Of a stretch of DNA of 64,000 bases, positions 1 through 64,000 are shown piece after piece. Origin of the DNA: Candidatus Poribacteria bacterium (GTDB lineage: Bacteria > Poribacteria > WGA-4E > WGA-3G); the NCBI GenBank assembly GCA_022819945.1, contig JAJEGI010000015.1:75807-139806 (forward strand), given 5' to 3'. The position numbers and the translations under genes were made by a program. Positions within the stretch are counted from its first letter, which is position 1; each line of letters begins with the position of its first letter. Under the pieces are notes generated by a model. That model was not told the origin of the DNA. It worked only from the letters and a program-made list of their open reading frames with translations, and searched no databases.

Positions 1-49
1 ACATGGCATACTAAAAGACATGTAAAAATTAACATTCTTGACTTGAAAA

Positions 50-1018
50 ATGCGAATTGATTGCCAGAGCCACATATTTCCAAACGCCTATATCGAAATC
101 CTGGCGCAAAACCCACACCCACCGCAAGTTATCCGCTACGGTAGTGAGGCTGTTGTTACATACGGCGATGTCCAAACATTTCGTCTACAGGACGAGGCAT
201 ACGACCCGAAACGCAAACTCAAAGACATGGACGCAGCGGGGGTTGATATGGCACTGCTCAGCACGAATATACCGCCGCCGTGTATGCTCGCACCCGAATT
301 AGGGAACAAGGGCGCGCAAGCGATTAACAATACCATCGCTGAACTCGTGGATACACATCCAGATCGGTTCGCAGGGTTGGCATGCTTGCCGTGGCAAAAT
401 CCAGATGAAGCCATCACAGAGATGGATCGAGTGAAACAGCTCGGATTCCGTGGGGTAATGCTCTATTCGCATATCGGTGGAAAACCGGTTGATGCGGTTC
501 AGTTTGAACCTGTGTATGCATACGCCGAAACACTGCAGATGCCGATTGTTATGCATCCGACTGTGCCGACGTGGGGAGAAGCTATCAAAGACCACTGGAT
601 GATCGGCATGATGGGATTACAGGTGGACAACAGTTTTGCCCTTTTACGACTGATTCTGAGTGGGATTCTTGAACGCCATCCACACCTCCAACTCGTGATG
701 CCCCATGTCGGCGGTATTTTACCTTATATGAGCGGTAGGATTGATCATCAGACCGAGGTGTTGGGGAGAGCGAGAGATAACATAACACAACCACCGAGCG
801 CGTATCTGCAACGGATCTATCTGGATACCGTATCGCCATCGGCGCAAGCACTGCAGTATGCCTACGAATTTTCTGGTGCGGATCATTTGTTGTTCGGGAC
901 AGATCATCCGTGGGTGGATATGCCCCGATTTGTCGGTTTAATTGAGGGGCTGCCTATCTCTGAAGCAGATAAAGCAAAAATTTTTGGTGAAAACGCGATA
1001 GAACTGTTCGATTTATAG
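50..1018 (+). CDS. Amidohydrolase-family metal-dependent hydrolase/decarboxylase (ACMSD-like TIM barrel)
   Basis: The 322-residue protein matches the amidohydrolase-2 family, which includes aminocarboxymuconate-semialdehyde decarboxylase and related enzymes. Metal-ligand landmarks are visible: MHPT (H169), PHVGG (H219) and GTDHPW (D285). The N-terminal metal motif, normally DxHxH, reads D4-C-Q6-S-H8, so the first histidine is replaced by glutamine. The substrate cannot be read from sequence. No clear ribosome binding site precedes the ATG and only 49 bases lie upstream, so the start is the first plausible one. PhyH oxygenase genes follow on the same strand, suggesting a catabolic neighbourhood. 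Confidence 0.8.
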   Translation: MRIDCQSHIFPNAYIEILAQNPHPPQVIRYGSEAVVTYGDVQTFRLQDEAYDPKRKLKDMDAAGVDMALLSTNIPPPCMLAPELGNKGAQAINNTIAELVDTHPDRFAGLACLPWQNPDEAITEMDRVKQLGFRGVMLYSHIGGKPVDAVQFEPVYAYAETLQMPIVMHPTVPTWGEAIKDHWMIGMMGLQVDNSFALLRLILSGILERHPHLQLVMPHVGGILPYMSGRIDHQTEVLGRARDNITQPPSAYLQRIYLDTVSPSAQALQYAYEFSGADHLLFGTDHPWVDMPRFVGLIEGLPISEADKAKIFGENAIELFDL

Positions 1019-1070
1019 TGCCCTCCAAAAATAATAGGACACATTCTGAAAGACGGGCGAGGGAACCTTA

Positions 1071-1101
1071 GAAGAAACACCCAAGCAAAAACCCCCTACG
1101 A
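1071..1101. repeat. Copy of the AAGAAA-CACCCAAGCAAAAA repeat module
   Basis: This short intergenic sequence contains the core ACCCAAGCAAAAACCC. The same core recurs near 19752-19795 (two units), inside the transposable repeats at 52293-52380 and 58591-58613 (reverse complement), and at 62903-62935. It lies in the 174-bp gap before the PhyH gene. Confidence 0.6.
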
Positions 1102-1192
1102 ACGGTTTTTGTTAAAGGAAAGGTGTCTGCTTAGTTGTAGGTTTCACTATAAACTGAGAACCTCACCGGTTAAAGAAAAGAGGATTTACGAC

Positions 1193-1996
1193 ATGCCACA
1201 CGAACTGACTGATGCCGAAAAGTTTTTCTTTGAAAACAACGGTTATCTCGTCTTAGAAAATTTTCTTGAGACTTCGCACGTTGCAACGCTCAGGGATGCC
1301 CTCGCTGAAGTCATTGAAAATCGGCGGGACCGTGAGGAGAAAGGGTTACCCCAGACCGGGATGACACACATTCACGGTGAGAAAAGCACCCGTATCTTCT
1401 ATATCCTTGGCGACCATCCAGCGTTTTTGGAACTCTTGGATTGGCAACCGATTCTACCGTACGTCACAGGGCTGCTCAATAAGATGCCGCACCACCATGC
1501 ATCGGATGCTATCATTGAAGAGGGTTCGGAACTTACGGAACGTCTGATGGGTTGGCACATCGATGGACACGATGAAGGCTACCGTAACTTACGTCCTATT
1601 CCGTTTCTACAACTCAAAATCGGTTATTATCTAACAGATATGACAGAAGGTGGACAAGGAAATCTCTGGCTCATACCGGGCAGCCATACGGCGATGTATG
1701 ATCCAAGCCATGAAGACCTGCGGTATCCATACCAATATCCGGGCGCGCTTGAAGTGTGTGCCCCACCGGGGAGTGCGATTCTGTTCCATAACGCTGTCTG
1801 GCATTCCGCGGGTATCTTCACGAAACCGGAAGGTCGGCGTGAAATGCTCTATTATGCTTATGAACACCCGTGGATGATCGCTTCTCAAGAACATTGGGGG
1901 TACCCCAAAGACTTCTATAACAAGCAACTCTCGCCTGAACAGCGGAAATTTTTCCACGGGTTCGTCTTTGATCCACCCGAACAACGATGGGGATAG
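1193..1996 (+). CDS. Phytanoyl-CoA dioxygenase (PhyH) family protein
   Basis: A 267-residue Fe(II)/2-oxoglutarate-dependent oxygenase-type protein. The facial triad is visible as H122-x-D124 (WHIDGHDEG) and distal H204 (AVWHSAG), with arginines R215/R216 available for 2-oxoglutarate. The PGSH motif after the first metal motif is typical of PhyH proteins. The ATG at 1193 is chosen because AGGA lies 8 nt upstream; longer versions in the frame lack a ribosome site. The substrate is unknown. It is followed 25 nt later by a second PhyH gene, so the two probably form an operon. Confidence 0.85.
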   Translation: MPHELTDAEKFFFENNGYLVLENFLETSHVATLRDALAEVIENRRDREEKGLPQTGMTHIHGEKSTRIFYILGDHPAFLELLDWQPILPYVTGLLNKMPHHHASDAIIEEGSELTERLMGWHIDGHDEGYRNLRPIPFLQLKIGYYLTDMTEGGQGNLWLIPGSHTAMYDPSHEDLRYPYQYPGALEVCAPPGSAILFHNAVWHSAGIFTKPEGRREMLYYAYEHPWMIASQEHWGYPKDFYNKQLSPEQRKFFHGFVFDPPEQRWG

Positions 1997-2021
1997 TACA
2001 TAACGCAAGGAGGACGCAATT

Positions 2022-2900
2022 ATGCGTTTAACCGAATCACATGTTTCGTTTTTCCACGACAACGGGTATCTATTGCTTGAAGATGCGCTTGATGAGAACG
2101 ATCTGGGGCCTGTGATTGCTGAATACGAGGGGATTATTGCGGAACGTGCCGAGAAATTGCACGGGGAAGGGAAAGTTACCGATACACACGCCGATAAACC
2201 GTTCACAGAACGATTGCTCCACCTCTCGAATGCGGCACCGGAAGTAACGGCAAACCTTGATATTATGCAGGCACGCGGTGAAGCGACGTTCAATTTCCTC
2301 AAGAACCCCAAGATCCTTGACATTGCAGAGTCTTTCGTGGGTTCCGAGATTATCTGTAACCCGATCCAGCATATTCGTGCCGTCTTACCAAAAGAGAAAT
2401 CACAGCGCGCCCCGACCCCTTGGCACCAAGACGCAGGTGTGTGTTGGCCCGATACGGATCCGTATTTTATGCTCACCGTCTGGATTCCGATTGTCGATGC
2501 GACGCTGGAAAACGGATGCCTACAAGTCATGCCGGGCAGCCATAAGATGGGACTTTTCAGGCACGATTGGAACGAGACAGGATTGACAGTTCTCCCGGAA
2601 CATCAACCCGATAACCTCACACCGAAAGCGTTGCCGATCCGTGCAGGTGGTGTTATTCTGTTCCATAATTACACGCTCCACAGTGCGAAACCGAACGAAT
2701 CAGAGAGTGTCCGGTGGAGTTTTGACCTGCGTTACCACGACGTTTATCAACCGACAGGTCGTCCTTTTTATCCTGCGTTTCTGATGCGGAGTCGTCTGCG
2801 TCCAGAAGCCGGTAATACGCAATATGAGACGTGGTGTCAACGATGGGAGTTTGCGTTAGAGAATTCTAAAGGTGCGCAAGCCTATCGGTGGCCCCGATAG
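2022..2900 (+). CDS. Phytanoyl-CoA dioxygenase (PhyH) family protein
   Basis: A 292-residue PhyH-family oxygenase. The iron ligands are H135-x-D137 (PWHQDAGV) and H220 (YTLHSAKPN), with R231 as the likely 2-oxoglutarate anchor; MPGSH follows the first motif. A perfect AAGGAGG sits 8 nt before the ATG, giving a strong start. It is only distantly similar to the preceding PhyH gene, so this looks like an assembled pair rather than a recent duplication. The reaction is probably hydroxylation of a small molecule, but the substrate is not inferable. Confidence 0.88.
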   Translation: MRLTESHVSFFHDNGYLLLEDALDENDLGPVIAEYEGIIAERAEKLHGEGKVTDTHADKPFTERLLHLSNAAPEVTANLDIMQARGEATFNFLKNPKILDIAESFVGSEIICNPIQHIRAVLPKEKSQRAPTPWHQDAGVCWPDTDPYFMLTVWIPIVDATLENGCLQVMPGSHKMGLFRHDWNETGLTVLPEHQPDNLTPKALPIRAGGVILFHNYTLHSAKPNESESVRWSFDLRYHDVYQPTGRPFYPAFLMRSRLRPEAGNTQYETWCQRWEFALENSKGAQAYRWPR

Positions 2901-2936
2901 CAAGTAGCAGCCGAAGCAAGGACATAGGAGGGAAAT

Positions 2937-3353
2937 GTGCTTGAGATTTCAGATCTACCAACAGTCAACGCCACATTGAATACAATAAGCGGTATCCTAC
3001 TAACGATCGGGTATGTGTTCATCCGGCAACGGAAGATTGCGGCACATAAAAAATGTATGCTCGCGGCGTTTGGTGTGTCTGTGCTTTTTCTTCTCTCCTA
3101 CGTTATCTATCACTATCACGCCGGGTCAAAGCCGTTTACAAAGCAGGGGTGGATGCGTCCTGTCTATTTTACCATCCTGATTTCACACATCCTTTTGGCG
3201 TTCGTCATCGTGCCGTTGGCGTTGCGTACGCTCTACTTGGCGTGGCGCGAACGGTTTGATGCGCACCGTCGCATCGCAAAGATCACCTTCCCGATTTGGT
3301 TATATGTCTCGGTAACAGGTGTGCTCATCTATCTGATGCTGTATCAGATGTAG
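2937..3353 (+). CDS. DUF420 family integral membrane protein
   Basis: A 138-residue protein with four predicted membrane spans, at about residues 12-30, 42-60, 77-98 and 115-135. The conserved pattern YHYHAGSKPF, then HILLA, then AHRRIAKITFPIW is characteristic of DUF420, whose members are often found near cytochrome oxidase genes. The start is GTG at 2937 with GGAGGG directly upstream; an ATG two bases earlier is in another frame. It is co-directional with the PhyH pair and 36 nt downstream. Confidence 0.75.
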   Translation: MLEISDLPTVNATLNTISGILLTIGYVFIRQRKIAAHKKCMLAAFGVSVLFLLSYVIYHYHAGSKPFTKQGWMRPVYFTILISHILLAFVIVPLALRTLYLAWRERFDAHRRIAKITFPIWLYVSVTGVLIYLMLYQM

Positions 3354-3388
3354 GGCAGACATTACCCGCCCATTTTGTTTTTTAGGCA

Positions 3389-4285
3389 CTATGCCTCAAA
3401 GGGGCGGAAGCCGCGTAACATTAAGCCTCGATCACTATTGGATTTCTTCGCCTCTTCAGCTGCAGCGGCACGTTTCTCTGCCTCTGCTCGGTTTGCTGTG
3501 GTTGTCCCACCGATGATGACAAAGTCGTCTGTTCGACGGTAGCGATTGATGAAAATCGGACGCGGTTTGTCGGACATGTTCTGTTTAGAACCGTGTACCG
3601 TCTTGACGTTAAAAAAGATTGAATCACCAGCGTTGCCTTCGACGGGGAGTGCGCTCTCCCAGGGCCACTCATCTTCTGCCAGACCGAGGTGTGAGAACGT
3701 GTCAATATGCTTGAGTTGTCCGAGCTGGTGTGAACCCGGTACGACGTGTAACGCCCCATTCACCAAGTCGGTGTCTACAACATAACTCAGGATGCCGACG
3801 GGTCCCTGATAGCGGTGTTCAAAGTACGCAGAATCCTGATGTAGATGCTTCGGATGTCCGCCAACGGGTTCCTTGTAGAGGCACTGTCCGTTGCCGAAGA
3901 TCTCCACATTCGGTCCCAGGATCGCCTCGACGATTTTGGCTGTATTTTCATCGAAAGCGGACTGGAAAAACGCCGCGCTCGTCTGATAACCTACTGATAA
4001 CACCATAATCTGTTTGTCGCGTTCGTAGCCTTCTGGTGCCGGTAAGAAGAGCGTGCCGTTCGGTGTACGCCATCCTTCAACAATCCGTTCTGCCTTGTCA
4101 AGCAATGATATGGATTCCGCAGCGGCAGCCTCAATGTCTTGATGTAGTGCTTCAATATAAGGTGACATCAGACCACGCACGACAAGACACCCGTGTTCTT
4201 CAAAAATGTCTGCGGCTTTTTGGACATCTAATGCATCCACGGACATCTCAATATCTTCAACTGTTACCTTCGGTTCTTGATTCAT
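3389..4285 (-). CDS. Phytanoyl-CoA dioxygenase (PhyH) family protein
   Basis: A 298-residue PhyH oxygenase, convergent with the DUF420 gene. The iron triad is H149-x-D151 (HLHQDSAYF) and H231 (TVHGSKQN), with R242 as the putative 2-oxoglutarate ligand; VPGSH is present. The start at 4285 is supported by an AAGGGAG about 9 nt upstream. The C-terminus has an unusual lysine/alanine/glutamate-rich helical stretch (EAEKRAAAAEEAKK). It is the third PhyH gene within 3.1 kb and differs clearly from the other two. Confidence 0.87.
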   Translation of the reverse strand: MNQEPKVTVEDIEMSVDALDVQKAADIFEEHGCLVVRGLMSPYIEALHQDIEAAAAESISLLDKAERIVEGWRTPNGTLFLPAPEGYERDKQIMVLSVGYQTSAAFFQSAFDENTAKIVEAILGPNVEIFGNGQCLYKEPVGGHPKHLHQDSAYFEHRYQGPVGILSYVVDTDLVNGALHVVPGSHQLGQLKHIDTFSHLGLAEDEWPWESALPVEGNAGDSIFFNVKTVHGSKQNMSDKPRPIFINRYRRTDDFVIIGGTTTANRAEAEKRAAAAEEAKKSNSDRGLMLRGFRPFEA

Positions 4286-4380
4286 GAAATATACTCCCTT
4301 TTTAATCCTATAACGGTGAAATGTTATAGAATTACCTGCTCGCTTGGATCGTCCACAAAACACGGACAATTCTATGTAAA

Positions 4381-5175
4381 TTACGAAGGATTGATAAAAA
4401 CGATAACTTTCAGGTCGTCCTTTGACTGGCTCTGTAAATCTTCGCTTAGTCCTTGAGGGTTTGCTATTCTACCCTCGGGGTCATAAATAAAGCAAATCAG
4501 TGTATCACAATCTGGATGCTGTTTATATCTGGCAATGTCAATAATTAACTCCTCCGCCACCTTTTTATCAGTTAGTCTTTCTCGTATCATTTTGACCTCA
4601 ATAGCAATTTTCTCTTCTTTGAGCAGAAAATCCATTTTTGCTGATTTTGCTGCATGACTTGGAGTCGGTTCTTCAGGTCTTACATCGCCAAAATCTACAG
4701 TTAATAAGACTCTTAGCAAATCCTGCACATCATATTCATCTGTAATTTTAAGTGTTTCTCTGCCAGCATGTCTGTTGAGCAATTTCTGTGCCATCAAGTG
4801 AAAATTTGAAAGTACTTTTTTTACTGCCTCTATAGACTCTTCTGCTTCTGACTCAAGACTTTTCGTCTCCTCTTTGCTGCTTCCAAGCTTTTCTGCCTCA
4901 AGCTGTCTTTCTTTCCTTTTTCCCTTCCACGGAAATGCCTCACCGCAATGTTGGCAAAAATCTGGTGGAGTCGACGGCGATAAACCTAATAAACTTATGC
5001 CATATGCCATGGGATCTATATCCACGGATATTGATTTATTGCAATTAGGACAACCTGCAAAAATTTTTCCACCGCAATCTTTACAAAACTTTTTATTCGG
5101 GTCAGGATAATCGTACAAGTTGCGGTTTATAACACAACCATTGAGACACACTTGAATCGAATGCTTAGACATCAT
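4381..5175 (-). CDS. Zinc-ribbon protein with C-terminal DpnII/MboI-type restriction endonuclease fold
   Basis: A 264-residue protein. The N-terminal half resembles DUF2321 and has three CxxC knuckles (C31/C34, C42/C45, C74/C77). A charged helical linker (about residues 82-130) leads to a C-terminal PD-(D/E)xK-like domain with D182 and E193-x-K195 (KMDFLLKEEKIAIEVK). This matches, from memory, the REase_DpnII-MboI domain found in stand-alone proteins. The start at 5175 is preceded by AGGAAA about 10 nt upstream. It lies 264 bp downstream of a restriction-modification gene on the same strand, suggesting a defence role, but a restriction target is not shown. Confidence 0.65.
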   Translation of the reverse strand: MMSKHSIQVCLNGCVINRNLYDYPDPNKKFCKDCGGKIFAGCPNCNKSISVDIDPMAYGISLLGLSPSTPPDFCQHCGEAFPWKGKRKERQLEAEKLGSSKEETKSLESEAEESIEAVKKVLSNFHLMAQKLLNRHAGRETLKITDEYDVQDLLRVLLTVDFGDVRPEEPTPSHAAKSAKMDFLLKEEKIAIEVKMIRERLTDKKVAEELIIDIARYKQHPDCDTLICFIYDPEGRIANPQGLSEDLQSQSKDDLKVIVFINPS

Positions 5176-5439
5176 ACAACAATTTCCTATATTGTAAATT
5201 CTGCTGCCCAACGATTTCGTTCAGTGATACAGATTTATTAACATCTCTTATAACACTAAAGTTTAGACAATATGATATAGAATTCCGGCAGCTTTATGCA
5301 AATTGATTGTAGTATCCGGTGTGGTTGGATGAAGATTAATTTTTTAATTCGGTACTTTCTTGGTGAAGCCCGGTGCAGTTAGGAAACCGCATCTACCGGG
5401 TCTTGTCCGACCCACAAGCCAAAACCATATAAGCACCTA
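5176..5439. repeat. Intergenic region with a hairpin repeat at 5372-5393
   Basis: No gene is visible in this gap. Positions 5372-5393 form an imperfect hairpin, GGTGCAGTT-AGGA-AACCGCATC, closely related to the perfect hairpin at 44636-44657. The following bases (CTACCGGG) also match the second copy (CTACTGGG), so these are two copies of one dispersed repeat. The motif CCTACTACTTT next to the end of the downstream gene recurs at 8559 and 8597. Confidence 0.6.
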
Positions 5440-7245
5440 CTACTTTGTCAGTGTTGGCAACTCTTTAATAATTGCTATTGTTTCTAAACTCACCGTAATT
5501 ACCTTTCCAATCAACTGGACAATGTACTGTGGATCGTCTGAGCGGTTCGGGTCGTTGACAATGCCGCTCCGTTTGTCTGTTTTGACCCGATATTGATCTA
5601 TTATCCACTCCAAAGCAGAACGCGTGCCGAACTGATAGTCAAACGTTTTCGGCGGAATGCTGGATAGCGTCAAGAAGTCGTTGTAGATAAGCGATGTTTT
5701 GTCTTTGGAGAGTTTCATTTTCTCGACGCGCCAATTGAGCGGCACATCTGGGGTTTGAACGAATTTGAGTTTATCGTATTCGGGTTGGGATTCGTAGTTG
5801 ACGTGGAGGTCTGCCAATCGCGCGCCTGCCGCCACAAATCCCCAGAAATCTTCGGCGAAGGGGATATGTGGCAGATCCCGTTTGAGGTTCGCTTCGTATT
5901 TTTGGCGATAGTCGGGATGGTGCAAAAGTGCGTATGTATAGTGGAAGATGTCCCACTTGGTGATGGTATCGTCTCGGTAGTGGGTTCGGAATTCTGTTAA
6001 TGCCCAATCGGTGATGTTCTCGCGGCGGTTTGTGCCATCCTCGTCGTAGGTGTAGAAGGGAAAACATTGAAAGCGGTCACGTGCAGCGAGTATATGAGAG
6101 TCGGGAATCAGATTTGTCACCAGCGTATTAAATCCAGCACGGAAACCGTGGTCGCTAACTATTATCACTCGATTTTCCGATTCTGTCTCCGAAGTAGGAA
6201 AGATGGATGGAAACACAAGTACTCTATCATTCATCATTCGATCAAAGTAGAGGTTAGATCTCGTAAACGGACGGTAGAGGGATTGTCGGATTTTCGTATC
6301 TGTAAATGCAGCGATTTGACCACTCTGCAATTTCTGTTTTAAAGTTGAACTCCATTTGATTTTTGTCCCATCAGATACCACAAAATCATCAAGATTGGCA
6401 TCCCGATCTATTCGTTGCATCCACCGAGCAATTTCCGCGTTGTAAGTTTCGATCATCCTATTTACATTTTCGACAAGTGTGTTTCGGTTGAAATTGCAAA
6501 CCCAGGCATCACGATTAGTTGTTACGCCATTGCTGTAGGTTTTAAAAATCACATCTGCAGCCGCGCCTTTTACCGCTTTTGCTTTCTTAGTTCCTATTGG
6601 GATAAAGGTGTCAAACTCGGCATGGAGTCCTTCAGTAAGCCATGTATTCCGCGCATCCGGTTGAATGGGTTGCCACATAACATCGCCCATGTGCTGACGT
6701 TCATTCAGGAAATCGAATTTCTGTTCTCTGTTCCACAGGTCATCCGTGCGATAGTAAAAAATACGTGGAGATTCCACTGACTTCTGTTTTTTCTTGATAA
6801 ATAGGTTGATGCTCACACCAACGCGAATTCCGAACACATTCGCATCAGAAACTTTTAATCCCTTTCGGGCATTGCCTCCCAAGTCCAAAACATAGATAGC
6901 ATCACAATCTTCTGCGAGATGTTTCCGCATCCCGTCAAATGCTAAACCTTCAAGAAAACTGTTGTTCGTTACGAAAGCAACAACACCTTCATCGCCAATC
7001 CTATCTAATGCCCACCGAATTGCCTTGACATACGGATCGTAAAGCTGACTTCTGAGTGTCGCTTTGGAGTCTTTCGCATACGTCTCGGCAATCAATTTGT
7101 CCATCGCCTCGTACTTTCGGTTCTTGTTATTGTCATTCTCGTTGACCTGTCCAGCATTGTAGGGCGGATTGCCGATAACCACAAACATCGGGGACTTCTT
7201 CTGTTTCTCGACGCGTTCAGTATTCGCGGGAGTGAACAGCTGCAT
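5440..7245 (-). CDS. C-terminal part of an interrupted nuclease-methylase-specificity enzyme (type IIG/ISP-like)
   Basis: 601 residues from the first internal ATG after an in-frame stop. The amino-methyltransferase catalytic motif NPPY lies near its start (residues 26-29), followed by a methylase core and a long C-terminal region resembling the type ISP target-recognition domain (YTYALLHHPDYRQKYEANL, then LHVNYES). The frame is identical to that of the upstream part (7291-8523) and reads through as GICLVDTFEVAEERQ directly after the TAA at 7291-7293. The two parts are therefore halves of one gene of about 1,027 codons. Alone, this part lacks the SAM-binding motif I and the nuclease. No helicase domain is present in either half. 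Confidence 0.75.
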   Translation of the reverse strand: MQLFTPANTERVEKQKKSPMFVVIGNPPYNAGQVNENDNNKNRKYEAMDKLIAETYAKDSKATLRSQLYDPYVKAIRWALDRIGDEGVVAFVTNNSFLEGLAFDGMRKHLAEDCDAIYVLDLGGNARKGLKVSDANVFGIRVGVSINLFIKKKQKSVESPRIFYYRTDDLWNREQKFDFLNERQHMGDVMWQPIQPDARNTWLTEGLHAEFDTFIPIGTKKAKAVKGAAADVIFKTYSNGVTTNRDAWVCNFNRNTLVENVNRMIETYNAEIARWMQRIDRDANLDDFVVSDGTKIKWSSTLKQKLQSGQIAAFTDTKIRQSLYRPFTRSNLYFDRMMNDRVLVFPSIFPTSETESENRVIIVSDHGFRAGFNTLVTNLIPDSHILAARDRFQCFPFYTYDEDGTNRRENITDWALTEFRTHYRDDTITKWDIFHYTYALLHHPDYRQKYEANLKRDLPHIPFAEDFWGFVAAGARLADLHVNYESQPEYDKLKFVQTPDVPLNWRVEKMKLSKDKTSLIYNDFLTLSSIPPKTFDYQFGTRSALEWIIDQYRVKTDKRSGIVNDPNRSDDPQYIVQLIGKVITVSLETIAIIKELPTLTK

Positions 7246-7290
7246 CTGTCGCTCTTCGGCGACTTCAAAGGTATCTACCAGACAGATACC

Positions 7291-8523
7291 TTAATAGGAT
7301 GCGTACCGGTTCGTTGCGGTGTAAAACTGGTGTTCAATGTTGAGATTAGCGATATAGTAAGGCAGGAGCATGACCTCGTTGCATTGGAGCTCTGGCGGAT
7401 CCGCCGTATATTTCCGCTCTAACGAGATGGGATCTAATTCCTGCATGATACGGACAATGAAGTTGCCAGTGCCGACAAATGGATCAATGATATTCACGCC
7501 AGTATCGGATAACGAACGGTTAAACTCCGTCTGTAAGATGTGTTCGACGCTCTTCACCATAAAATCGACAATCGGCTGCGGTGTATAGACGATGCCGTGT
7601 GTATCGGCGACCTTGACGGAGAAGCCTTGAAAAAACTGCTCGTAGACAGCATTAAGGAACCCTTGTTTTTGGGAGAAGTCGGTGATGGTCGCAGCCGTCC
7701 GTTCAATCGCTACGTAGAATGGGTCCAAACTGTTCAGAAATTGATCGCGATTCAAGGCATGCTCCGTCAGCACGTCAATGACTTTCTCAATTTCGCTGGC
7801 GATGATGTTGCGGCGCGTGAAATCACGATTCTTGAAAACGGTGGCAAAAACCCGCTCCGTAAGGAGATGTTGAATCAGCATCTCCTCTACCGCAGCGATG
7901 GAGAGATTCGGATTCATTGAAGCTTGGCACTGCTGATGAAAATGGGTGAACGCCTCTTGAAAATGTGGATTGTTTTGGCGTTCCGTTTCGATTAACACGG
8001 CTAACTCTCCACCGAGTTCCGGGACCGTCTCCCGAAATTCAGCGACTGCAGTATGCCACGCTGCGATGTTCTCCGCTTGATACGAGAAAAAACCTTGGAG
8101 AACGTGGACAAGGTTTCTTGGCTCAGTGATGTCAAGATCGAGTTGCAGCCGCCCGTGTTGGTAGAGGAGTGCATGCGTTGGCGCTTGGACGACAATGTTG
8201 TTTGATGGATAGCCAGCTGCGAATTTTTTGTCTGCCTCGGCGAAGAGATCGTCCTGTGTATCTTTTGCTTCCCAATAGCCATAAGGCAACCCGAACGCAT
8301 CGACGATTTCACCATCAGGTATTATTCTTCTTTTCTCCGGTGTGTAATGTGTTTTTTCACAGAGAAGCGTGAAATCAGATTGGTGGCAGTAGTGCTGGAG
8401 AAGGTTTTGGAATGCTGCGCGGACGGTGCCCTCGTTTACTTCACCGAGTTGGGCATATTTTTCGAGTTCAACATAGTATGTTTTGATTGGCTTGTGAGAT
8501 GCTTTGATGTTGATCTCTGGCAT
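7291..8523 (-). CDS. N-terminal part of an interrupted nuclease-methylase-specificity enzyme (type IIG/ISP-like)
   Basis: 410 residues ending at an in-frame TAA. The N-terminal nuclease signature D70 ... E85-A-K87 (PDGEIVDAF, YGYWEAKD) fits a PD-(D/E)xK core. It is followed by a helical region, TPQPIVDFMVKSV and the SAM-binding motif DPFVGTGNF (347-355). The last residues (LPYYIANLNIEHQFYTATNRYASY) run directly into the motif IV part downstream. Related enzymes usually have a glutamate codon here, so the TAA is consistent with a single GAA to TAA change. The start ATG has only weak AGAGAA upstream. The enzyme is probably inactive unless the stop is suppressed or is an assembly error. Confidence 0.75.
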   Translation of the reverse strand: MPEINIKASHKPIKTYYVELEKYAQLGEVNEGTVRAAFQNLLQHYCHQSDFTLLCEKTHYTPEKRRIIPDGEIVDAFGLPYGYWEAKDTQDDLFAEADKKFAAGYPSNNIVVQAPTHALLYQHGRLQLDLDITEPRNLVHVLQGFFSYQAENIAAWHTAVAEFRETVPELGGELAVLIETERQNNPHFQEAFTHFHQQCQASMNPNLSIAAVEEMLIQHLLTERVFATVFKNRDFTRRNIIASEIEKVIDVLTEHALNRDQFLNSLDPFYVAIERTAATITDFSQKQGFLNAVYEQFFQGFSVKVADTHGIVYTPQPIVDFMVKSVEHILQTEFNRSLSDTGVNIIDPFVGTGNFIVRIMQELDPISLERKYTADPPELQCNEVMLLPYYIANLNIEHQFYTATNRYASY

Positions 8524-8537
8524 GGTGTTCTCTTTAT

Positions 8538-8607
8538 GGTTACGGCATACGGCGTGTGCCTACTACTTTGAGGTTACGGCACACAGCGTGGGTTTTCCTA
8601 CTACTTT
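8538..8607. repeat. Two direct repeats with an internal palindrome upstream of the restriction-modification gene
   Basis: Two imperfect copies (8538-8570 and 8572-8607) start GGTTACGGCAYACRGCGTG and end CCTACTACTTT. The first contains the hairpin GGCATAC-GGC-GTGTGCC. They fill the space between the small upstream gene and the interrupted enzyme. CCTACTACTTT also occurs at 5430 beyond the far end of that gene. Confidence 0.6.
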
Positions 8608-8957
8608 TATTCATCTTTGCCCCAGGAAGGATGTCTGCCTGTTAGTTCTGCGAGATACTTGGCTGTTCGGTCTACCTCTGCCTTGAGTTTCTTGCTGGAA
8701 CTGCGTTTCGCTGAATCCTCAGCGGTATACTGCACTCGATAGACATCTTTCTTGATTTGCTGCAGGATAAACTCACCGGGGACATTCCGGTTTACATATT
8801 GGAGCATGTCGTGGAGGAGCCAGTAGACATCCGTGGACGAATACCGGAGTTGATTGTGTGCTGAGTGTTTGTTTACGCCATCAAGTGTCAACTTTACGGC
8901 ATCAATGACTTCGCTAAGTGTATAAGACTTGTCCTCTGAGACATGAATATCATTCAT
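8607..8957 (-). CDS. Hypothetical protein, 116 residues
   Basis: I do not recognise this protein. It is soluble and mainly helical, with no signal or membrane segment; the C-terminal half is rich in Lys/Ser/Arg (AKRSSSKKLKAEVDRTAKYL). The ATG at 8957 is favoured over upstream in-frame starts because an AGAGG sequence in the last codons of xdhC lies about 9 nt before it. Its start is only 4 nt from the xdhC stop, so the two may be translationally coupled. It precedes the interrupted restriction-modification gene on the same strand, but a shared function is not evident. Confidence 0.55.
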   Translation of the reverse strand: MNDIHVSEDKSYTLSEVIDAVKLTLDGVNKHSAHNQLRYSSTDVYWLLHDMLQYVNRNVPGEFILQQIKKDVYRVQYTAEDSAKRSSSKKLKAEVDRTAKYLAELTGRHPSWGKDE

Positions 8958-8961
8958 TTTT

Positions 8962-10071
8962 TTACGCCTCTGTAATTTTAACGGTGGGCATTCGGGCTGG
9001 TTGGGCATCAAAGGTGTGGATAGTGTCAGCAGCATTTCGGATCTGGATCAATTGTGATGCGATGCTGACCGCAATCTCAGGCACGGTTTTCGAGTTAATA
9101 TCTAACCCAATCGGTGCGTAGACGCGTTCGAGTCTCTCTTTAGAAATCCCTGCTTCCATCAGATCGTCGAAGATCAGTTTAATTTTTCGGCGGCTGCCTA
9201 TTAAGCCGATGTAACCGGCATCCGACTCAACGACACTGTGTAGTGCTGTTTCGTCGTGCTGATGTCCACGTGTAACAATCACGACATAGGTTAATGGCGT
9301 AATCGGGTAATTTCGGAGTTCGGTGGCGATGTCCCCGATGATGATCTCGTCTGCCTCTGGCAACCGTTCCTCGGAGGCGAAGTCGGCGCGGTCGTCAACA
9401 ATAGCGATGTCAAAATCTAACCAGCTGCCGAGATGACAGAGGGCTTGACCGACATGACCGGCACCAGCAATAAGCAGCGTTGGACGCGGTTGCAACGGTT
9501 CCAAGAAAACTGCAGCTGTCTCGTCCTCACGGAACAGACTTGCTCGGTTTTTTTCCAGTACGCCAGTAGTTTCCGCTTCAATCGCGGCTTCTAAAACGGA
9601 ATCGCCCAATGTGCCAATTCGTTCACCGGTGGTCGCGAAAATCATTTTCATACCGACATTGACGCCCTGCTTGGTACTTGTCACAACTGTCGCACAGACG
9701 AGCGGCGTTTTTTGAGCGTTCAGCGTTTGGAGTCGCTCAAACATTTCGGCTTCCGCTTCAGTCTTCGGTAGATCGATGAAGATTTTCATGTTCCCGCCGC
9801 AGATGAGACCGTCGTCCCAACCGTAGTCACTATCCAGTTGAAACTCAAGGAGCCGTGGGGTCCCGCCCTGCATTAACCCTATGGCTTGTCGGCGTGCCTC
9901 TGCTTCAACACAACCCCCGCCGAGCGTGCCGATGTTCCGCAAATTGGGAAGAATGAGCAGCTTCGACCCCGGTTTTTGTGGGGTTGAGCCTTTCGTTTCC
10001 ACCACAGTACAGTAGGCACCGACTTGATCGGATTCTATGAGTTCTGGGATTTTTTGGTATATTTCTCGCAT
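8962..10071 (-). CDS. XdhC/CoxI family protein (molybdenum hydroxylase maturation factor)
   Basis: A 369-residue protein. The N-terminal XdhC_CoxI domain shows ETKGSTPQKPGSK, GTLGGGCVEAE and DGLICGG. A C-terminal Rossmann domain begins LLIAGAGHVGQAL and continues VTRGHQHDETAL and GLIGSRRK. The family delivers or sulfurates molybdenum cofactor for xanthine-dehydrogenase-type enzymes; no such enzyme is encoded in this window. The start at 10071 follows AAGGAAA. The 23-bp leader at 10081-10103 is duplicated upstream of tsaC. Confidence 0.85.
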   Translation of the reverse strand: MREIYQKIPELIESDQVGAYCTVVETKGSTPQKPGSKLLILPNLRNIGTLGGGCVEAEARRQAIGLMQGGTPRLLEFQLDSDYGWDDGLICGGNMKIFIDLPKTEAEAEMFERLQTLNAQKTPLVCATVVTSTKQGVNVGMKMIFATTGERIGTLGDSVLEAAIEAETTGVLEKNRASLFREDETAAVFLEPLQPRPTLLIAGAGHVGQALCHLGSWLDFDIAIVDDRADFASEERLPEADEIIIGDIATELRNYPITPLTYVVIVTRGHQHDETALHSVVESDAGYIGLIGSRRKIKLIFDDLMEAGISKERLERVYAPIGLDINSKTVPEIAVSIASQLIQIRNAADTIHTFDAQPARMPTVKITEA

Positions 10072-10080
10072 CTTTTTAAC

Positions 10081-10103
10081 TTTCCTTGCGGTTCGGTGAG
10101 GTG
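10081..10103 (-). repeat. 23-bp leader sequence shared with the tsaC upstream region
   Basis: The 23 bases at 10081-10103 are identical to 19696-19718. Read on the minus strand both end in GCAAGGAAA, which supplies the Shine-Dalgarno sequence of the following gene (xdhC here, tsaC at 19687). The flanking sequence is not conserved. Confidence 0.7.
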
Positions 10104-10231
10104 GGTTTGTTGCTTCAAGTGCTATCTTCGTAGAGCCGTCCTCCATTTCATTACGGACTATTGTTTTTGTTTTTTATCTGAAACCTTTTTTCCCACGAAA
10201 AAAATGAGCGGAAGGGCCCATGATTAAAATG

Positions 10232-11149
10232 TTAGGGGGATTGGTCTTCGGCACTCTGTGCGACTAATTTTTTAAACTGCTCGCGTTGTTGTTGATCCAA
10301 CTCCAGTGGGACAATTGATGTTATGCCGTCGCTTCCGATCTGCGCTGGAACATTCAGGTAAACCGATGTTTCACCGGCTGCTACGTGCGTCCCGACACTC
10401 ATCACCCGCTTTTTATCAAGGGCAATGGCGGAAACCACTTGCAAGATATGACTGATCAAAGTATATTCCGATTGTGTGGTATAAGGGCAACGTTTCGAGA
10501 CCGCTTCACAAAGACTCTCAATTTCGGTGTTAGACATCAGTTGTGCTAACGGAATGCCGTTGACTCGGCAGTATTGTGGTAGCGGATACGTCTCCCAGTC
10601 ACTTCCAATCGCCAAAGCCGTTACATCTTTGACTGAGACCTCAACATGTTTTGCAATTTCAGCGGTTAAGTGTGCTGTGGCGGTTCCATTTCCGAGACCG
10701 ATGATGTTTCCGCCGTTGAGTGCCTGATGGATCCATGCCGCGATGTAATTTGCGGGCGATACAGCCACCAAGATCTTAGCGTCTGATGCGTTCTGTTGGA
10801 TTTCTGGAATAAAACGCCTTGCGAGGGCAATGCCTGTTGTCTTTGACGCTTGGGCGGATCGAAAACCGGACTGCCCCATCGGTGGTAGCAGAATAATCAC
10901 GTCCGCGCCGGACAAACCTTCCGGTGAATTGGAGCAAGAGATTTCAGTATCACTTGCACTTAACGCGTTTGATTCCACGAGATCTCGGAGTCTTCCTGAG
11001 GCCTCTCCTTTTGACGGAACAAACCTATTTGTATTTTTGCTGGATGCCGCATCCGACACAAAGACAATTTCACATGCCGTCTCCGATTGACATAAGCCCC
11101 AGGCGGCTGAAATGGCGAGTGGACTATTGCCCAATAAAACTATTTTCAT
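10232..11149 (-). CDS. Lactate/malate dehydrogenase-fold protein with a degenerate active site
   Basis: A 305-residue protein. An N-terminal Rossmann segment (KIVLLGNSPLAISAAWGL) and the overall order of elements (ADVIILLPP, VAVSPANY, IIGLGNGTATAHL, SVYLNVPAQIGSDGI) match LDH/MDH enzymes. The catalytic HGD/GEHGD-type motif is replaced by IGSDWETYPL, and the Asp of the GVLDSAR motif is absent. NAD-dependent oxidation of a 2-hydroxyacid is therefore doubtful; another role, or a divergent substrate, is likely. It begins at ATG 11149 with no strong ribosome site and is followed by xdhC on the same strand. Confidence 0.65.
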   Translation of the reverse strand: MKIVLLGNSPLAISAAWGLCQSETACEIVFVSDAASSKNTNRFVPSKGEASGRLRDLVESNALSASDTEISCSNSPEGLSGADVIILLPPMGQSGFRSAQASKTTGIALARRFIPEIQQNASDAKILVAVSPANYIAAWIHQALNGGNIIGLGNGTATAHLTAEIAKHVEVSVKDVTALAIGSDWETYPLPQYCRVNGIPLAQLMSNTEIESLCEAVSKRCPYTTQSEYTLISHILQVVSAIALDKKRVMSVGTHVAAGETSVYLNVPAQIGSDGITSIVPLELDQQQREQFKKLVAQSAEDQSP

Positions 11150-11215
11150 CTATTACCCATAGTGGACTTGCAGGAAATCCATTCGTAATTCGGGGTAGAA
11201 CCCCTCCTACATTAA

Positions 11216-14017
11216 TTATACCAAAAGTGTCTCAACGATGGCTTGAAATTGTTCCTCAATATATTGACGATGGCTGTCCATTTCGGAATCTACTGGCAGT
11301 TTTGTTGATACCAGTTCATCGTAGCGTTCGACGTATTCCAGCAGCGTATCAACCTCTTTTTCATAACAGATTGCGGATGCGAGTACCTTCTCCTTCAACA
11401 AGAGTGGGAGTTCAGTTTCCGTAATCTGGGTTAATTCCCATCGCCATACCTTTTCAGAGATATAAGTGACAAACTGATTAAGCAGATCGCCTTTGTAATC
11501 GGTGCTTTGAAGTGCTTTGACTTCTTGAATAAGCCCTAAGACGTGGTTGAAGAGTTCATCGGAGAAGTGTTGTCTCAACTCCATCAGCAGTCTGCCGGTT
11601 GTTGATATTGGCAGTTGATTTTGGAGAAGGAACATCCGCAGATTCGGATAATCTTCAACGCTCTTACTCCCATCAAGCCATGTTTCACCTATTGCGGGCA
11701 AATCGCTGACATCGAAACTAAGTACCTGCTGTTTCCGAATCTCCTCAAGATTGGAAGTGCGCGGATCAAGCCCAGCAGTTGCTAAAGTGCTGATAACCTC
11801 CTCTTGGCGGTAAGGTCTTAGGAAGGTCATCAGTTCTTCGACTTTCTGCTGTTCTGCGGCAACTTCCTCAACGTTTGCTGTGCTGCCATTTTGTGCCCGC
11901 CCACGTTTTCGCTGTTTCGCTTTCGGAGGTGCGTTTGTGAGTCTGTTTGCGCGCTTGGCTAAAGTACCGTGATAGCCGAGCAGTTCCTCGTAGAGCATCG
12001 CGAGTAGGGTATCGCCGTGGATAGCGAGCAATTCTTCCGTAGTGATATTCGCTAATTCGTGCCCGGTTTTTGAGAGGATTGCCCGATTTAGATTGCGTTC
12101 TATCGACTTCCGGTCCTTTTCGGCTTGGATAATTAGCGTACTTCCCAACATGAGGTTAATCAACCGCTTTGTTTGGTCTGGTACGCTGAGGTTAATATCA
12201 CATGTGGGTTGGACATCGGCGAGAAGTTGCTCGCGCAGTTTACCGTCAAGTACTAATGTCCATAGGGTTGCGTAATGCTGTTGCACATCTGCCTTCGGTG
12301 GAAGGTTCGCTAACCAATGCTCTATGGTCGGCAAGTGTAACTTCACATGGTCAAGCAGTTGTTTGAAAGTAGCATCAGGGATTTCAAACCCTGGAAAATT
12401 AGTAGCATTGCCGCGCTGCTGTACCTGTTGTGCTCGACGCTGCGTTTGTCCAGTTTTCGCGGTCAATAGGAGGTCCGTTAAAGGTTGAACAACGGTTTCA
12501 AAGTCTTGCTTGTGTTGACTTGCGAAATTCGCGAGTTCCAGCAACTCCAACCAGATCGTTGTTAAACGCTCGATTTGGGCGGCATGCAAAGTTGATCGGA
12601 GGCTGATGCTTGCTATTTTTTTGCGTACTGTTCCGCGCGTCCATTTCGGTAGATAAATCTCCTCCAAGAGTTCGTTATCTTCAAACGTTAGGAGTTCAAC
12701 CTGATTCACAAGACCTGTTTCGATGAAGTCTTGCTCAAAGACTAAATCGTGAAATAACCCGGCAGCTCGGTCCAGGACCTGATTCGCCAATCTGTAAGAG
12801 GATTGAATGAGGTGATTCAGGGTTAATTGTTGGTTATCCTGTAGCTGCCAAAATTCTATCATCGGGTCAATACTCTGAGCGAGTGCTTCCGCTTTCGCTG
12901 CCGTGACTGCCTCCTCAAAATGTTCGGTAAGATGTTCGGCGTAAAATTCGACGAAAGCGAGCATTGTGCTCCGCAGTTCTCGAATCACTAGATCGTCCCA
13001 TACCTTATTATGAACGCGTTGTCCAGGTCCAAGCACAAGAGCTCTCAAACGGGTCTCTACACCTTGTTGGAATTGCGTCATGAGTTGGTGGGCGTGCTGG
13101 TTGGCTTTCAAGGTATAGGCTTCAATTTTCTTTGAGCTTTCAGCAATCGCGGTTTCAATTTCTTCGGCAGATGCGTTGAATGCGACGGGTACTAACTTGA
13201 GTGTCTCCGGTTCAAGCGGATTGTAAACTGCTGCAGTGGCGAGGACTTGAATAGGGGTGCGTGCTTCGGTCGTGTCTGATTCCTCCGGGTCCGCATCGTC
13301 AGATATACTGGACAATCGTGTGTGAAGTGTTAGGCTATACCCTAAATCAGCGAGGTCAGGGTACTGCTTTATATGCGTTCGGAGCACGACGAGAAGGACG
13401 TTGTAGTCCTCTACGAGTATTTGGCCAAAAAGTATATCCTCATTGAGATGGATGCGATGGATGTGGGTTTGCTCTGGAATGACAACCGTTGCTGCGTGCA
13501 TATTCTCAGCATGCACCTCATCAATTTGCGCGAGTACATACCCGCCGGTTTTGATGGTGGTCGGTATTGCCAAGCGTGCTTTCAAAACATCCTGCGTGAG
13601 TTCGGAAAGTGTCAGGGATTTTCCCAAATTTTGGATGGTTATGTCCGAGACGATGCCATCGGCGAAGTCTGTAATTTGGCGGGCATTCCGTTCCAATTCC
13701 TGAATGCTTCTTTGGACCCGGTCGTAGTCGTCGTGTGTCTCAGCAGCAACTTTCGCTTCGTCAATCCAAGAGACCCATGCCCCTGGCCGCGGTCGCATTT
13801 TCAGGGTAAGTTTGCCATCCTCTGAGTCGAAACCGGGTAGAATGTCGCCTTCTGTCGTTTCCTTCGGTGTCCAGACAATCAGATGTTTATCCGATTTGAC
13901 ACCGAGTCCCAAGCCAAAGGTGTCACCCCAACTCATCCGTCCCTCAATACTGGATTTAATCTTATCAGTTAACGAGAAAAGTGTTTCTGAACAAAAATTA
14001 AGCGATAATCCTTGCAT
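11216..14017 (-). CDS. Large hypothetical protein, 933 residues
   Basis: I do not recognise this protein. It is predicted soluble and predominantly helical, with no signal peptide or P-loop. A short N-terminal section (SWGDTFGLGLGVKSDKHLIVWTP) precedes long leucine/glutamine/glutamate-rich helices. A basic patch (PKAKQRKRGRAQ) lies in the C-terminal third. The composition suggests a scaffold or structural protein, but this is guesswork. The start is uncertain: the ATG at 14017 has no clear ribosome site, whereas the internal ATG at 13933 follows GAGGGA. The 331 bp upstream contain no other gene. Confidence 0.6.
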   Translation of the reverse strand: MQGLSLNFCSETLFSLTDKIKSSIEGRMSWGDTFGLGLGVKSDKHLIVWTPKETTEGDILPGFDSEDGKLTLKMRPRPGAWVSWIDEAKVAAETHDDYDRVQRSIQELERNARQITDFADGIVSDITIQNLGKSLTLSELTQDVLKARLAIPTTIKTGGYVLAQIDEVHAENMHAATVVIPEQTHIHRIHLNEDILFGQILVEDYNVLLVVLRTHIKQYPDLADLGYSLTLHTRLSSISDDADPEESDTTEARTPIQVLATAAVYNPLEPETLKLVPVAFNASAEEIETAIAESSKKIEAYTLKANQHAHQLMTQFQQGVETRLRALVLGPGQRVHNKVWDDLVIRELRSTMLAFVEFYAEHLTEHFEEAVTAAKAEALAQSIDPMIEFWQLQDNQQLTLNHLIQSSYRLANQVLDRAAGLFHDLVFEQDFIETGLVNQVELLTFEDNELLEEIYLPKWTRGTVRKKIASISLRSTLHAAQIERLTTIWLELLELANFASQHKQDFETVVQPLTDLLLTAKTGQTQRRAQQVQQRGNATNFPGFEIPDATFKQLLDHVKLHLPTIEHWLANLPPKADVQQHYATLWTLVLDGKLREQLLADVQPTCDINLSVPDQTKRLINLMLGSTLIIQAEKDRKSIERNLNRAILSKTGHELANITTEELLAIHGDTLLAMLYEELLGYHGTLAKRANRLTNAPPKAKQRKRGRAQNGSTANVEEVAAEQQKVEELMTFLRPYRQEEVISTLATAGLDPRTSNLEEIRKQQVLSFDVSDLPAIGETWLDGSKSVEDYPNLRMFLLQNQLPISTTGRLLMELRQHFSDELFNHVLGLIQEVKALQSTDYKGDLLNQFVTYISEKVWRWELTQITETELPLLLKEKVLASAICYEKEVDTLLEYVERYDELVSTKLPVDSEMDSHRQYIEEQFQAIVETLLV

Positions 14018-14348
14018 TGGGTGAATTCAATATGTGCCTTTCAAATAAGTTTAGGCAAATAAATTTGCAATGACCGGTATATCCACGACGCGCTCGTTTT
14101 AGCGAAAAGCGTTGTGTCCAGTCAGTTAAATAAATTTTAGGTTGAATATAAACAAGTACACGTAACAGATATTTTCTGTATAGGTGCTGTGCTGAAAATT
14201 CTGGTGGTTAAAAAAAAGCATTAATATCTAATGTAACTGTAGCCAGAATTCACGTTTTGTGCTTATATCAACCGAAATGATAAAAAAAAAATAAGTGTTG
14301 CTCCCGCCTTATCGGCTCATCTGCAGTTCCAGAGCCACGCAACAGGCT
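14018..14348. other. AT-rich intergenic region, no gene seen
   Basis: About 330 bp between the 933-residue gene and the MT-A70 methylase gene. No coding frame, tRNA or convincing terminator is visible. It contains poly-A runs (14209-14217, 14283-14291) and is markedly more AT-rich than its neighbours. Confidence 0.5.
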
Positions 14349-14909
14349 TCACGCCGGCTCTTGGATCTCCAGTCCCCACGCATCCCAACCTCGGGTCTGC
14401 TTCCGTGCGAACAATTCAATCTTACACTGGTGTGGAAACATTTCTTCAATCCGCTTACGTACTGCATCCGGTTTTTCGGAGTGGCGCGTCCGTTTGATTT
14501 GAACAAGTTGCCGAATGTTCCGCGCCCCTCGCGGTTGTGGAATTTTACCGCGTTTGAAAACGAGACACAACTCACATTGGCTCATCGTATAGAATCCGGG
14601 GTTTACGCGTTGCTTATCCCATACGAATGCAACAGTTGCCCACCGGAACCCCCAAGCCTTACCGAGCCGAATTGCCTGATCCAGATGTGGAGATGAGCTC
14701 CACATAAAAAGTAGGCAATCCTCTTCACTGATTGCAGCAATATCCCATGTCTCCATTTCTGACACGGACACAGTCGGATAATGTCGAATTGCGCCGCCGC
14801 TATCTTTGCCGCCGACCCCTGTGTGTTGAAGTTGTCCTCTGTAATCCCACGGTGGGTCTGCATAGATAATACTGTACTTTTTCTTCGGAAAGGGAGCGTA
14901 TGATGCCAT
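14349..14909 (-). CDS. MT-A70 family N6-adenine methyltransferase
   Basis: A 186-residue compact methylase. The catalytic DPPW motif is at residues 18-21 (IIYADPPWDYRG). The usual order follows: LFMWSSSPHLDQAI, WDKQRVNPGFYTMSQCE, then HSEKPDAVRKRIE and ELFARKQTRGWDAWG. Family members methylate adenine in DNA or RNA; as no restriction partner is adjacent, a solitary methylase is likely. The start at 14909 has AGGA 5 nt upstream. It lies 6 nt after the nuoI stop, so the two are probably co-transcribed. Confidence 0.85.
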   Translation of the reverse strand: MASYAPFPKKKYSIIYADPPWDYRGQLQHTGVGGKDSGGAIRHYPTVSVSEMETWDIAAISEEDCLLFMWSSSPHLDQAIRLGKAWGFRWATVAFVWDKQRVNPGFYTMSQCELCLVFKRGKIPQPRGARNIRQLVQIKRTRHSEKPDAVRKRIEEMFPHQCKIELFARKQTRGWDAWGLEIQEPA

Positions 14910-14915
14910 CAATTC

Positions 14916-15464
14916 CTACTTCGCTTCAACACTGAGTCCCTCTTGAGGGATGTCATTGTTAGCGACGAGCATGTCCCGATCAAAAATGAAGTCGCTACGC
15001 GAGCTTCCAAGACTTTCTCCTTCTTTCTGATGCTCACGGAAGTATTGCGGCAGCGTTAGACCTGTCATTCGGATAGCATCTTCAGGGCAAGCCTCAACAC
15101 AATACCCGCAAAAGATACAGCGGAGCATATTGATTTCAAAGACTTCGGGAAATTTTTCGCGCTGATAACCTTCTTTGGTTGTCCAACCTTCCGGTGCGGG
15201 TGCCGCCTGAATCGTGATACAGTCAGCGGGGCAAGCGGTAGCGCATAAGAAGCATGCTACGCATTTGATCTCATCTTTCTCTGTTGTCGTGAGTTTGTGA
15301 ATGCCGCGATACCGTTCGTTCCGCTCATCGACACTCCGCGGATCTTCAGGATACTGATATGTCAATTTTTTCTTTGGAATATGCTTCAGCGTTGTAAACA
15401 TGCCCTTAATCAACGCTGGGATGTAGAGTCTATCCCAAAACGACATCTCTTCGTTAACTTTCAT
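14916..15464 (-). CDS. nuoI: NADH-quinone oxidoreductase subunit I (two 4Fe-4S ferredoxin domain)
   Basis: A 182-residue protein with two CxxCxxCxxxCP clusters: C68/C71/C74/C78 and C115/C118/C121/C125. The preceding YPEDPR ... YRGIHKL segment is typical of NuoI. It would carry clusters N6a/N6b of complex I. It stands alone here, without other nuo genes in the window, which is unusual because nuo genes are normally clustered. The start at 15464 has AAAGGA about 8 nt upstream. A MT-A70 gene follows immediately. Confidence 0.9.
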   Translation of the reverse strand: MKVNEEMSFWDRLYIPALIKGMFTTLKHIPKKKLTYQYPEDPRSVDERNERYRGIHKLTTTEKDEIKCVACFLCATACPADCITIQAAPAPEGWTTKEGYQREKFPEVFEINMLRCIFCGYCVEACPEDAIRMTGLTLPQYFREHQKEGESLGSSRSDFIFDRDMLVANNDIPQEGLSVEAK

Positions 15465-15604
15465 AAAACACATCCTTTCTGTGTTCGTGCAAACCGCTGT
15501 CTATCAAAGAGGTGGCGAAATGCACGAGGAAATAATAATGTATTGCCCAAGTACGGTGTAAAACCGTGTTATATCATTAGTTGAGAAAAACCGCTGAATA
15601 ATAC

Positions 15605-17104
15605 CTACGAGTTGAGATTCGCAACCGTATAATTCGGTGCCTCCTCTGTAATATCAATGTCGTGTGGATGGCTTTCTCGGTAGCCGCTGCTGGTCATTCG
15701 GACAAATTGGCTATTCGTGCGCAATGTGTTAATATCTGGGGTTCCACAATACCCCATAGCAGATCGGATGCCCCCGACTAATTGATAAACAAAATTGCTG
15801 AGTTTCCCTTTGTGTGGGACCCGTCCCTCAATTCCGCGAGGCACAATTTTCGAGAGATCCTCTGTGCTGTCTGTTGCATGTTGGGTATTCCGCTTGCGTA
15901 ATGCGCCGATTGAACCCATCCCGCGGTGGATTTTATAGGTGCGTCCTTGATAAATGACGGTATCTCCTGGGCTTTCATCGGTTCCTGCGAGTAAACTCCC
16001 AATCATCACGGAGCTGGCACCTGCCCCGATGGCTTTCGCGATGTCTCCAGAGTAGCGGATGCCGCCATCGGCGATAATAGGGACTTCTGCCTTATCGGCT
16101 TCCTTTGCACAATCGTGAATTGCTGTAATCTGTGGAATACTAACGCCAGCCACGACGCGTGTTGTGCAAATGGAGCCCGGACCGACCCCGACTTTCACAG
16201 CGTCGGCACCAGCATCAATAAGGCTTCGCGTAGCTTCCGGTGTGACGACATTGCCTGCGATGAGGTCAATGTCAGGGAAATGAGACTTAAGATATTCCGC
16301 GGATCGGATAACGTTTTTAGAATGACCGTGTGCTGTATCCAATACGAGTACATCTACCCCCGCTTCCACGAGTCTGTCGACGTTCTTCAGAGGCGTTGAC
16401 GGGAGGACGGCAGCACCGACCCGCAAACGCCCTGCACTGTCTTTACACGCTTGCGGAAACATCTGAACCTTATCAATATCTTTAATAGTAATCAACCCAC
16501 AGAGTCGAAAATCGTCATCCACGATCGGCAGTTTTTCTTTCCGAGATTTGTGGAGTATCTCTTTCGCTTTATCAAGTGTAATTCCGGGTGCTGCGGTAAT
16601 CAGTTTTTCTTTCGGGGTCATTCGTGCGGTTACAGGGAGTTCGAGGTTATTTTCGTATTTGAGATCGCGGTTGGTAATCAAACCGACGAGATACCCATCT
16701 TCGGTAACGATAGGCACTCCACCGATGTGATAGCGTTCTGTGACGTGAAGCGCGTCTCGGATTGTCTTATCCGCTGTGAGCGTAATCGGTGCGGTAATCA
16801 TGCCGCTCTCCGATCGTTTCACCCGATCGACTTCAGAGACCTGCTCATCAATGGAGCAGTTATAATGAATTATTCCGATGCCTCCTTCCCGCGCAAGTGC
16901 AATCGCAAGGGTCGATTCGGTGACGGTATCCATAGGTGCGCTGCAGATAGGAATGTTTAGCTGGAGGTTACGCGTCAGCTGTGTACTGGTATCCACTTGT
17001 TCCGGCAGCACATCCGATTCAGCCGGAATCAGCAAAACATCATCAAAAGTGAGCCCTTCTTTTGCAAATTTCGGGGGGAAGACATCGGAAATTTTAGTCT
17101 CCAT
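15605..17104 (-). CDS. guaB: Inosine-5'-monophosphate dehydrogenase
   Basis: A 499-residue IMPDH, full length. The family N-terminus ([19 protein letters not shown]) leads to two CBS domains at about residues 100-215. The catalytic loop GPGSICTTR (C313) and the flap sequence GYCGTPDI follow. It converts IMP to XMP in guanine nucleotide synthesis. The start at 17104 is chosen because AAGGAG lies 9 nt upstream; a longer in-frame version adds residues not typical of the family. A strong promoter (17355-17383, minus strand) lies about 250 bp upstream, implying a long leader. Confidence 0.95.
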
Positions 17105-17354
17105 CGGAATCGTCTCCTTCATTGCGAGTTGAAATGGACAGGATAGAGAAACGGTGTTTAACAACGCCGCTTGCGGGATTTACACATTGCACATTTACAC
17201 CGAAAAAACGTTGCTTTCCAATTCTTGCACATTATAGGACATTTTCCTTTATTGTCAAAAGTATTTATTACCAGCCCTCAGAGGGTTTCGTTCTATTTTC
17301 AGATTTAGTTCGTAATTGTTTTTTAGAAATGAAGGCAACATTTTTTCTTTGTTA

Positions 17355-17383
17355 ATTATACCGTAAAGCGCAAATTATATCAA
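17355..17383 (-). promoter_or_regulatory. Sigma70-type promoter for guaB
   Basis: On the minus strand the sequence reads TTGATA (17383-17378), a 17-nt spacer, and TATAAT (17360-17355). It has the same boxes, spacing and GG before the -10 as the rpsF promoter at 38524-38552. The transcription start would lie about 240 nt upstream of the guaB ATG. Confidence 0.7.
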
Positions 17384-17416
17384 CCAATTTTTTCTGTTAA
17401 AAATCTGTATCTGTGA

Positions 17417-17422
17417 TATAAT
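17417..17422 (+). promoter_or_regulatory. Candidate -10 box for the Gfo/Idh gene
   Basis: TATAAT lies 43 nt before the ATG at 17465. The hexamer 17 nt upstream (CTGTTA) is a poor -35. The bases that follow (17427-17450) are a copy of the CAGTTATCAGT repeat family and would form most of the 5' leader. Confidence 0.45.
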
Positions 17423-17464
17423 GGTCGTCAGTTATCAGTCATCAGTCGTTAAAGGAGATTTAGA

Positions 17465-18508
17465 ATGGATAACTTAAACGTTGGAATTGTTGGGCTTGGT
17501 TGGGTCGCGGGTGCCCACATTGAAGCCTTTAAAGCCGTTACAGGTTCGGATGTTACCGCGATCTGCTCACGGCGCGAACACGATGAATCTGTATTAGCAG
17601 AGACTTATGGAACACCGCTGAAAGCCTATGTTGATTACAACATGATGCTCGCTGACCCAGACGTACATATTATCGATATTTGTACGCCACACCCGTTTCA
17701 TGCTGAACAAGCCATCGCTGCTGCAGAAGCCGGAAAACATCTCATTATCGAGAAACCGATCTGTCTCAGTTATGAAGATGCGAAAGCCATTCGCGACGCT
17801 GTTAAAAGTAACGGTGTTCATGTCTGCGTCTGCTTTGAGTGCCGATATAGCGCGCACTTTACGATGATTCGTTCGGTAATCGATAACGGACTGCTCGGCG
17901 AACTTCACTATGCTGAAGTTGACTATTACCACGGCATCGGACCTTGGTATGGACAATACGAATGGAACATCAAAAAGGACTTCGGCGGTAGCACCTTACT
18001 TACTGCTGGATGCCACGCACTTGACGCGCTTCTTTTCTTTATGGACGGAAACGTTGAAGAGGTGACCAGTTATCATACACAGTCCACAGGTGCGGATTTT
18101 CAACCCTACGAATATAAGACGACAAGTGTGAGCCTTCTCAAATTTGAAGGCGGTGGGAAGATTGGGAAAGTTACCTCCTGCGTTGATTGCTTGCAGCCCT
18201 ACTACTTCCACATTCACCTTGTTGGAAGTGAGGGCAGCCTACTTGACAATCGTATCTATTCTGCGAAACTTAAAGGGATGGATAAGAGCCAGTGGAGCAC
18301 ACTTGAAACCTCACTGATTGATTCCGGTGATGTCAGCGATCATCCGTATGAGCCGCAGTTCCAAGCGTTTATAGACAGCATCAGGCGAAATGAACCGATG
18401 CCGTTGACCGATTTTGATACGGCGTTTGAAACACATCGTGTTGTGTTTGCTGCGGATATGTCCGCGGAAGCGGATGGCAGAACCGTTAAACTGTCCGAAC
18501 TCGCTTAG
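17465..18508 (+). CDS. Gfo/Idh/MocA family NAD(P)-dependent oxidoreductase
   Basis: A 347-residue protein. The N-terminal Rossmann motif is [13 protein letters not shown]. The diagnostic EKPICL motif and the HALDALLFF segment of the C-terminal substrate domain follow. Family members oxidise or reduce sugars and inositols; the exact substrate is not readable. AAAGGAG 7 nt before the ATG gives a strong start. It is a single gene, convergent with the next gene, whose stop codon begins only 2 bp after this one ends. Confidence 0.85.
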
Positions 18509-18509
18509 A

Positions 18510-19094
18510 TCACCACCGCATGGCTGCCTCGCGATAGATTTGGATCTGTTCCATATTGCGAGGCACCGCTATTTGGATGGACTTGCGTTTCCGATTTGCA
18601 TCTCTGATCACAATCGGTGCGCGAAGCATATTCGTCATTGTAACAATGCCGGAGTGATAAAAGACCCACATACGTTGTTCAGTGTATGGGTTGAGAACAT
18701 ACTCCGAAGTGTGATCGGAAGGATGCCCCCCTACATCAGCGAAGAGATCGTGCTTTGGATATGTAAGTTCAACGCTCGTATCGTGTCCCTCTAAAAACAA
18801 TTTTTCAGGCGGCGGTTTCGGCGAATATCCGCTCAGTTTACAGTTCCGAATCCGAATAGGTGCGCTCGATTTGTTAATCAGATGCAGTGCTACAACGATA
18901 GCGAGGCGATGGTTGTCGTCGCGATTGATGAACCACGTATCTTCTGGGATAACCTCGACTGTTAACCCTGGAATCTGCCGTTTTTTGTGGTAAAGGATCG
19001 CCAGTCCGACGAAACTGATGACACCGAAGACGACCCAATTTCCGGTCGGAGTAGCCAAGAACTGGAGCAGCTGCTTTAAGGCTTGTTGTAGCAC
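18510..19094 (-). CDS. Membrane-anchored hypothetical protein
   Basis: A 194-residue protein I do not recognise. One N-terminal membrane segment (about residues 18-36, GNWVVFGVISFVGLAILY) is followed by a beta-rich soluble domain (TVEVIPEDTWFINRDDNHRL, then IRIRNCKLSGYS). The start is GTG at 19094, favoured by AAGGAGG five nt upstream. It overlaps the end of tsaC by 19 bp, so it is probably translationally coupled to it. Confidence 0.6.
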   Translation of the reverse strand: MLQQALKQLLQFLATPTGNWVVFGVISFVGLAILYHKKRQIPGLTVEVIPEDTWFINRDDNHRLAIVVALHLINKSSAPIRIRNCKLSGYSPKPPPEKLFLEGHDTSVELTYPKHDLFADVGGHPSDHTSEYVLNPYTEQRMWVFYHSGIVTMTNMLRAPIVIRDANRKRKSIQIAVPRNMEQIQIYREAAMRW

Positions 19095-19687
19095 GCGACC
19101 TCCTTAGCGAGGGTCTCTTCTGAAATCACACCGTGCCGTCGGATAATAGGCGGTGAGACAGAAATGTCGTAGACTGTAGAGGGAATAGGTCCTGGGGTTT
19201 TGCCGCCATCGACGATTAAATCAATTCGCGATGCGAGTGTTTCACCAATTTCTTGGGGGGATGTAGCGGGTGGTTCGCCTGAGAGATTCGCACTTGTTAT
19301 TGCCGCCGGTCCACCAAATTCCTGAAGGATTTGTAAGAGTATCGGATTGTCTGGGATGCGCAGCCCGACAGTATTACCACCAGCTGTCAATACCGGTAGC
19401 AGCTCCTTTGCCTCAACAATAATTGTCAAACCGCCGGGCCAAAACCGATCTGTGAGATGAAAGAAAAAATTAGGTAAGTTTCGAGCGACGCGATGGACAT
19501 CTGCGACTGAACTGAGCACAAGCGGAATCGGTTTGCCGTCTGGTCGTCCTTTTATCGTATAGAGTTTTTGCACGGCATCTGCATTAAATGGGTCTGCTCC
19601 CAATCCGTAGACTGTATCGGTCGGAATAGCAATAATTCCGCCTGATTTCAGGCATTGAACGGCTTCAACACACACGTCTGCTTCCAT
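19076..19687 (-). CDS. tsaC: L-threonylcarbamoyladenylate synthase (TsaC/YrdC type)
   Basis: A 203-residue YrdC-domain protein. Typical motifs are IAIPTDTVYGLG, KGRPDGKPIPL, WPGGLTIIV, GLRIPDNP and ITSANLSGEP. It makes threonylcarbamoyl-AMP, the intermediate for tRNA t6A37 modification. It lacks the C-terminal Sua5 domain, so it is the short TsaC form. The partner enzyme tsaD is 249 bp upstream on the same strand. Translation should use the AAGGAAA in the 23-bp leader shared with xdhC. Confidence 0.92.
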   Translation of the reverse strand: MEADVCVEAVQCLKSGGIIAIPTDTVYGLGADPFNADAVQKLYTIKGRPDGKPIPLVLSSVADVHRVARNLPNFFFHLTDRFWPGGLTIIVEAKELLPVLTAGGNTVGLRIPDNPILLQILQEFGGPAAITSANLSGEPPATSPQEIGETLASRIDLIVDGGKTPGPIPSTVYDISVSPPIIRRHGVISEETLAKEVACYNKP

Positions 19688-19751
19688 TTTTTACTTTTCC
19701 TTGCGGTTCGGTGAGGTGATTTGAATAAACAACGCTCCTCTCCGTAGATCT

Positions 19752-19795
19752 GAAGAAACACCCAAGCAATACGCAGAAATACCCAAGCAAAAACA
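19752..19795. repeat. Double copy of the ACCCAAGCAA repeat module
   Basis: Two consecutive units, AGAAACACCCAAGCAATACG and AGAAATACCCAAGCAAAAAC, lie in the gap between tsaD and tsaC. Related units occur at 1071, 52293, 58591 and 62903. The 23-bp leader at 19696-19718 follows downstream on the minus strand. Confidence 0.6.
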
Positions 19796-19935
19796 CCCCT
19801 CCACTACGTTACGGGCTATAGTCTCTATTGAAAGTAGATGAGAGACCGGCACAAGACTTCCACTTTCAGCAGACTTCCGAGTTTCCAGACAGGTTTCGGG
19901 TTAATTTGCAGCTGCATTGGCGCAGCGTGTACGAT

Positions 19936-21003
19936 TTATTTCCTTTCCATAATAGAACCGTTCGCTGCGGCGTTGAGAGAAAGACCGTCTCGAAGTCCCT
20001 GCTTATATTTTTCGTAAGCGATCCCGGCGATCATCGCGCCGTTATCTGTACACAAGTTCATCGGTGGGTAGTAGACTTCGGCATCAATCTCCATAGCAGC
20101 GGTTTTCAACGAAGCGCGAAGTTGGCTATTTGCTGCAACGCCGCCGGTTAACGTTATCGCTTTGGCACCGGTGGATTTCGCGGCGCGGATTGACTTGTAA
20201 GTGAGGACATCAACGACTGCAGCCTGAAAACTCGCCGCAATATCTTCGACAGTTACCGTATTAGGGTTTGTGTCTTTGTAGGGGCTGGATAACCCAACCC
20301 CTACTTCCACGAGGACACCTGCGCGCCGTGCTTTCTCTACAAAATAGCGAACTGAGGTTTTGATACCGCTAAAACTGAACTGATAGTCCCCACTATTGCG
20401 CATCGGTCTCGGAAATTTTATTGCCGTCGGGTTGCCTGTTTGCGCGAGGTCATCGATGATCTTACCGCCTGGGAAACCGAGTCCAAGGTACTTCGCGACC
20501 TTATCGTAGACTTCGCCAGCGGCATCGTCTTGTGTGCCGCCTAAGACCTTGTATTGCCAGCCTTCGTGAACTTCTACGAGTAGCGTATGCCCACCAGAGA
20601 CTGTGAGACAGATGTGTGGGAACGTTAGCGTATCATGCACCATATAATTGGCATAGATATGTCCCTCTATATGATTAATACCGAGGAGCGGCAGGTTGTG
20701 GCAATAGGCGAGGCTCTTTGCCGATGCGACACCGACTAACAACGCGCCGATTAAGCCGGGACGATTCGTCACGGCTATCACTTCAAGGTCTTTGAATGTG
20801 ACATCCGCTTCTGCCAATGCCTTATTTACAATGAAGTTAATGGCTTCAATATGTTTTCGGGATGCGAGTTCTGGTACAACGCCGCCGTATTCTTGGTGCA
20901 CTTCAATCTGTGAGGCGACAACATTAGAAAGCACTTCTCTGCCATTCGCAACAACCGAGGCAGCCGTTTCATCACATGAGGTATCAATGCCGAGTATTTT
21001 CAT
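19936..21003 (-). CDS. tsaD: tRNA N6-adenosine threonylcarbamoyltransferase
   Basis: A 355-residue Kae1/TsaD protein that transfers the threonylcarbamoyl group to A37 of tRNA. Visible motifs are ILGIDTSCDETAAS, the metal ligands H111 and H115 (NHIEGHIYAN), SGGHT and the C-terminal CTDNGAMIAG. Between the FSFSG segment and EDIAASFQ there is an extra stretch, about residues 230-247 (VLVEVGVGLSSPYKDTNPN), not found in E. coli or B. subtilis TsaD as I recall them. It is encoded by a palindromic repeat (20278-20304). The start at 21003 matches the family N-terminus; no strong ribosome site is seen. Confidence 0.92.
   Translation of the reverse strand: MKILGIDTSCDETAASVVANGREVLSNVVASQIEVHQEYGGVVPELASRKHIEAINFIVNKALAEADVTFKDLEVIAVTNRPGLIGALLVGVASAKSLAYCHNLPLLGINHIEGHIYANYMVHDTLTFPHICLTVSGGHTLLVEVHEGWQYKVLGGTQDDAAGEVYDKVAKYLGLGFPGGKIIDDLAQTGNPTAIKFPRPMRNSGDYQFSFSGIKTSVRYFVEKARRAGVLVEVGVGLSSPYKDTNPNTVTVEDIAASFQAAVVDVLTYKSIRAAKSTGAKAITLTGGVAANSQLRASLKTAAMEIDAEVYYPPMNLCTDNGAMIAGIAYEKYKQGLRDGLSLNAAANGSIMERK
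20278..20304. repeat. Palindromic repeat located inside tsaD
   Basis: A 27-bp imperfect palindrome with outer arms GTAGGGG / CCCCTAC and centre CTGGATAACCCAA. A hairpin with the same arms (GTAGGG ... CCCTAC around CTGGGCAACCCAG) lies at 63464-63493 in an intergenic region. Here the repeat is in frame and encodes part of an extra segment in TsaD. Confidence 0.65.
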
Positions 21004-21049
21004 GTTTTTAGTTATAGGTTTTGTGCTGTTCTCCACTTCTCATAATTTG

Positions 21050-22258
21050 CTAACCAGCCTTAGTAAATTGTTTGCCCGGTAATTGCTGAACGATGCCTTT
21101 GAGTTCCAACATCAGGAGTACACTTGACACCTGACCAATCGGTAGTTGGGTCGTTCGGACGATGGTATCAATGTGCGATGCCGGGGTTTCAATGGCATCA
21201 AAGACGGTTTTTTCGTCCGGTGTTAAATCTGGTGGTGGCGTGCTTTGGACAGGTTGCGGGACTTCACGGGGAGGTTGGACGGCTTCGGATTTCGTATCAG
21301 ATTTCTCAACGTGCGGTTCTTGTGAGGGATCCGTATTTGGCACCGATGCTGTTAATGACTCGGATTGGATATGATTTAACACGTAGGGTGGTAGTTCATT
21401 GAGAAGATCATCCACAGTATTAATAAGTTTCGCTCCGTTATTAATCAACTTATGGGTCCCCGTCGAGAGTTCAGAAAAGATCTCTCCCGGTACAGCAAAA
21501 ACTTCTCTGCCCTGTTCACCAGCGAGGCGTGCGGTAATGAGTGCGCCGCTGCGGTTTGATGCTTCCACGACAACAGTTCCGAGTGTCAACCCGCTAATAA
21601 TCCGGTTCCGGCGTGGGAAATTCCTCGGTTTCGGCTTGACCTCCATCGGGAATTCGGAAATTAGCGCGCCGGATGCCTCAATTTTTTCAGCGAGTGTACT
21701 ATTCGTCGCGGGATAGATGTAACTCAATCCACTTCCCATCACGGCAATTGTTCTACCGCCTGCCTCAAGTGCCCCGCGATGTGCTGAAGTATCAATGCCC
21801 TTCGCCAAGCCGCTAACAACCGTCAATCCGCGTTGTGCGAGTTGAAAGCTCAGTCGATAGCCTACCTTTCGCCCGTAATCCTTCGCGTCTCGCGAACCGA
21901 CAAGTGAAATGCTGAGTGCATCTTCCGATGTTAGCTGACCGCGAATATACAACACGAGCGGTGGTGTATCAATCTCCTTCAAGAGCGGCGGATATGCGTC
22001 ATCATAAAGCGTCACAACCTGACAACCATACGCATGTATTAATTCCAATTCACGTTCTATTGGATACTGAACGGGTTTGCGCCTTAAGAGGTCGCGCATT
22101 GTCGGCGAAAGTCGTTCTATTTTTTCGAGTTCTTCGGATGTTGCTTGGAGTGCGCGTACTGCACTCCCAAAAGCATCGCGCAAGACTTCAACGGTCTTGA
22201 GTCCAACGCCTTGAATCATATTTAAATGGATTAGACTGACTGTTTCGTTAGAAAGCAT
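21050..22258 (-). CDS. dprA: DNA-processing protein DprA (natural transformation)
   Basis: A 402-residue protein that loads RecA on incoming single-stranded DNA. The N-terminus carries a helix-hairpin-helix-like region (IQGVGLKTVEVL). The Rossmann core has SLVGSRDAKDYGR, VSGLAKGIDTSAHRGAL and NFPRRNRIISGL. A proline/glutamate-rich linker (about residues 295-345) leads to a C-terminal winged-helix domain (TVFDAIETPASHIDTIV). tsaD starts 46 bp downstream. The ribosome site is weak. Confidence 0.93.
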   Translation of the reverse strand: MLSNETVSLIHLNMIQGVGLKTVEVLRDAFGSAVRALQATSEELEKIERLSPTMRDLLRRKPVQYPIERELELIHAYGCQVVTLYDDAYPPLLKEIDTPPLVLYIRGQLTSEDALSISLVGSRDAKDYGRKVGYRLSFQLAQRGLTVVSGLAKGIDTSAHRGALEAGGRTIAVMGSGLSYIYPATNSTLAEKIEASGALISEFPMEVKPKPRNFPRRNRIISGLTLGTVVVEASNRSGALITARLAGEQGREVFAVPGEIFSELSTGTHKLINNGAKLINTVDDLLNELPPYVLNHIQSESLTASVPNTDPSQEPHVEKSDTKSEAVQPPREVPQPVQSTPPPDLTPDEKTVFDAIETPASHIDTIVRTTQLPIGQVSSVLLMLELKGIVQQLPGKQFTKAG

Positions 22259-22267
22259 TTTTTAATA

Positions 22268-22393
22268 GTTGTCAGTTATCGGTTATCAGTTTTCAGTTAA
22301 GAGCCCCTTTGTTACTGCTACAAGAGATTAACTGACAACTGCTCTCACTGCGAGGCATCTAACTCTGACCACTGACGACTGATAACTGACGAC
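22268..22393. repeat. 126-bp inverted-repeat element of the CAGTTATCAGT family
   Basis: The ends GTTGTCAGTTATC (22268-22280) and GATAACTGACGAC (22381-22393) are inverted repeats with one mismatch. Internal CAGTT/AACTG units continue the symmetry. Related partial copies occur at 17430-17450 and 38581-38657; the latter shares the internal phrase TCGCAGTGAGA in inverted orientation. Confidence 0.7.
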
Positions 22394-22419
22394 TCTGAAA
22401 ATTGACAGCGGCTTTGGTA

Positions 22420-23007
22420 CTATTGCGCTGTTCCGGCTTCGACAGGATCTGGAGGGAGAGCGTAATAGAGTTCAATCTCTTGAATTTTCTTGTACTCCTG
22501 CATACTCGGTGCGCCCGTTTCGCCGCGTGTTGAGCGTTTCTGCCCGCCGACCCGACGTGAATCCCAACGCCGTGGCACCTTCAGGCGGAACTTAGTTGTT
22601 ACAATTGGGTCTCTCAAGGTGAATGTGTAAACAGGGCGCATGTTGTCTTGGACATGTTTGATTGTGACCCATTTTCCTTCATCATCGGTGTACTGTACGA
22701 AGAAGAATTCCATCTGCCCTGGTTCGGCTTTCACGACAACTTGTTGAATCGTTTGGGGCTGTCGCCACTTGAGGACGGCTTCGGTGTAATCATCAGACTC
22801 TTGTTGGGATGCTTCATCTTTCTCATCTTCAAGAATAGGGCCTGTCTCTCCAACTGAGTGTATATTATCGTCATGGTACTTCATATCCTCACTCGTAGCA
22901 TCAAGTGCGATATTCTTGCTTCGGTTAAGCGACGGGTTTGATGCGAGGATACATCCGGATACGCCACCTACCACACAGAGGGTCATCACCAATAATATCA
23001 AACGCAT
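22420..23007 (-). CDS. Lipoprotein with discoidin-like (F5/8 type C-like) domain
   Basis: A 195-residue putative lipoprotein. A hydrophobic leader ends in the lipobox VSGC (Cys19). The mature part resembles a galactose-binding/discoidin fold (AVLKWRQPQTIQQVVVKAEPG, FFVQYTDDEGKWVTI, KFRLKVPRRW) and closes with KIQEIELYYA. AAGGAGG six nt before the ATG fixes the start. The neighbouring gene 23113-23751 encodes a paralogue with the same architecture. Function is unknown; the fold usually binds carbohydrate or surface ligands. Confidence 0.65.
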   Translation of the reverse strand: MRLILLVMTLCVVGGVSGCILASNPSLNRSKNIALDATSEDMKYHDDNIHSVGETGPILEDEKDEASQQESDDYTEAVLKWRQPQTIQQVVVKAEPGQMEFFFVQYTDDEGKWVTIKHVQDNMRPVYTFTLRDPIVTTKFRLKVPRRWDSRRVGGQKRSTRGETGAPSMQEYKKIQEIELYYALPPDPVEAGTAQ

Positions 23008-23112
23008 AGATTGCCTCCTTGTCACTTGGAACAGTCCAGATGCTATTCCAAGCATTGTAAAATAAAATTGAGGCGGCGTTGTAGCAACAACCGCCTTGAT
23101 TTCAACGCTATG

Positions 23113-23751
23113 TTACTCTAAGTTGAGCAAATCATCAAGTTCTTTTTCTCGTTTATCGGTAGTTTCTTCCGCCTCCACCTGTTCAGCGGTTTTGTAGCCG
23201 TAGAGTTCAATTTCTCGGATCTTCGCAGGTGCGCGACGATTCGCGTCCCATCCTCGGAATCCGCCCGATCTTGCGCGTCGCTGCCGATTGAGTAGTGCAT
23301 CATCTTTGGTGCCCAAAGCACGTAACCGAATGCGATCTGTTGGGAACGGAATCAATAGTGAGATCTGAATTGGACTCTGTTTGACACTTTTCACATCTTT
23401 AATGAGCTGCCAATCCGCATCAACGGCGATACTACCTTTATCGGCATAAATATCAAACTCCGATAAGTTATCAGAGTGTATAACGATCCGCCGGATAATC
23501 TTTTTTTCTGGCAAAGTAATTATCACCTGCGATGCAGCGTTCGCGCCCGAGAACCCTTCTGTACTTGCGGGAAACGTTGTTTCACCGACGGTGTTCAACT
23601 TGCCATCAATCATCTGTGGACTTGTTGACTGTACGCCTTCCATTACGGCGTAGTTGTCGCTCCATTCCTGTTCTGAAAAGAGTGCGCTACACCCTATCAG
23701 CATAGCAGAAAAACAGAGTAGCGAAAAGATCACTATGAATCGGTAAATCAT
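23113..23751 (-). CDS. Lipoprotein with discoidin-like (F5/8 type C-like) domain
   Basis: A 212-residue putative lipoprotein with lipobox LIGC (Cys21). The mature part has the discoidin-like order: DGKLNTVGET, then ASQVIITLPEKKIIRRIVIHSDN, a WQLIKDVK strand, RIRLRALG and the closing KIREIELYGYK. The C-terminal tail is strongly acidic/lysine-rich. AAGGAG six nt before the ATG supports the start. It is 105 bp upstream of its paralogue on the same strand. Confidence 0.65.
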   Translation of the reverse strand: MIYRFIVIFSLLCFSAMLIGCSALFSEQEWSDNYAVMEGVQSTSPQMIDGKLNTVGETTFPASTEGFSGANAASQVIITLPEKKIIRRIVIHSDNLSEFDIYADKGSIAVDADWQLIKDVKSVKQSPIQISLLIPFPTDRIRLRALGTKDDALLNRQRRARSGGFRGWDANRRAPAKIREIELYGYKTAEQVEAEETTDKREKELDDLLNLE

Positions 23752-23841
23752 ATTTTACTCCTTGTTTAGGGAATCATGCTAATCTTCGTAAGAAGAATAA
23801 CATAAAAACATATAGGTTGCCTTCCTTGAAATGGCAAGGTT

Positions 23842-24882
23842 CTATCCTTTGATATGGTTAGTGTTCTGAAGGATCTGTACTTTTGTTAACTTCTCGACCT
23901 CAAAACCGAGTTCTTTAAAGAACGGTGTTAAATCGGTGCCAGCAATCTGACTGAAATAATAGACAAGAAAACTCGTTGACATTTGTGTAGCTAATTTAGT
24001 GTGGAGTTGATCGGCATCCATCAATCGAAAGACTTTGATATAGAAATCGGGTCCATAGCTTTTTCGGAGCTCTGAAACGACGGTATATGCGTAACGATAT
24101 CGCCACCGGACAAGCTCCCGGTTTCCACCGTGGGAATCCCAACCTTCCAATGCGTTGGTACCATTAGGATTTCGTCTTAAATACGTCTGAAGGTTGTCAA
24201 ATTTGGGGTGGAGTCCAGCTTTAGCCCATTCTGTCTCCATTAGGACAGCAAGACCTTCGTCGAACCAAGTTGGCAGGTGGTAGATGCTTGTAAAAGCGTG
24301 CGTGAGTTCATGGACCCGGGTCGTTGGTTTTTCATACATGGCTAAAGGAAAATCCATCTTGATGCCAGCGATATATTTATGTCTCAGCGACGTATTTCCT
24401 TGGAACTTAGAACCATATTGTGTTGTAGTTGTTGCCCGATTTGTTGCCCCTTCATAGACCTGATGGAGCGTTACATGAATTTTATGCTCAGGTTGAAAAC
24501 CAAAAACAGCCTCCATCTCATTGTAGAGACTTTCCATATAGACGAGCGCACTTTGTGCGTAAGTACGTCGCTCCGAGATTTCGTCAAAATCGTCGTGTTT
24601 TCTCAAATCTTCGGCGAAAGTAATTGAGTAGTGTGCGCTTTCGGCTGTTAGTGCACCCCCTCCAACTTTAATTTCGACTTTAGGTACAGTCAACAGTAAA
24701 TACTGTTTATTTTTTTGTTGTTTTACGCGTGCTTCCCTGCGTTGCTGTGCTTCTTTCAGTGCCGCGCATCCGCTGAAGCAGATACAGCCAATAACGAAGG
24801 TTAGAATCATTTTTGTTAGAAGGCGTAGACATCGGGGTATTTTCTTATCCTTGTTTTTTAAAGTGTGTCTATTCGTGTTCAT
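23842..24882 (-). CDS. Lipoprotein zinc metallopeptidase (gluzincin, MA-like)
   Basis: A 346-residue protein with a signal segment and lipobox FSGC (Cys39). The zinc site is H191-E-L-T-H195 with the third ligand E209 (WFDEGLA), the gluzincin arrangement. The coiled segment after the lipobox (LKEAQQRREARVKQQKNKQ) may be a linker. Its location on the outer side of a membrane suggests protein or peptide processing; the substrate is unknown. GGAG eight nt before the ATG supports the start. It is the third lipoprotein gene in a row. Confidence 0.75.
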   Translation of the reverse strand: MNTNRHTLKNKDKKIPRCLRLLTKMILTFVIGCICFSGCAALKEAQQRREARVKQQKNKQYLLLTVPKVEIKVGGGALTAESAHYSITFAEDLRKHDDFDEISERRTYAQSALVYMESLYNEMEAVFGFQPEHKIHVTLHQVYEGATNRATTTTQYGSKFQGNTSLRHKYIAGIKMDFPLAMYEKPTTRVHELTHAFTSIYHLPTWFDEGLAVLMETEWAKAGLHPKFDNLQTYLRRNPNGTNALEGWDSHGGNRELVRWRYRYAYTVVSELRKSYGPDFYIKVFRLMDADQLHTKLATQMSTSFLVYYFSQIAGTDLTPFFKELGFEVEKLTKVQILQNTNHIKG

Positions 24883-25157
24883 GATTTTTCTCCATAATTA
24901 GCACCATGGCTCATGTCGCTGGCGGAGACTGCAGACCTTTTAGGCGCTGTCACAGGAAGTTGAAAGACTGGAAAAACATGGACCATGTATTGATACTATC
25001 GTCAGCGTGTGTTGATTTCACAGTGTAATTCACGGAATAAGGAAATTTCCGTCATCTTTTGTGGTTGTTTGCGATTCAACAGTGGCATGAATTTTAATTT
25101 TAACGGACCGCGCCTATTGGTTCAAATAGAAAAATTGATTTGACACCAAAGTTAGCA

Positions 25158-26588
25158 TTATTTGGTTAGGAATTTCCAAGTGGTACCTTCACGGGTGTCC
25201 TTGATTTCAATATTGAGTTCTTTAAGCCGGTCACGAATTTTATCGGATGTCTCCCAATCTTTCTGTTCACGCGCATCTTGTCTTATCTCCAAGAGGAGTT
25301 GAACGAGTTGATCACGTTGTTCGATGTTATCGTCATCACTGTTTTGCGTATCCGTATCATAGATGCCGAGGACTTGACAAGTTTCGATCAACGCTTGGTA
25401 TGCTTGTGCGAATGCGAGGTCAGTTTCTTCACTGGGGGCGGTAAGTGATTTGTTAACCGCACCGACAAGGCTAAAGATAGCACCGAGTGCTTGTGCGGTA
25501 TTGAAATCTGTATCCATTGCTTGGGTAAACTGCGCTCGCATTTCCTGTACGGCGTGCTGTAGAGGTGTATGCGTTGTTTCACTTGCCTCAACAGGTCCAG
25601 CATATTTTTTTAGGGCATCCAAACAATTGTTCAAACGTCTGAGCGCGCCTTCCGATTTTCTCAAACTTTCTTGATTGTAGTCGAGTGGATGTCGGTAATG
25701 TGCAGAAATAAGAAAATGACGAATAACTTCGGTGGGATAATTGTCGAGCGCATCTCGGAGCAAGATAAAGTTCTGTTCCGATTTTCCCATCCGCGTGCCA
25801 TCAATTTTTAGAAAAGCGACGTGCATCCAGTAACGTGCGAAGGTTGTTCCTGTCGCCAATTCACTTTGTGCGATCTCATTTTCATGGTGCGGGAACTGCA
25901 AATCTTCGCCACCGGCGTGGATGTCAATGGTTTCACCGAGATGTTTCATAGCCATAGCGGAGCATTCTATGTGCCATCCGGGTCTCCCTTGCCCCCACGG
26001 ACTCTCCCATGAGGGTTCACCTGGTTTCGCGGCTTTCCACATATCAAAGTCCCGGGGGTCTTCCTTCCGTTCATCGACTTCAACGCGGGCACCCGCGAGC
26101 AAATCCTCTGGTTTGCGATTGGAAAGTTTCCCGTACTCAGCGAACTGATTCACGCGATAATAGACGCTCCCCTCAATGACATAAGCTGCTCCTTTGTCAA
26201 TTAGGGTTTGAATCAAATCTATCATTTCTGGAATGTGTTCAGTTGCTTTCGGATGGACATCTGCGGGTTGAATACCGAGGCGTTGTGAATCCTCAAAGAA
26301 TGCTTCACCGTTCTGGTGTGCGAGTTGCTTCGCGGTGACACCTAATTCCGCAGCGCGGTTAATAATTTTGTCATCAATATCTGTCAGGTTTTGAACCAGT
26401 TTGACGTTGTACCCCTTATACACGAGATAGCGTCGAATAATATCTGTTATCAAGGCGGTGCGGGCGTTGCCCATGTGAATATAGTCGTAAACAGTGGGGC
26501 CGCAACTGTACACCGACACCTGCTCAGGATTTAGTGGCACAAAGTCCTCTAATTGCCTGCTCAGCGAGTTATAGATTTTCATACCCAT
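25158..26588 (-). CDS. cysS: Cysteinyl-tRNA synthetase
   Basis: A 476-residue class I synthetase. The HIGH-type motif is H38-M-G-N41 (DYIHMGNAR), the KMSKS-type motif is RMGKS (266-270), and the zinc ligands C29, C209, H234 and E238 are present (GWHIECSAM, FPHHENE). It charges tRNA-Cys. Two in-frame ATGs (26588, 26582) are possible; no ribosome site discriminates them. It ends the conserved yacL-ispD-ispF-cysS run. Confidence 0.95.
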   Translation of the reverse strand: MGMKIYNSLSRQLEDFVPLNPEQVSVYSCGPTVYDYIHMGNARTALITDIIRRYLVYKGYNVKLVQNLTDIDDKIINRAAELGVTAKQLAHQNGEAFFEDSQRLGIQPADVHPKATEHIPEMIDLIQTLIDKGAAYVIEGSVYYRVNQFAEYGKLSNRKPEDLLAGARVEVDERKEDPRDFDMWKAAKPGEPSWESPWGQGRPGWHIECSAMAMKHLGETIDIHAGGEDLQFPHHENEIAQSELATGTTFARYWMHVAFLKIDGTRMGKSEQNFILLRDALDNYPTEVIRHFLISAHYRHPLDYNQESLRKSEGALRRLNNCLDALKKYAGPVEASETTHTPLQHAVQEMRAQFTQAMDTDFNTAQALGAIFSLVGAVNKSLTAPSEETDLAFAQAYQALIETCQVLGIYDTDTQNSDDDNIEQRDQLVQLLLEIRQDAREQKDWETSDKIRDRLKELNIEIKDTREGTTWKFLTK

Positions 26589-26632
26589 TTTTTATAGTTT
26601 GGACTCCTCCTGACATTGCGTAGAAAAAACCA

Positions 26633-27106
26633 CTACAAGGGGGAAAGACAGACAACAGCATGAGCAACAATTGCTTTTCCTTCTCCGACAACACCCAATT
26701 CTTCTGCTGTGGTTGCTTTAACGTTTATCTGCGCTACGGCAATATCAAGTGTTTTGGCCACCTTCTCTCGCATCTGTGAAATATAAGGTGCCAATTTCGG
26801 GCGTTGTGCGATAATCGTGCTGTCTATATTTTCGATCTGGTAGCCGCACGCCTTCACTTTCAAGAGGGTGTTATGTAGAAAAACGAGGCTATCCATTCCT
26901 GCATAACGGTCATCTGTATCTGGAAAATGTGTGCCGATATCACCGAGCGCTGCTGCCCCCAGTATAGCATCTACGATTGCATGTGTCAAGACATCTGCAT
27001 CTGAATGTCCTAAGAGTCCCAAATGATATGGAATCTCGATTCCACCTAAAATCAATTTTCGATTTTCAACCAACCGATGAACGTCGTAACCGATACCTAC
27101 TCGCAT
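26633..27106 (-). CDS. ispF: 2-C-methyl-D-erythritol 2,4-cyclodiphosphate synthase
   Basis: A 157-residue enzyme of the MEP isoprenoid pathway. The metal site D8-x-H10 (GIGYDVHR) and H42 ([12 protein letters not shown]) are intact, and the substrate loop LGHSDADV is present. The C-terminal [19 protein letters not shown] is standard. It follows ispD by 58 bp and precedes cysS by 44 bp. Confidence 0.95.
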
Positions 27107-27164
27107 TTTTCTTGTATACTCACATCAGCATATCCACAACGAGAACGCAGAAAACAAAAGGCAC

Positions 27165-27866
27165 CTACCACAGTGTAGGATCTGAGAGTAAGACTTCAGC
27201 AACTCGTAAATCCACTGGCGTAGTTATCTTCAAATTCGCGTAGCTTCCCTTCACTAACTTAACAGGAAAACCGAGTTGCTCAACGAGAGCCGCATCATCA
27301 GTTCCAGTGAGGTGACGCTCTTGGGCTGCCTGATGCGCCTCTTCCAATAGGGCTTTCCGAAAGACTTGGGGTGTTTGCACTGCCCAGAGTCTTTCGCGAT
27401 CTGGCGTTTCAGTGATAAAACAGTTTTCGTCGGCTGCTTTGATTGTATCCTTGACTGGCACTGCGGCCACAGCAGCCCCGCATTCGTCCGCGGCAGTAAG
27501 ACACGCAAAAATCGTCTCGTCCGTTACAAAAGGCCGTACGCCGTCATGAACAATAACAAAATCAACATCTGCCGACAGTGCGCGTATACCGTTATAGACA
27601 GACATCTGCCGAGTTTCTCCACCTGCGACGAGTGCCTGTACCTTTGTGAAGGGATACGGTTCCAGCACGGTTTTGCGACATTCGTTAAAATCATTTTCGT
27701 CGACGATGACGAAAATGGCATCCACAGCAGTATTTTGCTCAAACCGCTGGAGCGTATGCGTCAAAATCGGCTTCTTTGCCAATTTTAGGTAGGGTTTTTT
27801 AACGGCATGCGCCATCCGGCTCCCCTTACCAGCTGCGGGAATAAGGGTGCATACCTGGCTGTTCAT
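27165..27866 (-). CDS. ispD: 2-C-methyl-D-erythritol 4-phosphate cytidylyltransferase
   Basis: A 233-residue nucleotidyltransferase of the MEP pathway. The signature LIPAAGKGSRM, VIVHDGVRPF and QTPQVFR motifs are present. The start at 27866 is chosen by family length; an ATG 15 bp further upstream is also possible. Either way the gene overlaps the end of yacL by 41-56 bp, suggesting coupled translation. Confidence 0.93.
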   Translation of the reverse strand: MNSQVCTLIPAAGKGSRMAHAVKKPYLKLAKKPILTHTLQRFEQNTAVDAIFVIVDENDFNECRKTVLEPYPFTKVQALVAGGETRQMSVYNGIRALSADVDFVIVHDGVRPFVTDETIFACLTAADECGAAVAAVPVKDTIKAADENCFITETPDRERLWAVQTPQVFRKALLEEAHQAAQERHLTGTDDAALVEQLGFPVKLVKGSYANLKITTPVDLRVAEVLLSDPTLW

Positions 27867-28851
27867 CAGTGTCCACTTCATCTTCCTTGATACGTGTGAA
27901 AATCATCTGACCGGCACTCGTCCGTAACATCTGAGTGACCTCAACGTTAAGTGTTTGCCCGATATATGGCTTCCCTTCTTCAACGATGACCATAGTTCCA
28001 TCATCAAGGTAACCGACACCTTGATTGGGTTCTTTCCCTTCTTTGAGGAGGAGCACTTGAATCACTTCACCCGCAATGACAACGGGGCGCACAGCGTTTG
28101 ATAACTCGTTGATATTAAGTACTTTTACACTCTGTAATTCTGCGACCTTATTGAGGTTTAAATCGTTAGTAATGATTGTGGCATCTCGCTTTTGGGCCAG
28201 ATGCACCAACTTGGCATCAACTTCTGGCAGATGTGGCACTTCTTCCTCGGAGATTTCAACAACAATCGCTGGATTGTTCTGAAGTGCGCGGAGGATATCA
28301 AAGCCGCGCCGCCCTTTATTTCGCCGAAGGGGTTCCGTAGAATCTGCGATATGTTGCAATTCATTGAGAACAAAGCGTGGAATAACAAGTGTGCCTTCAA
28401 TAAATTTTGTCTGACAGATTTCGAGTATCCTACCATCAATTATAACACTTGTGTCTAAAATTTTTAAGTTATTTGTAACTTTTCCGGTGCGCGATTCACC
28501 GGGTCGAGTGGATTCTGATCTTAAGAGTTGCGGTAAATTCACTGTTGTAGAGAGCCGATAGCCACTCATCAAACCGACGTAACCTACACTGAGGATAATC
28601 ACGATCTTGATTTTATCATCAGCATTAGGAAAAAGGCGTAGTATACTGATGGAAATTAATAAACCGACAGAGAGCCCGATTACACTCGCGATAACACTAC
28701 GGGTGGTAGACACATGTAGGCAAAGTTCTGCTCCAACCAAGAGAAGTGCTGCAACAAGTCCAATAAGTACGAGTAGTGGATCACGATAGATGATATAACA
28801 ACTGGCTGCACTTACGATTACAAAAAAGAGACGAACACCCCAAACTTGCAT
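27826..28851 (-). CDS. yacL: PIN/TRAM domain membrane protein (YacL family)
   Basis: A 341-residue protein with four N-terminal membrane spans (within residues 5-100). A PIN nuclease domain starts KILDTSVIIDGRILEI and ends ATIITNDLNLNKVAEL; a C-terminal TRAM domain follows (GVGYLDDGTMVIVEEG). It is a presumed membrane-tethered RNase. In Firmicutes the order radA-disA-yacL-ispD-ispF is common; here disA is missing and 876 bp of apparently non-coding sequence occupies its place. Confidence 0.88.
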   Translation of the reverse strand: MQVWGVRLFFVIVSAASCYIIYRDPLLVLIGLVAALLLVGAELCLHVSTTRSVIASVIGLSVGLLISISILRLFPNADDKIKIVIILSVGYVGLMSGYRLSTTVNLPQLLRSESTRPGESRTGKVTNNLKILDTSVIIDGRILEICQTKFIEGTLVIPRFVLNELQHIADSTEPLRRNKGRRGFDILRALQNNPAIVVEISEEEVPHLPEVDAKLVHLAQKRDATIITNDLNLNKVAELQSVKVLNINELSNAVRPVVIAGEVIQVLLLKEGKEPNQGVGYLDDGTMVIVEEGKPYIGQTLNVEVTQMLRTSAGQMIFTRIKEDEVDTDEQPGMHPYSRSW

Positions 28852-29727
28852 TTTTTGTCCTTTATGTTTTTATCCAAGTATCCCTTTTACTTACCAGCGT
28901 GGTTCCTATCAACGCTTACAAGTCCATCGGTTCTATGTATCTGTGCTTACGTCTGTAGATATATCTTTTAAACAGATCAATTCGACAACATCTACGTTTA
29001 AATCTAACGATGCCTAATAAATTATGAACCGTATCAAGGTGAGTTCGACTTAAAGGTTTAGAACCTGAAGACGGGTAACTCGGAAATTTCAAACCGAACC
29101 ACATTATCTGTTAAAGCAAGTTTTATGCCAACCCCTTAACGCTAAGTAATATTGCGTAAAAATCCCGCTAAAATTCCAAGTACGCCTTTACTGCGATACG
29201 TCTAACGTATTAGTGCATACTGGTTGTCAAGATCAACAGAAGTGTTTATTCTATTTAAAAAGGCTACTGTTGATGCAGTATTGGTAACTATTTGCAAACT
29301 TATTCTTTTGAAGTCTGCAAGAATTGCAGGTAATTCCGCAAAAATTGTTAGTCTGATGGTTCGAGTATTTACTACCTTGCAGCATTTACCATCAATGTAA
29401 TGTAGGTTCGGTATAAAAAACACGGAGTCTTCGACGGTTTTCGGTTGTTATTCTCAACGGTGTTAGTGGGTACTTAGGGAGTCTCACCACAGCAATAAAT
29501 GGGTTTAAAGCCCCAAGATGTCTACATATTTTCAGAGTTGCTATAATAACCCAAATTCCCACCTCAGTAAAACAATAGGGGTCTAATTTTCTAAAACCGT
29601 ATAAAGACAACATGATGGGTAGTATTGCATATTTAATACTACTATCCTTACACGGTAATAATAACATAATCTAAGAAATAAACCAAGATGAAAACAACAT
29701 TGGTGAAATGATTTGTGTGCGCTGTTC
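28852..29727. other. 876-bp intergenic gap between radA and yacL, no gene recognised
   Basis: Short open frames occur on both strands (for example 29392-29667, minus) but have no convincing composition, ribosome site or family motif. I looked for tmRNA, RNase P RNA, SRP RNA and tRNA signatures and saw none. No remnant of a DisA sequence was recognised. The region is more AT-rich than its flanks; it may hold an unrecognised RNA or decayed gene. Confidence 0.55.
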
Positions 29728-31089
29728 CTATAATAAAGCGCCGAGGCTGTCATATACATCACTGACCCCTACGAGTTCAATATCTATATCAATATCCAAA
29801 CCTTTACGGTTGTATTCGGGAAAAATCGCACGTTTGAAACCCAGTTTTGCGGCTTCTTGGATTCGCCTGTCAACATGTGTCACGGGTCGGATCTCACCGC
29901 CAAGCCCAACCTCTCCGATGATCACAGTTTGTCGGTCCACGGGAATATCTCGATGACTTGAAGAAATCGCCATCAGCACGCCGAGGTCTATGCCGGGTTC
30001 ATCAACACGTAATCCACCTGTAATGTTAACAAAAACATCGGCATCCCCGACATCAATGCCTACACGTTTATTGAGTACTGCGATGAGCAGTGCGATCCGC
30101 TGTCGATCAACCCCTGTTGCTGTATTTCGAGGATTGCTGTAATTGGTAGGTACGACGAGTGCCTGTACTTCCATAAGTAGGGGTCGGGTACCCTCCATGC
30201 TTGAGACGATAACGGAGCCTGAAACCTGTTCTTCTCTATCATTTAGGAAGATCTCTGATGGGTTCATTACATCCACAAGTCCTGTGTTTTGCATCTCAAA
30301 TATTCCGATTTCGTTCGTCGATCCGAACCGATTTTTGATGGATCGGAGGACCCGATAGATGTGATGGCGTTCCCCTTCAAAATAGAGCACTGTATCTACC
30401 ATGTGTTCCAAAATACGCGGCCCCGCGATCGTTCCCTCTTTTGTCACATGCCCGACGAGGAATATAGGAATATTCCGATTCTTTGCACAAATCAGGAGAT
30501 GTCCCGTACACTCACGCACTTGGGTAACGCTTCCCGGTGCAGATTGGATACTTGACAAATAGACGGCTTGGATGGAATCGATAATGACGACCTTCGGTTT
30601 CCGGGCTTCAATATGTTTTTCAATTTGTTCGAGATTATTTTCACAGAGTACGTAGAGTGTATCGGACCTAACACCGAGCCGCGTTGCTCTGAGTTTCGTC
30701 TGACTCACAGATTCCTCACCGGAGACATAAAGCACCTCTCCATAATTCCGGCTTAACGCGTCACTGGCTTGTAGCAGTAAGGTCGATTTTCCTATCCCTG
30801 GGTCTCCACCGATAAGGACTACCGACCCCGGTACAATTCCGCCCCCGAGGACCCTGTCAAATTCCAACATACCTGTTAGGTGGCGTTCCACATCGCTTGC
30901 TTTAACTTGTGAGATGGGTTCAGGTTCACGAGATACCTGTCCAATACCGCGATGTCTTTCGGGCGTAATGAGAGCTTCCACCTCTTCGGCGAAGCTCTGC
31001 CAACTTTTACAGCCTGGGCAGCGTCCGAGCGTCTTTGGGGTTGTATATCCGCACTCTTGACAGACGAATTTACGTTTCTCTCGTGCCAT
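29728..31089 (-). CDS. radA: DNA repair protein RadA/Sms
   Basis: A 453-residue protein. The C4 zinc finger (C10, C13, C24, C27), Walker A GGDPGIGKST (K101) and the RadA-specific KNRFG (252-256) are all intact, followed by the Lon-protease-like C-terminal domain (GLRVDEPGIDLGVLMAI). RadA promotes branch migration in recombination. The start at 31089 has only a weak ribosome site. Confidence 0.95.
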   Translation of the reverse strand: MAREKRKFVCQECGYTTPKTLGRCPGCKSWQSFAEEVEALITPERHRGIGQVSREPEPISQVKASDVERHLTGMLEFDRVLGGGIVPGSVVLIGGDPGIGKSTLLLQASDALSRNYGEVLYVSGEESVSQTKLRATRLGVRSDTLYVLCENNLEQIEKHIEARKPKVVIIDSIQAVYLSSIQSAPGSVTQVRECTGHLLICAKNRNIPIFLVGHVTKEGTIAGPRILEHMVDTVLYFEGERHHIYRVLRSIKNRFGSTNEIGIFEMQNTGLVDVMNPSEIFLNDREEQVSGSVIVSSMEGTRPLLMEVQALVVPTNYSNPRNTATGVDRQRIALLIAVLNKRVGIDVGDADVFVNITGGLRVDEPGIDLGVLMAISSSHRDIPVDRQTVIIGEVGLGGEIRPVTHVDRRIQEAAKLGFKRAIFPEYNRKGLDIDIDIELVGVSDVYDSLGALL

Positions 31090-31137
31090 GTTTAAGGGTA
31101 CTCATTGTTTTTTTCACGCGGACTGATGTGGGTACAA

Positions 31138-32700
31138 TTACCAAGTATTGTTAAAAAAACGGAACCCGGTTGTCCAGCGTCGGTCATCTGTTAAATTTTC
31201 TGCCCCGAACAGGATTTGTCCGTACCGGAAAAACCGCAGTGCGATTTCGGTGTTCAACTCAGGGGCCCCACTTGTCAATCCAATGCCCTCGATACTAAAG
31301 CCCAAGCGTCGGGACCACAACCATAGATCGAATCCTGCGCCGACCTGTGACCTCATGAAACCGGCACGTGCTCGAAAGTAGTCTGTAAAATCGTATGCAT
31401 ACTGAACCTCAAATCGAACTACTTCATCGCGGACCCCTACGCCAAATCTATAGTGTGCCTTTGATTGTGGCGAAAGTGTAAAAGCCAATTCGTTGTAAAG
31501 CCGTTCCTCAAGACTTAGATAACGGAGTTCATAATCCCAGCCAAACTGAGGTGATTCAAGCTGTCCGAGCCGTCTCTCGGTGCCTTGCGAGAGTTCTGCG
31601 ACAGCGTTTGCTGCTTTATCGAAGTTTTTCAGTATATGCCTCGTCTCTTCAAGCGGTTCCGGTGAATTAAGCAATTGGGCGAAGGTGCCTTCACCTTCAT
31701 TGAGCTTGGTAAGCAGGTGATTCACATTTGTCTCTAAGGCGCTGATTGCGTCGGTTGTCTTCTGTAGGTTTTCTACGATGGGTGCGATATTGGCTTCGCC
31801 GGTTTTAATGGCATCGCTCCCTTGCGAAACAAGCGTGGAAACCTGATTCGCTAACGTGTTGAAGTCTGTGCGGAAATCTTGTGTGATCCGTCGGAATTCT
31901 GTTGTAGTGGCGCGGACATCGGTAAAAATGGTGTTTAGTTTTGGTGAATTTTGGTTCAGCAATCTTAAGACTTCACGCGTAATATCACTCACATGGCTAC
32001 TGACCATGAGAGAATCTCCTTCCAGCTGCGTGATAAGATTATTTACTTTAACAAGGGTTTCCTGAAAGCGTTTATCGTTTTCTAAGACAAGTTGGGTTAA
32101 AGTCTCAACGGTTTTTCCAGAGTCAATACTTAATTTCTCAATGGTCTTGCCGGTGAGGGCAACAACTTCTCGAATTTCTTTGATGGCGAGTTGAATGGCT
32201 TCTTGGTTCGCCTGAAGGACTTCATTGGCGGCGGTTGTGAGTTCAATCGCCTGTGTCATCCCTGCGCTTGTTTGTTCAAGGAGTTCGAGGGCATTCACCG
32301 GATCTTTTCCGATAATAGGTAAGTTTGTAGGTTTCAGCGGTGGATTCCCTATGGGCCCATTGTCAAGTGCGATGTAGATTTCGCCGACGAATCCGTTCAT
32401 AGAAATTCTGGCACCACAGTTCTCGCGCAACCATTTGAAGGCGTTTTTGACTTTTGCCCTGATGTAGACGTTATTGGTATCAGGTTGGAGTTCAATGGCA
32501 GTTACTTTACCAATCTGCACACCAGATAGGTACACGCCTGCTCCAATGTAGAGTCCATTGACAGATTGAAATTGGAAAGTGAGTTCATCGCCAGCAGTCG
32601 CCCAGGGCCAATTCTCAGCATTTGTAAGCAGAATTGCCAGAAAAACGATTGCGATTAGAACCATTATACCGACTTTCACAGATGCTGTCCAAAAATTCAT
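31138..32700 (-). CDS. mlaD: MCE/MlaD family lipid-transport protein with C-terminal beta domain
   Basis: A 520-residue protein. One N-terminal membrane span (residues 9-26) is followed by an MCE domain (about 40-130, FQSVNGLYIGAGVYLSGVQIG). A long coiled-coil region follows (about 140-370). The last 140 residues are aromatic and beta-rich (YDFTDYFRARAGFMRSQ, LTDDRRWTTGFRFF) and may form an outer-membrane-like strand set. This is longer than E. coli MlaD. It belongs with mlaE and mlaF but is separated from mlaF by the IscB-like remnant. ATG 32700 is used; an adjacent TTG is less likely. Confidence 0.85.
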   Translation of the reverse strand: MNFWTASVKVGIMVLIAIVFLAILLTNAENWPWATAGDELTFQFQSVNGLYIGAGVYLSGVQIGKVTAIELQPDTNNVYIRAKVKNAFKWLRENCGARISMNGFVGEIYIALDNGPIGNPPLKPTNLPIIGKDPVNALELLEQTSAGMTQAIELTTAANEVLQANQEAIQLAIKEIREVVALTGKTIEKLSIDSGKTVETLTQLVLENDKRFQETLVKVNNLITQLEGDSLMVSSHVSDITREVLRLLNQNSPKLNTIFTDVRATTTEFRRITQDFRTDFNTLANQVSTLVSQGSDAIKTGEANIAPIVENLQKTTDAISALETNVNHLLTKLNEGEGTFAQLLNSPEPLEETRHILKNFDKAANAVAELSQGTERRLGQLESPQFGWDYELRYLSLEERLYNELAFTLSPQSKAHYRFGVGVRDEVVRFEVQYAYDFTDYFRARAGFMRSQVGAGFDLWLWSRRLGFSIEGIGLTSGAPELNTEIALRFFRYGQILFGAENLTDDRRWTTGFRFFNNTW

Positions 32701-32729
32701 CAAAATCTTCGGTGTGGAAACCTTGCCTT

Positions 32730-33294
32730 TTAAGGCGGGGAGGAAACACCGCTCCTATAGTTAAAGTTTAGTCGTGTTAGCACTTTAAAATCTTGTATTT
32801 TGGCATTTTGGTACAAGCGTTTACCTTCTAAGGCATATAACGCGATCCCCCGTTTACTAAAACCACTGATACGAGTGAGTCCATATTTGCTGTGTCTCAC
32901 CAATGTGTTCTTTACCAATCCATGCCAAGTCGTGCCACCGTAGCAGGGTCTTTTCCCGCCTTTCTGTGGGTTTTGCCTATGGAGTTCACGCCGTCGTATG
33001 GGGATAGGTGATATACAGAATATATCTGTGTTAGTTACAACACCCTCACCGCCAACGACATGGTAAGCGAGACACCAAGCATCTACGCAATGCGCCTCAA
33101 AGGTTTCAGCGAGTTTCATAGAGTTTAGACAACCAATCAAGGATACGCAGTTTCCAATCCCACCTCGCACGCGTGCCAGCAGGCACACGGTCTCTGTTAG
33201 ATAGATTGTGTTTTTTCTGTTTGCGATTCGGACATTTACGAGAACGCCGCCCTCTCCGCAACTCACGACACTTTTCAACTTTCTTGCCAACCAA
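32730..33294 (-). pseudogene. Degraded IscB-like (RRXRR/RuvC) nuclease gene remnant
   Basis: Two overlapping frames carry pieces of one IscB-type protein. The upstream frame (33294-33106) reads VEKCRELRRGRRSRKCPNRK, then VPAGTRARWDWKLRILDWLSKLY, which fits the arginine-rich bridge helix region. The other frame (to 32730) reads KLAETFEAHCVDAWCLA, fitting RuvC-III, then HRQNPQKGGKRPCYGGT and KRLYQNAKIQDFK, fitting the C-terminal PAM/TAM-interacting part. RuvC-I, RuvC-II and the HNH domain are missing. Hairpins sit at both ends (33296-33315 and 32721-32740). Family assignment rests on motif memory only. Confidence 0.55.
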
Positions 33295-33295
33295 G

Positions 33296-33315
33296 CCTCG
33301 CCCTTTAGGGCGAGG
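33296..33315. repeat. Perfect hairpin at the 5' boundary of the IscB-like remnant
   Basis: CCTCGCCCTTTAGGGCGAGG is a perfect 8-bp stem with a 4-nt loop, 9 bp from the mlaF stop. The other boundary carries a similar hairpin (GCCTT-TT-AAGGC within 32721-32740) in the same orientation. This resembles the subterminal hairpins of IS200/IS605-type elements. Confidence 0.55.
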
Positions 33316-33324
33316 TCACTGACA

Positions 33325-34104
33325 CTATCTCCCTAAATACTCCCTCAAAATCGGGTTTTCCATATTGAGAATTTGGTCCGGTGCTCCGAATAAGACAAAC
33401 TGTTGTAAAACAGGGTTGTCGATGTTGATAATTTCTTCAGGGGTCCCATAAGCGATCTGCTTGCCTTCATGGATCATAGCCATGCGCGTTGCGACACTAA
33501 ATGCACTGTGCATATCGTGTGTTACGACGATGGAGGTGACTTGCAGTCGTTCGTGTAAGTCACGGATGAGTTGATTAATTTCAGTACAGGTAACAGGGTC
33601 CAGCCCGGTTGTCGGTTCATCGTATAAGATGACTTCAGGATTAAAAGCGAGTGCGCGTGCAAGACCGACCCGTTTCCGCATGCCGCCGCTCAGTTCGGCG
33701 GGTCGTAAATCTTGAACGCCCTCTAAATCGACAAGTTCGAGTTTCTCATCAACGATTTTACGCATTTCCTGTTTGCTGTAGTCTGTATGCTGGTCAAGCA
33801 TAAAGGCGACGTTTTCAGCGACAGTCATCGAATCGAACAGAGCAGCGGACTGGAATAACATTCCAATTTTTTGGCGAAGGAGATTCATTTTTTTAGTTTT
33901 CAGTTTCGAGATTTCTGTGCCATCGAACCAAATTTCACCAGAATCGGCAATAATCAGCCCAGCGATAATTTTGAGGAGTACACTCTTACCACACCCGCTC
34001 CGCCCCATAACAACGAGGGTTTCGCCTTGTGGAATCTCAAGATTTAGTCCGTTTAAGACGTTTTTTCCACCAAAATTTTTGGTAATGTTTTTAACTGAAA
34101 TCAT
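33325..34104 (-). CDS. mlaF: Mla-type ABC transporter ATP-binding protein
   Basis: A 259-residue ATPase. Walker A GRSGCGKS (K40), signature LSGGMRKR (138-145), Walker B VILYDEPTTGLD and the H-loop VTHD are intact. It energises MCE-dependent phospholipid movement with MlaE. The C-terminus contains a tandem short motif, NPVLQQF and NPILREY, 24 residues apart. It lies 92 bp after mlaE; the IscB-like remnant follows its stop. Confidence 0.92.
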   Translation of the reverse strand: MISVKNITKNFGGKNVLNGLNLEIPQGETLVVMGRSGCGKSVLLKIIAGLIIADSGEIWFDGTEISKLKTKKMNLLRQKIGMLFQSAALFDSMTVAENVAFMLDQHTDYSKQEMRKIVDEKLELVDLEGVQDLRPAELSGGMRKRVGLARALAFNPEVILYDEPTTGLDPVTCTEINQLIRDLHERLQVTSIVVTHDMHSAFSVATRMAMIHEGKQIAYGTPEEIINIDNPVLQQFVLFGAPDQILNMENPILREYLGR

Positions 34105-34196
34105 ATATTCGAGTATAAGAGGTGCCGGAGAACGAAGTTCTTCGGGTAGGAATGATCTCTTAGCGCTCTGTAAAGTCCACCTTGAAACCGCGCCGA

Positions 34197-35021
34197 TTAG
34201 ATCAACCCCAAGATGTTAAAGAGGACATGGTTTAAGACGAAGTCTAAAATAAGAATAGCGATGAGCGAAATAACAGCGGAGCCGGTTGTAGCGGTGCCAA
34301 CACCTTCCGCGCCGCCGGCAGTTGAGATACTAAACCCTTTGTAGCAGCCGACCGCTGCAATCGCCATGCCGAAGGAGGTCGCCTTAATTAAACTAATTAG
34401 GACACTGCCGACAAAAAGATTTTTTTGAACTTCCACAAGAAAAAAGTAGCCGTTTACATCGAACAGGGTAACAACAGCAACGAACCCACCGGCGATACCT
34501 GCGAACGTTGAGAAGATCGTCAATGTCGGTAACATAATAGAACACGCGAGGAAACGAGGGACCACTAAATATTTAACGGGATTCGTCCCCATGACTTCGA
34601 GTGCGTCAATTTGCTCGGTAACCTTCATCGTTGAGAGTTCAGCCGTAATTGATGCTCCGATACGTCCTGCGAGCACAAACGCAGTAATCATCGGTCCTAA
34701 TTCTTTAACAATGGATACGCAGACGAACCTGGCGACCGAGCCTTCTACTGCGTAGGGTTTGAGTTGTATGTATCCTTGAACACCCAATACCATCCCGGTA
34801 AAGAACCCTGAGACAATAACGACAGCTAAAGAGTTGAAACCGACCAGCAGTAACTGCTTAACGAGTAGATCGAACTGAAAAGGCGGGCGGAAGATTTGAA
34901 AAAGCGTTTGAAAAAAAAGCGTAAAGGCTTGTCCGACCTCGGAAAGCGTATTGTGCAACCGAATTTTGATTAAGGCACGAAAGCCGCGGGAGGGTTCGTG
35001 TGTAGCGGGTTGCTGATTCAT
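34197..35021 (-). CDS. mlaE: Mla-type ABC transporter permease
   Basis: A 274-residue MlaE/YrbE permease. Conserved signatures are GMVLGVQGY, KELGPMITAFVLAGRIGASITAELSTM and EQIDALEVMGTNPVKYLVVPR. Several hydrophobic spans cover about residues 55-270. It starts 9 bp after the dnaB stop, without a strong ribosome site, so expression probably depends on the upstream operon. Confidence 0.93.
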   Translation of the reverse strand: MNQQPATHEPSRGFRALIKIRLHNTLSEVGQAFTLFFQTLFQIFRPPFQFDLLVKQLLLVGFNSLAVVIVSGFFTGMVLGVQGYIQLKPYAVEGSVARFVCVSIVKELGPMITAFVLAGRIGASITAELSTMKVTEQIDALEVMGTNPVKYLVVPRFLACSIMLPTLTIFSTFAGIAGGFVAVVTLFDVNGYFFLVEVQKNLFVGSVLISLIKATSFGMAIAAVGCYKGFSISTAGGAEGVGTATTGSAVISLIAILILDFVLNHVLFNILGLI

Positions 35022-35030
35022 GTTTTTTGT

Positions 35031-36362
35031 TTAACTCGGGTTTTCAAATCGCATCTGTTTTTTAGTAAAATAGAGAACGACAGTTCCGGTCGGTCCGTTA
35101 CGCTGTTTTTTAATCATGAGGTTTGCTTCAACGCGGTCGTCGGCTTCCTCATCTTCATAATAATCTTCTCGGTATAGAAAGGCGACGAGATCTGCGTCTT
35201 GTTCAATTGCCCCAGATTCTCGTAAATCTGAGAGTTGTGGCTGTTTGTCTGGACGGCGTTCCACTTCACGGCTCAACTGTGAGCATGCGATGATGGGAAC
35301 ATTGAGTTCCCATGCCAGGACTTTTAAGGCACGCGAGATTTCGGAGATTTCCTGTTCACGTTGATTGTATCTGCCTGTCCCTCTGAGGAGTTGCAAATAA
35401 TCAACGATAATAAGTGCGAGGTCACCGTGTTCACCTTTGAGCCGCCGTCCTTCGGCGCGAAGCCCCTGAACGGTAAGTCCTCGGTTGTCATTGATGAGAA
35501 TCGGGGCTTCAGACAACCTGCCAGCAGCCTCTGTTAGCGGTCGCCAATAATCTTCACTGAAATTACCGGTTCGGAGTCGTCCGAAATCAATATGGGATTC
35601 GGCGGATAGCATCCGCATGACGATATCTTGTGCTGGCATCTCCAAGCTAAAAATCGCAACCGGACGTTCTTGGTCGATTGCGATATTCTGTGCCATATTT
35701 AGTACCAAGGTGGTCTTTCCCATACTCGGTCGCGCAGCAATAATAATAAAGTTGCCGGGTTGCAACCCTGATGTCATGTGATCGAAATCCATAAAACCGG
35801 TGGGAATACCTAAGAACCGATCCTGTTTGTGAAATAACTTTTCTATTGCATCAATGCTTGTGGTGACCAGCGGATTAATGGGCTGAAAGCCTCGTTCGGA
35901 TCTGTGTTGTCCGAGTTCAAAGACGGCTTCCTGCGATTGATTGAGGACCTCCGCAAGTTCTATGCTTTCGTCTTCAGCGAGTTCCCGAATTGCGCCGCCT
36001 GCTTGGATGAGTTGGCGGCGTGTCGCTTTTTCATGCAGAATATCGGCATAAAACTCCGTACTCTCCGTTTCGACAATAGGTGCCTGAAGTTCATAGAGAT
36101 AGCCTGCTCCCCCTGTCCGATTGATCTGATTTGTGCGTTTCAGTTCATCGGCAACGAGAAGCGGATCAGCGTTGCTAACGCGGTCGTATACAGCAAGGAT
36201 CGCTGCGTAGATGAGTTGGTGGTCAGTTGTAAAAAATGCATCAGAGGTATGCCCCAAAAGGGCAATCACCCTTGGGATAACCGACTTCTCGGTCATCATC
36301 GCGCCGAGTACGGCTTGTTCAGCTTCCTTGTCAGAGAGGGAATCAACCGCTGGTGCTTGCAT
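35031..36362 (-). CDS. dnaB: Replicative DNA helicase DnaB
   Basis: A 443-residue hexameric helicase. The N-terminal DnaB domain (KEAEQAVLGAMM) is followed by the RecA-like domain with Walker A ARPSMGKTT (K216) and Walker B LALIIVDYLQLL. The C-terminal RNGPTG segment is standard. It starts 2 bp after the rplI stop. The order rpsF-ssb-rpsR-rplI-dnaB is widely conserved. Confidence 0.96.
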   Translation of the reverse strand: MQAPAVDSLSDKEAEQAVLGAMMTEKSVIPRVIALLGHTSDAFFTTDHQLIYAAILAVYDRVSNADPLLVADELKRTNQINRTGGAGYLYELQAPIVETESTEFYADILHEKATRRQLIQAGGAIRELAEDESIELAEVLNQSQEAVFELGQHRSERGFQPINPLVTTSIDAIEKLFHKQDRFLGIPTGFMDFDHMTSGLQPGNFIIIAARPSMGKTTLVLNMAQNIAIDQERPVAIFSLEMPAQDIVMRMLSAESHIDFGRLRTGNFSEDYWRPLTEAAGRLSEAPILINDNRGLTVQGLRAEGRRLKGEHGDLALIIVDYLQLLRGTGRYNQREQEISEISRALKVLAWELNVPIIACSQLSREVERRPDKQPQLSDLRESGAIEQDADLVAFLYREDYYEDEEADDRVEANLMIKKQRNGPTGTVVLYFTKKQMRFENPS

Positions 36363-36364
36363 AA

Positions 36365-36811
36365 TTATGCTTCACGTTCAACAACAACGCGGAGTTCAAC
36401 AACAACATCTGTATGCAATTTGACTGGTACCATAAACACACCGAGTTCACGAATAGGCTCCGTAAGTTCAAAGAACCGTCGCTCTAATTCAAAGCCTTCA
36501 GCGCGTACAGCCTCTGCGATATCCATAGAGGTAACGGAGCCGAAGAGTCGGTCATTTTCGCCAGCACGCCGTTTGAGGGTACATGTAACGCAGGTGATCT
36601 GTGCTGCGATTTCACGGGCGTGTTCTCTATTCTTTGATTCTTCTTGATCGATGACTCGTTTTTGGTGCTCCAGGTAGCGACGGTTTCGCTCTGTTGCATG
36701 CACAGCCAACTGCATGGGCAGGAGGTAGTTACGTGCGTATCCATCGGCGACGTTTAACACATCACCTGGTGCACCGAGTCCTTCAACGCTTTTCTTGAGA
36801 ATTACTTCCAT
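36365..36811 (-). CDS. rplI: 50S ribosomal protein L9
   Basis: A 148-residue L9. The N-terminal domain MEVILKKSVEGLGAPGDVLNVADGYARNYLLP is diagnostic; a long central helix and a C-terminal domain (FGSVTSMDIAEAVRAEG) follow. It lies in the standard ribosomal-replication operon. Confidence 0.96.
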   Translation of the reverse strand: MEVILKKSVEGLGAPGDVLNVADGYARNYLLPMQLAVHATERNRRYLEHQKRVIDQEESKNREHAREIAAQITCVTCTLKRRAGENDRLFGSVTSMDIAEAVRAEGFELERRFFELTEPIRELGVFMVPVKLHTDVVVELRVVVEREA

Positions 36812-36871
36812 AATTGAAAACCTAAATTATCTTTTGTAGGGCAGCCAGTTGTACATGGCTGAACCCTCATG

Positions 36872-37072
36872 CTATCGTGTAAACGGCAACAGTGCCATAT
36901 TACGTGCGCGCTTTACTGCACGGGTCAACATTCGCTGTTGCTTCGCCGTTAATCCAGTAACCCGGCGACTCACAATTTTCCCACGTTCGTTAATAAATTT
37001 TCGCAGCGTATCTATATCTTTGTAGTCGAAAGATTCAATCTTGTGATAGCGCTGCCTGCGACGGAATGCCAT
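36872..37072 (-). CDS. rpsR: 30S ribosomal protein S18
   Basis: A 66-residue S18 with the core motif [17 protein letters not shown] and [22 protein letters not shown]. There is no CxxC zinc site, so it is the zinc-free form. It lies between ssb and rplI. Confidence 0.95.
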
Positions 37073-37204
37073 GTTAATTTGTTCCTTTTTTTATTTAACG
37101 TATTGCGCGTCAAAACGTTAGTGTGCTACAACACACCGTTTAATAAGAGATTAGCGTGTGGGAGAACCCCCGTCCAATGGAGATCCTCCCTTGGATACGT
37201 CCAC

Positions 37205-37678
37205 TTAAAATGGGATGTCGTCTTCTGTTGCGGAAGGTGCATCGCTTGCTTCGGGAGCCGGTGGTTCTGGAAAGGATTCGGATTGTGTAGGCGCAGCTGC
37301 GGGTTGGGCATCAGCATAACCGCCTTCCATTTCATCCCCATCACGTCGTCCACCAATTAATTGGATCCGAAATGCTCTAACTCGAAGTTTGTTACGCTTT
37401 GAGCCATCTTCGGCTTCCCAAGAGTCAAATTTAAGAGATCCTTCAATAAAAATGGGACTCCCCTTCGTGAGGTATTCGTTGACCACTTCAGCTTGTCTGC
37501 CCCATGCCTCTACATCAACAAAACAGACATTCTCTTTCTGCTCGCCTGACTGCCGATCCGTGTAACGCTCACTCATAGCGATGCCAAAATTGGCGACCGA
37601 AGTCCCGCTGGGAAGGAATTTCAATTCTGGATCTCGGGTAAGATTCCCCATCAATATAACCCTGTTGTAACTTGCCAT
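37205..37678 (-). CDS. ssb: Single-stranded DNA-binding protein
   Basis: A 157-residue SSB. The OB-fold starts SYNRVILMGNLTRDPELK and continues VDVEAWGRQAEVVNEYL. A Gly/Pro/Ala-rich tail ends in the acidic partner-binding tip DDIPF. The start at 37678 has AGAGAGG upstream; upstream in-frame residues are not part of the family. Confidence 0.95.
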   Translation of the reverse strand: MASYNRVILMGNLTRDPELKFLPSGTSVANFGIAMSERYTDRQSGEQKENVCFVDVEAWGRQAEVVNEYLTKGSPIFIEGSLKFDSWEAEDGSKRNKLRVRAFRIQLIGGRRDGDEMEGGYADAQPAAAPTQSESFPEPPAPEASDAPSATEDDIPF

Positions 37679-37765
37679 GGTTTTCCTCTCTATATGTACA
37701 CTCGGAACTTTTGGCATCATCTAAAAGCCAAAAATCCGCTGTCTAAAATTCGGTTGATACTTGTT

Positions 37766-38269
37766 TCAAGCAGACTCTGTTGTATCTTCAGCCTCTGCGG
37801 CATCATCTGTCACGTCTTCGTCTACAGTTTCTGTGTCATCATCTGCAGCTTCTATGTTATTATCTGTCGCATCTTCGGATTTATCTTCAGCTGCTGCTTC
37901 CACCTCACTGTCCGATGTTGGTTCCTCTGCTTCGGGTGTAGGTTGTTCTGCTTCGGCGGCTAATTCGGCTTTTAACTTATCTATATCGTCTTCGTATTGA
38001 ACGATCATATAGCGCAGAATCGATTCAATGACATGCAAAGATTGGTTTAATTGTGCGACAAAACTGGGGGCACTCTCAAAAATATAGAGCACATAATAGC
38101 CTTCATTCCGTTTTTGGATTGGATAGGCAAGTCGCTTCTTTCCCCAGGGATCAATTTTTATAATTGCCCCACCACTTTCGATGATATCCTTTACCTGATT
38201 CGTAAGTGCTTCTGCTTCGTTTTCATCATGGTCAGGCGTAATGATAAGCAGGAGTTCATAAGGTTTCAA
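37766..38269 (-). CDS. rpsF: 30S ribosomal protein S6 with acidic C-terminal tail
   Basis: A 167-residue S6. The core (KPYELLLIITPDHDE, GKKRLAYPIQKRNEGYYVLY) covers residues 1-100. The last 65 or so residues are extremely rich in Glu/Asp/Ala/Thr (EDTTESA end), far longer than the usual S6 tail. The only family-compatible start is TTG at 38269; an in-frame stop lies upstream and the nearby ATG is out of frame. AGAGAGG lies about 10 nt before it. Confidence 0.93.
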   Translation of the reverse strand: MKPYELLLIITPDHDENEAEALTNQVKDIIESGGAIIKIDPWGKKRLAYPIQKRNEGYYVLYIFESAPSFVAQLNQSLHVIESILRYMIVQYEDDIDKLKAELAAEAEQPTPEAEEPTSDSEVEAAAEDKSEDATDNNIEAADDDTETVDEDVTDDAAEAEDTTESA

Positions 38270-38316
38270 ATTTTCATGCCTCTCTTCGGACTGATGGCTC
38301 CACTACTATAATTCGT

Positions 38317-38401
38317 ACTTACGCATTCCGCTTTGCTGGCGGCGTTTAAAACCCCGCCAGCAGTACGTAATACGCGGGTTATCATAGAAAAATGCGTAAG
38401 T
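38317..38401. mobile_element. 85-bp MITE-like repeat, copy A
   Basis: Perfect 11-bp terminal inverted repeats, ACTTACGCATT (38317-38327) and AATGCGTAAGT (38391-38401). The interior holds a hairpin, GCTGGCGG ... CCGCCAGC. Copy B at 38661-38749 shares the interior (ATTCCGCTTTGCTG, ACCCCGCCAGCA). No clear target-site duplication is seen. It lies between rpsF and its promoter, so it would be part of the transcribed leader. Confidence 0.65.
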
Positions 38402-38523
38402 CCTGATAATAAAAGCAGGGAGCAGAGATTAATAAATATAAGTTAACGCCATCCGATGTCCGCACATTGAAAGTGCGATTACAGGTTCAGATGGAATTCT
38501 ATGCGTCAATTTTAGTTTATATA

Positions 38524-38552
38524 ATTATACCACATTTTGATTTGTATATCAA
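38524..38552 (-). promoter_or_regulatory. Sigma70-type promoter of the rpsF-ssb-rpsR-rplI-dnaB operon
   Basis: On the minus strand: TTGATA (38552-38547), 17-nt spacer, TATAAT (38529-38524). It is about 250 nt upstream of the rpsF start. The same arrangement occurs for guaB. MITE copy A lies in the leader. Confidence 0.72.
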
Positions 38553-38660
38553 CCAAAAACCGCGTTTTTTTTCGCTATTAGTCGTCAGCCATCAGTATGC
38601 TTCGCAGTGAGAACAATCAGGGGAATAGTTATCGGTTTTCAGTTGTCAGTAGTCAATTCA

Positions 38661-38749
38661 GGACTTAGGCATTTTTCTATGATAACCTATGTATTCCGCT
38701 TTGCTGACGGGGTTTTAAACCCCGCCAGCAAGGGGGGATGCGTAGGTCC
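38661..38749. mobile_element. 89-bp MITE-like repeat, copy B
   Basis: Terminal inverted repeats GGACTTAGGCAT (38661-38672) and ATGCGTAGGTCC (38738-38749) match each other with one mismatch. The interior contains GCTGACGGGG and CCCCGCCAGC, as in copy A. The phrase TTTTTCTATGATAACC is inverted relative to copy A. It abuts the 3' end of the following methyltransferase gene. Confidence 0.6.
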
Positions 38750-38766
38750 TATTGTTTAAATCTTGA

Positions 38767-39627
38767 TTAGGTTGGGAGTGTTGCGTATGCTGTCACGTGT
38801 AAGGGTAGGAAAAAGGGACGTTTTGATGTGATAATCTCCTGCCGAATGCGTGTGGCTAATGTATCCACATCCACCTGCGCTGCTGTAGCAAGTTCGTACT
38901 TTTCGAGGAGCGGAAGGAGGCTCTGAAAGATAGTCGCCATGTATCGGTAACCTGCCCATGTTTTAGCAGCGCCGATGGGAGACTCAAGATGCATCGTTGG
39001 TGGTGGCAATCCTGCATCAACAAAAGCCTGATAAAGCCCTATGCCCGCGTCGAGATGCGCCCCAGAATGCTTAAACACATCCAAAATCCATGTGATAAGT
39101 TGATTCATAAGTGGCGTATCTGGATGTAAGAAAGCAGGATAGAGCGTGTATTCGGGTTCTTGAAATGCGGCGATCCCACCCGGTTTTAAGTGCGTCATGA
39201 GGGTGGTGAATGCCGTGCCTGGGTCCGCCATATACATCAACACGAACCGTCCGACGATCGCGTCAAATTTGTGTGAAAACGCAAAGGTTCGCGCATCGCC
39301 TGCAATGAATTCAAGGTTCTGTAGGCCTGCTTCGATTGCCCGTTGGCGCGCTGTGTCAAGGATTTCCGCATTGATATCCACCCCAACAATCTGCCCTGTT
39401 GGTCCGACGAGTTCAGCGAGCATGAGTGCCACATCACCTGCACCACTACCGATCTCAAGCACCCGCATTCCCTTTGAAATCCCTGCTCGCTTACAAAGAC
39501 GACGGGTTGATTCTCCGTAGATTCTCGACTGTTCTATGAGGCGGTTTGTTTCGTGGGAAGTGCGCCCTAACGTATAGGTGGCATCCCTCTTTGAGGCGTG
39601 CAAGTGCTCTGTGTAATCTTTCGCCAT
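38767..39627 (-). CDS. Class I SAM-dependent methyltransferase
   Basis: A 286-residue methyltransferase. Motif I is VLEIGSGAGDVALMLAELVG; VGVDINAEIL and DAIVGRFVLMYMAD follow. The substrate is unknown. It is a clear paralogue of the gene 13 bp upstream (39640-40476); both begin with a TLGR/TMGR-SxEExxRLIEQS segment. They arose by tandem duplication. Confidence 0.8.
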   Translation of the reverse strand: MAKDYTEHLHASKRDATYTLGRTSHETNRLIEQSRIYGESTRRLCKRAGISKGMRVLEIGSGAGDVALMLAELVGPTGQIVGVDINAEILDTARQRAIEAGLQNLEFIAGDARTFAFSHKFDAIVGRFVLMYMADPGTAFTTLMTHLKPGGIAAFQEPEYTLYPAFLHPDTPLMNQLITWILDVFKHSGAHLDAGIGLYQAFVDAGLPPPTMHLESPIGAAKTWAGYRYMATIFQSLLPLLEKYELATAAQVDVDTLATRIRQEIITSKRPFFLPLHVTAYATLPT

Positions 39628-39639
39628 ACATGGCCCCTT

Positions 39640-40476
39640 TTACGTTGGTAGGGCGGCATACGCTGTGATGTGCGGCGGCAATAGGAGCGGTCGTTTTGAT
39701 GTCGTGACTTCCGCTTGAATTCGACCTGCGAGTGTGTCGATATCTACCTCTTCAGCCGTCGCAATGCCATACGCCTCCATGAGCGGAACGAGGCTCCGAA
39801 AGCTGTTTGCAAGATACTCAAACCCAGGCCAGCCCTCAGGACCGCCCATGGGAGCTTCAAAGTGTAAGGTAGGTTCAGGCAAACCTGCCTCAACGAATGC
39901 CCGGTAAAGTTCCATACCCATGTTGAGATGGGCACCTGAACGTTCAAACACTGTGAGCCCCCATTCAACCAGCTGGTTTATCAAAGGTGTATCCGGATGT
40001 ATAACCGTTCGGTAGAGCGCGAGTTCAGTATCCTGAAAGGCGACAATTCCACCCGGACGGAGGCGTGTTGCCAAATGCCTCAGTGCATCTGCTGGGTCTG
40101 CCATATAGAGCAGGACAAGTCTACCGACGATGGCATCAAAGTCGTCTGGGAGTTGAAGCGTTCGGACATCACCGGCAACGAATTCCACGTTTGAAAAACC
40201 GGCTGCCTCGGCGCGTTCTTGTGCGGTTTTGAGAACATCTGGGTTGACATCTACACCAACGACGTTTCCTTTGGGACCGACAAATTCAGCGACGGTGAGA
40301 GCGACATCCCCTGCTCCACTTCCGACATCAAGGACTTTCATACCTTTTGCGATACCGCTTCTGAGAAAAAAACGCCGTGTCACATCGTCATAAAGCTGCG
40401 ATTGTTCGATTAAGCGTTGGGTCTCTTCCTCACTGCGCCCCATTGTATATTCTGCGTCTCTGTTCTGATTGCTCAT
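39640..40476 (-). CDS. Class I SAM-dependent methyltransferase
   Basis: A 278-residue methyltransferase paralogous to its downstream neighbour. Motif I is VLDVGSGAGDVALTVAEFVG, then VVGVDVNPDVL and DAIVGRLVLLYMADP. GAGG nine nt before the ATG supports the start. The substrate is unknown. The two genes are separated by only 12 bp and are presumably co-translated. Confidence 0.8.
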   Translation of the reverse strand: MSNQNRDAEYTMGRSEEETQRLIEQSQLYDDVTRRFFLRSGIAKGMKVLDVGSGAGDVALTVAEFVGPKGNVVGVDVNPDVLKTAQERAEAAGFSNVEFVAGDVRTLQLPDDFDAIVGRLVLLYMADPADALRHLATRLRPGGIVAFQDTELALYRTVIHPDTPLINQLVEWGLTVFERSGAHLNMGMELYRAFVEAGLPEPTLHFEAPMGGPEGWPGFEYLANSFRSLVPLMEAYGIATAEEVDIDTLAGRIQAEVTTSKRPLLLPPHITAYAALPT

Positions 40477-40542
40477 TGTAATTTACCTCATTTCGGGAAA
40501 ATTGCGATGTCCAGGGACCTCGCGTTTTATAATTGCTAAGTA

Positions 40543-41745
40543 TTATGGGACTATTAATTGATGGAACTGTATCTTTCCATCTTTGATAGTATTGATAACT
40601 AAACTCTTGACAGCGTGTCGATTTTCATCATAGTGGGATAATACCGTTGCGCCGCTGTAGTCCTGAGTCGCCTCAATTTGATCTCGAATTGCAGCGGGGG
40701 TTAGGTCGGTTGTTCTACGCATCGCCTCAATGAGAAGGGTAGTTGCATCGTATCCGAGTGCTGCGGGTCCATCGGGTGCGATGCGGTATTTTTCGGTGTA
40801 AGCGTCAACAAATTGACGTGCTGCTTCGCTTAATTGACCGTCGGATGCAAAATGGTTCGCGAAGAAACTACCTTCAAGTGCCATCCCACCGATTTCAACT
40901 AAATCGGGTCGATCCCAGCCATCACCACCGAGAAAGGTCGCAGAGATGCCTATATCGTCAGATTTTGCCTGCTTAACCGCCAGTGGGAATTCGGATCCCA
41001 AGCCTGGTAAAAAGATAATATCAACGGCTGGTTCGACAGCAGCGATCGCCAACAACTGCTCGGTGAAATCTGTGGTGCCTGTTTCGTAAAATTGATGGAT
41101 AGCAACCGTGCCGCCTTGTGCAGTAAAGTCCTCAACGAAAGTATTCGAGAGCCCTTCCGAATATGCGTTGCCTATTTCCGTGAGGACCGCGGCTGTCGTT
41201 GCTTGCAATTCGTGTCTGGCAAAACCGGTCATTATACTCGCCTGATACGGATCAATGTAGGCACCCATAAATGAAAAGTTCCCATTTCGGGGAACATCTG
41301 GGTTCGTTGGGTAGGTTGTCAGCATAGGTATGCCGTGTTGCTGGGCAACTGCTCCGACCTCCACAGCCAACGAACTGTAATCGGGCCCCACAATTGCTGA
41401 CACGCCTGCAGCAATCAACGCCTCCGCGTGTTGCACACTGAGTGCGGCATCTCGCTTGTCGTCTCTAATGAGAAGTTCTATCGGTAGACCGTTGATTCCT
41501 CCTGCCGCATTCGCGAGGGTAACCGCCAATTCAGCACCATTCCGAGTTGTTCCGGGGTCAGGTGGACTGTAAATGAAACCGATTTTGACCGTAAGCGCGC
41601 TGTCAGCAGTCACTACTGCTTCGGGATCAACGACTCGTTGAATACGATCACAACTTAAAAAGAAAATGCTTAGTAAGAAGAATGAGATGAAAACTCCGAA
41701 GATAGCTATACATCTACGCACTTTTCTGTTCCGTTGAGATAGCAT
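40543..41745 (-). CDS. Branched-chain amino-acid-type ABC substrate-binding protein (LivK-like)
   Basis: A 400-residue periplasmic binding protein type I. After the N-terminal hydrophobic segment there is a Cys at residue 32 (FLSC), a non-ideal lipobox. The core is typical (KIGFIYSPPDPGTTRNGAELAV, VSAIVGPDYSSLAVEVG, GDGWDRPDLVEIGG, LGYDATTLLIEAM). No permease or ATPase of a Liv system is nearby, so it is an orphan binding protein. AAAGGA before the ATG at 41745 supports the start. Confidence 0.85.
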   Translation of the reverse strand: MLSQRNRKVRRCIAIFGVFISFFLLSIFFLSCDRIQRVVDPEAVVTADSALTVKIGFIYSPPDPGTTRNGAELAVTLANAAGGINGLPIELLIRDDKRDAALSVQHAEALIAAGVSAIVGPDYSSLAVEVGAVAQQHGIPMLTTYPTNPDVPRNGNFSFMGAYIDPYQASIMTGFARHELQATTAAVLTEIGNAYSEGLSNTFVEDFTAQGGTVAIHQFYETGTTDFTEQLLAIAAVEPAVDIIFLPGLGSEFPLAVKQAKSDDIGISATFLGGDGWDRPDLVEIGGMALEGSFFANHFASDGQLSEAARQFVDAYTEKYRIAPDGPAALGYDATTLLIEAMRRTTDLTPAAIRDQIEATQDYSGATVLSHYDENRHAVKSLVINTIKDGKIQFHQLIVP

Positions 41746-41814
41746 GAAGATTCCTTTCACGTTAGGAAGCAGCTGGCAGCCGCTTCCTAACACACATTGA
41801 GAGCCAGACGATTC

Positions 41815-44415
41815 TTAGAAACTGTAACCGACTTTGGTATACCAGAACGCGCCGCCAAACCCATAAGGACTGTACTCGCCGAAGGGTCTACCAACGATTG
41901 CGCCTGTAAAGTTTTCAATATTCGGGTCTGACCAAGTGACGTTATTGGGTTCAACATTGAAGACATTATTCACACCAACTGTGATTCCCAAGTTCTCCGC
42001 GAATGCGTAGTTAATCTCGAGATCCACCAAAAATGTGCCGCTATAGGTCTGTGCCCCGACAGCGTACTCATACCAAGGCCCGTAGTAATTAACGCGCCCC
42101 AAAATTCCTAAATTATCAAGCACATTTTGTGTTAACATAACGTTCCCACGATGTTTGGGGAGTCCATCTTCCAATAAGCGGACACGTGTGTCGTCTAAAA
42201 TATCTGTGTTGCGTTTGGTAACCTCAGTATCAGTGTAGTTATATGCCAGACTCACGGCACCTTTAGCGACAGGTGCTGTAAGCACAAGGTCAACCCCTTG
42301 GGTACTCGTTTCAAATTCATTGGTAAAAAATCGGAATTCCTGCAAATTCTCTGCGCTCGTAATACCTTCAGCTACGAGCTGCTGAATTTGTGCCTCAGTA
42401 ATATCTGTTCCGCGCAGGAAGTCTTTAGAGGGTGCCAATCGATCTTCCACCTTGATATTGAAATAATCTATTGTAACGCTAACAATATTATCACTAATAA
42501 TCGTTCCAACAGAAAAGTTTTTCGACTTTTCAGGCTCAAGTGCCTTACCCCCGACCAAGCCTGCAGCAGCATGTGTCGAAGGAATCGTTCCTTTATTGAC
42601 CAACGTATTATTTTCGCCGAATTCCGTTGTGACGTTAAAGGCGTTTTGCTGTCCTGGTGTCGGAGCCCGGAATCCGGTACTATAACTGCTGCGTATCCTT
42701 AGGTCGAGTTCAGGCGCAAGCGAAAGAAATTCCTTAAGCGTTTGGCTGAAAGCATAACTTGTTGCGACTTTGTAGTTGACTGTGCTGCCAAAATCATCAA
42801 AGTATTCACCTCGGATAGCAGCACCGATAATCCATGGATCAATGGGTTTTACTTCAGTTTCCAGATATCCAGCAAAATTAGCGCGTGTCCAAGTGCCTTG
42901 AGCAATATCACTGAAACCGGGAAATCCGTTTGAACCTGAACTAAATCCTTGGCTTGCGAGTGGACCAATCTCCCAAGATTCTTTTTGTCCCTGTACAATT
43001 TCAAAGGTCTCCGTTCGATATTCCGCGCCTGTGGCAAGGAAGACGATGTCATGCAATGGATAAGTCAGGTCAAGGTTAACGTTCGTATCGGCTTGAATAT
43101 AATCACCTGGATCGAATTCCGTCGGTGTGTCTGGTCCAAGGGAGGCATTCACGGTATTTCTAATAAAGAAATCAGAAGCATGGCGTCCATAAGACGCACT
43201 CAAATCCCACCCTAAATCCTCAGCGACTATTCCCTTCAATCCAACAAGGATGGATGCGTCTTGGGTGTCAGCACCGAAGCGAGGGGTAAACCCGCCGGGA
43301 AAAAGTTCTTGGAATGTAAAAAGATTCGGATCATCAATGACCTGTTGTAGAGCCTCTGGGTCTGGGACATTATCAGTTATCTTAACCACAGGGATTTCGC
43401 CTTCTCCAGCCAAACGTCCAACAAGCAGTGTCTCTCCGCCATCGTTACTAAATACAGCGGGTCGAGTATTGGGGTTTCGGAAATAGAACCCACCTTCAAC
43501 TTGCTTTTGAGCGTAATTAGCGTGACCGTAGAACTTAATGGCATCAATAGTGCTTACGCCATAGTTAGCAAAGAACTTGATGTCGTCTCTAATAATCGGA
43601 TGTCCCCACGGCTGAGCAGGATTAGCAACATGGCTATTGCCGGCAGCGGAAAGTGCGGCGGCATCGTCTCGTTGTACGGAGCGATCCGTCTCGTTCGCGT
43701 TACCGTATTCCAAACTGAGGTTTGTCCAGATATCTTCTCGTCCCAAACCGATATTCCCCGCGATAGAATAGATGAGCCCGTCACCCGGTTGATAAATACC
43801 GGGTTTGATTTCTAAAGACCCACCTTTATGGCTGTCTTTCAATTGTAAGTTCATTACACCGGCGATAGCGTCGGAGCCGTATTGCGCTGATGCTCCATCT
43901 CGGAGCACCTCCATCTGTTTGATCGCAACAGATGGAATAGGCGAAAGGTCGGCACCTTGCGACCCATCGGATAGTCCATTTCCGAGCCAAGTAATCACGG
44001 AGGCACGGTGCCGCCGTTTGCCATTAACGAGCAGTAACGTGTGATCTGGTGCTAACCCGCGTAGATTCGCTGGACGGACAACAGTGGCCGCATCAGCGAT
44101 TGGTTGTGCATTGATATTATAAGATGGCACTAAGTTTCTCAACAGGTCTGGCAAATCTGTGCTGCCCTGTTTGACGAAGTCCGCGCTTGGTAAAACATCA
44201 ATCGGGACCGCAGATTCAAGTACCGAACGCGGGTTTGAACGTGTCCCGACCACAACCATACTTTCAAGCGTTACAACTTCTTGTTGAGATGTTGCTTCAC
44301 TCGGTTCCCCTTCAGTCTCTTGTGCTACTGCCGTAGATGCCAAATCTATTATAAAAGCAGCTAAAACAATGGGCATCAGAAATAGCACCGTTTTAAAATT
44401 AAGTGCGACTTTCAT
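41815..44415 (-). CDS. TonB-dependent outer-membrane receptor
   Basis: An 866-residue receptor. After the signal peptide, a plug domain runs (about 50-190): VVVGTRSNPRSVLESAVPIDVL, NLRGLAPDHTLLLVNGKRRHR, LRDGASAQYGSDAIAGVMNL. The beta-barrel ends with the terminal aromatic GYSF. The ligand is unknown; such receptors import siderophores, vitamins or glycans. AAGGAG nine nt before the ATG supports the start. The paralogue 44732-47488 lies upstream. Confidence 0.92.
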   Translation of the reverse strand: MKVALNFKTVLFLMPIVLAAFIIDLASTAVAQETEGEPSEATSQQEVVTLESMVVVGTRSNPRSVLESAVPIDVLPSADFVKQGSTDLPDLLRNLVPSYNINAQPIADAATVVRPANLRGLAPDHTLLLVNGKRRHRASVITWLGNGLSDGSQGADLSPIPSVAIKQMEVLRDGASAQYGSDAIAGVMNLQLKDSHKGGSLEIKPGIYQPGDGLIYSIAGNIGLGREDIWTNLSLEYGNANETDRSVQRDDAAALSAAGNSHVANPAQPWGHPIIRDDIKFFANYGVSTIDAIKFYGHANYAQKQVEGGFYFRNPNTRPAVFSNDGGETLLVGRLAGEGEIPVVKITDNVPDPEALQQVIDDPNLFTFQELFPGGFTPRFGADTQDASILVGLKGIVAEDLGWDLSASYGRHASDFFIRNTVNASLGPDTPTEFDPGDYIQADTNVNLDLTYPLHDIVFLATGAEYRTETFEIVQGQKESWEIGPLASQGFSSGSNGFPGFSDIAQGTWTRANFAGYLETEVKPIDPWIIGAAIRGEYFDDFGSTVNYKVATSYAFSQTLKEFLSLAPELDLRIRSSYSTGFRAPTPGQQNAFNVTTEFGENNTLVNKGTIPSTHAAAGLVGGKALEPEKSKNFSVGTIISDNIVSVTIDYFNIKVEDRLAPSKDFLRGTDITEAQIQQLVAEGITSAENLQEFRFFTNEFETSTQGVDLVLTAPVAKGAVSLAYNYTDTEVTKRNTDILDDTRVRLLEDGLPKHRGNVMLTQNVLDNLGILGRVNYYGPWYEYAVGAQTYSGTFLVDLEINYAFAENLGITVGVNNVFNVEPNNVTWSDPNIENFTGAIVGRPFGEYSPYGFGGAFWYTKVGYSF

Positions 44416-44528
44416 AAATGAAGCTCCTTCATTATTGAGGTAAAAGACACCCTTATCTAAAACAAAATTTACTAATAACTCACTATAATACGCATCTATT
44501 ATAATATAAACTTAATATAAATGGAATA

Positions 44529-44551
44529 GGCGCGGTTAAAAAAACCGCGCC
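44529..44551. terminator. Hairpin, possible bidirectional terminator between the TonB receptors
   Basis: GGCGCGGTT, five A, AACCGCGCC forms a perfect 9-bp stem. On the plus strand TTT follows; on the minus strand the loop is T-rich and the flank AT-rich. It sits between two co-directional receptor genes and could end the upstream transcript. Confidence 0.5.
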
Positions 44552-44635
44552 TTTCGTGAGAAGTACATTTAAAACCTTCACAGAGTCATTCAGTTTTAAG
44601 AAATTATAGAGTTTCTCGTTCTTTTTTCAGGATCC

Positions 44636-44657
44636 GGTGCGGTTAGGAAACCGCACC
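44636..44657. repeat. Perfect 9-bp hairpin of a dispersed repeat family
   Basis: GGTGCGGTT-AGGA-AACCGCACC is a perfect stem-loop followed by TACTGGG. A diverged copy lies at 5372-5393. It lies in the 316-bp gap between the two receptor genes, which otherwise holds the hairpin at 44529-44551. Confidence 0.6.
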
Positions 44658-44731
44658 TACTGGGCCTGGGGGTCCAAAATTGAACTAAAAACCGGGAACT
44701 GAATGGCTCTGAAACCTTCATCAGAGAGGTT

Positions 44732-47488
44732 TTAGAAACTGTATCCGACTTTGGCGTACCAGAACGCGCCATCAAAACCGAACGGACTGAACTGTCCGTA
44801 TTTGTTGCCAACAGAATCAGCAGCATTCGGATTTTCCTTGGGATAGGTATTCAGAATATTTCTTCCACCGAGCGTGAGTGCCAATCCGGATCCCACGGTG
44901 TAAGTGGTTTCCAAATCGAAAATAACCCTTCCGGGGTATTCTCCAGTGCCTTCCTCATCTGGATTCTGTAAGTAATCTTCAGAATCGAACCAACCGCTGA
45001 AATAGCTGGCGCGCCCGAGCACGCTCCACGCATCCGTTATGGAGTAAACGCCGGTCAGGCTGGCGCGGTGTTCGGGTAAATTCTCTTGCAGTTCCCTGAC
45101 TCGATGCTCGTTCAGTGTGGCACCCTCCCAACCTTCATAATCAGGATCTTCAAATTCCTCAGTTAATTCGACGAGTTCTCCGTCGACTACGAGGTGGGTA
45201 ACCTCAGTTGACGTGAAGTTATACACGGCGATGAGGGTTCCGTTGGGTATGGGTGCTGTGGCGACAAAGTCAACACCTTGGGTTGTGGTATTGAAGTCAT
45301 TGATAAAGAACTGGAATGTTTCCAGATTCGCTGCACTGGTTACACCTTCAGCGATGAGCTGCGCCTTCTGCGCGTCATCCAATGTATAGTGTTGGGACAC
45401 CGATAACCGCTCTTTCAGCCGAATATCAAAAAAGTCCATCGTGAAATTTACGCCCAAAATATCGACGGTAAATCCACCTGTGAAGTTATTTGATTTTTCC
45501 GGGTTAAGCGAATTATCTTCCTTGCCTGTTACAACACCGACAGCAGGGTTGGTGGAAGGAATTGTTCCTTTATTAACGAGATCCCCCTTCTCAAAATCGT
45601 ATTCAGTGGTAATGTTGAACGTATTTTGCTGCCCGGGTGTCGGTGCGCGGAACCCGCTACTATAACTTCCGCGTAACCGCATCGTTTCCGTAAGCTTGTA
45701 GTTTGCAGCGGCTTTGTAGTTCAGGGTGCCACCGAAAAGCTCAAATTGTTCACCGCGCACAGCCAGTGCGATCAGGAGCGGATCGATCGGTCTGATTTCA
45801 GTTTCCAGATAGGCGGCAACGTTGTAACGGTGCCACTTGCCTGCCGCAACTGGACTAAATCCTGAAAATCCGTTGGATGCAGCCGTGAAGCCTTGCGCTG
45901 CGAGGGGCCCGATCTGATGGGACTCGCGTTCGCCCTCTATGATTTCAAATCCTTCGTCCCGATATTCCAAACCGGAAGCGAGGAACACCATGTCGCTGAG
46001 CGGATAGGTTACATCAAAGTTGAGGTTATAATCCGTCTGGATATAGTCGCCCGGATCAAAATAGGTGGGTGTATCTGGGCCGAGGGAAGCATTAACGGTG
46101 TTGAAAATAAAGAAATCGGCATGGTTGCGCCCAAAAGAGCCGCTCATATCCCAGGTTAAGGGTTTGCCTAACGCTTCTTCGAGAGCGGTGCCTTTAAAGC
46201 CAACGACGACGAAACTATCCCACATGAATGCACCAAATCTCGGGGTGAATCCGCCTGGGAACATCTCTTGGAAATTGAAAAGATTCGGGTCATTCTTGAC
46301 GGCTTGCAACCGTTCGGGATCAGGAAGGTCGTTGGTGATCGGGATATCGTCAGCATCGTGAGGCGAAAGTTCGGTAAACTCTTCGCCAGCAGCTTCTGCT
46401 GCCGCTTTTCGTGCTTCCCAATCCGCCATCTCCGCTGACAAACCGCGCAAATCTCCGACGAGCAACGTACCGTCCTTCCCGCTTGGGCTAAACACGCCAT
46501 TGCGAGTGTTTGGATTTCGGAAATAGAACCCGCCTTCAACGCGCTTGCTTGCGTAGTTGGCATGTCCGTAGAGTTCGATGGTATCTGTGAGGGTGGCACC
46601 GTAGTTGGCAAACAATTTGATGTCATTCTCTATAATCGGCTGCCCCCAAATTTGCGCGGGGTCTTTCACACTGAAATTGCCTGCGTTAATCAATTTTATG
46701 GCATCATCACGTTGGACGGACCGGATGGTAGGATCTGCGCCGCCGTATTCAAAACTGAGGCTACTCCAGACATCTGGACCCCCTAAACCGATATTCCCAG
46801 CAAGCGCGAATTGCCTACCATCACCTTCTTGGTAGATGCCGGGTTTAAATTCGATTGAACCGCCTTCATAGTTGTCTTTCAATCGAAAATTCATCACACC
46901 CGCAATGGCATCAGACCCGTATTGTGCGGATGCGCCATCTCGGAGGACCTCTACCTGTTGCAGGGCAATCGCGGGAATAGGTGCCAGGTCGGGTCCCTGT
47001 GAGCCATCAGATAAACCGTTCCCCAACCAGTGAATCACTGCGGCACGGTGTCGCCGTTTGTTATTGACGAGCACGAGTGTATGGTCTGGGGCAAGTCCCC
47101 GTAAATTCGCCGGACGGACCACTGTTGACGCGTCGCTAATCGGCTGTGTATTGACGTTATAAGATGGCACCAAAGTTCTCAGCAGATCCGGTAGATCCGC
47201 GCCACCCTGCTTTTCAAAAGCCTCATTTGACACAATATCGATCGGTACTGCTGAATCCAAGACGGAGCGCGGTTGCGCACGCGTACCGACGACAACGAGA
47301 CGCTCAAGTTGTATAGGTTCGCTGCTGGCAGATGCTTCTTCAGATCCCTCAGCCTCTTCTGTGGTTTCTGCTTCCTCTGCCTCTTCGGCGTGTTGATCCG
47401 CTATAACTGTTGAGAATGTGCACATCAAAATGGCTACAACAATACCGAGTGCAACGACAATCGGTTTAATATGATTTTTAGAAAACAT
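44732..47488 (-). CDS. TonB-dependent outer-membrane receptor
   Basis: A 918-residue receptor, paralogous to the one downstream; plug and strand sequences align closely (LRGLAPDHTLVLVNNKRRHR, LRDGASAQYGSDAIAGVMNF). The N-terminus has a signal peptide and a Glu/Thr-rich linker (EEAEEAETTEEAEGSEEAS) before the plug. It differs mainly by insertions, for example around ALKGLSAEMADWEARKAA-like sequence near residue 380. GAGGG before the ATG at 47488 fixes the start; longer in-frame versions lack support. A promoter lies at 47671-47699. Confidence 0.92.
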   Translation of the reverse strand: MFSKNHIKPIVVALGIVVAILMCTFSTVIADQHAEEAEEAETTEEAEGSEEASASSEPIQLERLVVVGTRAQPRSVLDSAVPIDIVSNEAFEKQGGADLPDLLRTLVPSYNVNTQPISDASTVVRPANLRGLAPDHTLVLVNNKRRHRAAVIHWLGNGLSDGSQGPDLAPIPAIALQQVEVLRDGASAQYGSDAIAGVMNFRLKDNYEGGSIEFKPGIYQEGDGRQFALAGNIGLGGPDVWSSLSFEYGGADPTIRSVQRDDAIKLINAGNFSVKDPAQIWGQPIIENDIKLFANYGATLTDTIELYGHANYASKRVEGGFYFRNPNTRNGVFSPSGKDGTLLVGDLRGLSAEMADWEARKAAAEAAGEEFTELSPHDADDIPITNDLPDPERLQAVKNDPNLFNFQEMFPGGFTPRFGAFMWDSFVVVGFKGTALEEALGKPLTWDMSGSFGRNHADFFIFNTVNASLGPDTPTYFDPGDYIQTDYNLNFDVTYPLSDMVFLASGLEYRDEGFEIIEGERESHQIGPLAAQGFTAASNGFSGFSPVAAGKWHRYNVAAYLETEIRPIDPLLIALAVRGEQFELFGGTLNYKAAANYKLTETMRLRGSYSSGFRAPTPGQQNTFNITTEYDFEKGDLVNKGTIPSTNPAVGVVTGKEDNSLNPEKSNNFTGGFTVDILGVNFTMDFFDIRLKERLSVSQHYTLDDAQKAQLIAEGVTSAANLETFQFFINDFNTTTQGVDFVATAPIPNGTLIAVYNFTSTEVTHLVVDGELVELTEEFEDPDYEGWEGATLNEHRVRELQENLPEHRASLTGVYSITDAWSVLGRASYFSGWFDSEDYLQNPDEEGTGEYPGRVIFDLETTYTVGSGLALTLGGRNILNTYPKENPNAADSVGNKYGQFSPFGFDGAFWYAKVGYSF

Positions 47489-47670
47489 ACTATTTCCCTC
47501 ATAATATCGGCGTAAACGCCGCGTTTTGACTATTGATTTCACAACTGGTGATAAACAAAAATAGTTTACTTTAACATAGAGTATAGATTGTAGATAAGTA
47601 TACAACAGGAAAAGTCAAAGAGCGTAGCGAATAGCCTACGCCTTATGGACAAAAACCCAAGCATACTATA

Positions 47671-47699
47671 ATTATACTAAATATGACGTAATTAAGCAA
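47671..47699 (-). promoter_or_regulatory. Sigma70-type promoter for the TonB receptor 44732-47488
   Basis: On the minus strand: TTGCTT (47699-47694), 17-nt spacer, TATAAT (47676-47671), about 185 nt upstream of the ATG at 47488. It is divergent from the promoter at 47793-47821. Confidence 0.55.
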
Positions 47700-47792
47700 A
47701 TTATGGCATAAAAATTGTTGATTAATCCATTTTTAAGCATCTGTTCTGGTCAATAGTTGTCAGGATTCAGAGCAGAGCTATAAAATTTAGCC

Positions 47793-47821
47793 TTGACATT
47801 GAAAATCTGTTGGTATATACT
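47793..47821 (+). promoter_or_regulatory. Sigma70-type promoter for the 437-residue unknown gene
   Basis: TTGACA (47793-47798), 17-nt spacer, TATACT (47816-47821), about 100 nt before the ATG at 47923. The -35 is a consensus match. Confidence 0.65.
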
Positions 47822-47922
47822 TAAAAATAACCTGAACTTGAAGTTAGGTCATGGCTTGGAATACAAACATCTCTGTGAATTGTTGGTAAATAACGATCTC
47901 GTCATCGCAAAAATACATCACT

Positions 47923-49236
47923 ATGGCAAAGAAAAAAGGACGCCGCTCCATCAATGTGGCACGGAAGCGTGAAAAACGGAATCGCGACCGGAAATCCAGA
48001 CAGAAGCAACTCGCTCATGAAAAGCAACGTAGGCTTCTTCATAGCAAATCAGAAGAAGAACATTTACGCGCTTGTATCGCAGCGAGCCAAAAGCTGCTTG
48101 ACGAACCTGAGCTGGAAAATATGCTTTTCGAGCCAGAGTTGATGCAGAAACGTGTAATAGAGGTCCTTAGTGAGATTGAATTGGAAGAAGAAGCAGACGC
48201 ACCTGAAAATAATTTAGAGGACTTTCTTGTATCTGAAGTAGACCTCTTTTATCCGACTGATGAAAGTGTAGATGAAACAGACGTAGACGAGGTAGCAACA
48301 CCGATGTCGGAAGCCGAAGCGGCATGCGAACATTTCCGGTTAAGGGTGATTCCACATCTGCTCACACCAGATTTCATGGATCGATTGACACGCGCATTGA
48401 CAGCGTGTGAAACACGTCTCAAATTGACTGGTAACCGCGAACTCGCCGAGGTCGCTTTCGTTACCCGTTCGCTTTTTGAAGCAGCGCCGCCGGAAATATT
48501 CGCGTTTCATCCGATGATTCAAACCATCGGCGTCGAAACTTTACGCGTACTTGTGGAAGATATGGATGTAATGACTGAGGGGCGCGAGGATGTTAAAGGG
48601 ATCCTATCGGATGTCTTGGCACAGGAGGACTCAGAATCGTATCTATCCGAATCAGCGTCCATTTTTTCAAACCCGTCTTTAGAAGAAAATACCGACGAAC
48701 ATATTGCCGCTAAACCTGATGCTGTAGCGTCGGTTCCTGTCGAAGAAACAGCGGAAGAGATGCCAGAGATCGAAACTGAGCCCCCATCATCTACCTTTAA
48801 CAATGAGGCAGAGATGGAGCAACCTGTAGAATCCGAGATAGCGTCCGAGAGACTTTCGGAACCAGAGCCGGTTGCCTCTCAGGAAACAGCACCAGCAGAG
48901 CCATCACCGCCTGTACCAACATTGTCTTCTGATGAACTTCCAGCACGAGCACTCTATAAAAATTTCGACGGTTTAGCCATAAAAGAGAATTTTGAAGCGT
49001 CAACAGGGGATGGGTCCTCAGAGGAAGGGTTGACGAACTATGCTTTGGTGAACGAGAACGAAGAACAGGTTGAGTTTGTTGACGCGGAGAACGAACGTTA
49101 CGTCACTATTACCGAAGACAGACTGCGGTTACATGCGCGTTCTGAAGCAGAGCTTGCCATTGCGATGACAGAAGTCGAAACGCACTGCACATCCGCAGTG
49201 ATGTACCTCGCTAAAACGGTTGAAGAAAGGGGGTAA
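47923..49236 (+). CDS. Hypothetical protein with basic N-terminus and acidic linker
   Basis: A 437-residue protein I do not recognise. The first 40 residues are strongly basic (KKKGRRSINVARKREKRNRDRKSRQKQ), suggesting nucleic acid binding. A helical domain (about 130-230) is followed by a very acidic, Pro/Ser/Glu-rich linker (about 230-350) and a C-terminal mixed domain. The small basic protein 49241-49360 follows immediately and is probably translated with it. Roles in RNA or ribosome binding are possible but unsupported. Confidence 0.6.
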   Translation: MAKKKGRRSINVARKREKRNRDRKSRQKQLAHEKQRRLLHSKSEEEHLRACIAASQKLLDEPELENMLFEPELMQKRVIEVLSEIELEEEADAPENNLEDFLVSEVDLFYPTDESVDETDVDEVATPMSEAEAACEHFRLRVIPHLLTPDFMDRLTRALTACETRLKLTGNRELAEVAFVTRSLFEAAPPEIFAFHPMIQTIGVETLRVLVEDMDVMTEGREDVKGILSDVLAQEDSESYLSESASIFSNPSLEENTDEHIAAKPDAVASVPVEETAEEMPEIETEPPSSTFNNEAEMEQPVESEIASERLSEPEPVASQETAPAEPSPPVPTLSSDELPARALYKNFDGLAIKENFEASTGDGSSEEGLTNYALVNENEEQVEFVDAENERYVTITEDRLRLHARSEAELAIAMTEVETHCTSAVMYLAKTVEERG

Positions 49237-49240
49237 AACG

Positions 49241-49360
49241 ATGCCAAGAAGTAAAAGTGGACAGGTCCGACGCCGGACACAGATCCGGCAACGCCAGTTA
49301 CGGCGACTGAAAAGAAAGAAAGCGGCATTGAAAGAACTCTTGCAAAATCGCGAAGCCTAA
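49241..49360 (+). CDS. Small basic protein, 39 residues
   Basis: A 39-residue protein of Arg/Lys/Gln-rich composition (MPRSKSGQVRRRTQIRQRQL start). AAAGGGGG overlaps the end of the upstream gene and sits seven nt before the ATG, a strong site that suggests translational coupling. It resembles the basic N-terminus of its neighbour in composition. No family is recognised; nucleic acid binding is likely. Confidence 0.65.
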   Translation: MPRSKSGQVRRRTQIRQRQLRRLKRKKAALKELLQNREA

Positions 49361-49379
49361 TGCTGCCATCCGCAGTTGC

Positions 49380-49399
49380 GGCGGGTCCCCGTACCCGCC
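49380..49399. repeat. Hairpin repeat between convergent genes
   Basis: GGCGGGT and ACCCGCC arms around CCCCGT form a near-perfect stem at the junction of the small basic gene and the convergent nitroreductase gene. It may act as a shared transcription end. Confidence 0.5.
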
Positions 49400-50175
49400 T
49401 ACTTCGCTTTCATCTTTTCCGTGTGTACAAATCCTGAAGTTTGCAGCCGTACAGAACCGCTGCCTTCCGCCTCCATATATCCCATCCTGAGCAGTGTAAT
49501 GATCTCGTATGAGGTCGGCACGTTGAACAGTTGGCGGATCCGTTCACGATCCGCAGCACTTTCGAGTGGCGCGCTGACAAACTGCACACCAATTTTCAAG
49601 GCAGTCGCAGCGAGCAGGACATTCTGAATTAGCATCCCCATGCTCAGCCACATCCATCGGGTCGCACCTTGACCGGGCGGAAATCTCTTGCAATTCATCG
49701 TTACTAACATGAGTAGTGGTGCCTCGCGCACCTGTGTTGCGATCTCTCCGGCGGGTATCTTCCCGGCACCCAAATGTCCGAGGAGCGCGAACGATTTCGC
49801 GTTTTTTAACAATTCTTCTAAAAGTTTCTCCGGGGCATGCTGAAGCGGTTTCGGTAGTGTGACATGTTCCGACAACAGAACGCCATCGCCACGCTCCTGC
49901 CACTCCTTCTCATTAACACGCATCCACCGACTGTTGTCATCAAGGAATTTTGGGTCTGTGAATTGCGCAACAACGGCACGTTCTGTCAGATCGGCGAGAG
50001 CCGTTTTGCCTTCCGATTCCTGAATGAGCACTAGTTCCCAAGGTTGAACGTTGAAAGGTGAGGGTGCCCACCGCGCCGCCTCAATGAGTTTCTCGAGGTC
50101 ATCAGCATCTATTGCGCGTTTTTGAAACGTACCGCGATGGCTTCGGCGTTGGATCATTGCATCAAAAACATTCAT
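49399..50175 (-). CDS. Nitroreductase family FMN-dependent oxidoreductase
   Basis: A 258-residue protein. The opening AMIQRRSHRGTFQKR and SPFNVQPWELVLIQE match the nitroreductase fold, with FMN contacts in the SRR/SHR region and near ATRWMWLSMGMLIQN. It probably reduces flavin-accessible substrates; the natural substrate is unknown. Its ATG overlaps the stop of the upstream kinase gene (ATGA), so the two are translationally coupled. Confidence 0.8.
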   Translation of the reverse strand: MNVFDAMIQRRSHRGTFQKRAIDADDLEKLIEAARWAPSPFNVQPWELVLIQESEGKTALADLTERAVVAQFTDPKFLDDNSRWMRVNEKEWQERGDGVLLSEHVTLPKPLQHAPEKLLEELLKNAKSFALLGHLGAGKIPAGEIATQVREAPLLMLVTMNCKRFPPGQGATRWMWLSMGMLIQNVLLAATALKIGVQFVSAPLESAADRERIRQLFNVPTSYEIITLLRMGYMEAEGSGSVRLQTSGFVHTEKMKAK

Positions 50176-51215
50176 GGGTTAGTGAGGCTCCGATGGCGTT
50201 CAAGGACTTCTGCGGGTGAGGCGGTCCCGGTCGTCCCGATTTTGGTAACAGTGATTGAAGCCACCAAGTTCCCGACGTAAGCCGCTTCAACGGCATGATC
50301 GGCTCCAAGGCAACAGAGCGTCGCGACGAGACCTGCTGAGACGCTGTCGCCTGCGCCAACAGGATCTGTTTTGTCGTCAATCGAGATCCCCGGAATATGC
50401 GTGAACGCGTGATTATAATAGACGAGGATGCCGTTCTCACCGAGCGTGATGTATGTCGTGTTTTGCGTCTTCTCCGAGAGGCGAATCGCGTCCTGTTTTG
50501 CTTCATTAAGGTCAACGTGCTGTCCATCCCAGTCTGGTTGAACGGCACGTTTTGCCTCGAACCGGTTCGGTTTAATGATAACGTTTTGATATTCAGCAAT
50601 CCGCGTGCGAGAATCCGCGAAAAAAACTTTTTCTCGAAAGTGCGATGCCGACGCACATAGTATTTCCCTCACGCGTGTCGTGACAACCCCTAAATTCTCA
50701 AGCGGCATCTGATCGCCGATGATAACCCCGTCAACAAGTGGAAGACAGGTTTGAAGTGCCTCAATAACAGAATCTTCAACTTCCGCTGGTATGGGAGATT
50801 GGTTCTCAATATCAAATCGCGGTCCTTCTGTTTCTATACCTTCGTAGCCGCGATGAATCGGCTTAAGATAGGTCGGCGTAACCCGTCCGGGTGCTTGTAC
50901 CATAAAATCTGTCAAGCATCCGTTTTCCCGCAAGCAACTGAGGAGCGTCCCGCTAAACCCGTCCTTACCGATGACCCCTAAAGTATAGACCGTCTCAACG
51001 CCTAACGCTTTCAGATTATTTGTAACGGTTCCTGCAGCACCCGGGCTATAACGTTGTTCAACGACAGGGTTTGTATGCCACGGCGTTTCCAGCGACAGCG
51101 TCGATAGTGTCTTGTCTATGTACCAGTAAGCATCGAGGTAAAAGTCGCCTACAACAAGGATCCGCAGGTCGCGAAAGTTATTGAGAATTGTCGTCAGATG
51201 CCTTTCGCTAATCAA
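50172..51215 (-). CDS. PfkB family carbohydrate kinase (RfaE1-like)
   Basis: A 347-residue ribokinase-type enzyme. RILVVGDFYLDAYWYID and SPGAAGTVTNNLKALG form the sugar site; the DPVGAGDSVSAG motif carries the catalytic base D290. Closest resemblance is to heptose-7-phosphate kinase (RfaE1/HldE), but the substrate is not certain. The start is TTG at 51215: GGAGG lies six nt before it, whereas the upstream in-frame start lacks a ribosome site. It overlaps the nitroreductase gene by four bases. Confidence 0.8.
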   Translation of the reverse strand: MISERHLTTILNNFRDLRILVVGDFYLDAYWYIDKTLSTLSLETPWHTNPVVEQRYSPGAAGTVTNNLKALGVETVYTLGVIGKDGFSGTLLSCLRENGCLTDFMVQAPGRVTPTYLKPIHRGYEGIETEGPRFDIENQSPIPAEVEDSVIEALQTCLPLVDGVIIGDQMPLENLGVVTTRVREILCASASHFREKVFFADSRTRIAEYQNVIIKPNRFEAKRAVQPDWDGQHVDLNEAKQDAIRLSEKTQNTTYITLGENGILVYYNHAFTHIPGISIDDKTDPVGAGDSVSAGLVATLCCLGADHAVEAAYVGNLVASITVTKIGTTGTASPAEVLERHRSLTNP

Positions 51216-51263
51216 GGTCTTCCTCCAATGTTCCAAGATACCGAGTTTCTTGGCTTATCATTT

Positions 51264-52121
51264 TCATCGGTTATCTCCAAGCTTGTAAGCTCCTGTCGTA
51301 TAGGGGTTGATATTGTAGTTCCAACCCATTAGATTTTCAATTTCAGCGTCTGTCATCTCGTCAAGGTTGATGATGACTATTTCACTGAAAGGTTGGGAAG
51401 CATCTGGCGGACCGAAATAATAAGATTTCGTCTCTTTACGTCCACTTTCAACGTCCATGACCTCAGTGAATATCACTTCATAACGGTAATTCGTTTTCAT
51501 ACGAAAGATGCGACCATCATGAAGCACAGCTACATTCCAGTCGGGGTCTTTCTCGCCCAATTCAACCTTCAGTACATACCACGCACGTGGAGAATCCACC
51601 TCCATCAGAACGGCTATTTCTGGAAAGTCAAGTAACATTTGTATAGACATATCTAACGTGGCATCGCCTGCCAATGAGCGTTTGTATCTTTCTATCATCG
51701 GAGTCCAAATTTCTGTTAGTGGTCGATTCGGGTTCCATTTCTTCTCTACTTCTGCCATCATCGTTTCGATTTTTGAACCGATCTGTTCGATCAAAGCTTC
51801 GTCGATTTCATCAGGATCAATACCGATCCATTCAGGTGGACATTGTAGATGTTCAGGTACCCCATCGGCAAAGAGTGGGTTCGTAGAGGTGCTCGTAGGA
51901 TTCACGAAGTCTGGCGGTGTTTCTGTTGCAATAGGTGCTTCGGAAACCTCTGCTGCATGAGGATTGGCTTGATGCTCAACCTTAACAGGATTGTCACTCT
52001 TTACTGGCGTGTGCTTGCTAACGCTTCTGTTTTTATATAACAGACCGCAGCCCATCGCCAGCAGCAAAACAAAAAACAATACACCGAGAAAAAAATGGTG
52101 GCGAAAAATCCATTTAAACAT
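51264..52121 (-). CDS. Membrane-anchored hypothetical protein
   Basis: A 285-residue protein with one N-terminal hydrophobic segment (residues 9-28, ending AMGC, a possible but imperfect lipobox). A low-complexity Pro/Thr/Ser region (about 35-85) leads to a folded domain with CPPEWIGIDPDEIDEAL and MTDAEIENLMGWNYN. No family is recognised. AAGGAGG seven nt before the ATG gives a strong start. It is 48 bp upstream of the kinase gene on the same strand. Confidence 0.6.
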   Translation of the reverse strand: MFKWIFRHHFFLGVLFFVLLLAMGCGLLYKNRSVSKHTPVKSDNPVKVEHQANPHAAEVSEAPIATETPPDFVNPTSTSTNPLFADGVPEHLQCPPEWIGIDPDEIDEALIEQIGSKIETMMAEVEKKWNPNRPLTEIWTPMIERYKRSLAGDATLDMSIQMLLDFPEIAVLMEVDSPRAWYVLKVELGEKDPDWNVAVLHDGRIFRMKTNYRYEVIFTEVMDVESGRKETKSYYFGPPDASQPFSEIVIINLDEMTDAEIENLMGWNYNINPYTTGAYKLGDNR

Positions 52122-52215
52122 CTGTCGACCTCCTTAGCAGCCATCACCAAGGATATAATCACCCATCATTATAGCATATCTCTCTTTTTGCGGAAACACC
52201 AAATTCGGTTAAGAT

Positions 52216-52447
52216 CAGGGCGATTTAGTTTTCAGTTCCGGTATTGGTTTTGGTTGACATAGGTTAAGTTTAGACGCAAGATCGCGAGCGTGAAGAAATC
52301 CGCAGAAATCCGCAGAAATCCGCAGAAACCCCCTATCAAATACCCCTATCAAATACCCCAAGCAAATACCCCCAGCAAAAACACTCGCTCCTACAGAGGA
52401 GGAGTATTTACATAGATAAAGTGAATGTGTAAAACTAAATACCCCTG
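52216..52447. mobile_element. Non-autonomous inverted-repeat element (MITE), copy 1
   Basis: Terminal inverted repeats CAGGGCGATTTAGTTTT (52216-52232) and AAAACTAAATACCCCTG (52431-52447). Flanks are CGGTTAAGAT and CGGTTAGGAT, a 10-bp target-site duplication with one mismatch. The interior has CGCGAGCG ... CTCGCTCC hairpin arms separated by a long loop of CCGCAGAAAT and CCCCTATCAAATA tandem units (52293-52380). No protein is encoded. Confidence 0.75.
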
Positions 52448-52471
52448 CGGTTAGGATCTTGTTTGCACAAT

Positions 52472-52500
52472 TTGCAATATTGGCGTAGATGTGGTAAAAT
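52472..52500 (+). promoter_or_regulatory. Sigma70-type promoter of the LeuB-like gene
   Basis: TTGCAA (52472-52477), 17-nt spacer ending GG, TAAAAT (52495-52500), 46 nt before the ATG at 52547. The right end of the MITE copy lies 24 bp upstream of the -35. Confidence 0.68.
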
Positions 52501-52546
52501 ATAGGGTATCGAAAATTCAAGATATGATTATGTTAGGAGCAAATCT

Positions 52547-53599
52547 ATGTATAAAATCGGTCTCATCCCAGGCGATGGAATTGGCCCCGAAGTAACGCGC
52601 GAAGCGATGAAAGTCTTCGGGGCAGCAGCTGCAGAAGCAGGCATTCAATACGAAACAGTCGAATACGATGTCGGTGGCGATCGGTATCTTGCAACTGGCG
52701 AGGTACTCCCCGATTCAGTCTTAGAAGAACTTCGCGGGTTAGACGCAATCTATCTCGGCGCGATCGGACACCCCGATGTTAAACCCGGCATTTTAGAGAA
52801 AGGTATCCTGCTAAAGGTCCGGTTTGAACTCGATCTCTATATTAACCTCCGTCCGGTTAAACTCTATCCTGGCGTGCCGACCCCTCTGAAAGACAAAGGT
52901 CCCGAAGATATTGATTTCATTATTGTTCGCGAAAATACCGAAGGACTCTATGCTGGTATCGGCGGTTTCCTGAAACGTGGTACACGCGATGAAGTGGCGA
53001 TTCAGGAGATGATTAACACTTACAAAGGTGTAGAACGCTGCGTCCGTTATGCCTACGAATTGACCCAAAAACGGAGCAAGGAAAATACCTTGACGCTCTG
53101 TGATAAAGCCAATGTGCTCACCTATGCACACGACCTCTGGCGCCGCGTTTTTGACGAAGTCGGCGAAGACTATCCTGACATCAAAAAAGAGTATGCGTTC
53201 GTTGATGCAACAACGATGTGGATGGTGAAAAACCCGGAATGGTTCGATGTGATTGTAACGTGCAACATGTTCGGCGACATCATCACCGACCTCGGCGCGA
53301 TGATCCAAGGCGGTATGGGAATCGCAGCATCCGGCAACTTGAATCCGGAGAGCGTCGCTATGTTTGAACCGATTCACGGTTCGGCACCGCGTTATACCGG
53401 CAAAAACGAGATTAATCCGATCGCAGCGATCGGTGCAGCCGGAATGATGCTCGATCATCTCGGACATGCGGAAGCAGCACAAAAGGTCGAAAAATCTATG
53501 AGTGATCTACTCGGAAGCGGCAAAATCAAAGATTTAGGTGCCGGACGGATGGGCTATACGACTGAAGAGGTCGGCGACCTTATCGCGGAAGGGCTGTAG
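52547..53599 (+). CDS. 3-isopropylmalate/isocitrate dehydrogenase family protein (LeuB-like)
   Basis: A 350-residue NAD-dependent beta-decarboxylating dehydrogenase. GLIPGDGIGPEV, the active-site RENTEGLYAG, DKANVLT and the C-terminal FEPIHGSAP are intact. The LRPVKLYPG segment suits IPMDH or tartrate/isocitrate-type relatives; the substrate is not certain, and no other leu genes are adjacent. AGGAG before the ATG and the promoter at 52472-52500 support the start. Confidence 0.88.
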   Translation: MYKIGLIPGDGIGPEVTREAMKVFGAAAAEAGIQYETVEYDVGGDRYLATGEVLPDSVLEELRGLDAIYLGAIGHPDVKPGILEKGILLKVRFELDLYINLRPVKLYPGVPTPLKDKGPEDIDFIIVRENTEGLYAGIGGFLKRGTRDEVAIQEMINTYKGVERCVRYAYELTQKRSKENTLTLCDKANVLTYAHDLWRRVFDEVGEDYPDIKKEYAFVDATTMWMVKNPEWFDVIVTCNMFGDIITDLGAMIQGGMGIAASGNLNPESVAMFEPIHGSAPRYTGKNEINPIAAIGAAGMMLDHLGHAEAAQKVEKSMSDLLGSGKIKDLGAGRMGYTTEEVGDLIAEGL

Positions 53600-53646
53600 G
53601 CTTGAAAGATCTGTTTTTTCTGAAATTGGCACTTATCATGCCGGTT

Positions 53647-54405
53647 TCAGATGAGACGTGCCGTGAAGTTAATCCGATCTGAATACCGGTTCCAACGGTT
53701 GAAGGTGTACATATCGTAGGCACTCAGCAGTTTATAACCGGTCGCTTTGAGTAGGTCGTTGACAGTGTGCACTTCAAAGATGCGTTGCTGATGGACCTCC
53801 TCATAGCGTCTGAACAATTCGCCTTCGCGGATAAAAAACGTCAGGAGTGTTCTGCACATCTTCGTGTTATAGAGGTAGTTGTTTTTCCAGATATAGGTGT
53901 AGTCTTCATGGTTTGAAGCGAATGTCTTGTTGTGAAAGTGCTCAACGATGTTCCGTTCAGTCGTCACATCAAAGATGAAGAGTCCGTCTGGTTCTAAATG
54001 TTCAGCAACGTGTTGCAAAACGTTGCTGAGTTCGGTTTCATCGTAAGCGTAGTTGATACTATCATAGGTACAGAGGATCGCATCGAACCGTTGGTTCAGC
54101 TGAAAATCCCGCATATCCCCGTGATGCAGTTCGATATTCACGTCGTGTGCTTCCGCTTTATCTTTGGCGATTTCGAGCATGCCGACTGCGCGGTCTACAC
54201 CGGTCATTTCATAGCCTTTTAGGGCAAGTTGTATTGTCAAGGCACAGGTGCCACAGGCTAAATCGAGGACTCGGCGCGGCTTACAATCATACTTATCAAA
54301 AAGCGATTCGATATAGTGTGTCCAGCGCGTATAGTTGACGTTTGTCATCATCCGGTCGTAGGCGTAGGCGAATTTTTCATAAGGGGGCGTTAGATGTATC
54401 TGCAT
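53647..54405 (-). CDS. Class I SAM-dependent methyltransferase
   Basis: A 252-residue methyltransferase. Motif I is RVLDLACGTCALTIQLALKG; VDRAVGMLEIAKDKA and DAILCTYDSINYAYD follow. The substrate is unknown. The ATG at 54405 is chosen by family length (HLTPPYEKFAYAYDRMM); an upstream TTG is possible. It overlaps no neighbour and is convergent with the LeuB-like gene. Confidence 0.78.
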   Translation of the reverse strand: MQIHLTPPYEKFAYAYDRMMTNVNYTRWTHYIESLFDKYDCKPRRVLDLACGTCALTIQLALKGYEMTGVDRAVGMLEIAKDKAEAHDVNIELHHGDMRDFQLNQRFDAILCTYDSINYAYDETELSNVLQHVAEHLEPDGLFIFDVTTERNIVEHFHNKTFASNHEDYTYIWKNNYLYNTKMCRTLLTFFIREGELFRRYEEVHQQRIFEVHTVNDLLKATGYKLLSAYDMYTFNRWNRYSDRINFTARLI

Positions 54406-54439
54406 TGTGTAAATGTCGCTTGCAAACGGGGTTCGCAAA

Positions 54440-54829
54440 CTACTCTGCCGCTCCTTTAAATCCGACAGAAGCGTTCATCATCCGAAGGAGCGTGTTAATT
54501 TCTTCAGCGTTCCACACTTCATCGCTGTTGGCTTCAATCGCATAGTTTCCTACGGCTCTGATCTTGCGGAGGTCAATTTTACCGGTGAGAAAACTGAACG
54601 GTAGCCGCATAACAGCAGACTTAACCCGCTCAAATGTCGCTTCGATGTCCACCCGTTCAACGCCTTCAGGTGCCTGGCGAATCAGCGCATCCTTCACCAT
54701 ATCGGCACCGAAACTGAATAATTCTCTGATGATAAACCACTGCAAAATAGCGAAGCATACGGTAAGGATTAAGAGAACCGCCAGAATTTTGACGAGTCGC
54801 TGTCTTTTTTTTTCTTTCTGGTCATTCAT
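54440..54829 (-). CDS. Small membrane-anchored hypothetical protein
   Basis: A 129-residue protein. A basic N-terminus (NDQKEKKRQRLVK) precedes one membrane span (about residues 14-36), then a soluble domain (DIEATFERVKSAVMRLPFS, EANSDEVWNAEEINTLL). No family is recognised. GGAGGTAAATTTAAC before the ATG at 54829 supports the start. Confidence 0.6.
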   Translation of the reverse strand: MNDQKEKKRQRLVKILAVLLILTVCFAILQWFIIRELFSFGADMVKDALIRQAPEGVERVDIEATFERVKSAVMRLPFSFLTGKIDLRKIRAVGNYAIEANSDEVWNAEEINTLLRMMNASVGFKGAAE

Positions 54830-54957
54830 GTTAAATTTACCTCCGAGTTGGATCCTGTATCTACTTCTAATATTAACAATTTCCATAGAGATTGTCAACA
54901 GATTTTTCTATTGCGAACGGTTGTCAGTCATCTGTAGGTGGATAGGGCGGATAAACA

Positions 54958-56052
54958 ATGAGAATAGGTATTGTAGGTAGACCACAGGTCGGCAAAACGA
55001 CAGTGTTTAACACCTTGGCTCAATCGAATGCAGAAATCGGCGGCTACACGAGTCGCGGACAAATAAATCTAAGCACTGCCAATGTTCCTGACGCACGTCT
55101 CGAACGGTTAGCCGAGATTTTTGAATCGAAAAACATGACACCTGCAACAATTGATTATGTAGATGTCGCTGGCGTAACCAAATCCGACGTGGAGCAAGCG
55201 GAATTGGATTCTGGGATGCTCGCGGAACTTCGGACCGTTGATGCGCTTGCGCATGTCGTCAGGCTGTTTGAAAATGATGCGGTGCCACACGTTGACGGCA
55301 GCGTTGACGGCGAACGCGATATAGAGAACGTTGCGTTAGAGTTCGCACTGGCAGACCTGCAAATTGTTGAAGGTAGGCTCGACCGACTCCGAAAGCAGTA
55401 TCAAAACCAGAAACTACCAGAGCAGCAAAGCGAAATCCGGATTTTAGAACTGTGCCAACAGACATTAGAGAGTGGAGAACCGCTCCGTGTTTTAAACTTA
55501 TCTGCTAATGAAGAGAAACTGATACGCGGTTACGGATTTCTGACGCTGAAACCGTTGCTGTTGGTCTGCAATATTGATGAAACGCAGCTTGACGAGGCTG
55601 ACGCAATTCTTGAACGCTTCAGTAAATATGAGTCGGAACCGCAAACCGCAGTTATTGTACTCGCTGCACAATTAGAGTTGGAACTCTCGCAGCTGGATGA
55701 TGACGATACCGAAATCTTTATGGAAGAGATGGGGTTGAGTGAATCTGCATTAGATCGGTTTGTCCAGACTTCATATCGGTTATTAGGACTCCTCACATTC
55801 TTCACAATGAATTCGACAGATACACGTGCGTGGACGCTGCGTGCTGGACAGACTGCCGTTGAAGCAGCCGGACGTATCCATACAGACTTTGCGGATGCTT
55901 TTATCCGTTCGGAAACAATTAACTGGGAAGACTTAGTCGCGTGCGGGAGTTATCAAGAAGCCCGAAGCAGAGGCTTGCTGAGAGCAGAGGGCAAAACCTA
56001 TCAGGTTCAAGAGGGTGATGTCTTACTGATTCTGGCGAACCCGACCCGGTAG
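54958..56052 (+). CDS. ychF: Ribosome-associated ATPase/GTPase YchF
   Basis: A 364-residue Obg-family protein close to the usual YchF length (about 363). The P-loop reads GRPQVGKTT (7-15), slightly different from the typical GLPNVGKST. NIDE replaces the NKxD specificity motif, as in YchF, which favours ATP. The C-terminal TGS-like segment runs FFTMNSTDTRAWTLRAGQTAVEAAG. The upstream 54930-54950 segment contains a GTTGTCAGTCATC repeat-like sequence. Confidence 0.9.
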   Translation: MRIGIVGRPQVGKTTVFNTLAQSNAEIGGYTSRGQINLSTANVPDARLERLAEIFESKNMTPATIDYVDVAGVTKSDVEQAELDSGMLAELRTVDALAHVVRLFENDAVPHVDGSVDGERDIENVALEFALADLQIVEGRLDRLRKQYQNQKLPEQQSEIRILELCQQTLESGEPLRVLNLSANEEKLIRGYGFLTLKPLLLVCNIDETQLDEADAILERFSKYESEPQTAVIVLAAQLELELSQLDDDDTEIFMEEMGLSESALDRFVQTSYRLLGLLTFFTMNSTDTRAWTLRAGQTAVEAAGRIHTDFADAFIRSETINWEDLVACGSYQEARSRGLLRAEGKTYQVQEGDVLLILANPTR

Positions 56053-56071
56053 CGGGCAGTTATATCATATA

Positions 56072-56094
56072 GCGAGCGCAGCTCGCTCCTACAG
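56072..56094. repeat. Hairpin repeat GCGAGC-G-CA-GCTCGC followed by TCCTAC
   Basis: The same core (GAGCGCAGCTCGCTCCTAC) is found inside the transposable copies at 58522-58545 (reverse complement) and 63263-63285. Here it stands without the terminal repeats, between the convergent ychF and plsC genes. Confidence 0.6.
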
Positions 56095-56115
56095 CAAAGG
56101 GTTGCTGGGGCTTGT

Positions 56116-56766
56116 TTAACGAAGCAGTTCGTCTCGTAAATCTGCGATGGCTTCCATCATCTGATTGCCCATTTCCTGATACATTTCGCGCTTGGTTTCG
56201 GATTCCGAGGCAATCAATTCGAGCGGTTCCCCGAAGGCGACGGTTAATTTTGCACGTCGGAGTCGTTTACTGTTACGCGGTAGCACCCGTTCTGCCCCGC
56301 GATGATAGACAGGAATTGTTGGTACACCTGCTCGGTGTGCGATAAAACAGGCGCCGTCCCGTGCCTTCCCTAATGTGCCGTCAACGCTGCGGGTGCCTTC
56401 TGGGAACATAAGTACAACGTTACCGGCTTTCAGCAGTGAGATCGTCTTTCGTAATGCCCCCAAATCCGGTGCGCCTCTATTCACCGGATAGGCGTTATAC
56501 ATTGAAATGAGTTTGCCTAAGCCGGGGATGTCAAATGCGTTGCTTCGTGCCATGAAATGGATTTCACGGTTCGCAGCGGAACCGACGATCACAGGGTCAA
56601 GGAAACTGACGTGATTTGAAACGAGCAGTACGCCGCCTGCCTTTGGAATATGGTGAACGCCGCGCGTCTCAAGGCGACCAAAGGTTTTACAAAAGATATT
56701 AGTGAGCCGATGTCCCCATCGGTAAAGTGGACGCGGTGTCCAGAAACCGTTATTGGTATACCACAT
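56116..56766 (-). CDS. plsC: 1-acyl-sn-glycerol-3-phosphate acyltransferase (PlsC family)
   Basis: A 216-residue acyltransferase. The catalytic H52-x4-D57 (NHVSFLD) and the phosphate-binding FPEGTRS (121-127) are intact. It adds the second acyl chain in phospholipid synthesis. The ATG at 56766 gives the family length and starts 4 bp after the cmk stop; a longer in-frame version overlaps cmk. The cmk-plsC arrangement is common. Confidence 0.9.
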   Translation of the reverse strand: MWYTNNGFWTPRPLYRWGHRLTNIFCKTFGRLETRGVHHIPKAGGVLLVSNHVSFLDPVIVGSAANREIHFMARSNAFDIPGLGKLISMYNAYPVNRGAPDLGALRKTISLLKAGNVVLMFPEGTRSVDGTLGKARDGACFIAHRAGVPTIPVYHRGAERVLPRNSKRLRRAKLTVAFGEPLELIASESETKREMYQEMGNQMMEAIADLRDELLR

Positions 56767-56770
56767 AATT

Positions 56771-57454
56771 TTACGTTGAACCGATCCCACCTTTGCAAAC
56801 TGCTGCGATGATAAAGTCAACCACTTCATTAATTGTTTTGTCTGTTGTATCGACGATAATCGCGTCTTCAGCAGTCCGAAGCGGACTGTGTGCCCGCGTT
56901 ATATCCTTTTCATCACGTTCTCGAATCTCTGCTTCGACGGATTCTAATGTTGTATCTACATCTTGCCGCCGTAGTTCTCTGAGTCTTCGTTTTGCGCGTT
57001 CTTTCACGGAGGCATCAAGGTAGAACTTAAAATCGGCATCTGGAAAAACAATCGTCGTCAAATCTCTACCTTCGGCGACGATACTCCCTTCACTGCCGAT
57101 CCGTTGTTGATGCTTAACGATCTCATGGCGGATCTCTGGTATTTTTGCAACATCTGCGACGAGTCTGTTGACGGGTGGCGTGCGGATTTCGATGGAGACA
57201 TCTTCGTCATTGAGCAAAATCCTTTTGCCGTTATCTGTGAATTCAATATGACACGCCTTCACCTGATCAATAAGTTCAGGACTCTCTGCTGCGAGTCCAT
57301 GGTGTATTGCCAACACGGTTACGGCTCGGTACATCGCGCCGGAATCGAGATAAAGCAATCCGAGTTTTTCTGCGATGCGCCGTGCGACCGTGCTTTTCCC
57401 GGACCCGGCGGGCCCATCCATCGCAATCGTTACCTGAGATCCAATCTTGTTCAT
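56771..57454 (-). CDS. cmk: Cytidylate kinase
   Basis: A 227-residue enzyme. P-loop GPAGSGKST (14-22), YLDSGAMYRAVT and EGRDLTTIVFPDADFKFYLDAS are diagnostic. It phosphorylates CMP/dCMP. The ATG overlaps the tyrA stop (ATGA), and GGGGAGG precedes it, so the two are coupled. Confidence 0.95.
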   Translation of the reverse strand: MNKIGSQVTIAMDGPAGSGKSTVARRIAEKLGLLYLDSGAMYRAVTVLAIHHGLAAESPELIDQVKACHIEFTDNGKRILLNDEDVSIEIRTPPVNRLVADVAKIPEIRHEIVKHQQRIGSEGSIVAEGRDLTTIVFPDADFKFYLDASVKERAKRRLRELRRQDVDTTLESVEAEIRERDEKDITRAHSPLRTAEDAIIVDTTDKTINEVVDFIIAAVCKGGIGST

Positions 57455-58374
57455 AAGCCTCCCCGTTCTTTTCTGCGCTTTTTGACTGTAATTTGTGCCT
57501 CCAGGAGTAGGCGTTCAATCTCAGCGAGGTTATCATTCTGAAGCAAAGTTTTGAATTCTGTTAAGTTATCTATGATGTCATCAATGAGAGATAAAACGAC
57601 ATCGCTGTTCTGTGTGAAGATGTCGGTCCACAAGTCCGGTGATCCTGCTGCGATACGTGTGGCATCTCGAAAGCCGGTCGCTGTAAAATTTAGTGCCTTA
57701 CCGTCTTCGGTCTCTACATTCGCAACGGTGTTGGTGAGTATACTGGCGATAAGGTGTGGAAGGTGGCTTGCGGCACCGATAAGTAGATCGTGGGTTTCGG
57801 GTGAGAGGAGATACGGTACACCGCCAACAAATTCCCAAAGACTTTCAATAAGTTTTAAGGCATCGGGATCGGTGTTTTCTGTCTGCGTTAGGATACATGT
57901 CGCATTTTCAAAAAGCGTTGCGCGCGCTGCACCGACACCTGTTTCATGGGAACCTGCCATCGGATGTCCACCAACAAAAGGGAGGGTGTCTGTTCCGTAT
58001 GCCTGTAGCTGCGCCTCAATTGCCCGAACCATCGTCGATTTTGTGCTGCCGACATCTGTCAAGACGATCCGGTTCTGGTGTGTGCCAACAGATTCAATGA
58101 TGCGCGCCACGAACATCGGAACCAAGGTAACAGGTGGACAGAGTACGACGATGTCGGTTTCTCGGAGCCCCTCAGCCAAATCCGTTGTGATGACATCAAC
58201 TGCATCACGCGCGAGTGCGGTTTCAAGTCTGCCGATATTTCGTCCGAGTCCGACGCGCTGTCCCTGAAACCCGTTCTTCTTCAGTGCGAGTCCCAAGGAG
58301 CCGCCGATTAATCCGACGCCCCATATTGTAATTCGGTGAATGGTCCGTAAATCTGTAAACATACCGTCGGACAT
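57451..58374 (-). CDS. tyrA: Prephenate dehydrogenase
   Basis: A 307-residue enzyme of tyrosine synthesis. ITIWGVGLIGGSLGLAL binds NAD; LTDVGSTKS and GGHPMAGSHETGVGAA are diagnostic. No ACT or chorismate mutase domain is attached. ATG 58374 has AAAGGA 11 nt upstream; ATG 58362 is an alternative. The promoter at 58413-58441 should drive tyrA-cmk-plsC. Confidence 0.9.
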   Translation of the reverse strand: MSDGMFTDLRTIHRITIWGVGLIGGSLGLALKKNGFQGQRVGLGRNIGRLETALARDAVDVITTDLAEGLRETDIVVLCPPVTLVPMFVARIIESVGTHQNRIVLTDVGSTKSTMVRAIEAQLQAYGTDTLPFVGGHPMAGSHETGVGAARATLFENATCILTQTENTDPDALKLIESLWEFVGGVPYLLSPETHDLLIGAASHLPHLIASILTNTVANVETEDGKALNFTATGFRDATRIAAGSPDLWTDIFTQNSDVVLSLIDDIIDNLTEFKTLLQNDNLAEIERLLLEAQITVKKRRKERGGL

Positions 58375-58412
58375 CCTCAAACATATCCTTTAACTGGTGG
58401 AGGTATTATTGG

Positions 58413-58441
58413 TATACACGATATTTTAACCAGATTTGCAA
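58413..58441 (-). promoter_or_regulatory. Sigma70-type promoter of tyrA-cmk-plsC
   Basis: On the minus strand: TTGCAA (58441-58436), 17-nt spacer, TGTATA (58418-58413), 39 nt before the tyrA ATG. The left end of the MITE copy at 58471 is 29 bp upstream of this -35. Confidence 0.6.
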
Positions 58442-58470
58442 GTATTTGTCAAGAGAAATAGTTGTTGGCT

Positions 58471-58692
58471 CAGGGGCATTTAGTTTTACAAATTTGCTTT
58501 ATATGTGTATATGTTTTTTTTGTAGGAGCGAGCTGTGCTCGCGATCTTACTTCTAAACGTTAACATGTGTATGTTTTTTTTGTAGGAGCGAGTGTTTTTG
58601 CTTGGGTATTTCTTCACGCTCGCGATCTTACTTCTAAACGTTAACATCTGTCAATCAAAACCAAAGTCAAAGCCTAAAACTAAATCGTCCTG
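58471..58692. mobile_element. Non-autonomous inverted-repeat element (MITE), copy 2
   Basis: Terminal inverted repeats CAGGGGCATTTAGTTTT (58471-58487) and AAAACTAAATCGTCCTG (58676-58692). The flanks GTTGTTGGCT (58461-58470) and GTTGTTGGCT (58693-58702) are a perfect 10-bp target-site duplication. Inside are two tandem copies of TTTTTGTAGGAGCGAG ... CTCGCGATCTTACTTC; the first has a 4-nt loop and the second a loop carrying the TTTTTGCTTGGGTATTTCTT module. Confidence 0.8.
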
Positions 58693-58816
58693 GTTGTTGG
58701 CTACAGATAGCAGAAGACAGTTGGTAGGACTCAATATTTTTGCTGGAAAAATTAACGCAGACGTGATAGAATGGAATAAAGTAAAATCTCCTTTATCTGC
58801 TTTTTTCTTCAGAACT

Positions 58817-60997
58817 ATGAACGCCATAAAAGAGGCACATTATAATCTGGGTATCGCTTATCTGGAGGCGGGACAATACAGTAGGGCTGTTCCTGAGTTC
58901 AAGTCGGCTATACAGTTGGACCCGAACTTTATTGGTGCGCACTGTGCGCTGTGTCGCGCCTATCTCCAGCAAGATGAACTCGAAAACGCAGGCATTGCGA
59001 TCACGGCAGCATTGAAACTTGATGCGAACCACCAACCGGCGTTACTCCTATGCGGCATGATAACGGATGCCTACTATGACCGAGGCAAAGCCTATCTTGA
59101 TGACAGAAATTATACGGAAGCCGTCGCAGGATTTCAGAAAGCGATCGCACTCGATGCAGATTTAGGAGCCAGTTCACAAGACACTGAGTCCGAAAAGACG
59201 CATATCCATGTCCATCTCGGTGCCGCTTACATCGGTATGAAGGCGTACGAGCAAGCGATTGAGGCGTTAGAACACGCGCTCACACAAGATGCCGACCTCG
59301 TCGATGCACACTATCATCTCGGTTACGCTTACGTAGAGCAGGGCGAACACGACAAAGCGATCCCGCACCTTGAACGCGCTATCGCCATCGCTCCACATCT
59401 CAAGCGCGCCCACTATCACTTCGCTCGTGCCCACCGAGCATTGGGAAACTTGGAGGCAGCTACACATGCTGTCACAGAGACGTTAAGGCTCGACCCGAAC
59501 TATCAACCGGCACACGAACTCGCGGATACAATAAAACAGGCGCATTATAACAGAGGGACCATCCATCTCAACGGTGAAAGTTATAGCGAAGCCGTCACCG
59601 CTTTCCAAAATGCGATAACCCTTGATTCCGATTTTGCGACTGCACACTATAACCTCGGTTTAGCCTACTTGAAGATGGAGACGTACCCACGCGCTGTCCC
59701 GTCACTTGAGAAAGCGGTAGTCCTCGATCCAAACCACAAAGCGGCGTACCATGCGCTTGCGCTTGCCTATCTCGGACAGCAGGAACTCGGGAAAGCGAGA
59801 GATGCCGCGAGAGCAGCGTTGAAAATAGACCCGAACTATCAACCGGCACTCTCACTTCTGGAAGCCGTGGATCCGAGTTTTACTGCTCCTGAAACGCAGG
59901 TAACTGCACAACCTGATCCAGAGCCACCGGTCAATCCACAACCAGATACAAAATCGAGACAAGAGATGCATTACGATCTCGGTATCGCGTATTTGGAATC
60001 GAAAATGCACGCCGAAGCGATCGCGGAATTCCGAAAGGCGATAGATGTGGCCCCCGACTTCGTGGCAGCACACGTCGGTTTAGGCACGATTTATCTTGAG
60101 ATGGGACAATTAGACGACGCGGAAAACGCAGCGCGGGAAGCATTACGGATTGATGCCCCTGCCGATGCTGCCCGTCAACTTTTAGACGACATCAGACAGG
60201 CACGTTCCGACCCTCCGCAACCTGAATCCGCAGAGCAAATAGTTCCATCAACGGATACCGCTGATGTCCAACGGGATTTAGAGCGCGGACTCGCCTTTCT
60301 TAATGGTCGGCAATATCAACAAGCTGCGGCTGCGTTCAAGGGGGTGATAAAGTCGAATCCGGATGCCATGGAAGCGCACTACGGTTTAGGTCAGGCATAC
60401 CTTGAGATAGGTGCGTATGACGATGCCAAAACCGCGGCAGAGGCAGCGTTAAAACTCAAGCCGAACAGCCACAAAGTACGTGAATTGATTCAAGTCATCG
60501 CGTTTGCCAGAAACATAGAGAGAAACCGGAAAATACGGAAGAAAGTTTTGTCTTACGTTGTCGTTATAGCGATTGTTGCAGTAGCTGCCTTTTTCGTCTG
60601 GCGAATGTTGCCACCGGAACCCGGTCCGGATCCGGGACCTCCGCAACCTACACCTCCGAACCTCTTGATAGAACCCCGTTTAAGTGAACGTCAACTTTTT
60701 GCGGGGCGGACGGCATATCTCACGCTGATAATCAAAAACAGTGGTGGTCCGGCGCGCAACGTCAAAATCAGACTTCAACCTAAGTCTGGGGACAAAGTAA
60801 ACTATAAACTCCCTGCATCTATTCCGCAAGTACGTAAAAATGGCGAAGAAACAATTGAAATTCCTATTACAGCAGATGACAATATAGCAGGAACTCAAAA
60901 AATAGAGTTGCAAATTGAATTGTTGGGGGAAAATGGAATCAAACTTGCAACTACAAAATTTCCTATTACAATTTTCGGTCCTGTGCCCATAAAATAA
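58817..60997 (+). CDS. Tetratricopeptide-repeat protein with C-terminal membrane segment and Ig-like domain
   Basis: 726 residues from the first ATG that matches a TPR start (MNAIKEAHYNLGIAYLEAGQ). About ten or more TPR units (YxLGxAYL...A...AI.LDP pattern) fill the first 560 residues. A membrane span (VLSYVVVIAIVAVAAFFVW) follows, then a Pro-rich linker and a beta domain (LSERQLFAGRTAYLTLIIKN) probably outside the membrane. The frame is open upstream to GTG 58592 inside the MITE, which would add 75 residues beginning MFLLGYFFTLAILLL; a stop existed in this frame before insertion. The start is therefore uncertain. An adjacent TPR gene follows 10 bp downstream. Confidence 0.7.
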   Translation: MNAIKEAHYNLGIAYLEAGQYSRAVPEFKSAIQLDPNFIGAHCALCRAYLQQDELENAGIAITAALKLDANHQPALLLCGMITDAYYDRGKAYLDDRNYTEAVAGFQKAIALDADLGASSQDTESEKTHIHVHLGAAYIGMKAYEQAIEALEHALTQDADLVDAHYHLGYAYVEQGEHDKAIPHLERAIAIAPHLKRAHYHFARAHRALGNLEAATHAVTETLRLDPNYQPAHELADTIKQAHYNRGTIHLNGESYSEAVTAFQNAITLDSDFATAHYNLGLAYLKMETYPRAVPSLEKAVVLDPNHKAAYHALALAYLGQQELGKARDAARAALKIDPNYQPALSLLEAVDPSFTAPETQVTAQPDPEPPVNPQPDTKSRQEMHYDLGIAYLESKMHAEAIAEFRKAIDVAPDFVAAHVGLGTIYLEMGQLDDAENAAREALRIDAPADAARQLLDDIRQARSDPPQPESAEQIVPSTDTADVQRDLERGLAFLNGRQYQQAAAAFKGVIKSNPDAMEAHYGLGQAYLEIGAYDDAKTAAEAALKLKPNSHKVRELIQVIAFARNIERNRKIRKKVLSYVVVIAIVAVAAFFVWRMLPPEPGPDPGPPQPTPPNLLIEPRLSERQLFAGRTAYLTLIIKNSGGPARNVKIRLQPKSGDKVNYKLPASIPQVRKNGEETIEIPITADDNIAGTQKIELQIELLGENGIKLATTKFPITIFGPVPIK

Positions 60998-61007
60998 GGA
61001 GATAGTA

Positions 61008-62849
61008 ATGAATGAAAGGATTTGGGGAATCATCGGCGGAGTTGCTCTGTTACTTGCGCTTTTATCACCACTCGTATTAGGAAATTCTAAAAAAGTGGAG
61101 AGGTTTTTTGAAGAGGCTGAGGCGTTGTATGAGCGTTCCAACTATGAGAATGCTATTGAAAAATATAAGGACGCGCTAAAAGAATCGAACAAACTCGGAG
61201 CAAAAACGGAGCATATTGACAAAGATTTCACCACCCTCGTCAATCTTAAAATTGTGCAATGCTACTACTACCTCGCCGAAGAGACGCAGGACGTTAATTA
61301 TTATCGAGATGCCCTTGGACATATCGAAAAGGTTTCGTCAAAAGCCTATGTTACTGGACATGTAGAAGAATTAACCTATCTATGGGCAAATATTCTCTAC
61401 AAAACCGAAAAGTTTGATTTAGCAGAATCCAAATTTGATCAACTTATAAACGATTTTCCAAACAGCCGTTGGATCCCAAAAGCACTCTTTATTACTGGAG
61501 AGATAAACTATCAGCAAGAAAGTAGAGAAGAATCTTTGAGTGCTTTTCAAAGACTTATAGACGAATTTCCACATTCTGAATTTACAGCCAAAGCAGAGCA
61601 ATATATTAACGAACTGTTGTCTTCAAATGGTCCCGAACCACCCGAACCGGAACCAGTATCTCAAGACGTGGGCATGTACAACAATGCCATCAACTTAAAA
61701 CAGCAAGGTAAGGTCCACGATGCCTACGAACTCTATACGAATCTTATTGCCCGATTTCCAGAGGGCGAACATGTCACTGATGCCTATGTAGGGAAAGCAG
61801 ACATCCATCTTGAAGCAGAGAATTATGTGAAAGCACGCGAGAACTACGAGGAAGCTATATACAGTACAGATGATGAGGAGCGACGAGTAGAAATTTATGA
61901 GGCATATCATCGCACCTATCTTACCCCTGATCCTATATCTCCAACTCCATCACCTGAACCTAATGACGAACTCTTTACAAAAGGTATGCTGCTTCGGATG
62001 GAAAAACGATTTTCGGAAGCTGCCGAGACATTTGAAGAACTCACCAATAACAGTCTCTCCACTGAAGATATATCGTCCGGACTCTACTGGTCAGGACGTT
62101 GTTACCATGACGCATCACGATTCAAAAAATCAGTTGATGCCTACGAAAAACTTATTGCAGACTATGACGACAGTTCATATACCATCAAAGCATACTATTA
62201 TTTAGCTCTTGCATACAGGGATTGGGCAAAAGCACTTCCAGATCAGTCCAAATATGAGTCGGTAATTGATACGGTTAAGGAAGCCAAAGAGAGATACAAA
62301 GACAAAAATGATTCCTCTGTTGAGGGATGGTTGGATCGTATGGGGGATCTCGAAGAAGAAGCACGTAACCCAACAGAAAAAAGAGAGTATACGGACAAAA
62401 ACGGAGAGGATTCCAGTCCTCACATAGAACCGGAAAATAAGAACGGTCAATCGACTCAAGAAACAAACAAACACCCAGACCCCACAAAGCGGGAAAAACC
62501 TGATAAGGATAAATACTATGGTCGCGGATTAACATTTTTTGATGAATCACAGTATTCAGAAGCAATTGAAGCATTCAAAAACGCCATCAATATTGACTCA
62601 GAATTTAAAGAAGCACATTTTTACCTTGGAGTGATTTATATTAAACAGAAAAGACACGCTGAGGCCATAGAAGCATTTGAAGAGGCGATACGTATTGATT
62701 CTGAGTTTAAGGAGGCATACTACAACCTCAGTCTTGTGCACTTGGAACGCAATGACCGTGAAAAAGCAAGGGAGGCAGCCAAGAGTGCTTTAAGAATTGA
62801 TCCATATTATGAACCGGCGCGCCTGCTTATAGAATTCGTAACTGATTAA
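61008..62849 (+). CDS. Tetratricopeptide-repeat (BamD/YbgF-like) membrane-anchored protein
   Basis: A 613-residue protein. One N-terminal membrane segment (residues 5-25) is followed by TPR-type repeats in two blocks: residues 30-215 (with FPNSRW and FPHSEF, the BamD/YbgF style), and a C-terminal block (about 500-610: YYGRGLTFFDESQYSEAIEAFKNAI). A Pro/Glu- and Lys/Asn-rich linker separates them. It probably scaffolds a complex; no partner is evident. AAGGAG seven nt before the ATG supports the start. Confidence 0.75.
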   Translation: MNERIWGIIGGVALLLALLSPLVLGNSKKVERFFEEAEALYERSNYENAIEKYKDALKESNKLGAKTEHIDKDFTTLVNLKIVQCYYYLAEETQDVNYYRDALGHIEKVSSKAYVTGHVEELTYLWANILYKTEKFDLAESKFDQLINDFPNSRWIPKALFITGEINYQQESREESLSAFQRLIDEFPHSEFTAKAEQYINELLSSNGPEPPEPEPVSQDVGMYNNAINLKQQGKVHDAYELYTNLIARFPEGEHVTDAYVGKADIHLEAENYVKARENYEEAIYSTDDEERRVEIYEAYHRTYLTPDPISPTPSPEPNDELFTKGMLLRMEKRFSEAAETFEELTNNSLSTEDISSGLYWSGRCYHDASRFKKSVDAYEKLIADYDDSSYTIKAYYYLALAYRDWAKALPDQSKYESVIDTVKEAKERYKDKNDSSVEGWLDRMGDLEEEARNPTEKREYTDKNGEDSSPHIEPENKNGQSTQETNKHPDPTKREKPDKDKYYGRGLTFFDESQYSEAIEAFKNAINIDSEFKEAHFYLGVIYIKQKRHAEAIEAFEEAIRIDSEFKEAYYNLSLVHLERNDREKAREAAKSALRIDPYYEPARLLIEFVTD

Positions 62850-63193
62850 CTACGACTATACTAAACTTTAGACAATTTTCAGCGGGGCGGGCAACCTGAA
62901 AAGAAACCCGCAGAAGCACCCAAGCAAATACCCTCAGGAACCCGCTACGGAAGATACATAGCACTCCTACGGAGTGCGGGAGTTTGGATAGACCGTTTTC
63001 TATAGACATAGCACTCCTACGGAGTGTGGAATTTTTACGAGGTGCTTGCGTGCATGAAACTCTCGTAAAAATATCCACGCCTTTGAAACTCAATGCTTAC
63101 GAAATAGAGATTGTTCAAACTTCAGTACGGCTATAAATTGACCTTGAAAACTGCTTCCGAGTTACATAGACAAAACTTTCCATAACCTACACT
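62850..63193. repeat. Repeat-rich intergenic region
   Basis: No gene is seen. Two copies of GCACTCCTACGGAGTG lie at 62961-62977 and 63011-63027, each a 6-bp stem hairpin. A unit of the ACCCAAGCAAATACCC module lies at 62903-62935 between arms AGCGGG and CCCGCT. The MITE copy 3 follows directly. Confidence 0.65.
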
Positions 63194-63341
63194 CAGGACG
63201 ATTTAGTTTTCGGTTTTGGCTTTGGTTTTCGTTTAAGGGTGTTAACGTTTTTTTTTTCGCAAAATCGCGAGCGCAGCTCGCTCCTACGGAGGAAGACATA
63301 TCCATGTCTACAAAGTGAATATGTAAAACTAAATACCCCTG
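63194..63341. mobile_element. Non-autonomous inverted-repeat element (MITE), copy 3
   Basis: Terminal inverted repeats CAGGACGATTTAGTTTT (63194-63210) and AAAACTAAATACCCCTG (63325-63341). Flanks AACCTACACT and AACCTACGCT are a 10-bp target-site duplication with one mismatch. The interior has the hairpin GCGAGCGCAGCTCGC with a short loop, the shortest of the three copies (148 bp). Confidence 0.75.
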
Positions 63342-63360
63342 AACCTACGCTCTTAAAAAT

Positions 63361-63389
63361 TTGACCCGAGCTTAATTGTGTGCTAAAAT
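63361..63389 (+). promoter_or_regulatory. Sigma70-type promoter of the WD40 gene
   Basis: TTGACC (63361-63366), 17-nt spacer, TAAAAT (63384-63389), about 160 nt before the ATG at 63552. The end of MITE copy 3 is 19 bp upstream of the -35. Confidence 0.65.
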
Positions 63390-63454
63390 CGGAGAATATA
63401 ATTCCCTATTTCGCAAATTACCACTTTATAGTAGATCTCGTAATTATTTGTACA

Positions 63455-63494
63455 CTCGTGGGCGTAGGGACTGGGCAACCCAGTTTCCCCTACG
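63455..63494. repeat. Long hairpin of the GTAGGG ... CCCTAC palindrome family
   Basis: Arms CTCGT / ACGAG enclose GTAGGGACTGGG and CCCAGTTTCCCCTAC. The same palindrome type sits inside tsaD at 20278-20304. It lies in the leader between the promoter and the WD40 start. Confidence 0.6.
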
Positions 63495-63551
63495 AGGGTG
63501 TGAAGTGTAAACATATTTTCCGATTTTACTATAAACAAGGAGCTGGATTGC

Positions 63552-64000
63552 ATGAGAAAGATCTGTTTATTAGTTGCTGTCTGTCTACTAACATCAAATC
63601 TACTGTTATCTAATACTTTCGCGCAAGAACACACACAATGGGATTTACCTAAAGGCGCGAAAGCACGCTTCGGCAAAGGATGGGTCCGTGATATAAAATT
63701 TTCTCCTTTTGGTAGTCAATTAGCTGTTGCGACTACCATTGGGGTCTGGATCTATGATGTCCGCACAGGGAAAGAATTGGCTTTGCTCTCAGGAATTGTT
63801 ATGGGGGGTGCAAACTCGATTTCATATTCCCCAGGCGGTCTAATGCTTGCCTCTGCACATTGGGACCATACAATCAGACTATGGGATCTTAATGCCAATA
63901 CGGATCGCCCAAGAACTACCTTTAGAAATCATACAGGCGAGATTTACACTGTCACGTTCTCACCGGATGGAAGCATGCTTGCTAGTGGGAGTGCTGACAA
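63552..64000 (+). CDS. WD40 beta-propeller protein, N-terminal part (runs off the window)
   Basis: The first 149 codons are in the window with no stop. The N-terminus is a signal peptide (hydrophobic residues 5-22, ending FAQE). Three WD40-type blades begin: VRDIKFSPFGSQLAVATTIG, the second ending IRLWDLNANT, and VTFSPDGSMLASGSAD. AAGGAG lies 10 nt before the ATG. The protein is presumably exported; its partners and function are unknown. Confidence 0.85.
   Translation, partial: MRKICLLVAVCLLTSNLLLSNTFAQEHTQWDLPKGAKARFGKGWVRDIKFSPFGSQLAVATTIGVWIYDVRTGKELALLSGIVMGGANSISYSPGGLMLASAHWDHTIRLWDLNANTDRPRTTFRNHTGEIYTVTFSPDGSMLASGSAD

Follow-up and report, generated by a model that had tools for sequence, protein, structure and literature searches.

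Short repeats with ISAs1-type ends and RAYT-type REP cores in a Poribacteria genome are likely moved by an ISAs1-family transposase

Several short repeats with inverted ends lie in a 64,000-nucleotide stretch of a Candidatus Poribacteria bacterium genome (contig JAJEGI010000015.1; hereafter the window). They raise two questions: which enzyme moves them, and what is carried between their ends? Taken together, the data indicate that the copies are very probably non-coding MITEs, likely moved in trans by an ISAs1 enzyme, and that the cores of all four are RAYT-type GTAG hairpins. The initial annotation of this DNA had reported three copies, bounded by inverted ends of 17 bp and flanked by 10-mers. 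On re-reading of the ends and flanks all three are real and lie where it placed them, but a fourth copy had been missed. Its description of the elements was likewise right about the inverted ends and the duplications, but overlooked the RAYT-type REP in the core. Copy 1 (52216..52447, minus strand as judged from its REP) is a type A MITE of 232 bp with an expanded hairpin loop. Copy 2 (58471..58692, plus strand) is a type A MITE of 222 bp with two REP-A in direct order, and copy 3 (63194..63341, minus strand) is a type A MITE of 148 bp. The fourth copy (44581..44711, minus strand) is a type B MITE of 131 bp with variant ends (CAGAGTCATTCAGTTTT / CAGAGCCATTCAGTTCC). The end pattern CAGGGNNATTTAGTTTT matches seven times in the window with up to three mismatches, a number that 0 of 100 shuffles reach. 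With lengths of 131-232 bp and 17-bp inverted ends, the copies have the size and the ends of MITEs. According to the ORF list of the window, no ORF of at least 100 aa lies wholly within any copy; copies 1 and 2 are overlapped by a 101-aa ORF and by the program-derived 5′ segment of a longer one. Rfam models at gathering scores gave zero matches to known RNAs in the window.

The initial annotation had also proposed to check whether other copies share these ends, and they do. The relaxed 17-mer CAGGNNNATTTAGTTTT occurs exactly 31 times in the whole genome (0 for the reversed-pattern control) and 54 times with at most one mismatch (control, 5). Among 60 genomes including the window's own, exact ends are present in 34 of 35 congeneric genomes and in 2 of 24 genomes outside the genus; the reversed end pattern has 6 matches in total across all 60. 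A paired-end pattern, which spans elements of 127-157 bp only, found 72 matching stretches in genome_contigs, all of them from Poribacteria. As for carriage by phages, the same pattern has 0 matches in viral_contigs.

Relatives of the host provide evidence of insertion. The flanking 10-mers of copy 1 are CGGTTAAGAT and CGGTTAGGAT (9/10 match). In the relative G003, 98% identical to the window over the adjacent 953 bp, the flanks join over one copy of CGGTTAGGAT; the site is also empty, but diverged, in G061 and G019, and the MITE itself was matched in 0 of the 29 relatives' loci compared. Copy 2 is flanked by GTTGTTGGCT twice (10/10 match), and a single GTTGTTGGCT is found in G003, which alone among the 11 relatives' loci compared could be aligned on both flanks as far as the junction. 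Copy 3 lies between AACCTACACT and AACCTACGCT (9/10 match), and G061, again the sole one of 11 relatives' loci alignable on both flanks as far as the junction, has a single AACCTACACT. The 10-mers at these empty sites suggest that the flank mismatches of copies 1 and 3 post-date insertion and would be changes that arose afterwards. Copy 4 has an exact 9-bp repeat, AAACCTTCA, on each side. In G019 and G025 the spacer that holds copy 3 also carries MITEs of its own, placed elsewhere in it and with the same orientation; the one in G025 is flanked by CTGATGATAT and CTGATGCTAT, and the one in G019 is degraded. Therefore, this spacer was likely the target of three insertions.

Since relatives have, for all of copies 1-3, a site that is empty and shows one 10-mer, the elements inserted as whole units, REP included, with a target duplication of 9-10 bp. 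The initial annotation had named empty sites that keep both 10-mers as an observation that would speak against it; those found keep one. It had, moreover, concluded that the repeats were mobilised in trans by a cut-and-paste enzyme. They are indeed non-autonomous mobile repeats, but duplications and empty sites prove insertion, not cut-and-paste. The same signature is frequent beyond the window. In a sample of 110 elements, defined as distinct paired ends with at most two mismatches per end in the loci fetched, 60 have a 10-bp duplication matching at 9 or more positions (40 exactly) and a further 20 have an exact 9-bp duplication; the sample is non-random, having been fetched by its ends, with G019 over-represented. 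When flanks were swapped between elements, 4 (10-bp) and 0 (9-bp) of 32,714 combinations qualified. The remaining 30 of the 110 are without a duplication at that threshold, which counts against the ISAs1-MITE explanation.

For the families searched, the data agree with the initial remark that the window holds no transposase: genome searches for PF01609, Y1 and ISAs1-protein matches gave 0 there. A full-length element with the same ends, which the initial annotation had recommended looking for, exists in congeners; in the window's own genome just a fragment was found. At contig ends of G006 the same ends adjoin transposase sequence, and this transposase piece matches NF033564, the NCBIfam model for ISAs1 family transposases (E 2.8e-23); a search with it gave matches in 28 of 60 genomes. 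In G029, a left end and a right end have the 10-mer CCTGTGAACC in common. Two elements of 1347 bp in G005 (L133 and L161) carry CAGGGCCATTTAGTTTT at both ends and are flanked by 10/10 duplications. The 393-aa protein of L133 matches NF033564 with an E value of 1.9e-62, and also PF13808 and PF01609. Elements of 1338-1341 bp with 10/10 duplications and the same or variant ends occur in G010, G016, G017 and G018, the full-length one in G016 having one in-frame stop, and the full-length elements in G004 and G007 have 9-bp duplications. ISAs1 elements generally make target duplications of 8-10 bp. Autonomous ISAs1 elements with matching ends and duplication length are present in congeners (L133, L161), not in the own genome. 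That no intact ISAs1 was found in the latter counts against the ISAs1-MITE explanation, although contig ends could conceal a collapsed copy. The sole ISAs1 match there is a fragment on contig C176 with a differing end, CAGGGTCATTCAATTGT.

The small elements were further compared with the full-length ones. Variant ends are common to both classes: L040 shares its variant with L137 and L139, and copy 4 of the window shares its variant with L135. Inside the ends, the CGG-side arm resembles the transposase-start end of ISAs1, with a mean z of 1.95 for type A and 1.56 for type B and with z above 2 in 45% and 33% of them, respectively. The other six pairings of arms and ends have mean z values from -0.87 to 0.12, and between the AA-side arms and the stop end of ISAs1 there is no similarity. 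The latter result counts against the ISAs1-MITE explanation, as does the fact that the per-element z values on the CGG side are modest and not independent. An internally deleted ISAs1 derivative of 411 bp, without a duplication, was found in G002 (L152). A strict pattern for the CAGAG end variant picked out 0 short elements that also have a duplication, although the ends of copy 4 are of this variant, with mismatches. From these comparisons of ends, arms and duplications, an ISAs1-family transposase likely moves the MITEs in trans.

What the MITEs carry belongs to a different system. The cores in the window have a GTAG tag and a palindrome. The REP-A core of copy 1 (52282..52394, minus strand) was missed by the REP-A pattern and was assigned by eye from its sequence; its loop is enlarged by repeated GGGTATTTG/TTTCTGCGGA-like units. 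In copy 2 the first REP-A lies at 58522..58544 and the second, with TGTTTTTGCTTGGGTATTTCTTCA in its loop, at 58582..58625, both on the plus strand. Copy 3 has its REP-A core at 63265..63287 and copy 4 its REP-B core at 44636..44660, both on the minus strand. The type A core is GTAGGAGCGAGCTGYGCTCGCGA, the type B core is GTAGGT(G/T)CGG...CCG(C/A)ACC, and a third palindrome, C, is present in four elements. By pattern, 95 of the 110 elements have a GTAG-hairpin core (45 A, 46 B and 4 C), while any core was found in 1 of 2200 shuffled interiors; several of the 15 left unassigned, including copy 1, are A or B with altered loops when inspected by eye. The consensus of each of types A and B contains a single REP. 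Among short type A elements, 42 of 42 have a REP that points away from the AA arm and towards the CGG arm; type B has it the opposite way round, and there the far side is occupied by the AA arm each time (42 of 42). A stem test of the loop-insert motif (4 of 27 sites versus 227 of 2000 random places) did not discriminate.

The same hairpins flank RAYT genes. A Y1 transposase on contig C34 of the window's own genome matches NF047646, the REP-associated tyrosine transposase (E 5.9e-39), and is flanked in inverted orientation by REP-A, which occurs twice on the upstream side and three times on the downstream side. REP-A matches number 28 in this genome, 5 of them at the RAYT and 6 in MITEs by coordinates. 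A free REP-A lies in the window at 56070-56092. Across the genus, 71 Y1 loci were fetched, representing part of the matches, and a motif rule gave an ORF in 55. The 16 loci without an ORF by this rule were left unclustered, and no A, B or C core was found at them except for one C at L289. The clade of the own RAYT comprises 9 loci (tree support 0.992), of which 8 have REP-A, 7 of them on both sides; the exception, L336, has a single REP-B instead, which counts against our preferred explanation. All 13 loci of a second RAYT group, separated with support 0.954, have REP-B on both sides, and one of these RAYTs, L329, matches NF047646 with an E value of 6.6e-37. By the tree, L334 lies outside the REP-B RAYT group. 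At the other 33 Y1 loci, A or B is present on both sides in 0 cases and on a single side in three. As to core C, the 71 Y1 loci gave just 2 weak matches to its pattern, and it was assigned to no RAYT. The main two cores of the MITEs are the same REPs as those beside the RAYT genes of these two groups.

The REP-B leader CCCAGGCCCG, scored at 8 or more of 10 positions, stands ahead of 34 of the 62 REP-B found at the 13 RAYT loci; for REP-B in MITEs the figure is 35 of 40, and for background places 5 of 38,756. The REP-A leader CTCTTCT, scored at 5 or more of 7 positions, precedes 31 of 36 REP-A at RAYT loci and 23 of 50 in MITEs. It is less constant in the MITEs than at the RAYT loci, and this counts against the best explanation.

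How could a REP become part of such an element? REP hairpins would have landed between ISAs1-type ends at least twice, once as REP-A and once as REP-B, and the captured REPs would then have spread as passengers. Each type keeps the REP in one orientation with respect to the ends, and the orientations of the two types are opposite, so two or more captures with subsequent ISAs1-type spread are likely. For the movement itself, the transposase of an ISAs1 copy elsewhere would bind the 17-bp ends in trans and join them to the target at cuts staggered by 9-10 bp; repair of the gaps would then yield the target duplication. Such movement would have no need for RAYT.

Alternatively, the hairpin may be more than a passenger. 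The elements would then be true chimeras, with ISAs1 (a DDE enzyme) acting on the ends and RAYT (an HUH enzyme) or a host factor acting on the REP, so that ISAs1 and RAYT spread the element jointly; such chimeras would have been assembled at least twice because the hairpin aids persistence or spread. The uptake of at least two different RAYT REPs and the retention of a GTAG hairpin in 95 of the 110 sampled elements, by pattern, are consistent with a functional core. However, copies 1 and 2 have enlarged loops and yet show 9/10 and 10/10 duplications, and a founder effect plus amplification accounts for the frequency equally well. We consider both the functional hairpin and the chimera built around it unlikely. 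It is also conceivable, though quite improbable, that RAYT repeatedly inserted REP cores into pre-existing REP-free ISAs1 MITEs, instead of one capture per type. RAYTs with matching REPs are resident, and REP-free forms are possible, given that the patterns for A, B and C found no core in 15 of the 110 paired elements. But repeated insertion is at odds with the single REP orientation seen throughout the 42 short type A elements, several of the 15 coreless elements are A or B with altered loops by eye, and no element was found that lacks a REP and yet has clean type A arms plus a duplication. Finally, the IS4-like transposase that the initial annotation suggested is a most improbable mover, and an IS4 parent is rejected: duplications of about 10 bp and DDE_Tnp_1 genes in the genome would fit it, but the DDE_Tnp_1 gene on C127 sits between different, TACTAAAGTTTGGACAAT-like inverted repeats, the fragments on C11 and C150 come from an element that has ACGTGAGTTTGA ends and itself splits a MITE, no IS4-type element with the MITE ends was found, and ISAs1 takes its place as parent because the elements with those ends encode an ISAs1-family transposase.

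The proposed capture of REPs by ISAs1-moved MITEs would combine several known systems. The IS-derived MITEs of bacteria, in the sections consulted of two sources (PMC3733652, PMC10969869), are short, non-coding elements with inverted ends and target duplications that depend on a parent IS for the enzyme that moves them. The elements of the window resemble NEMIS, RUP and Chunjie-type MITEs in size class, non-coding nature, inverted ends and target duplications, but differ from other IS-derived MITEs in that their core is a GTAG REP of the RAYT system and their parent is ISAs1; neither ISAs1 nor RAYT occurs in the searched text of the MITE review (PMC10969869). With ISAs1 insertion sequences they have in common the same or variant 17-bp ends and 9-10 bp duplications; in contrast, ISAs1 elements are 1338-1347 bp long with a transposase and the window elements are 131-232 bp without one. 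GTAG REPs are described, in the parts of the sources consulted, as a GTAG tag plus a palindrome, inverted around a RAYT gene in REPtrons (PMC3733652, PMC2817692). Tag, palindrome and inverted flanking of RAYT are also seen in the present genus, but here the REP additionally lies between ISAs1-type ends and travels together with these. The REPINs of Bertels and Rainey from 2011 reportedly contain GTAG REPs. By the definition cited in PMC3189936, a REPIN consists of two REPs that together form a hairpin. Unlike this inverted unit of two REPs, the type A and B consensuses have a single REP and copy 2 has two in direct order. In titles and the beginnings of abstracts of the open-licence literature, no description of REPs inside ISAs1 MITEs was found. 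MITEs, ISAs1 and RAYT REPs are each already known; what would be new is their nesting, in which a DDE-type MITE carries the REP of the HUH enzyme RAYT.

Two mobile-DNA systems, ISAs1 and RAYT, thus meet within one element. For annotation, a parent family can now be given to repeats found in 34 of the 35 congeneric genomes searched. The spread of REPs is usually explained by the action of RAYT. A REP of the type seen beside a resident RAYT, here inside units that inserted at new sites with 9-10 bp duplications, offers a second, RAYT-independent route of REP spread, and the occurrence of the same REP free, beside its RAYT and in a MITE within one genus makes this question testable.

Five of the approximately seven type A elements (ISAs1-type MITEs with a REP-A core) recognised in the window's own genome lie within 45 kb of a single contig (G000:C89, 128022-172998), in the window and beyond it, and the cluster contains the REP in both orientations. 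Local hopping is a candidate cause that would explain this clustering. Free palindromes, located outside any recognised MITE, are also present in the window: a REP-A-like one at 56070-56092 and a REP-B-like one at 5372-5396.

A GTTTTTGCTTGGGTATTTCTTCA-like motif occurs in hairpin loops of both REP-A and REP-B, and at other places too. The fetched loci, 1.5 Mb in total, hold 27 distinct sites of it, among them the second REP-A of MITE copy 2 (58582-58625) and the REP-A core of copy 1 (52282-52394) in the window, as well as sites in L319, L321, L026 and L212. In a stem test, the motif sites were not separated from random places.

Inverted arms at 38307-38747, with GGACTTACGCA / TGCGTAAGTCCT-like ends, represent a repeat family different from the ISAs1-type MITEs, and the same ends are also nested within two such MITEs (L008 and L115). 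A second short repeat (63426-63534) adjoins MITE copy 3 and has matches at many places in the window's own genome and in congeners. This stretch is missing from the orthologous spacer of the congener G019 (L278) and so resembles a further small mobile element, one that may target TA. Moreover, one type A MITE, with CTACAATACA flanking it at both contig ends (L027 at the end of C150 and L020 at the start of C102), is apparently interrupted by a different IS, which has ACGTGAGTTTGA ends and carries part of a DDE_Tnp_1 gene. A similar junction is present in G019 (L087).

Finally, paired ISAs1-type ends enclose other palindromic cores in four loci, L166, L167, L169 and L345 (for example, of the GTAGGTCGGGTTT...CCCGACC type), which suggests that further core exchanges took place.
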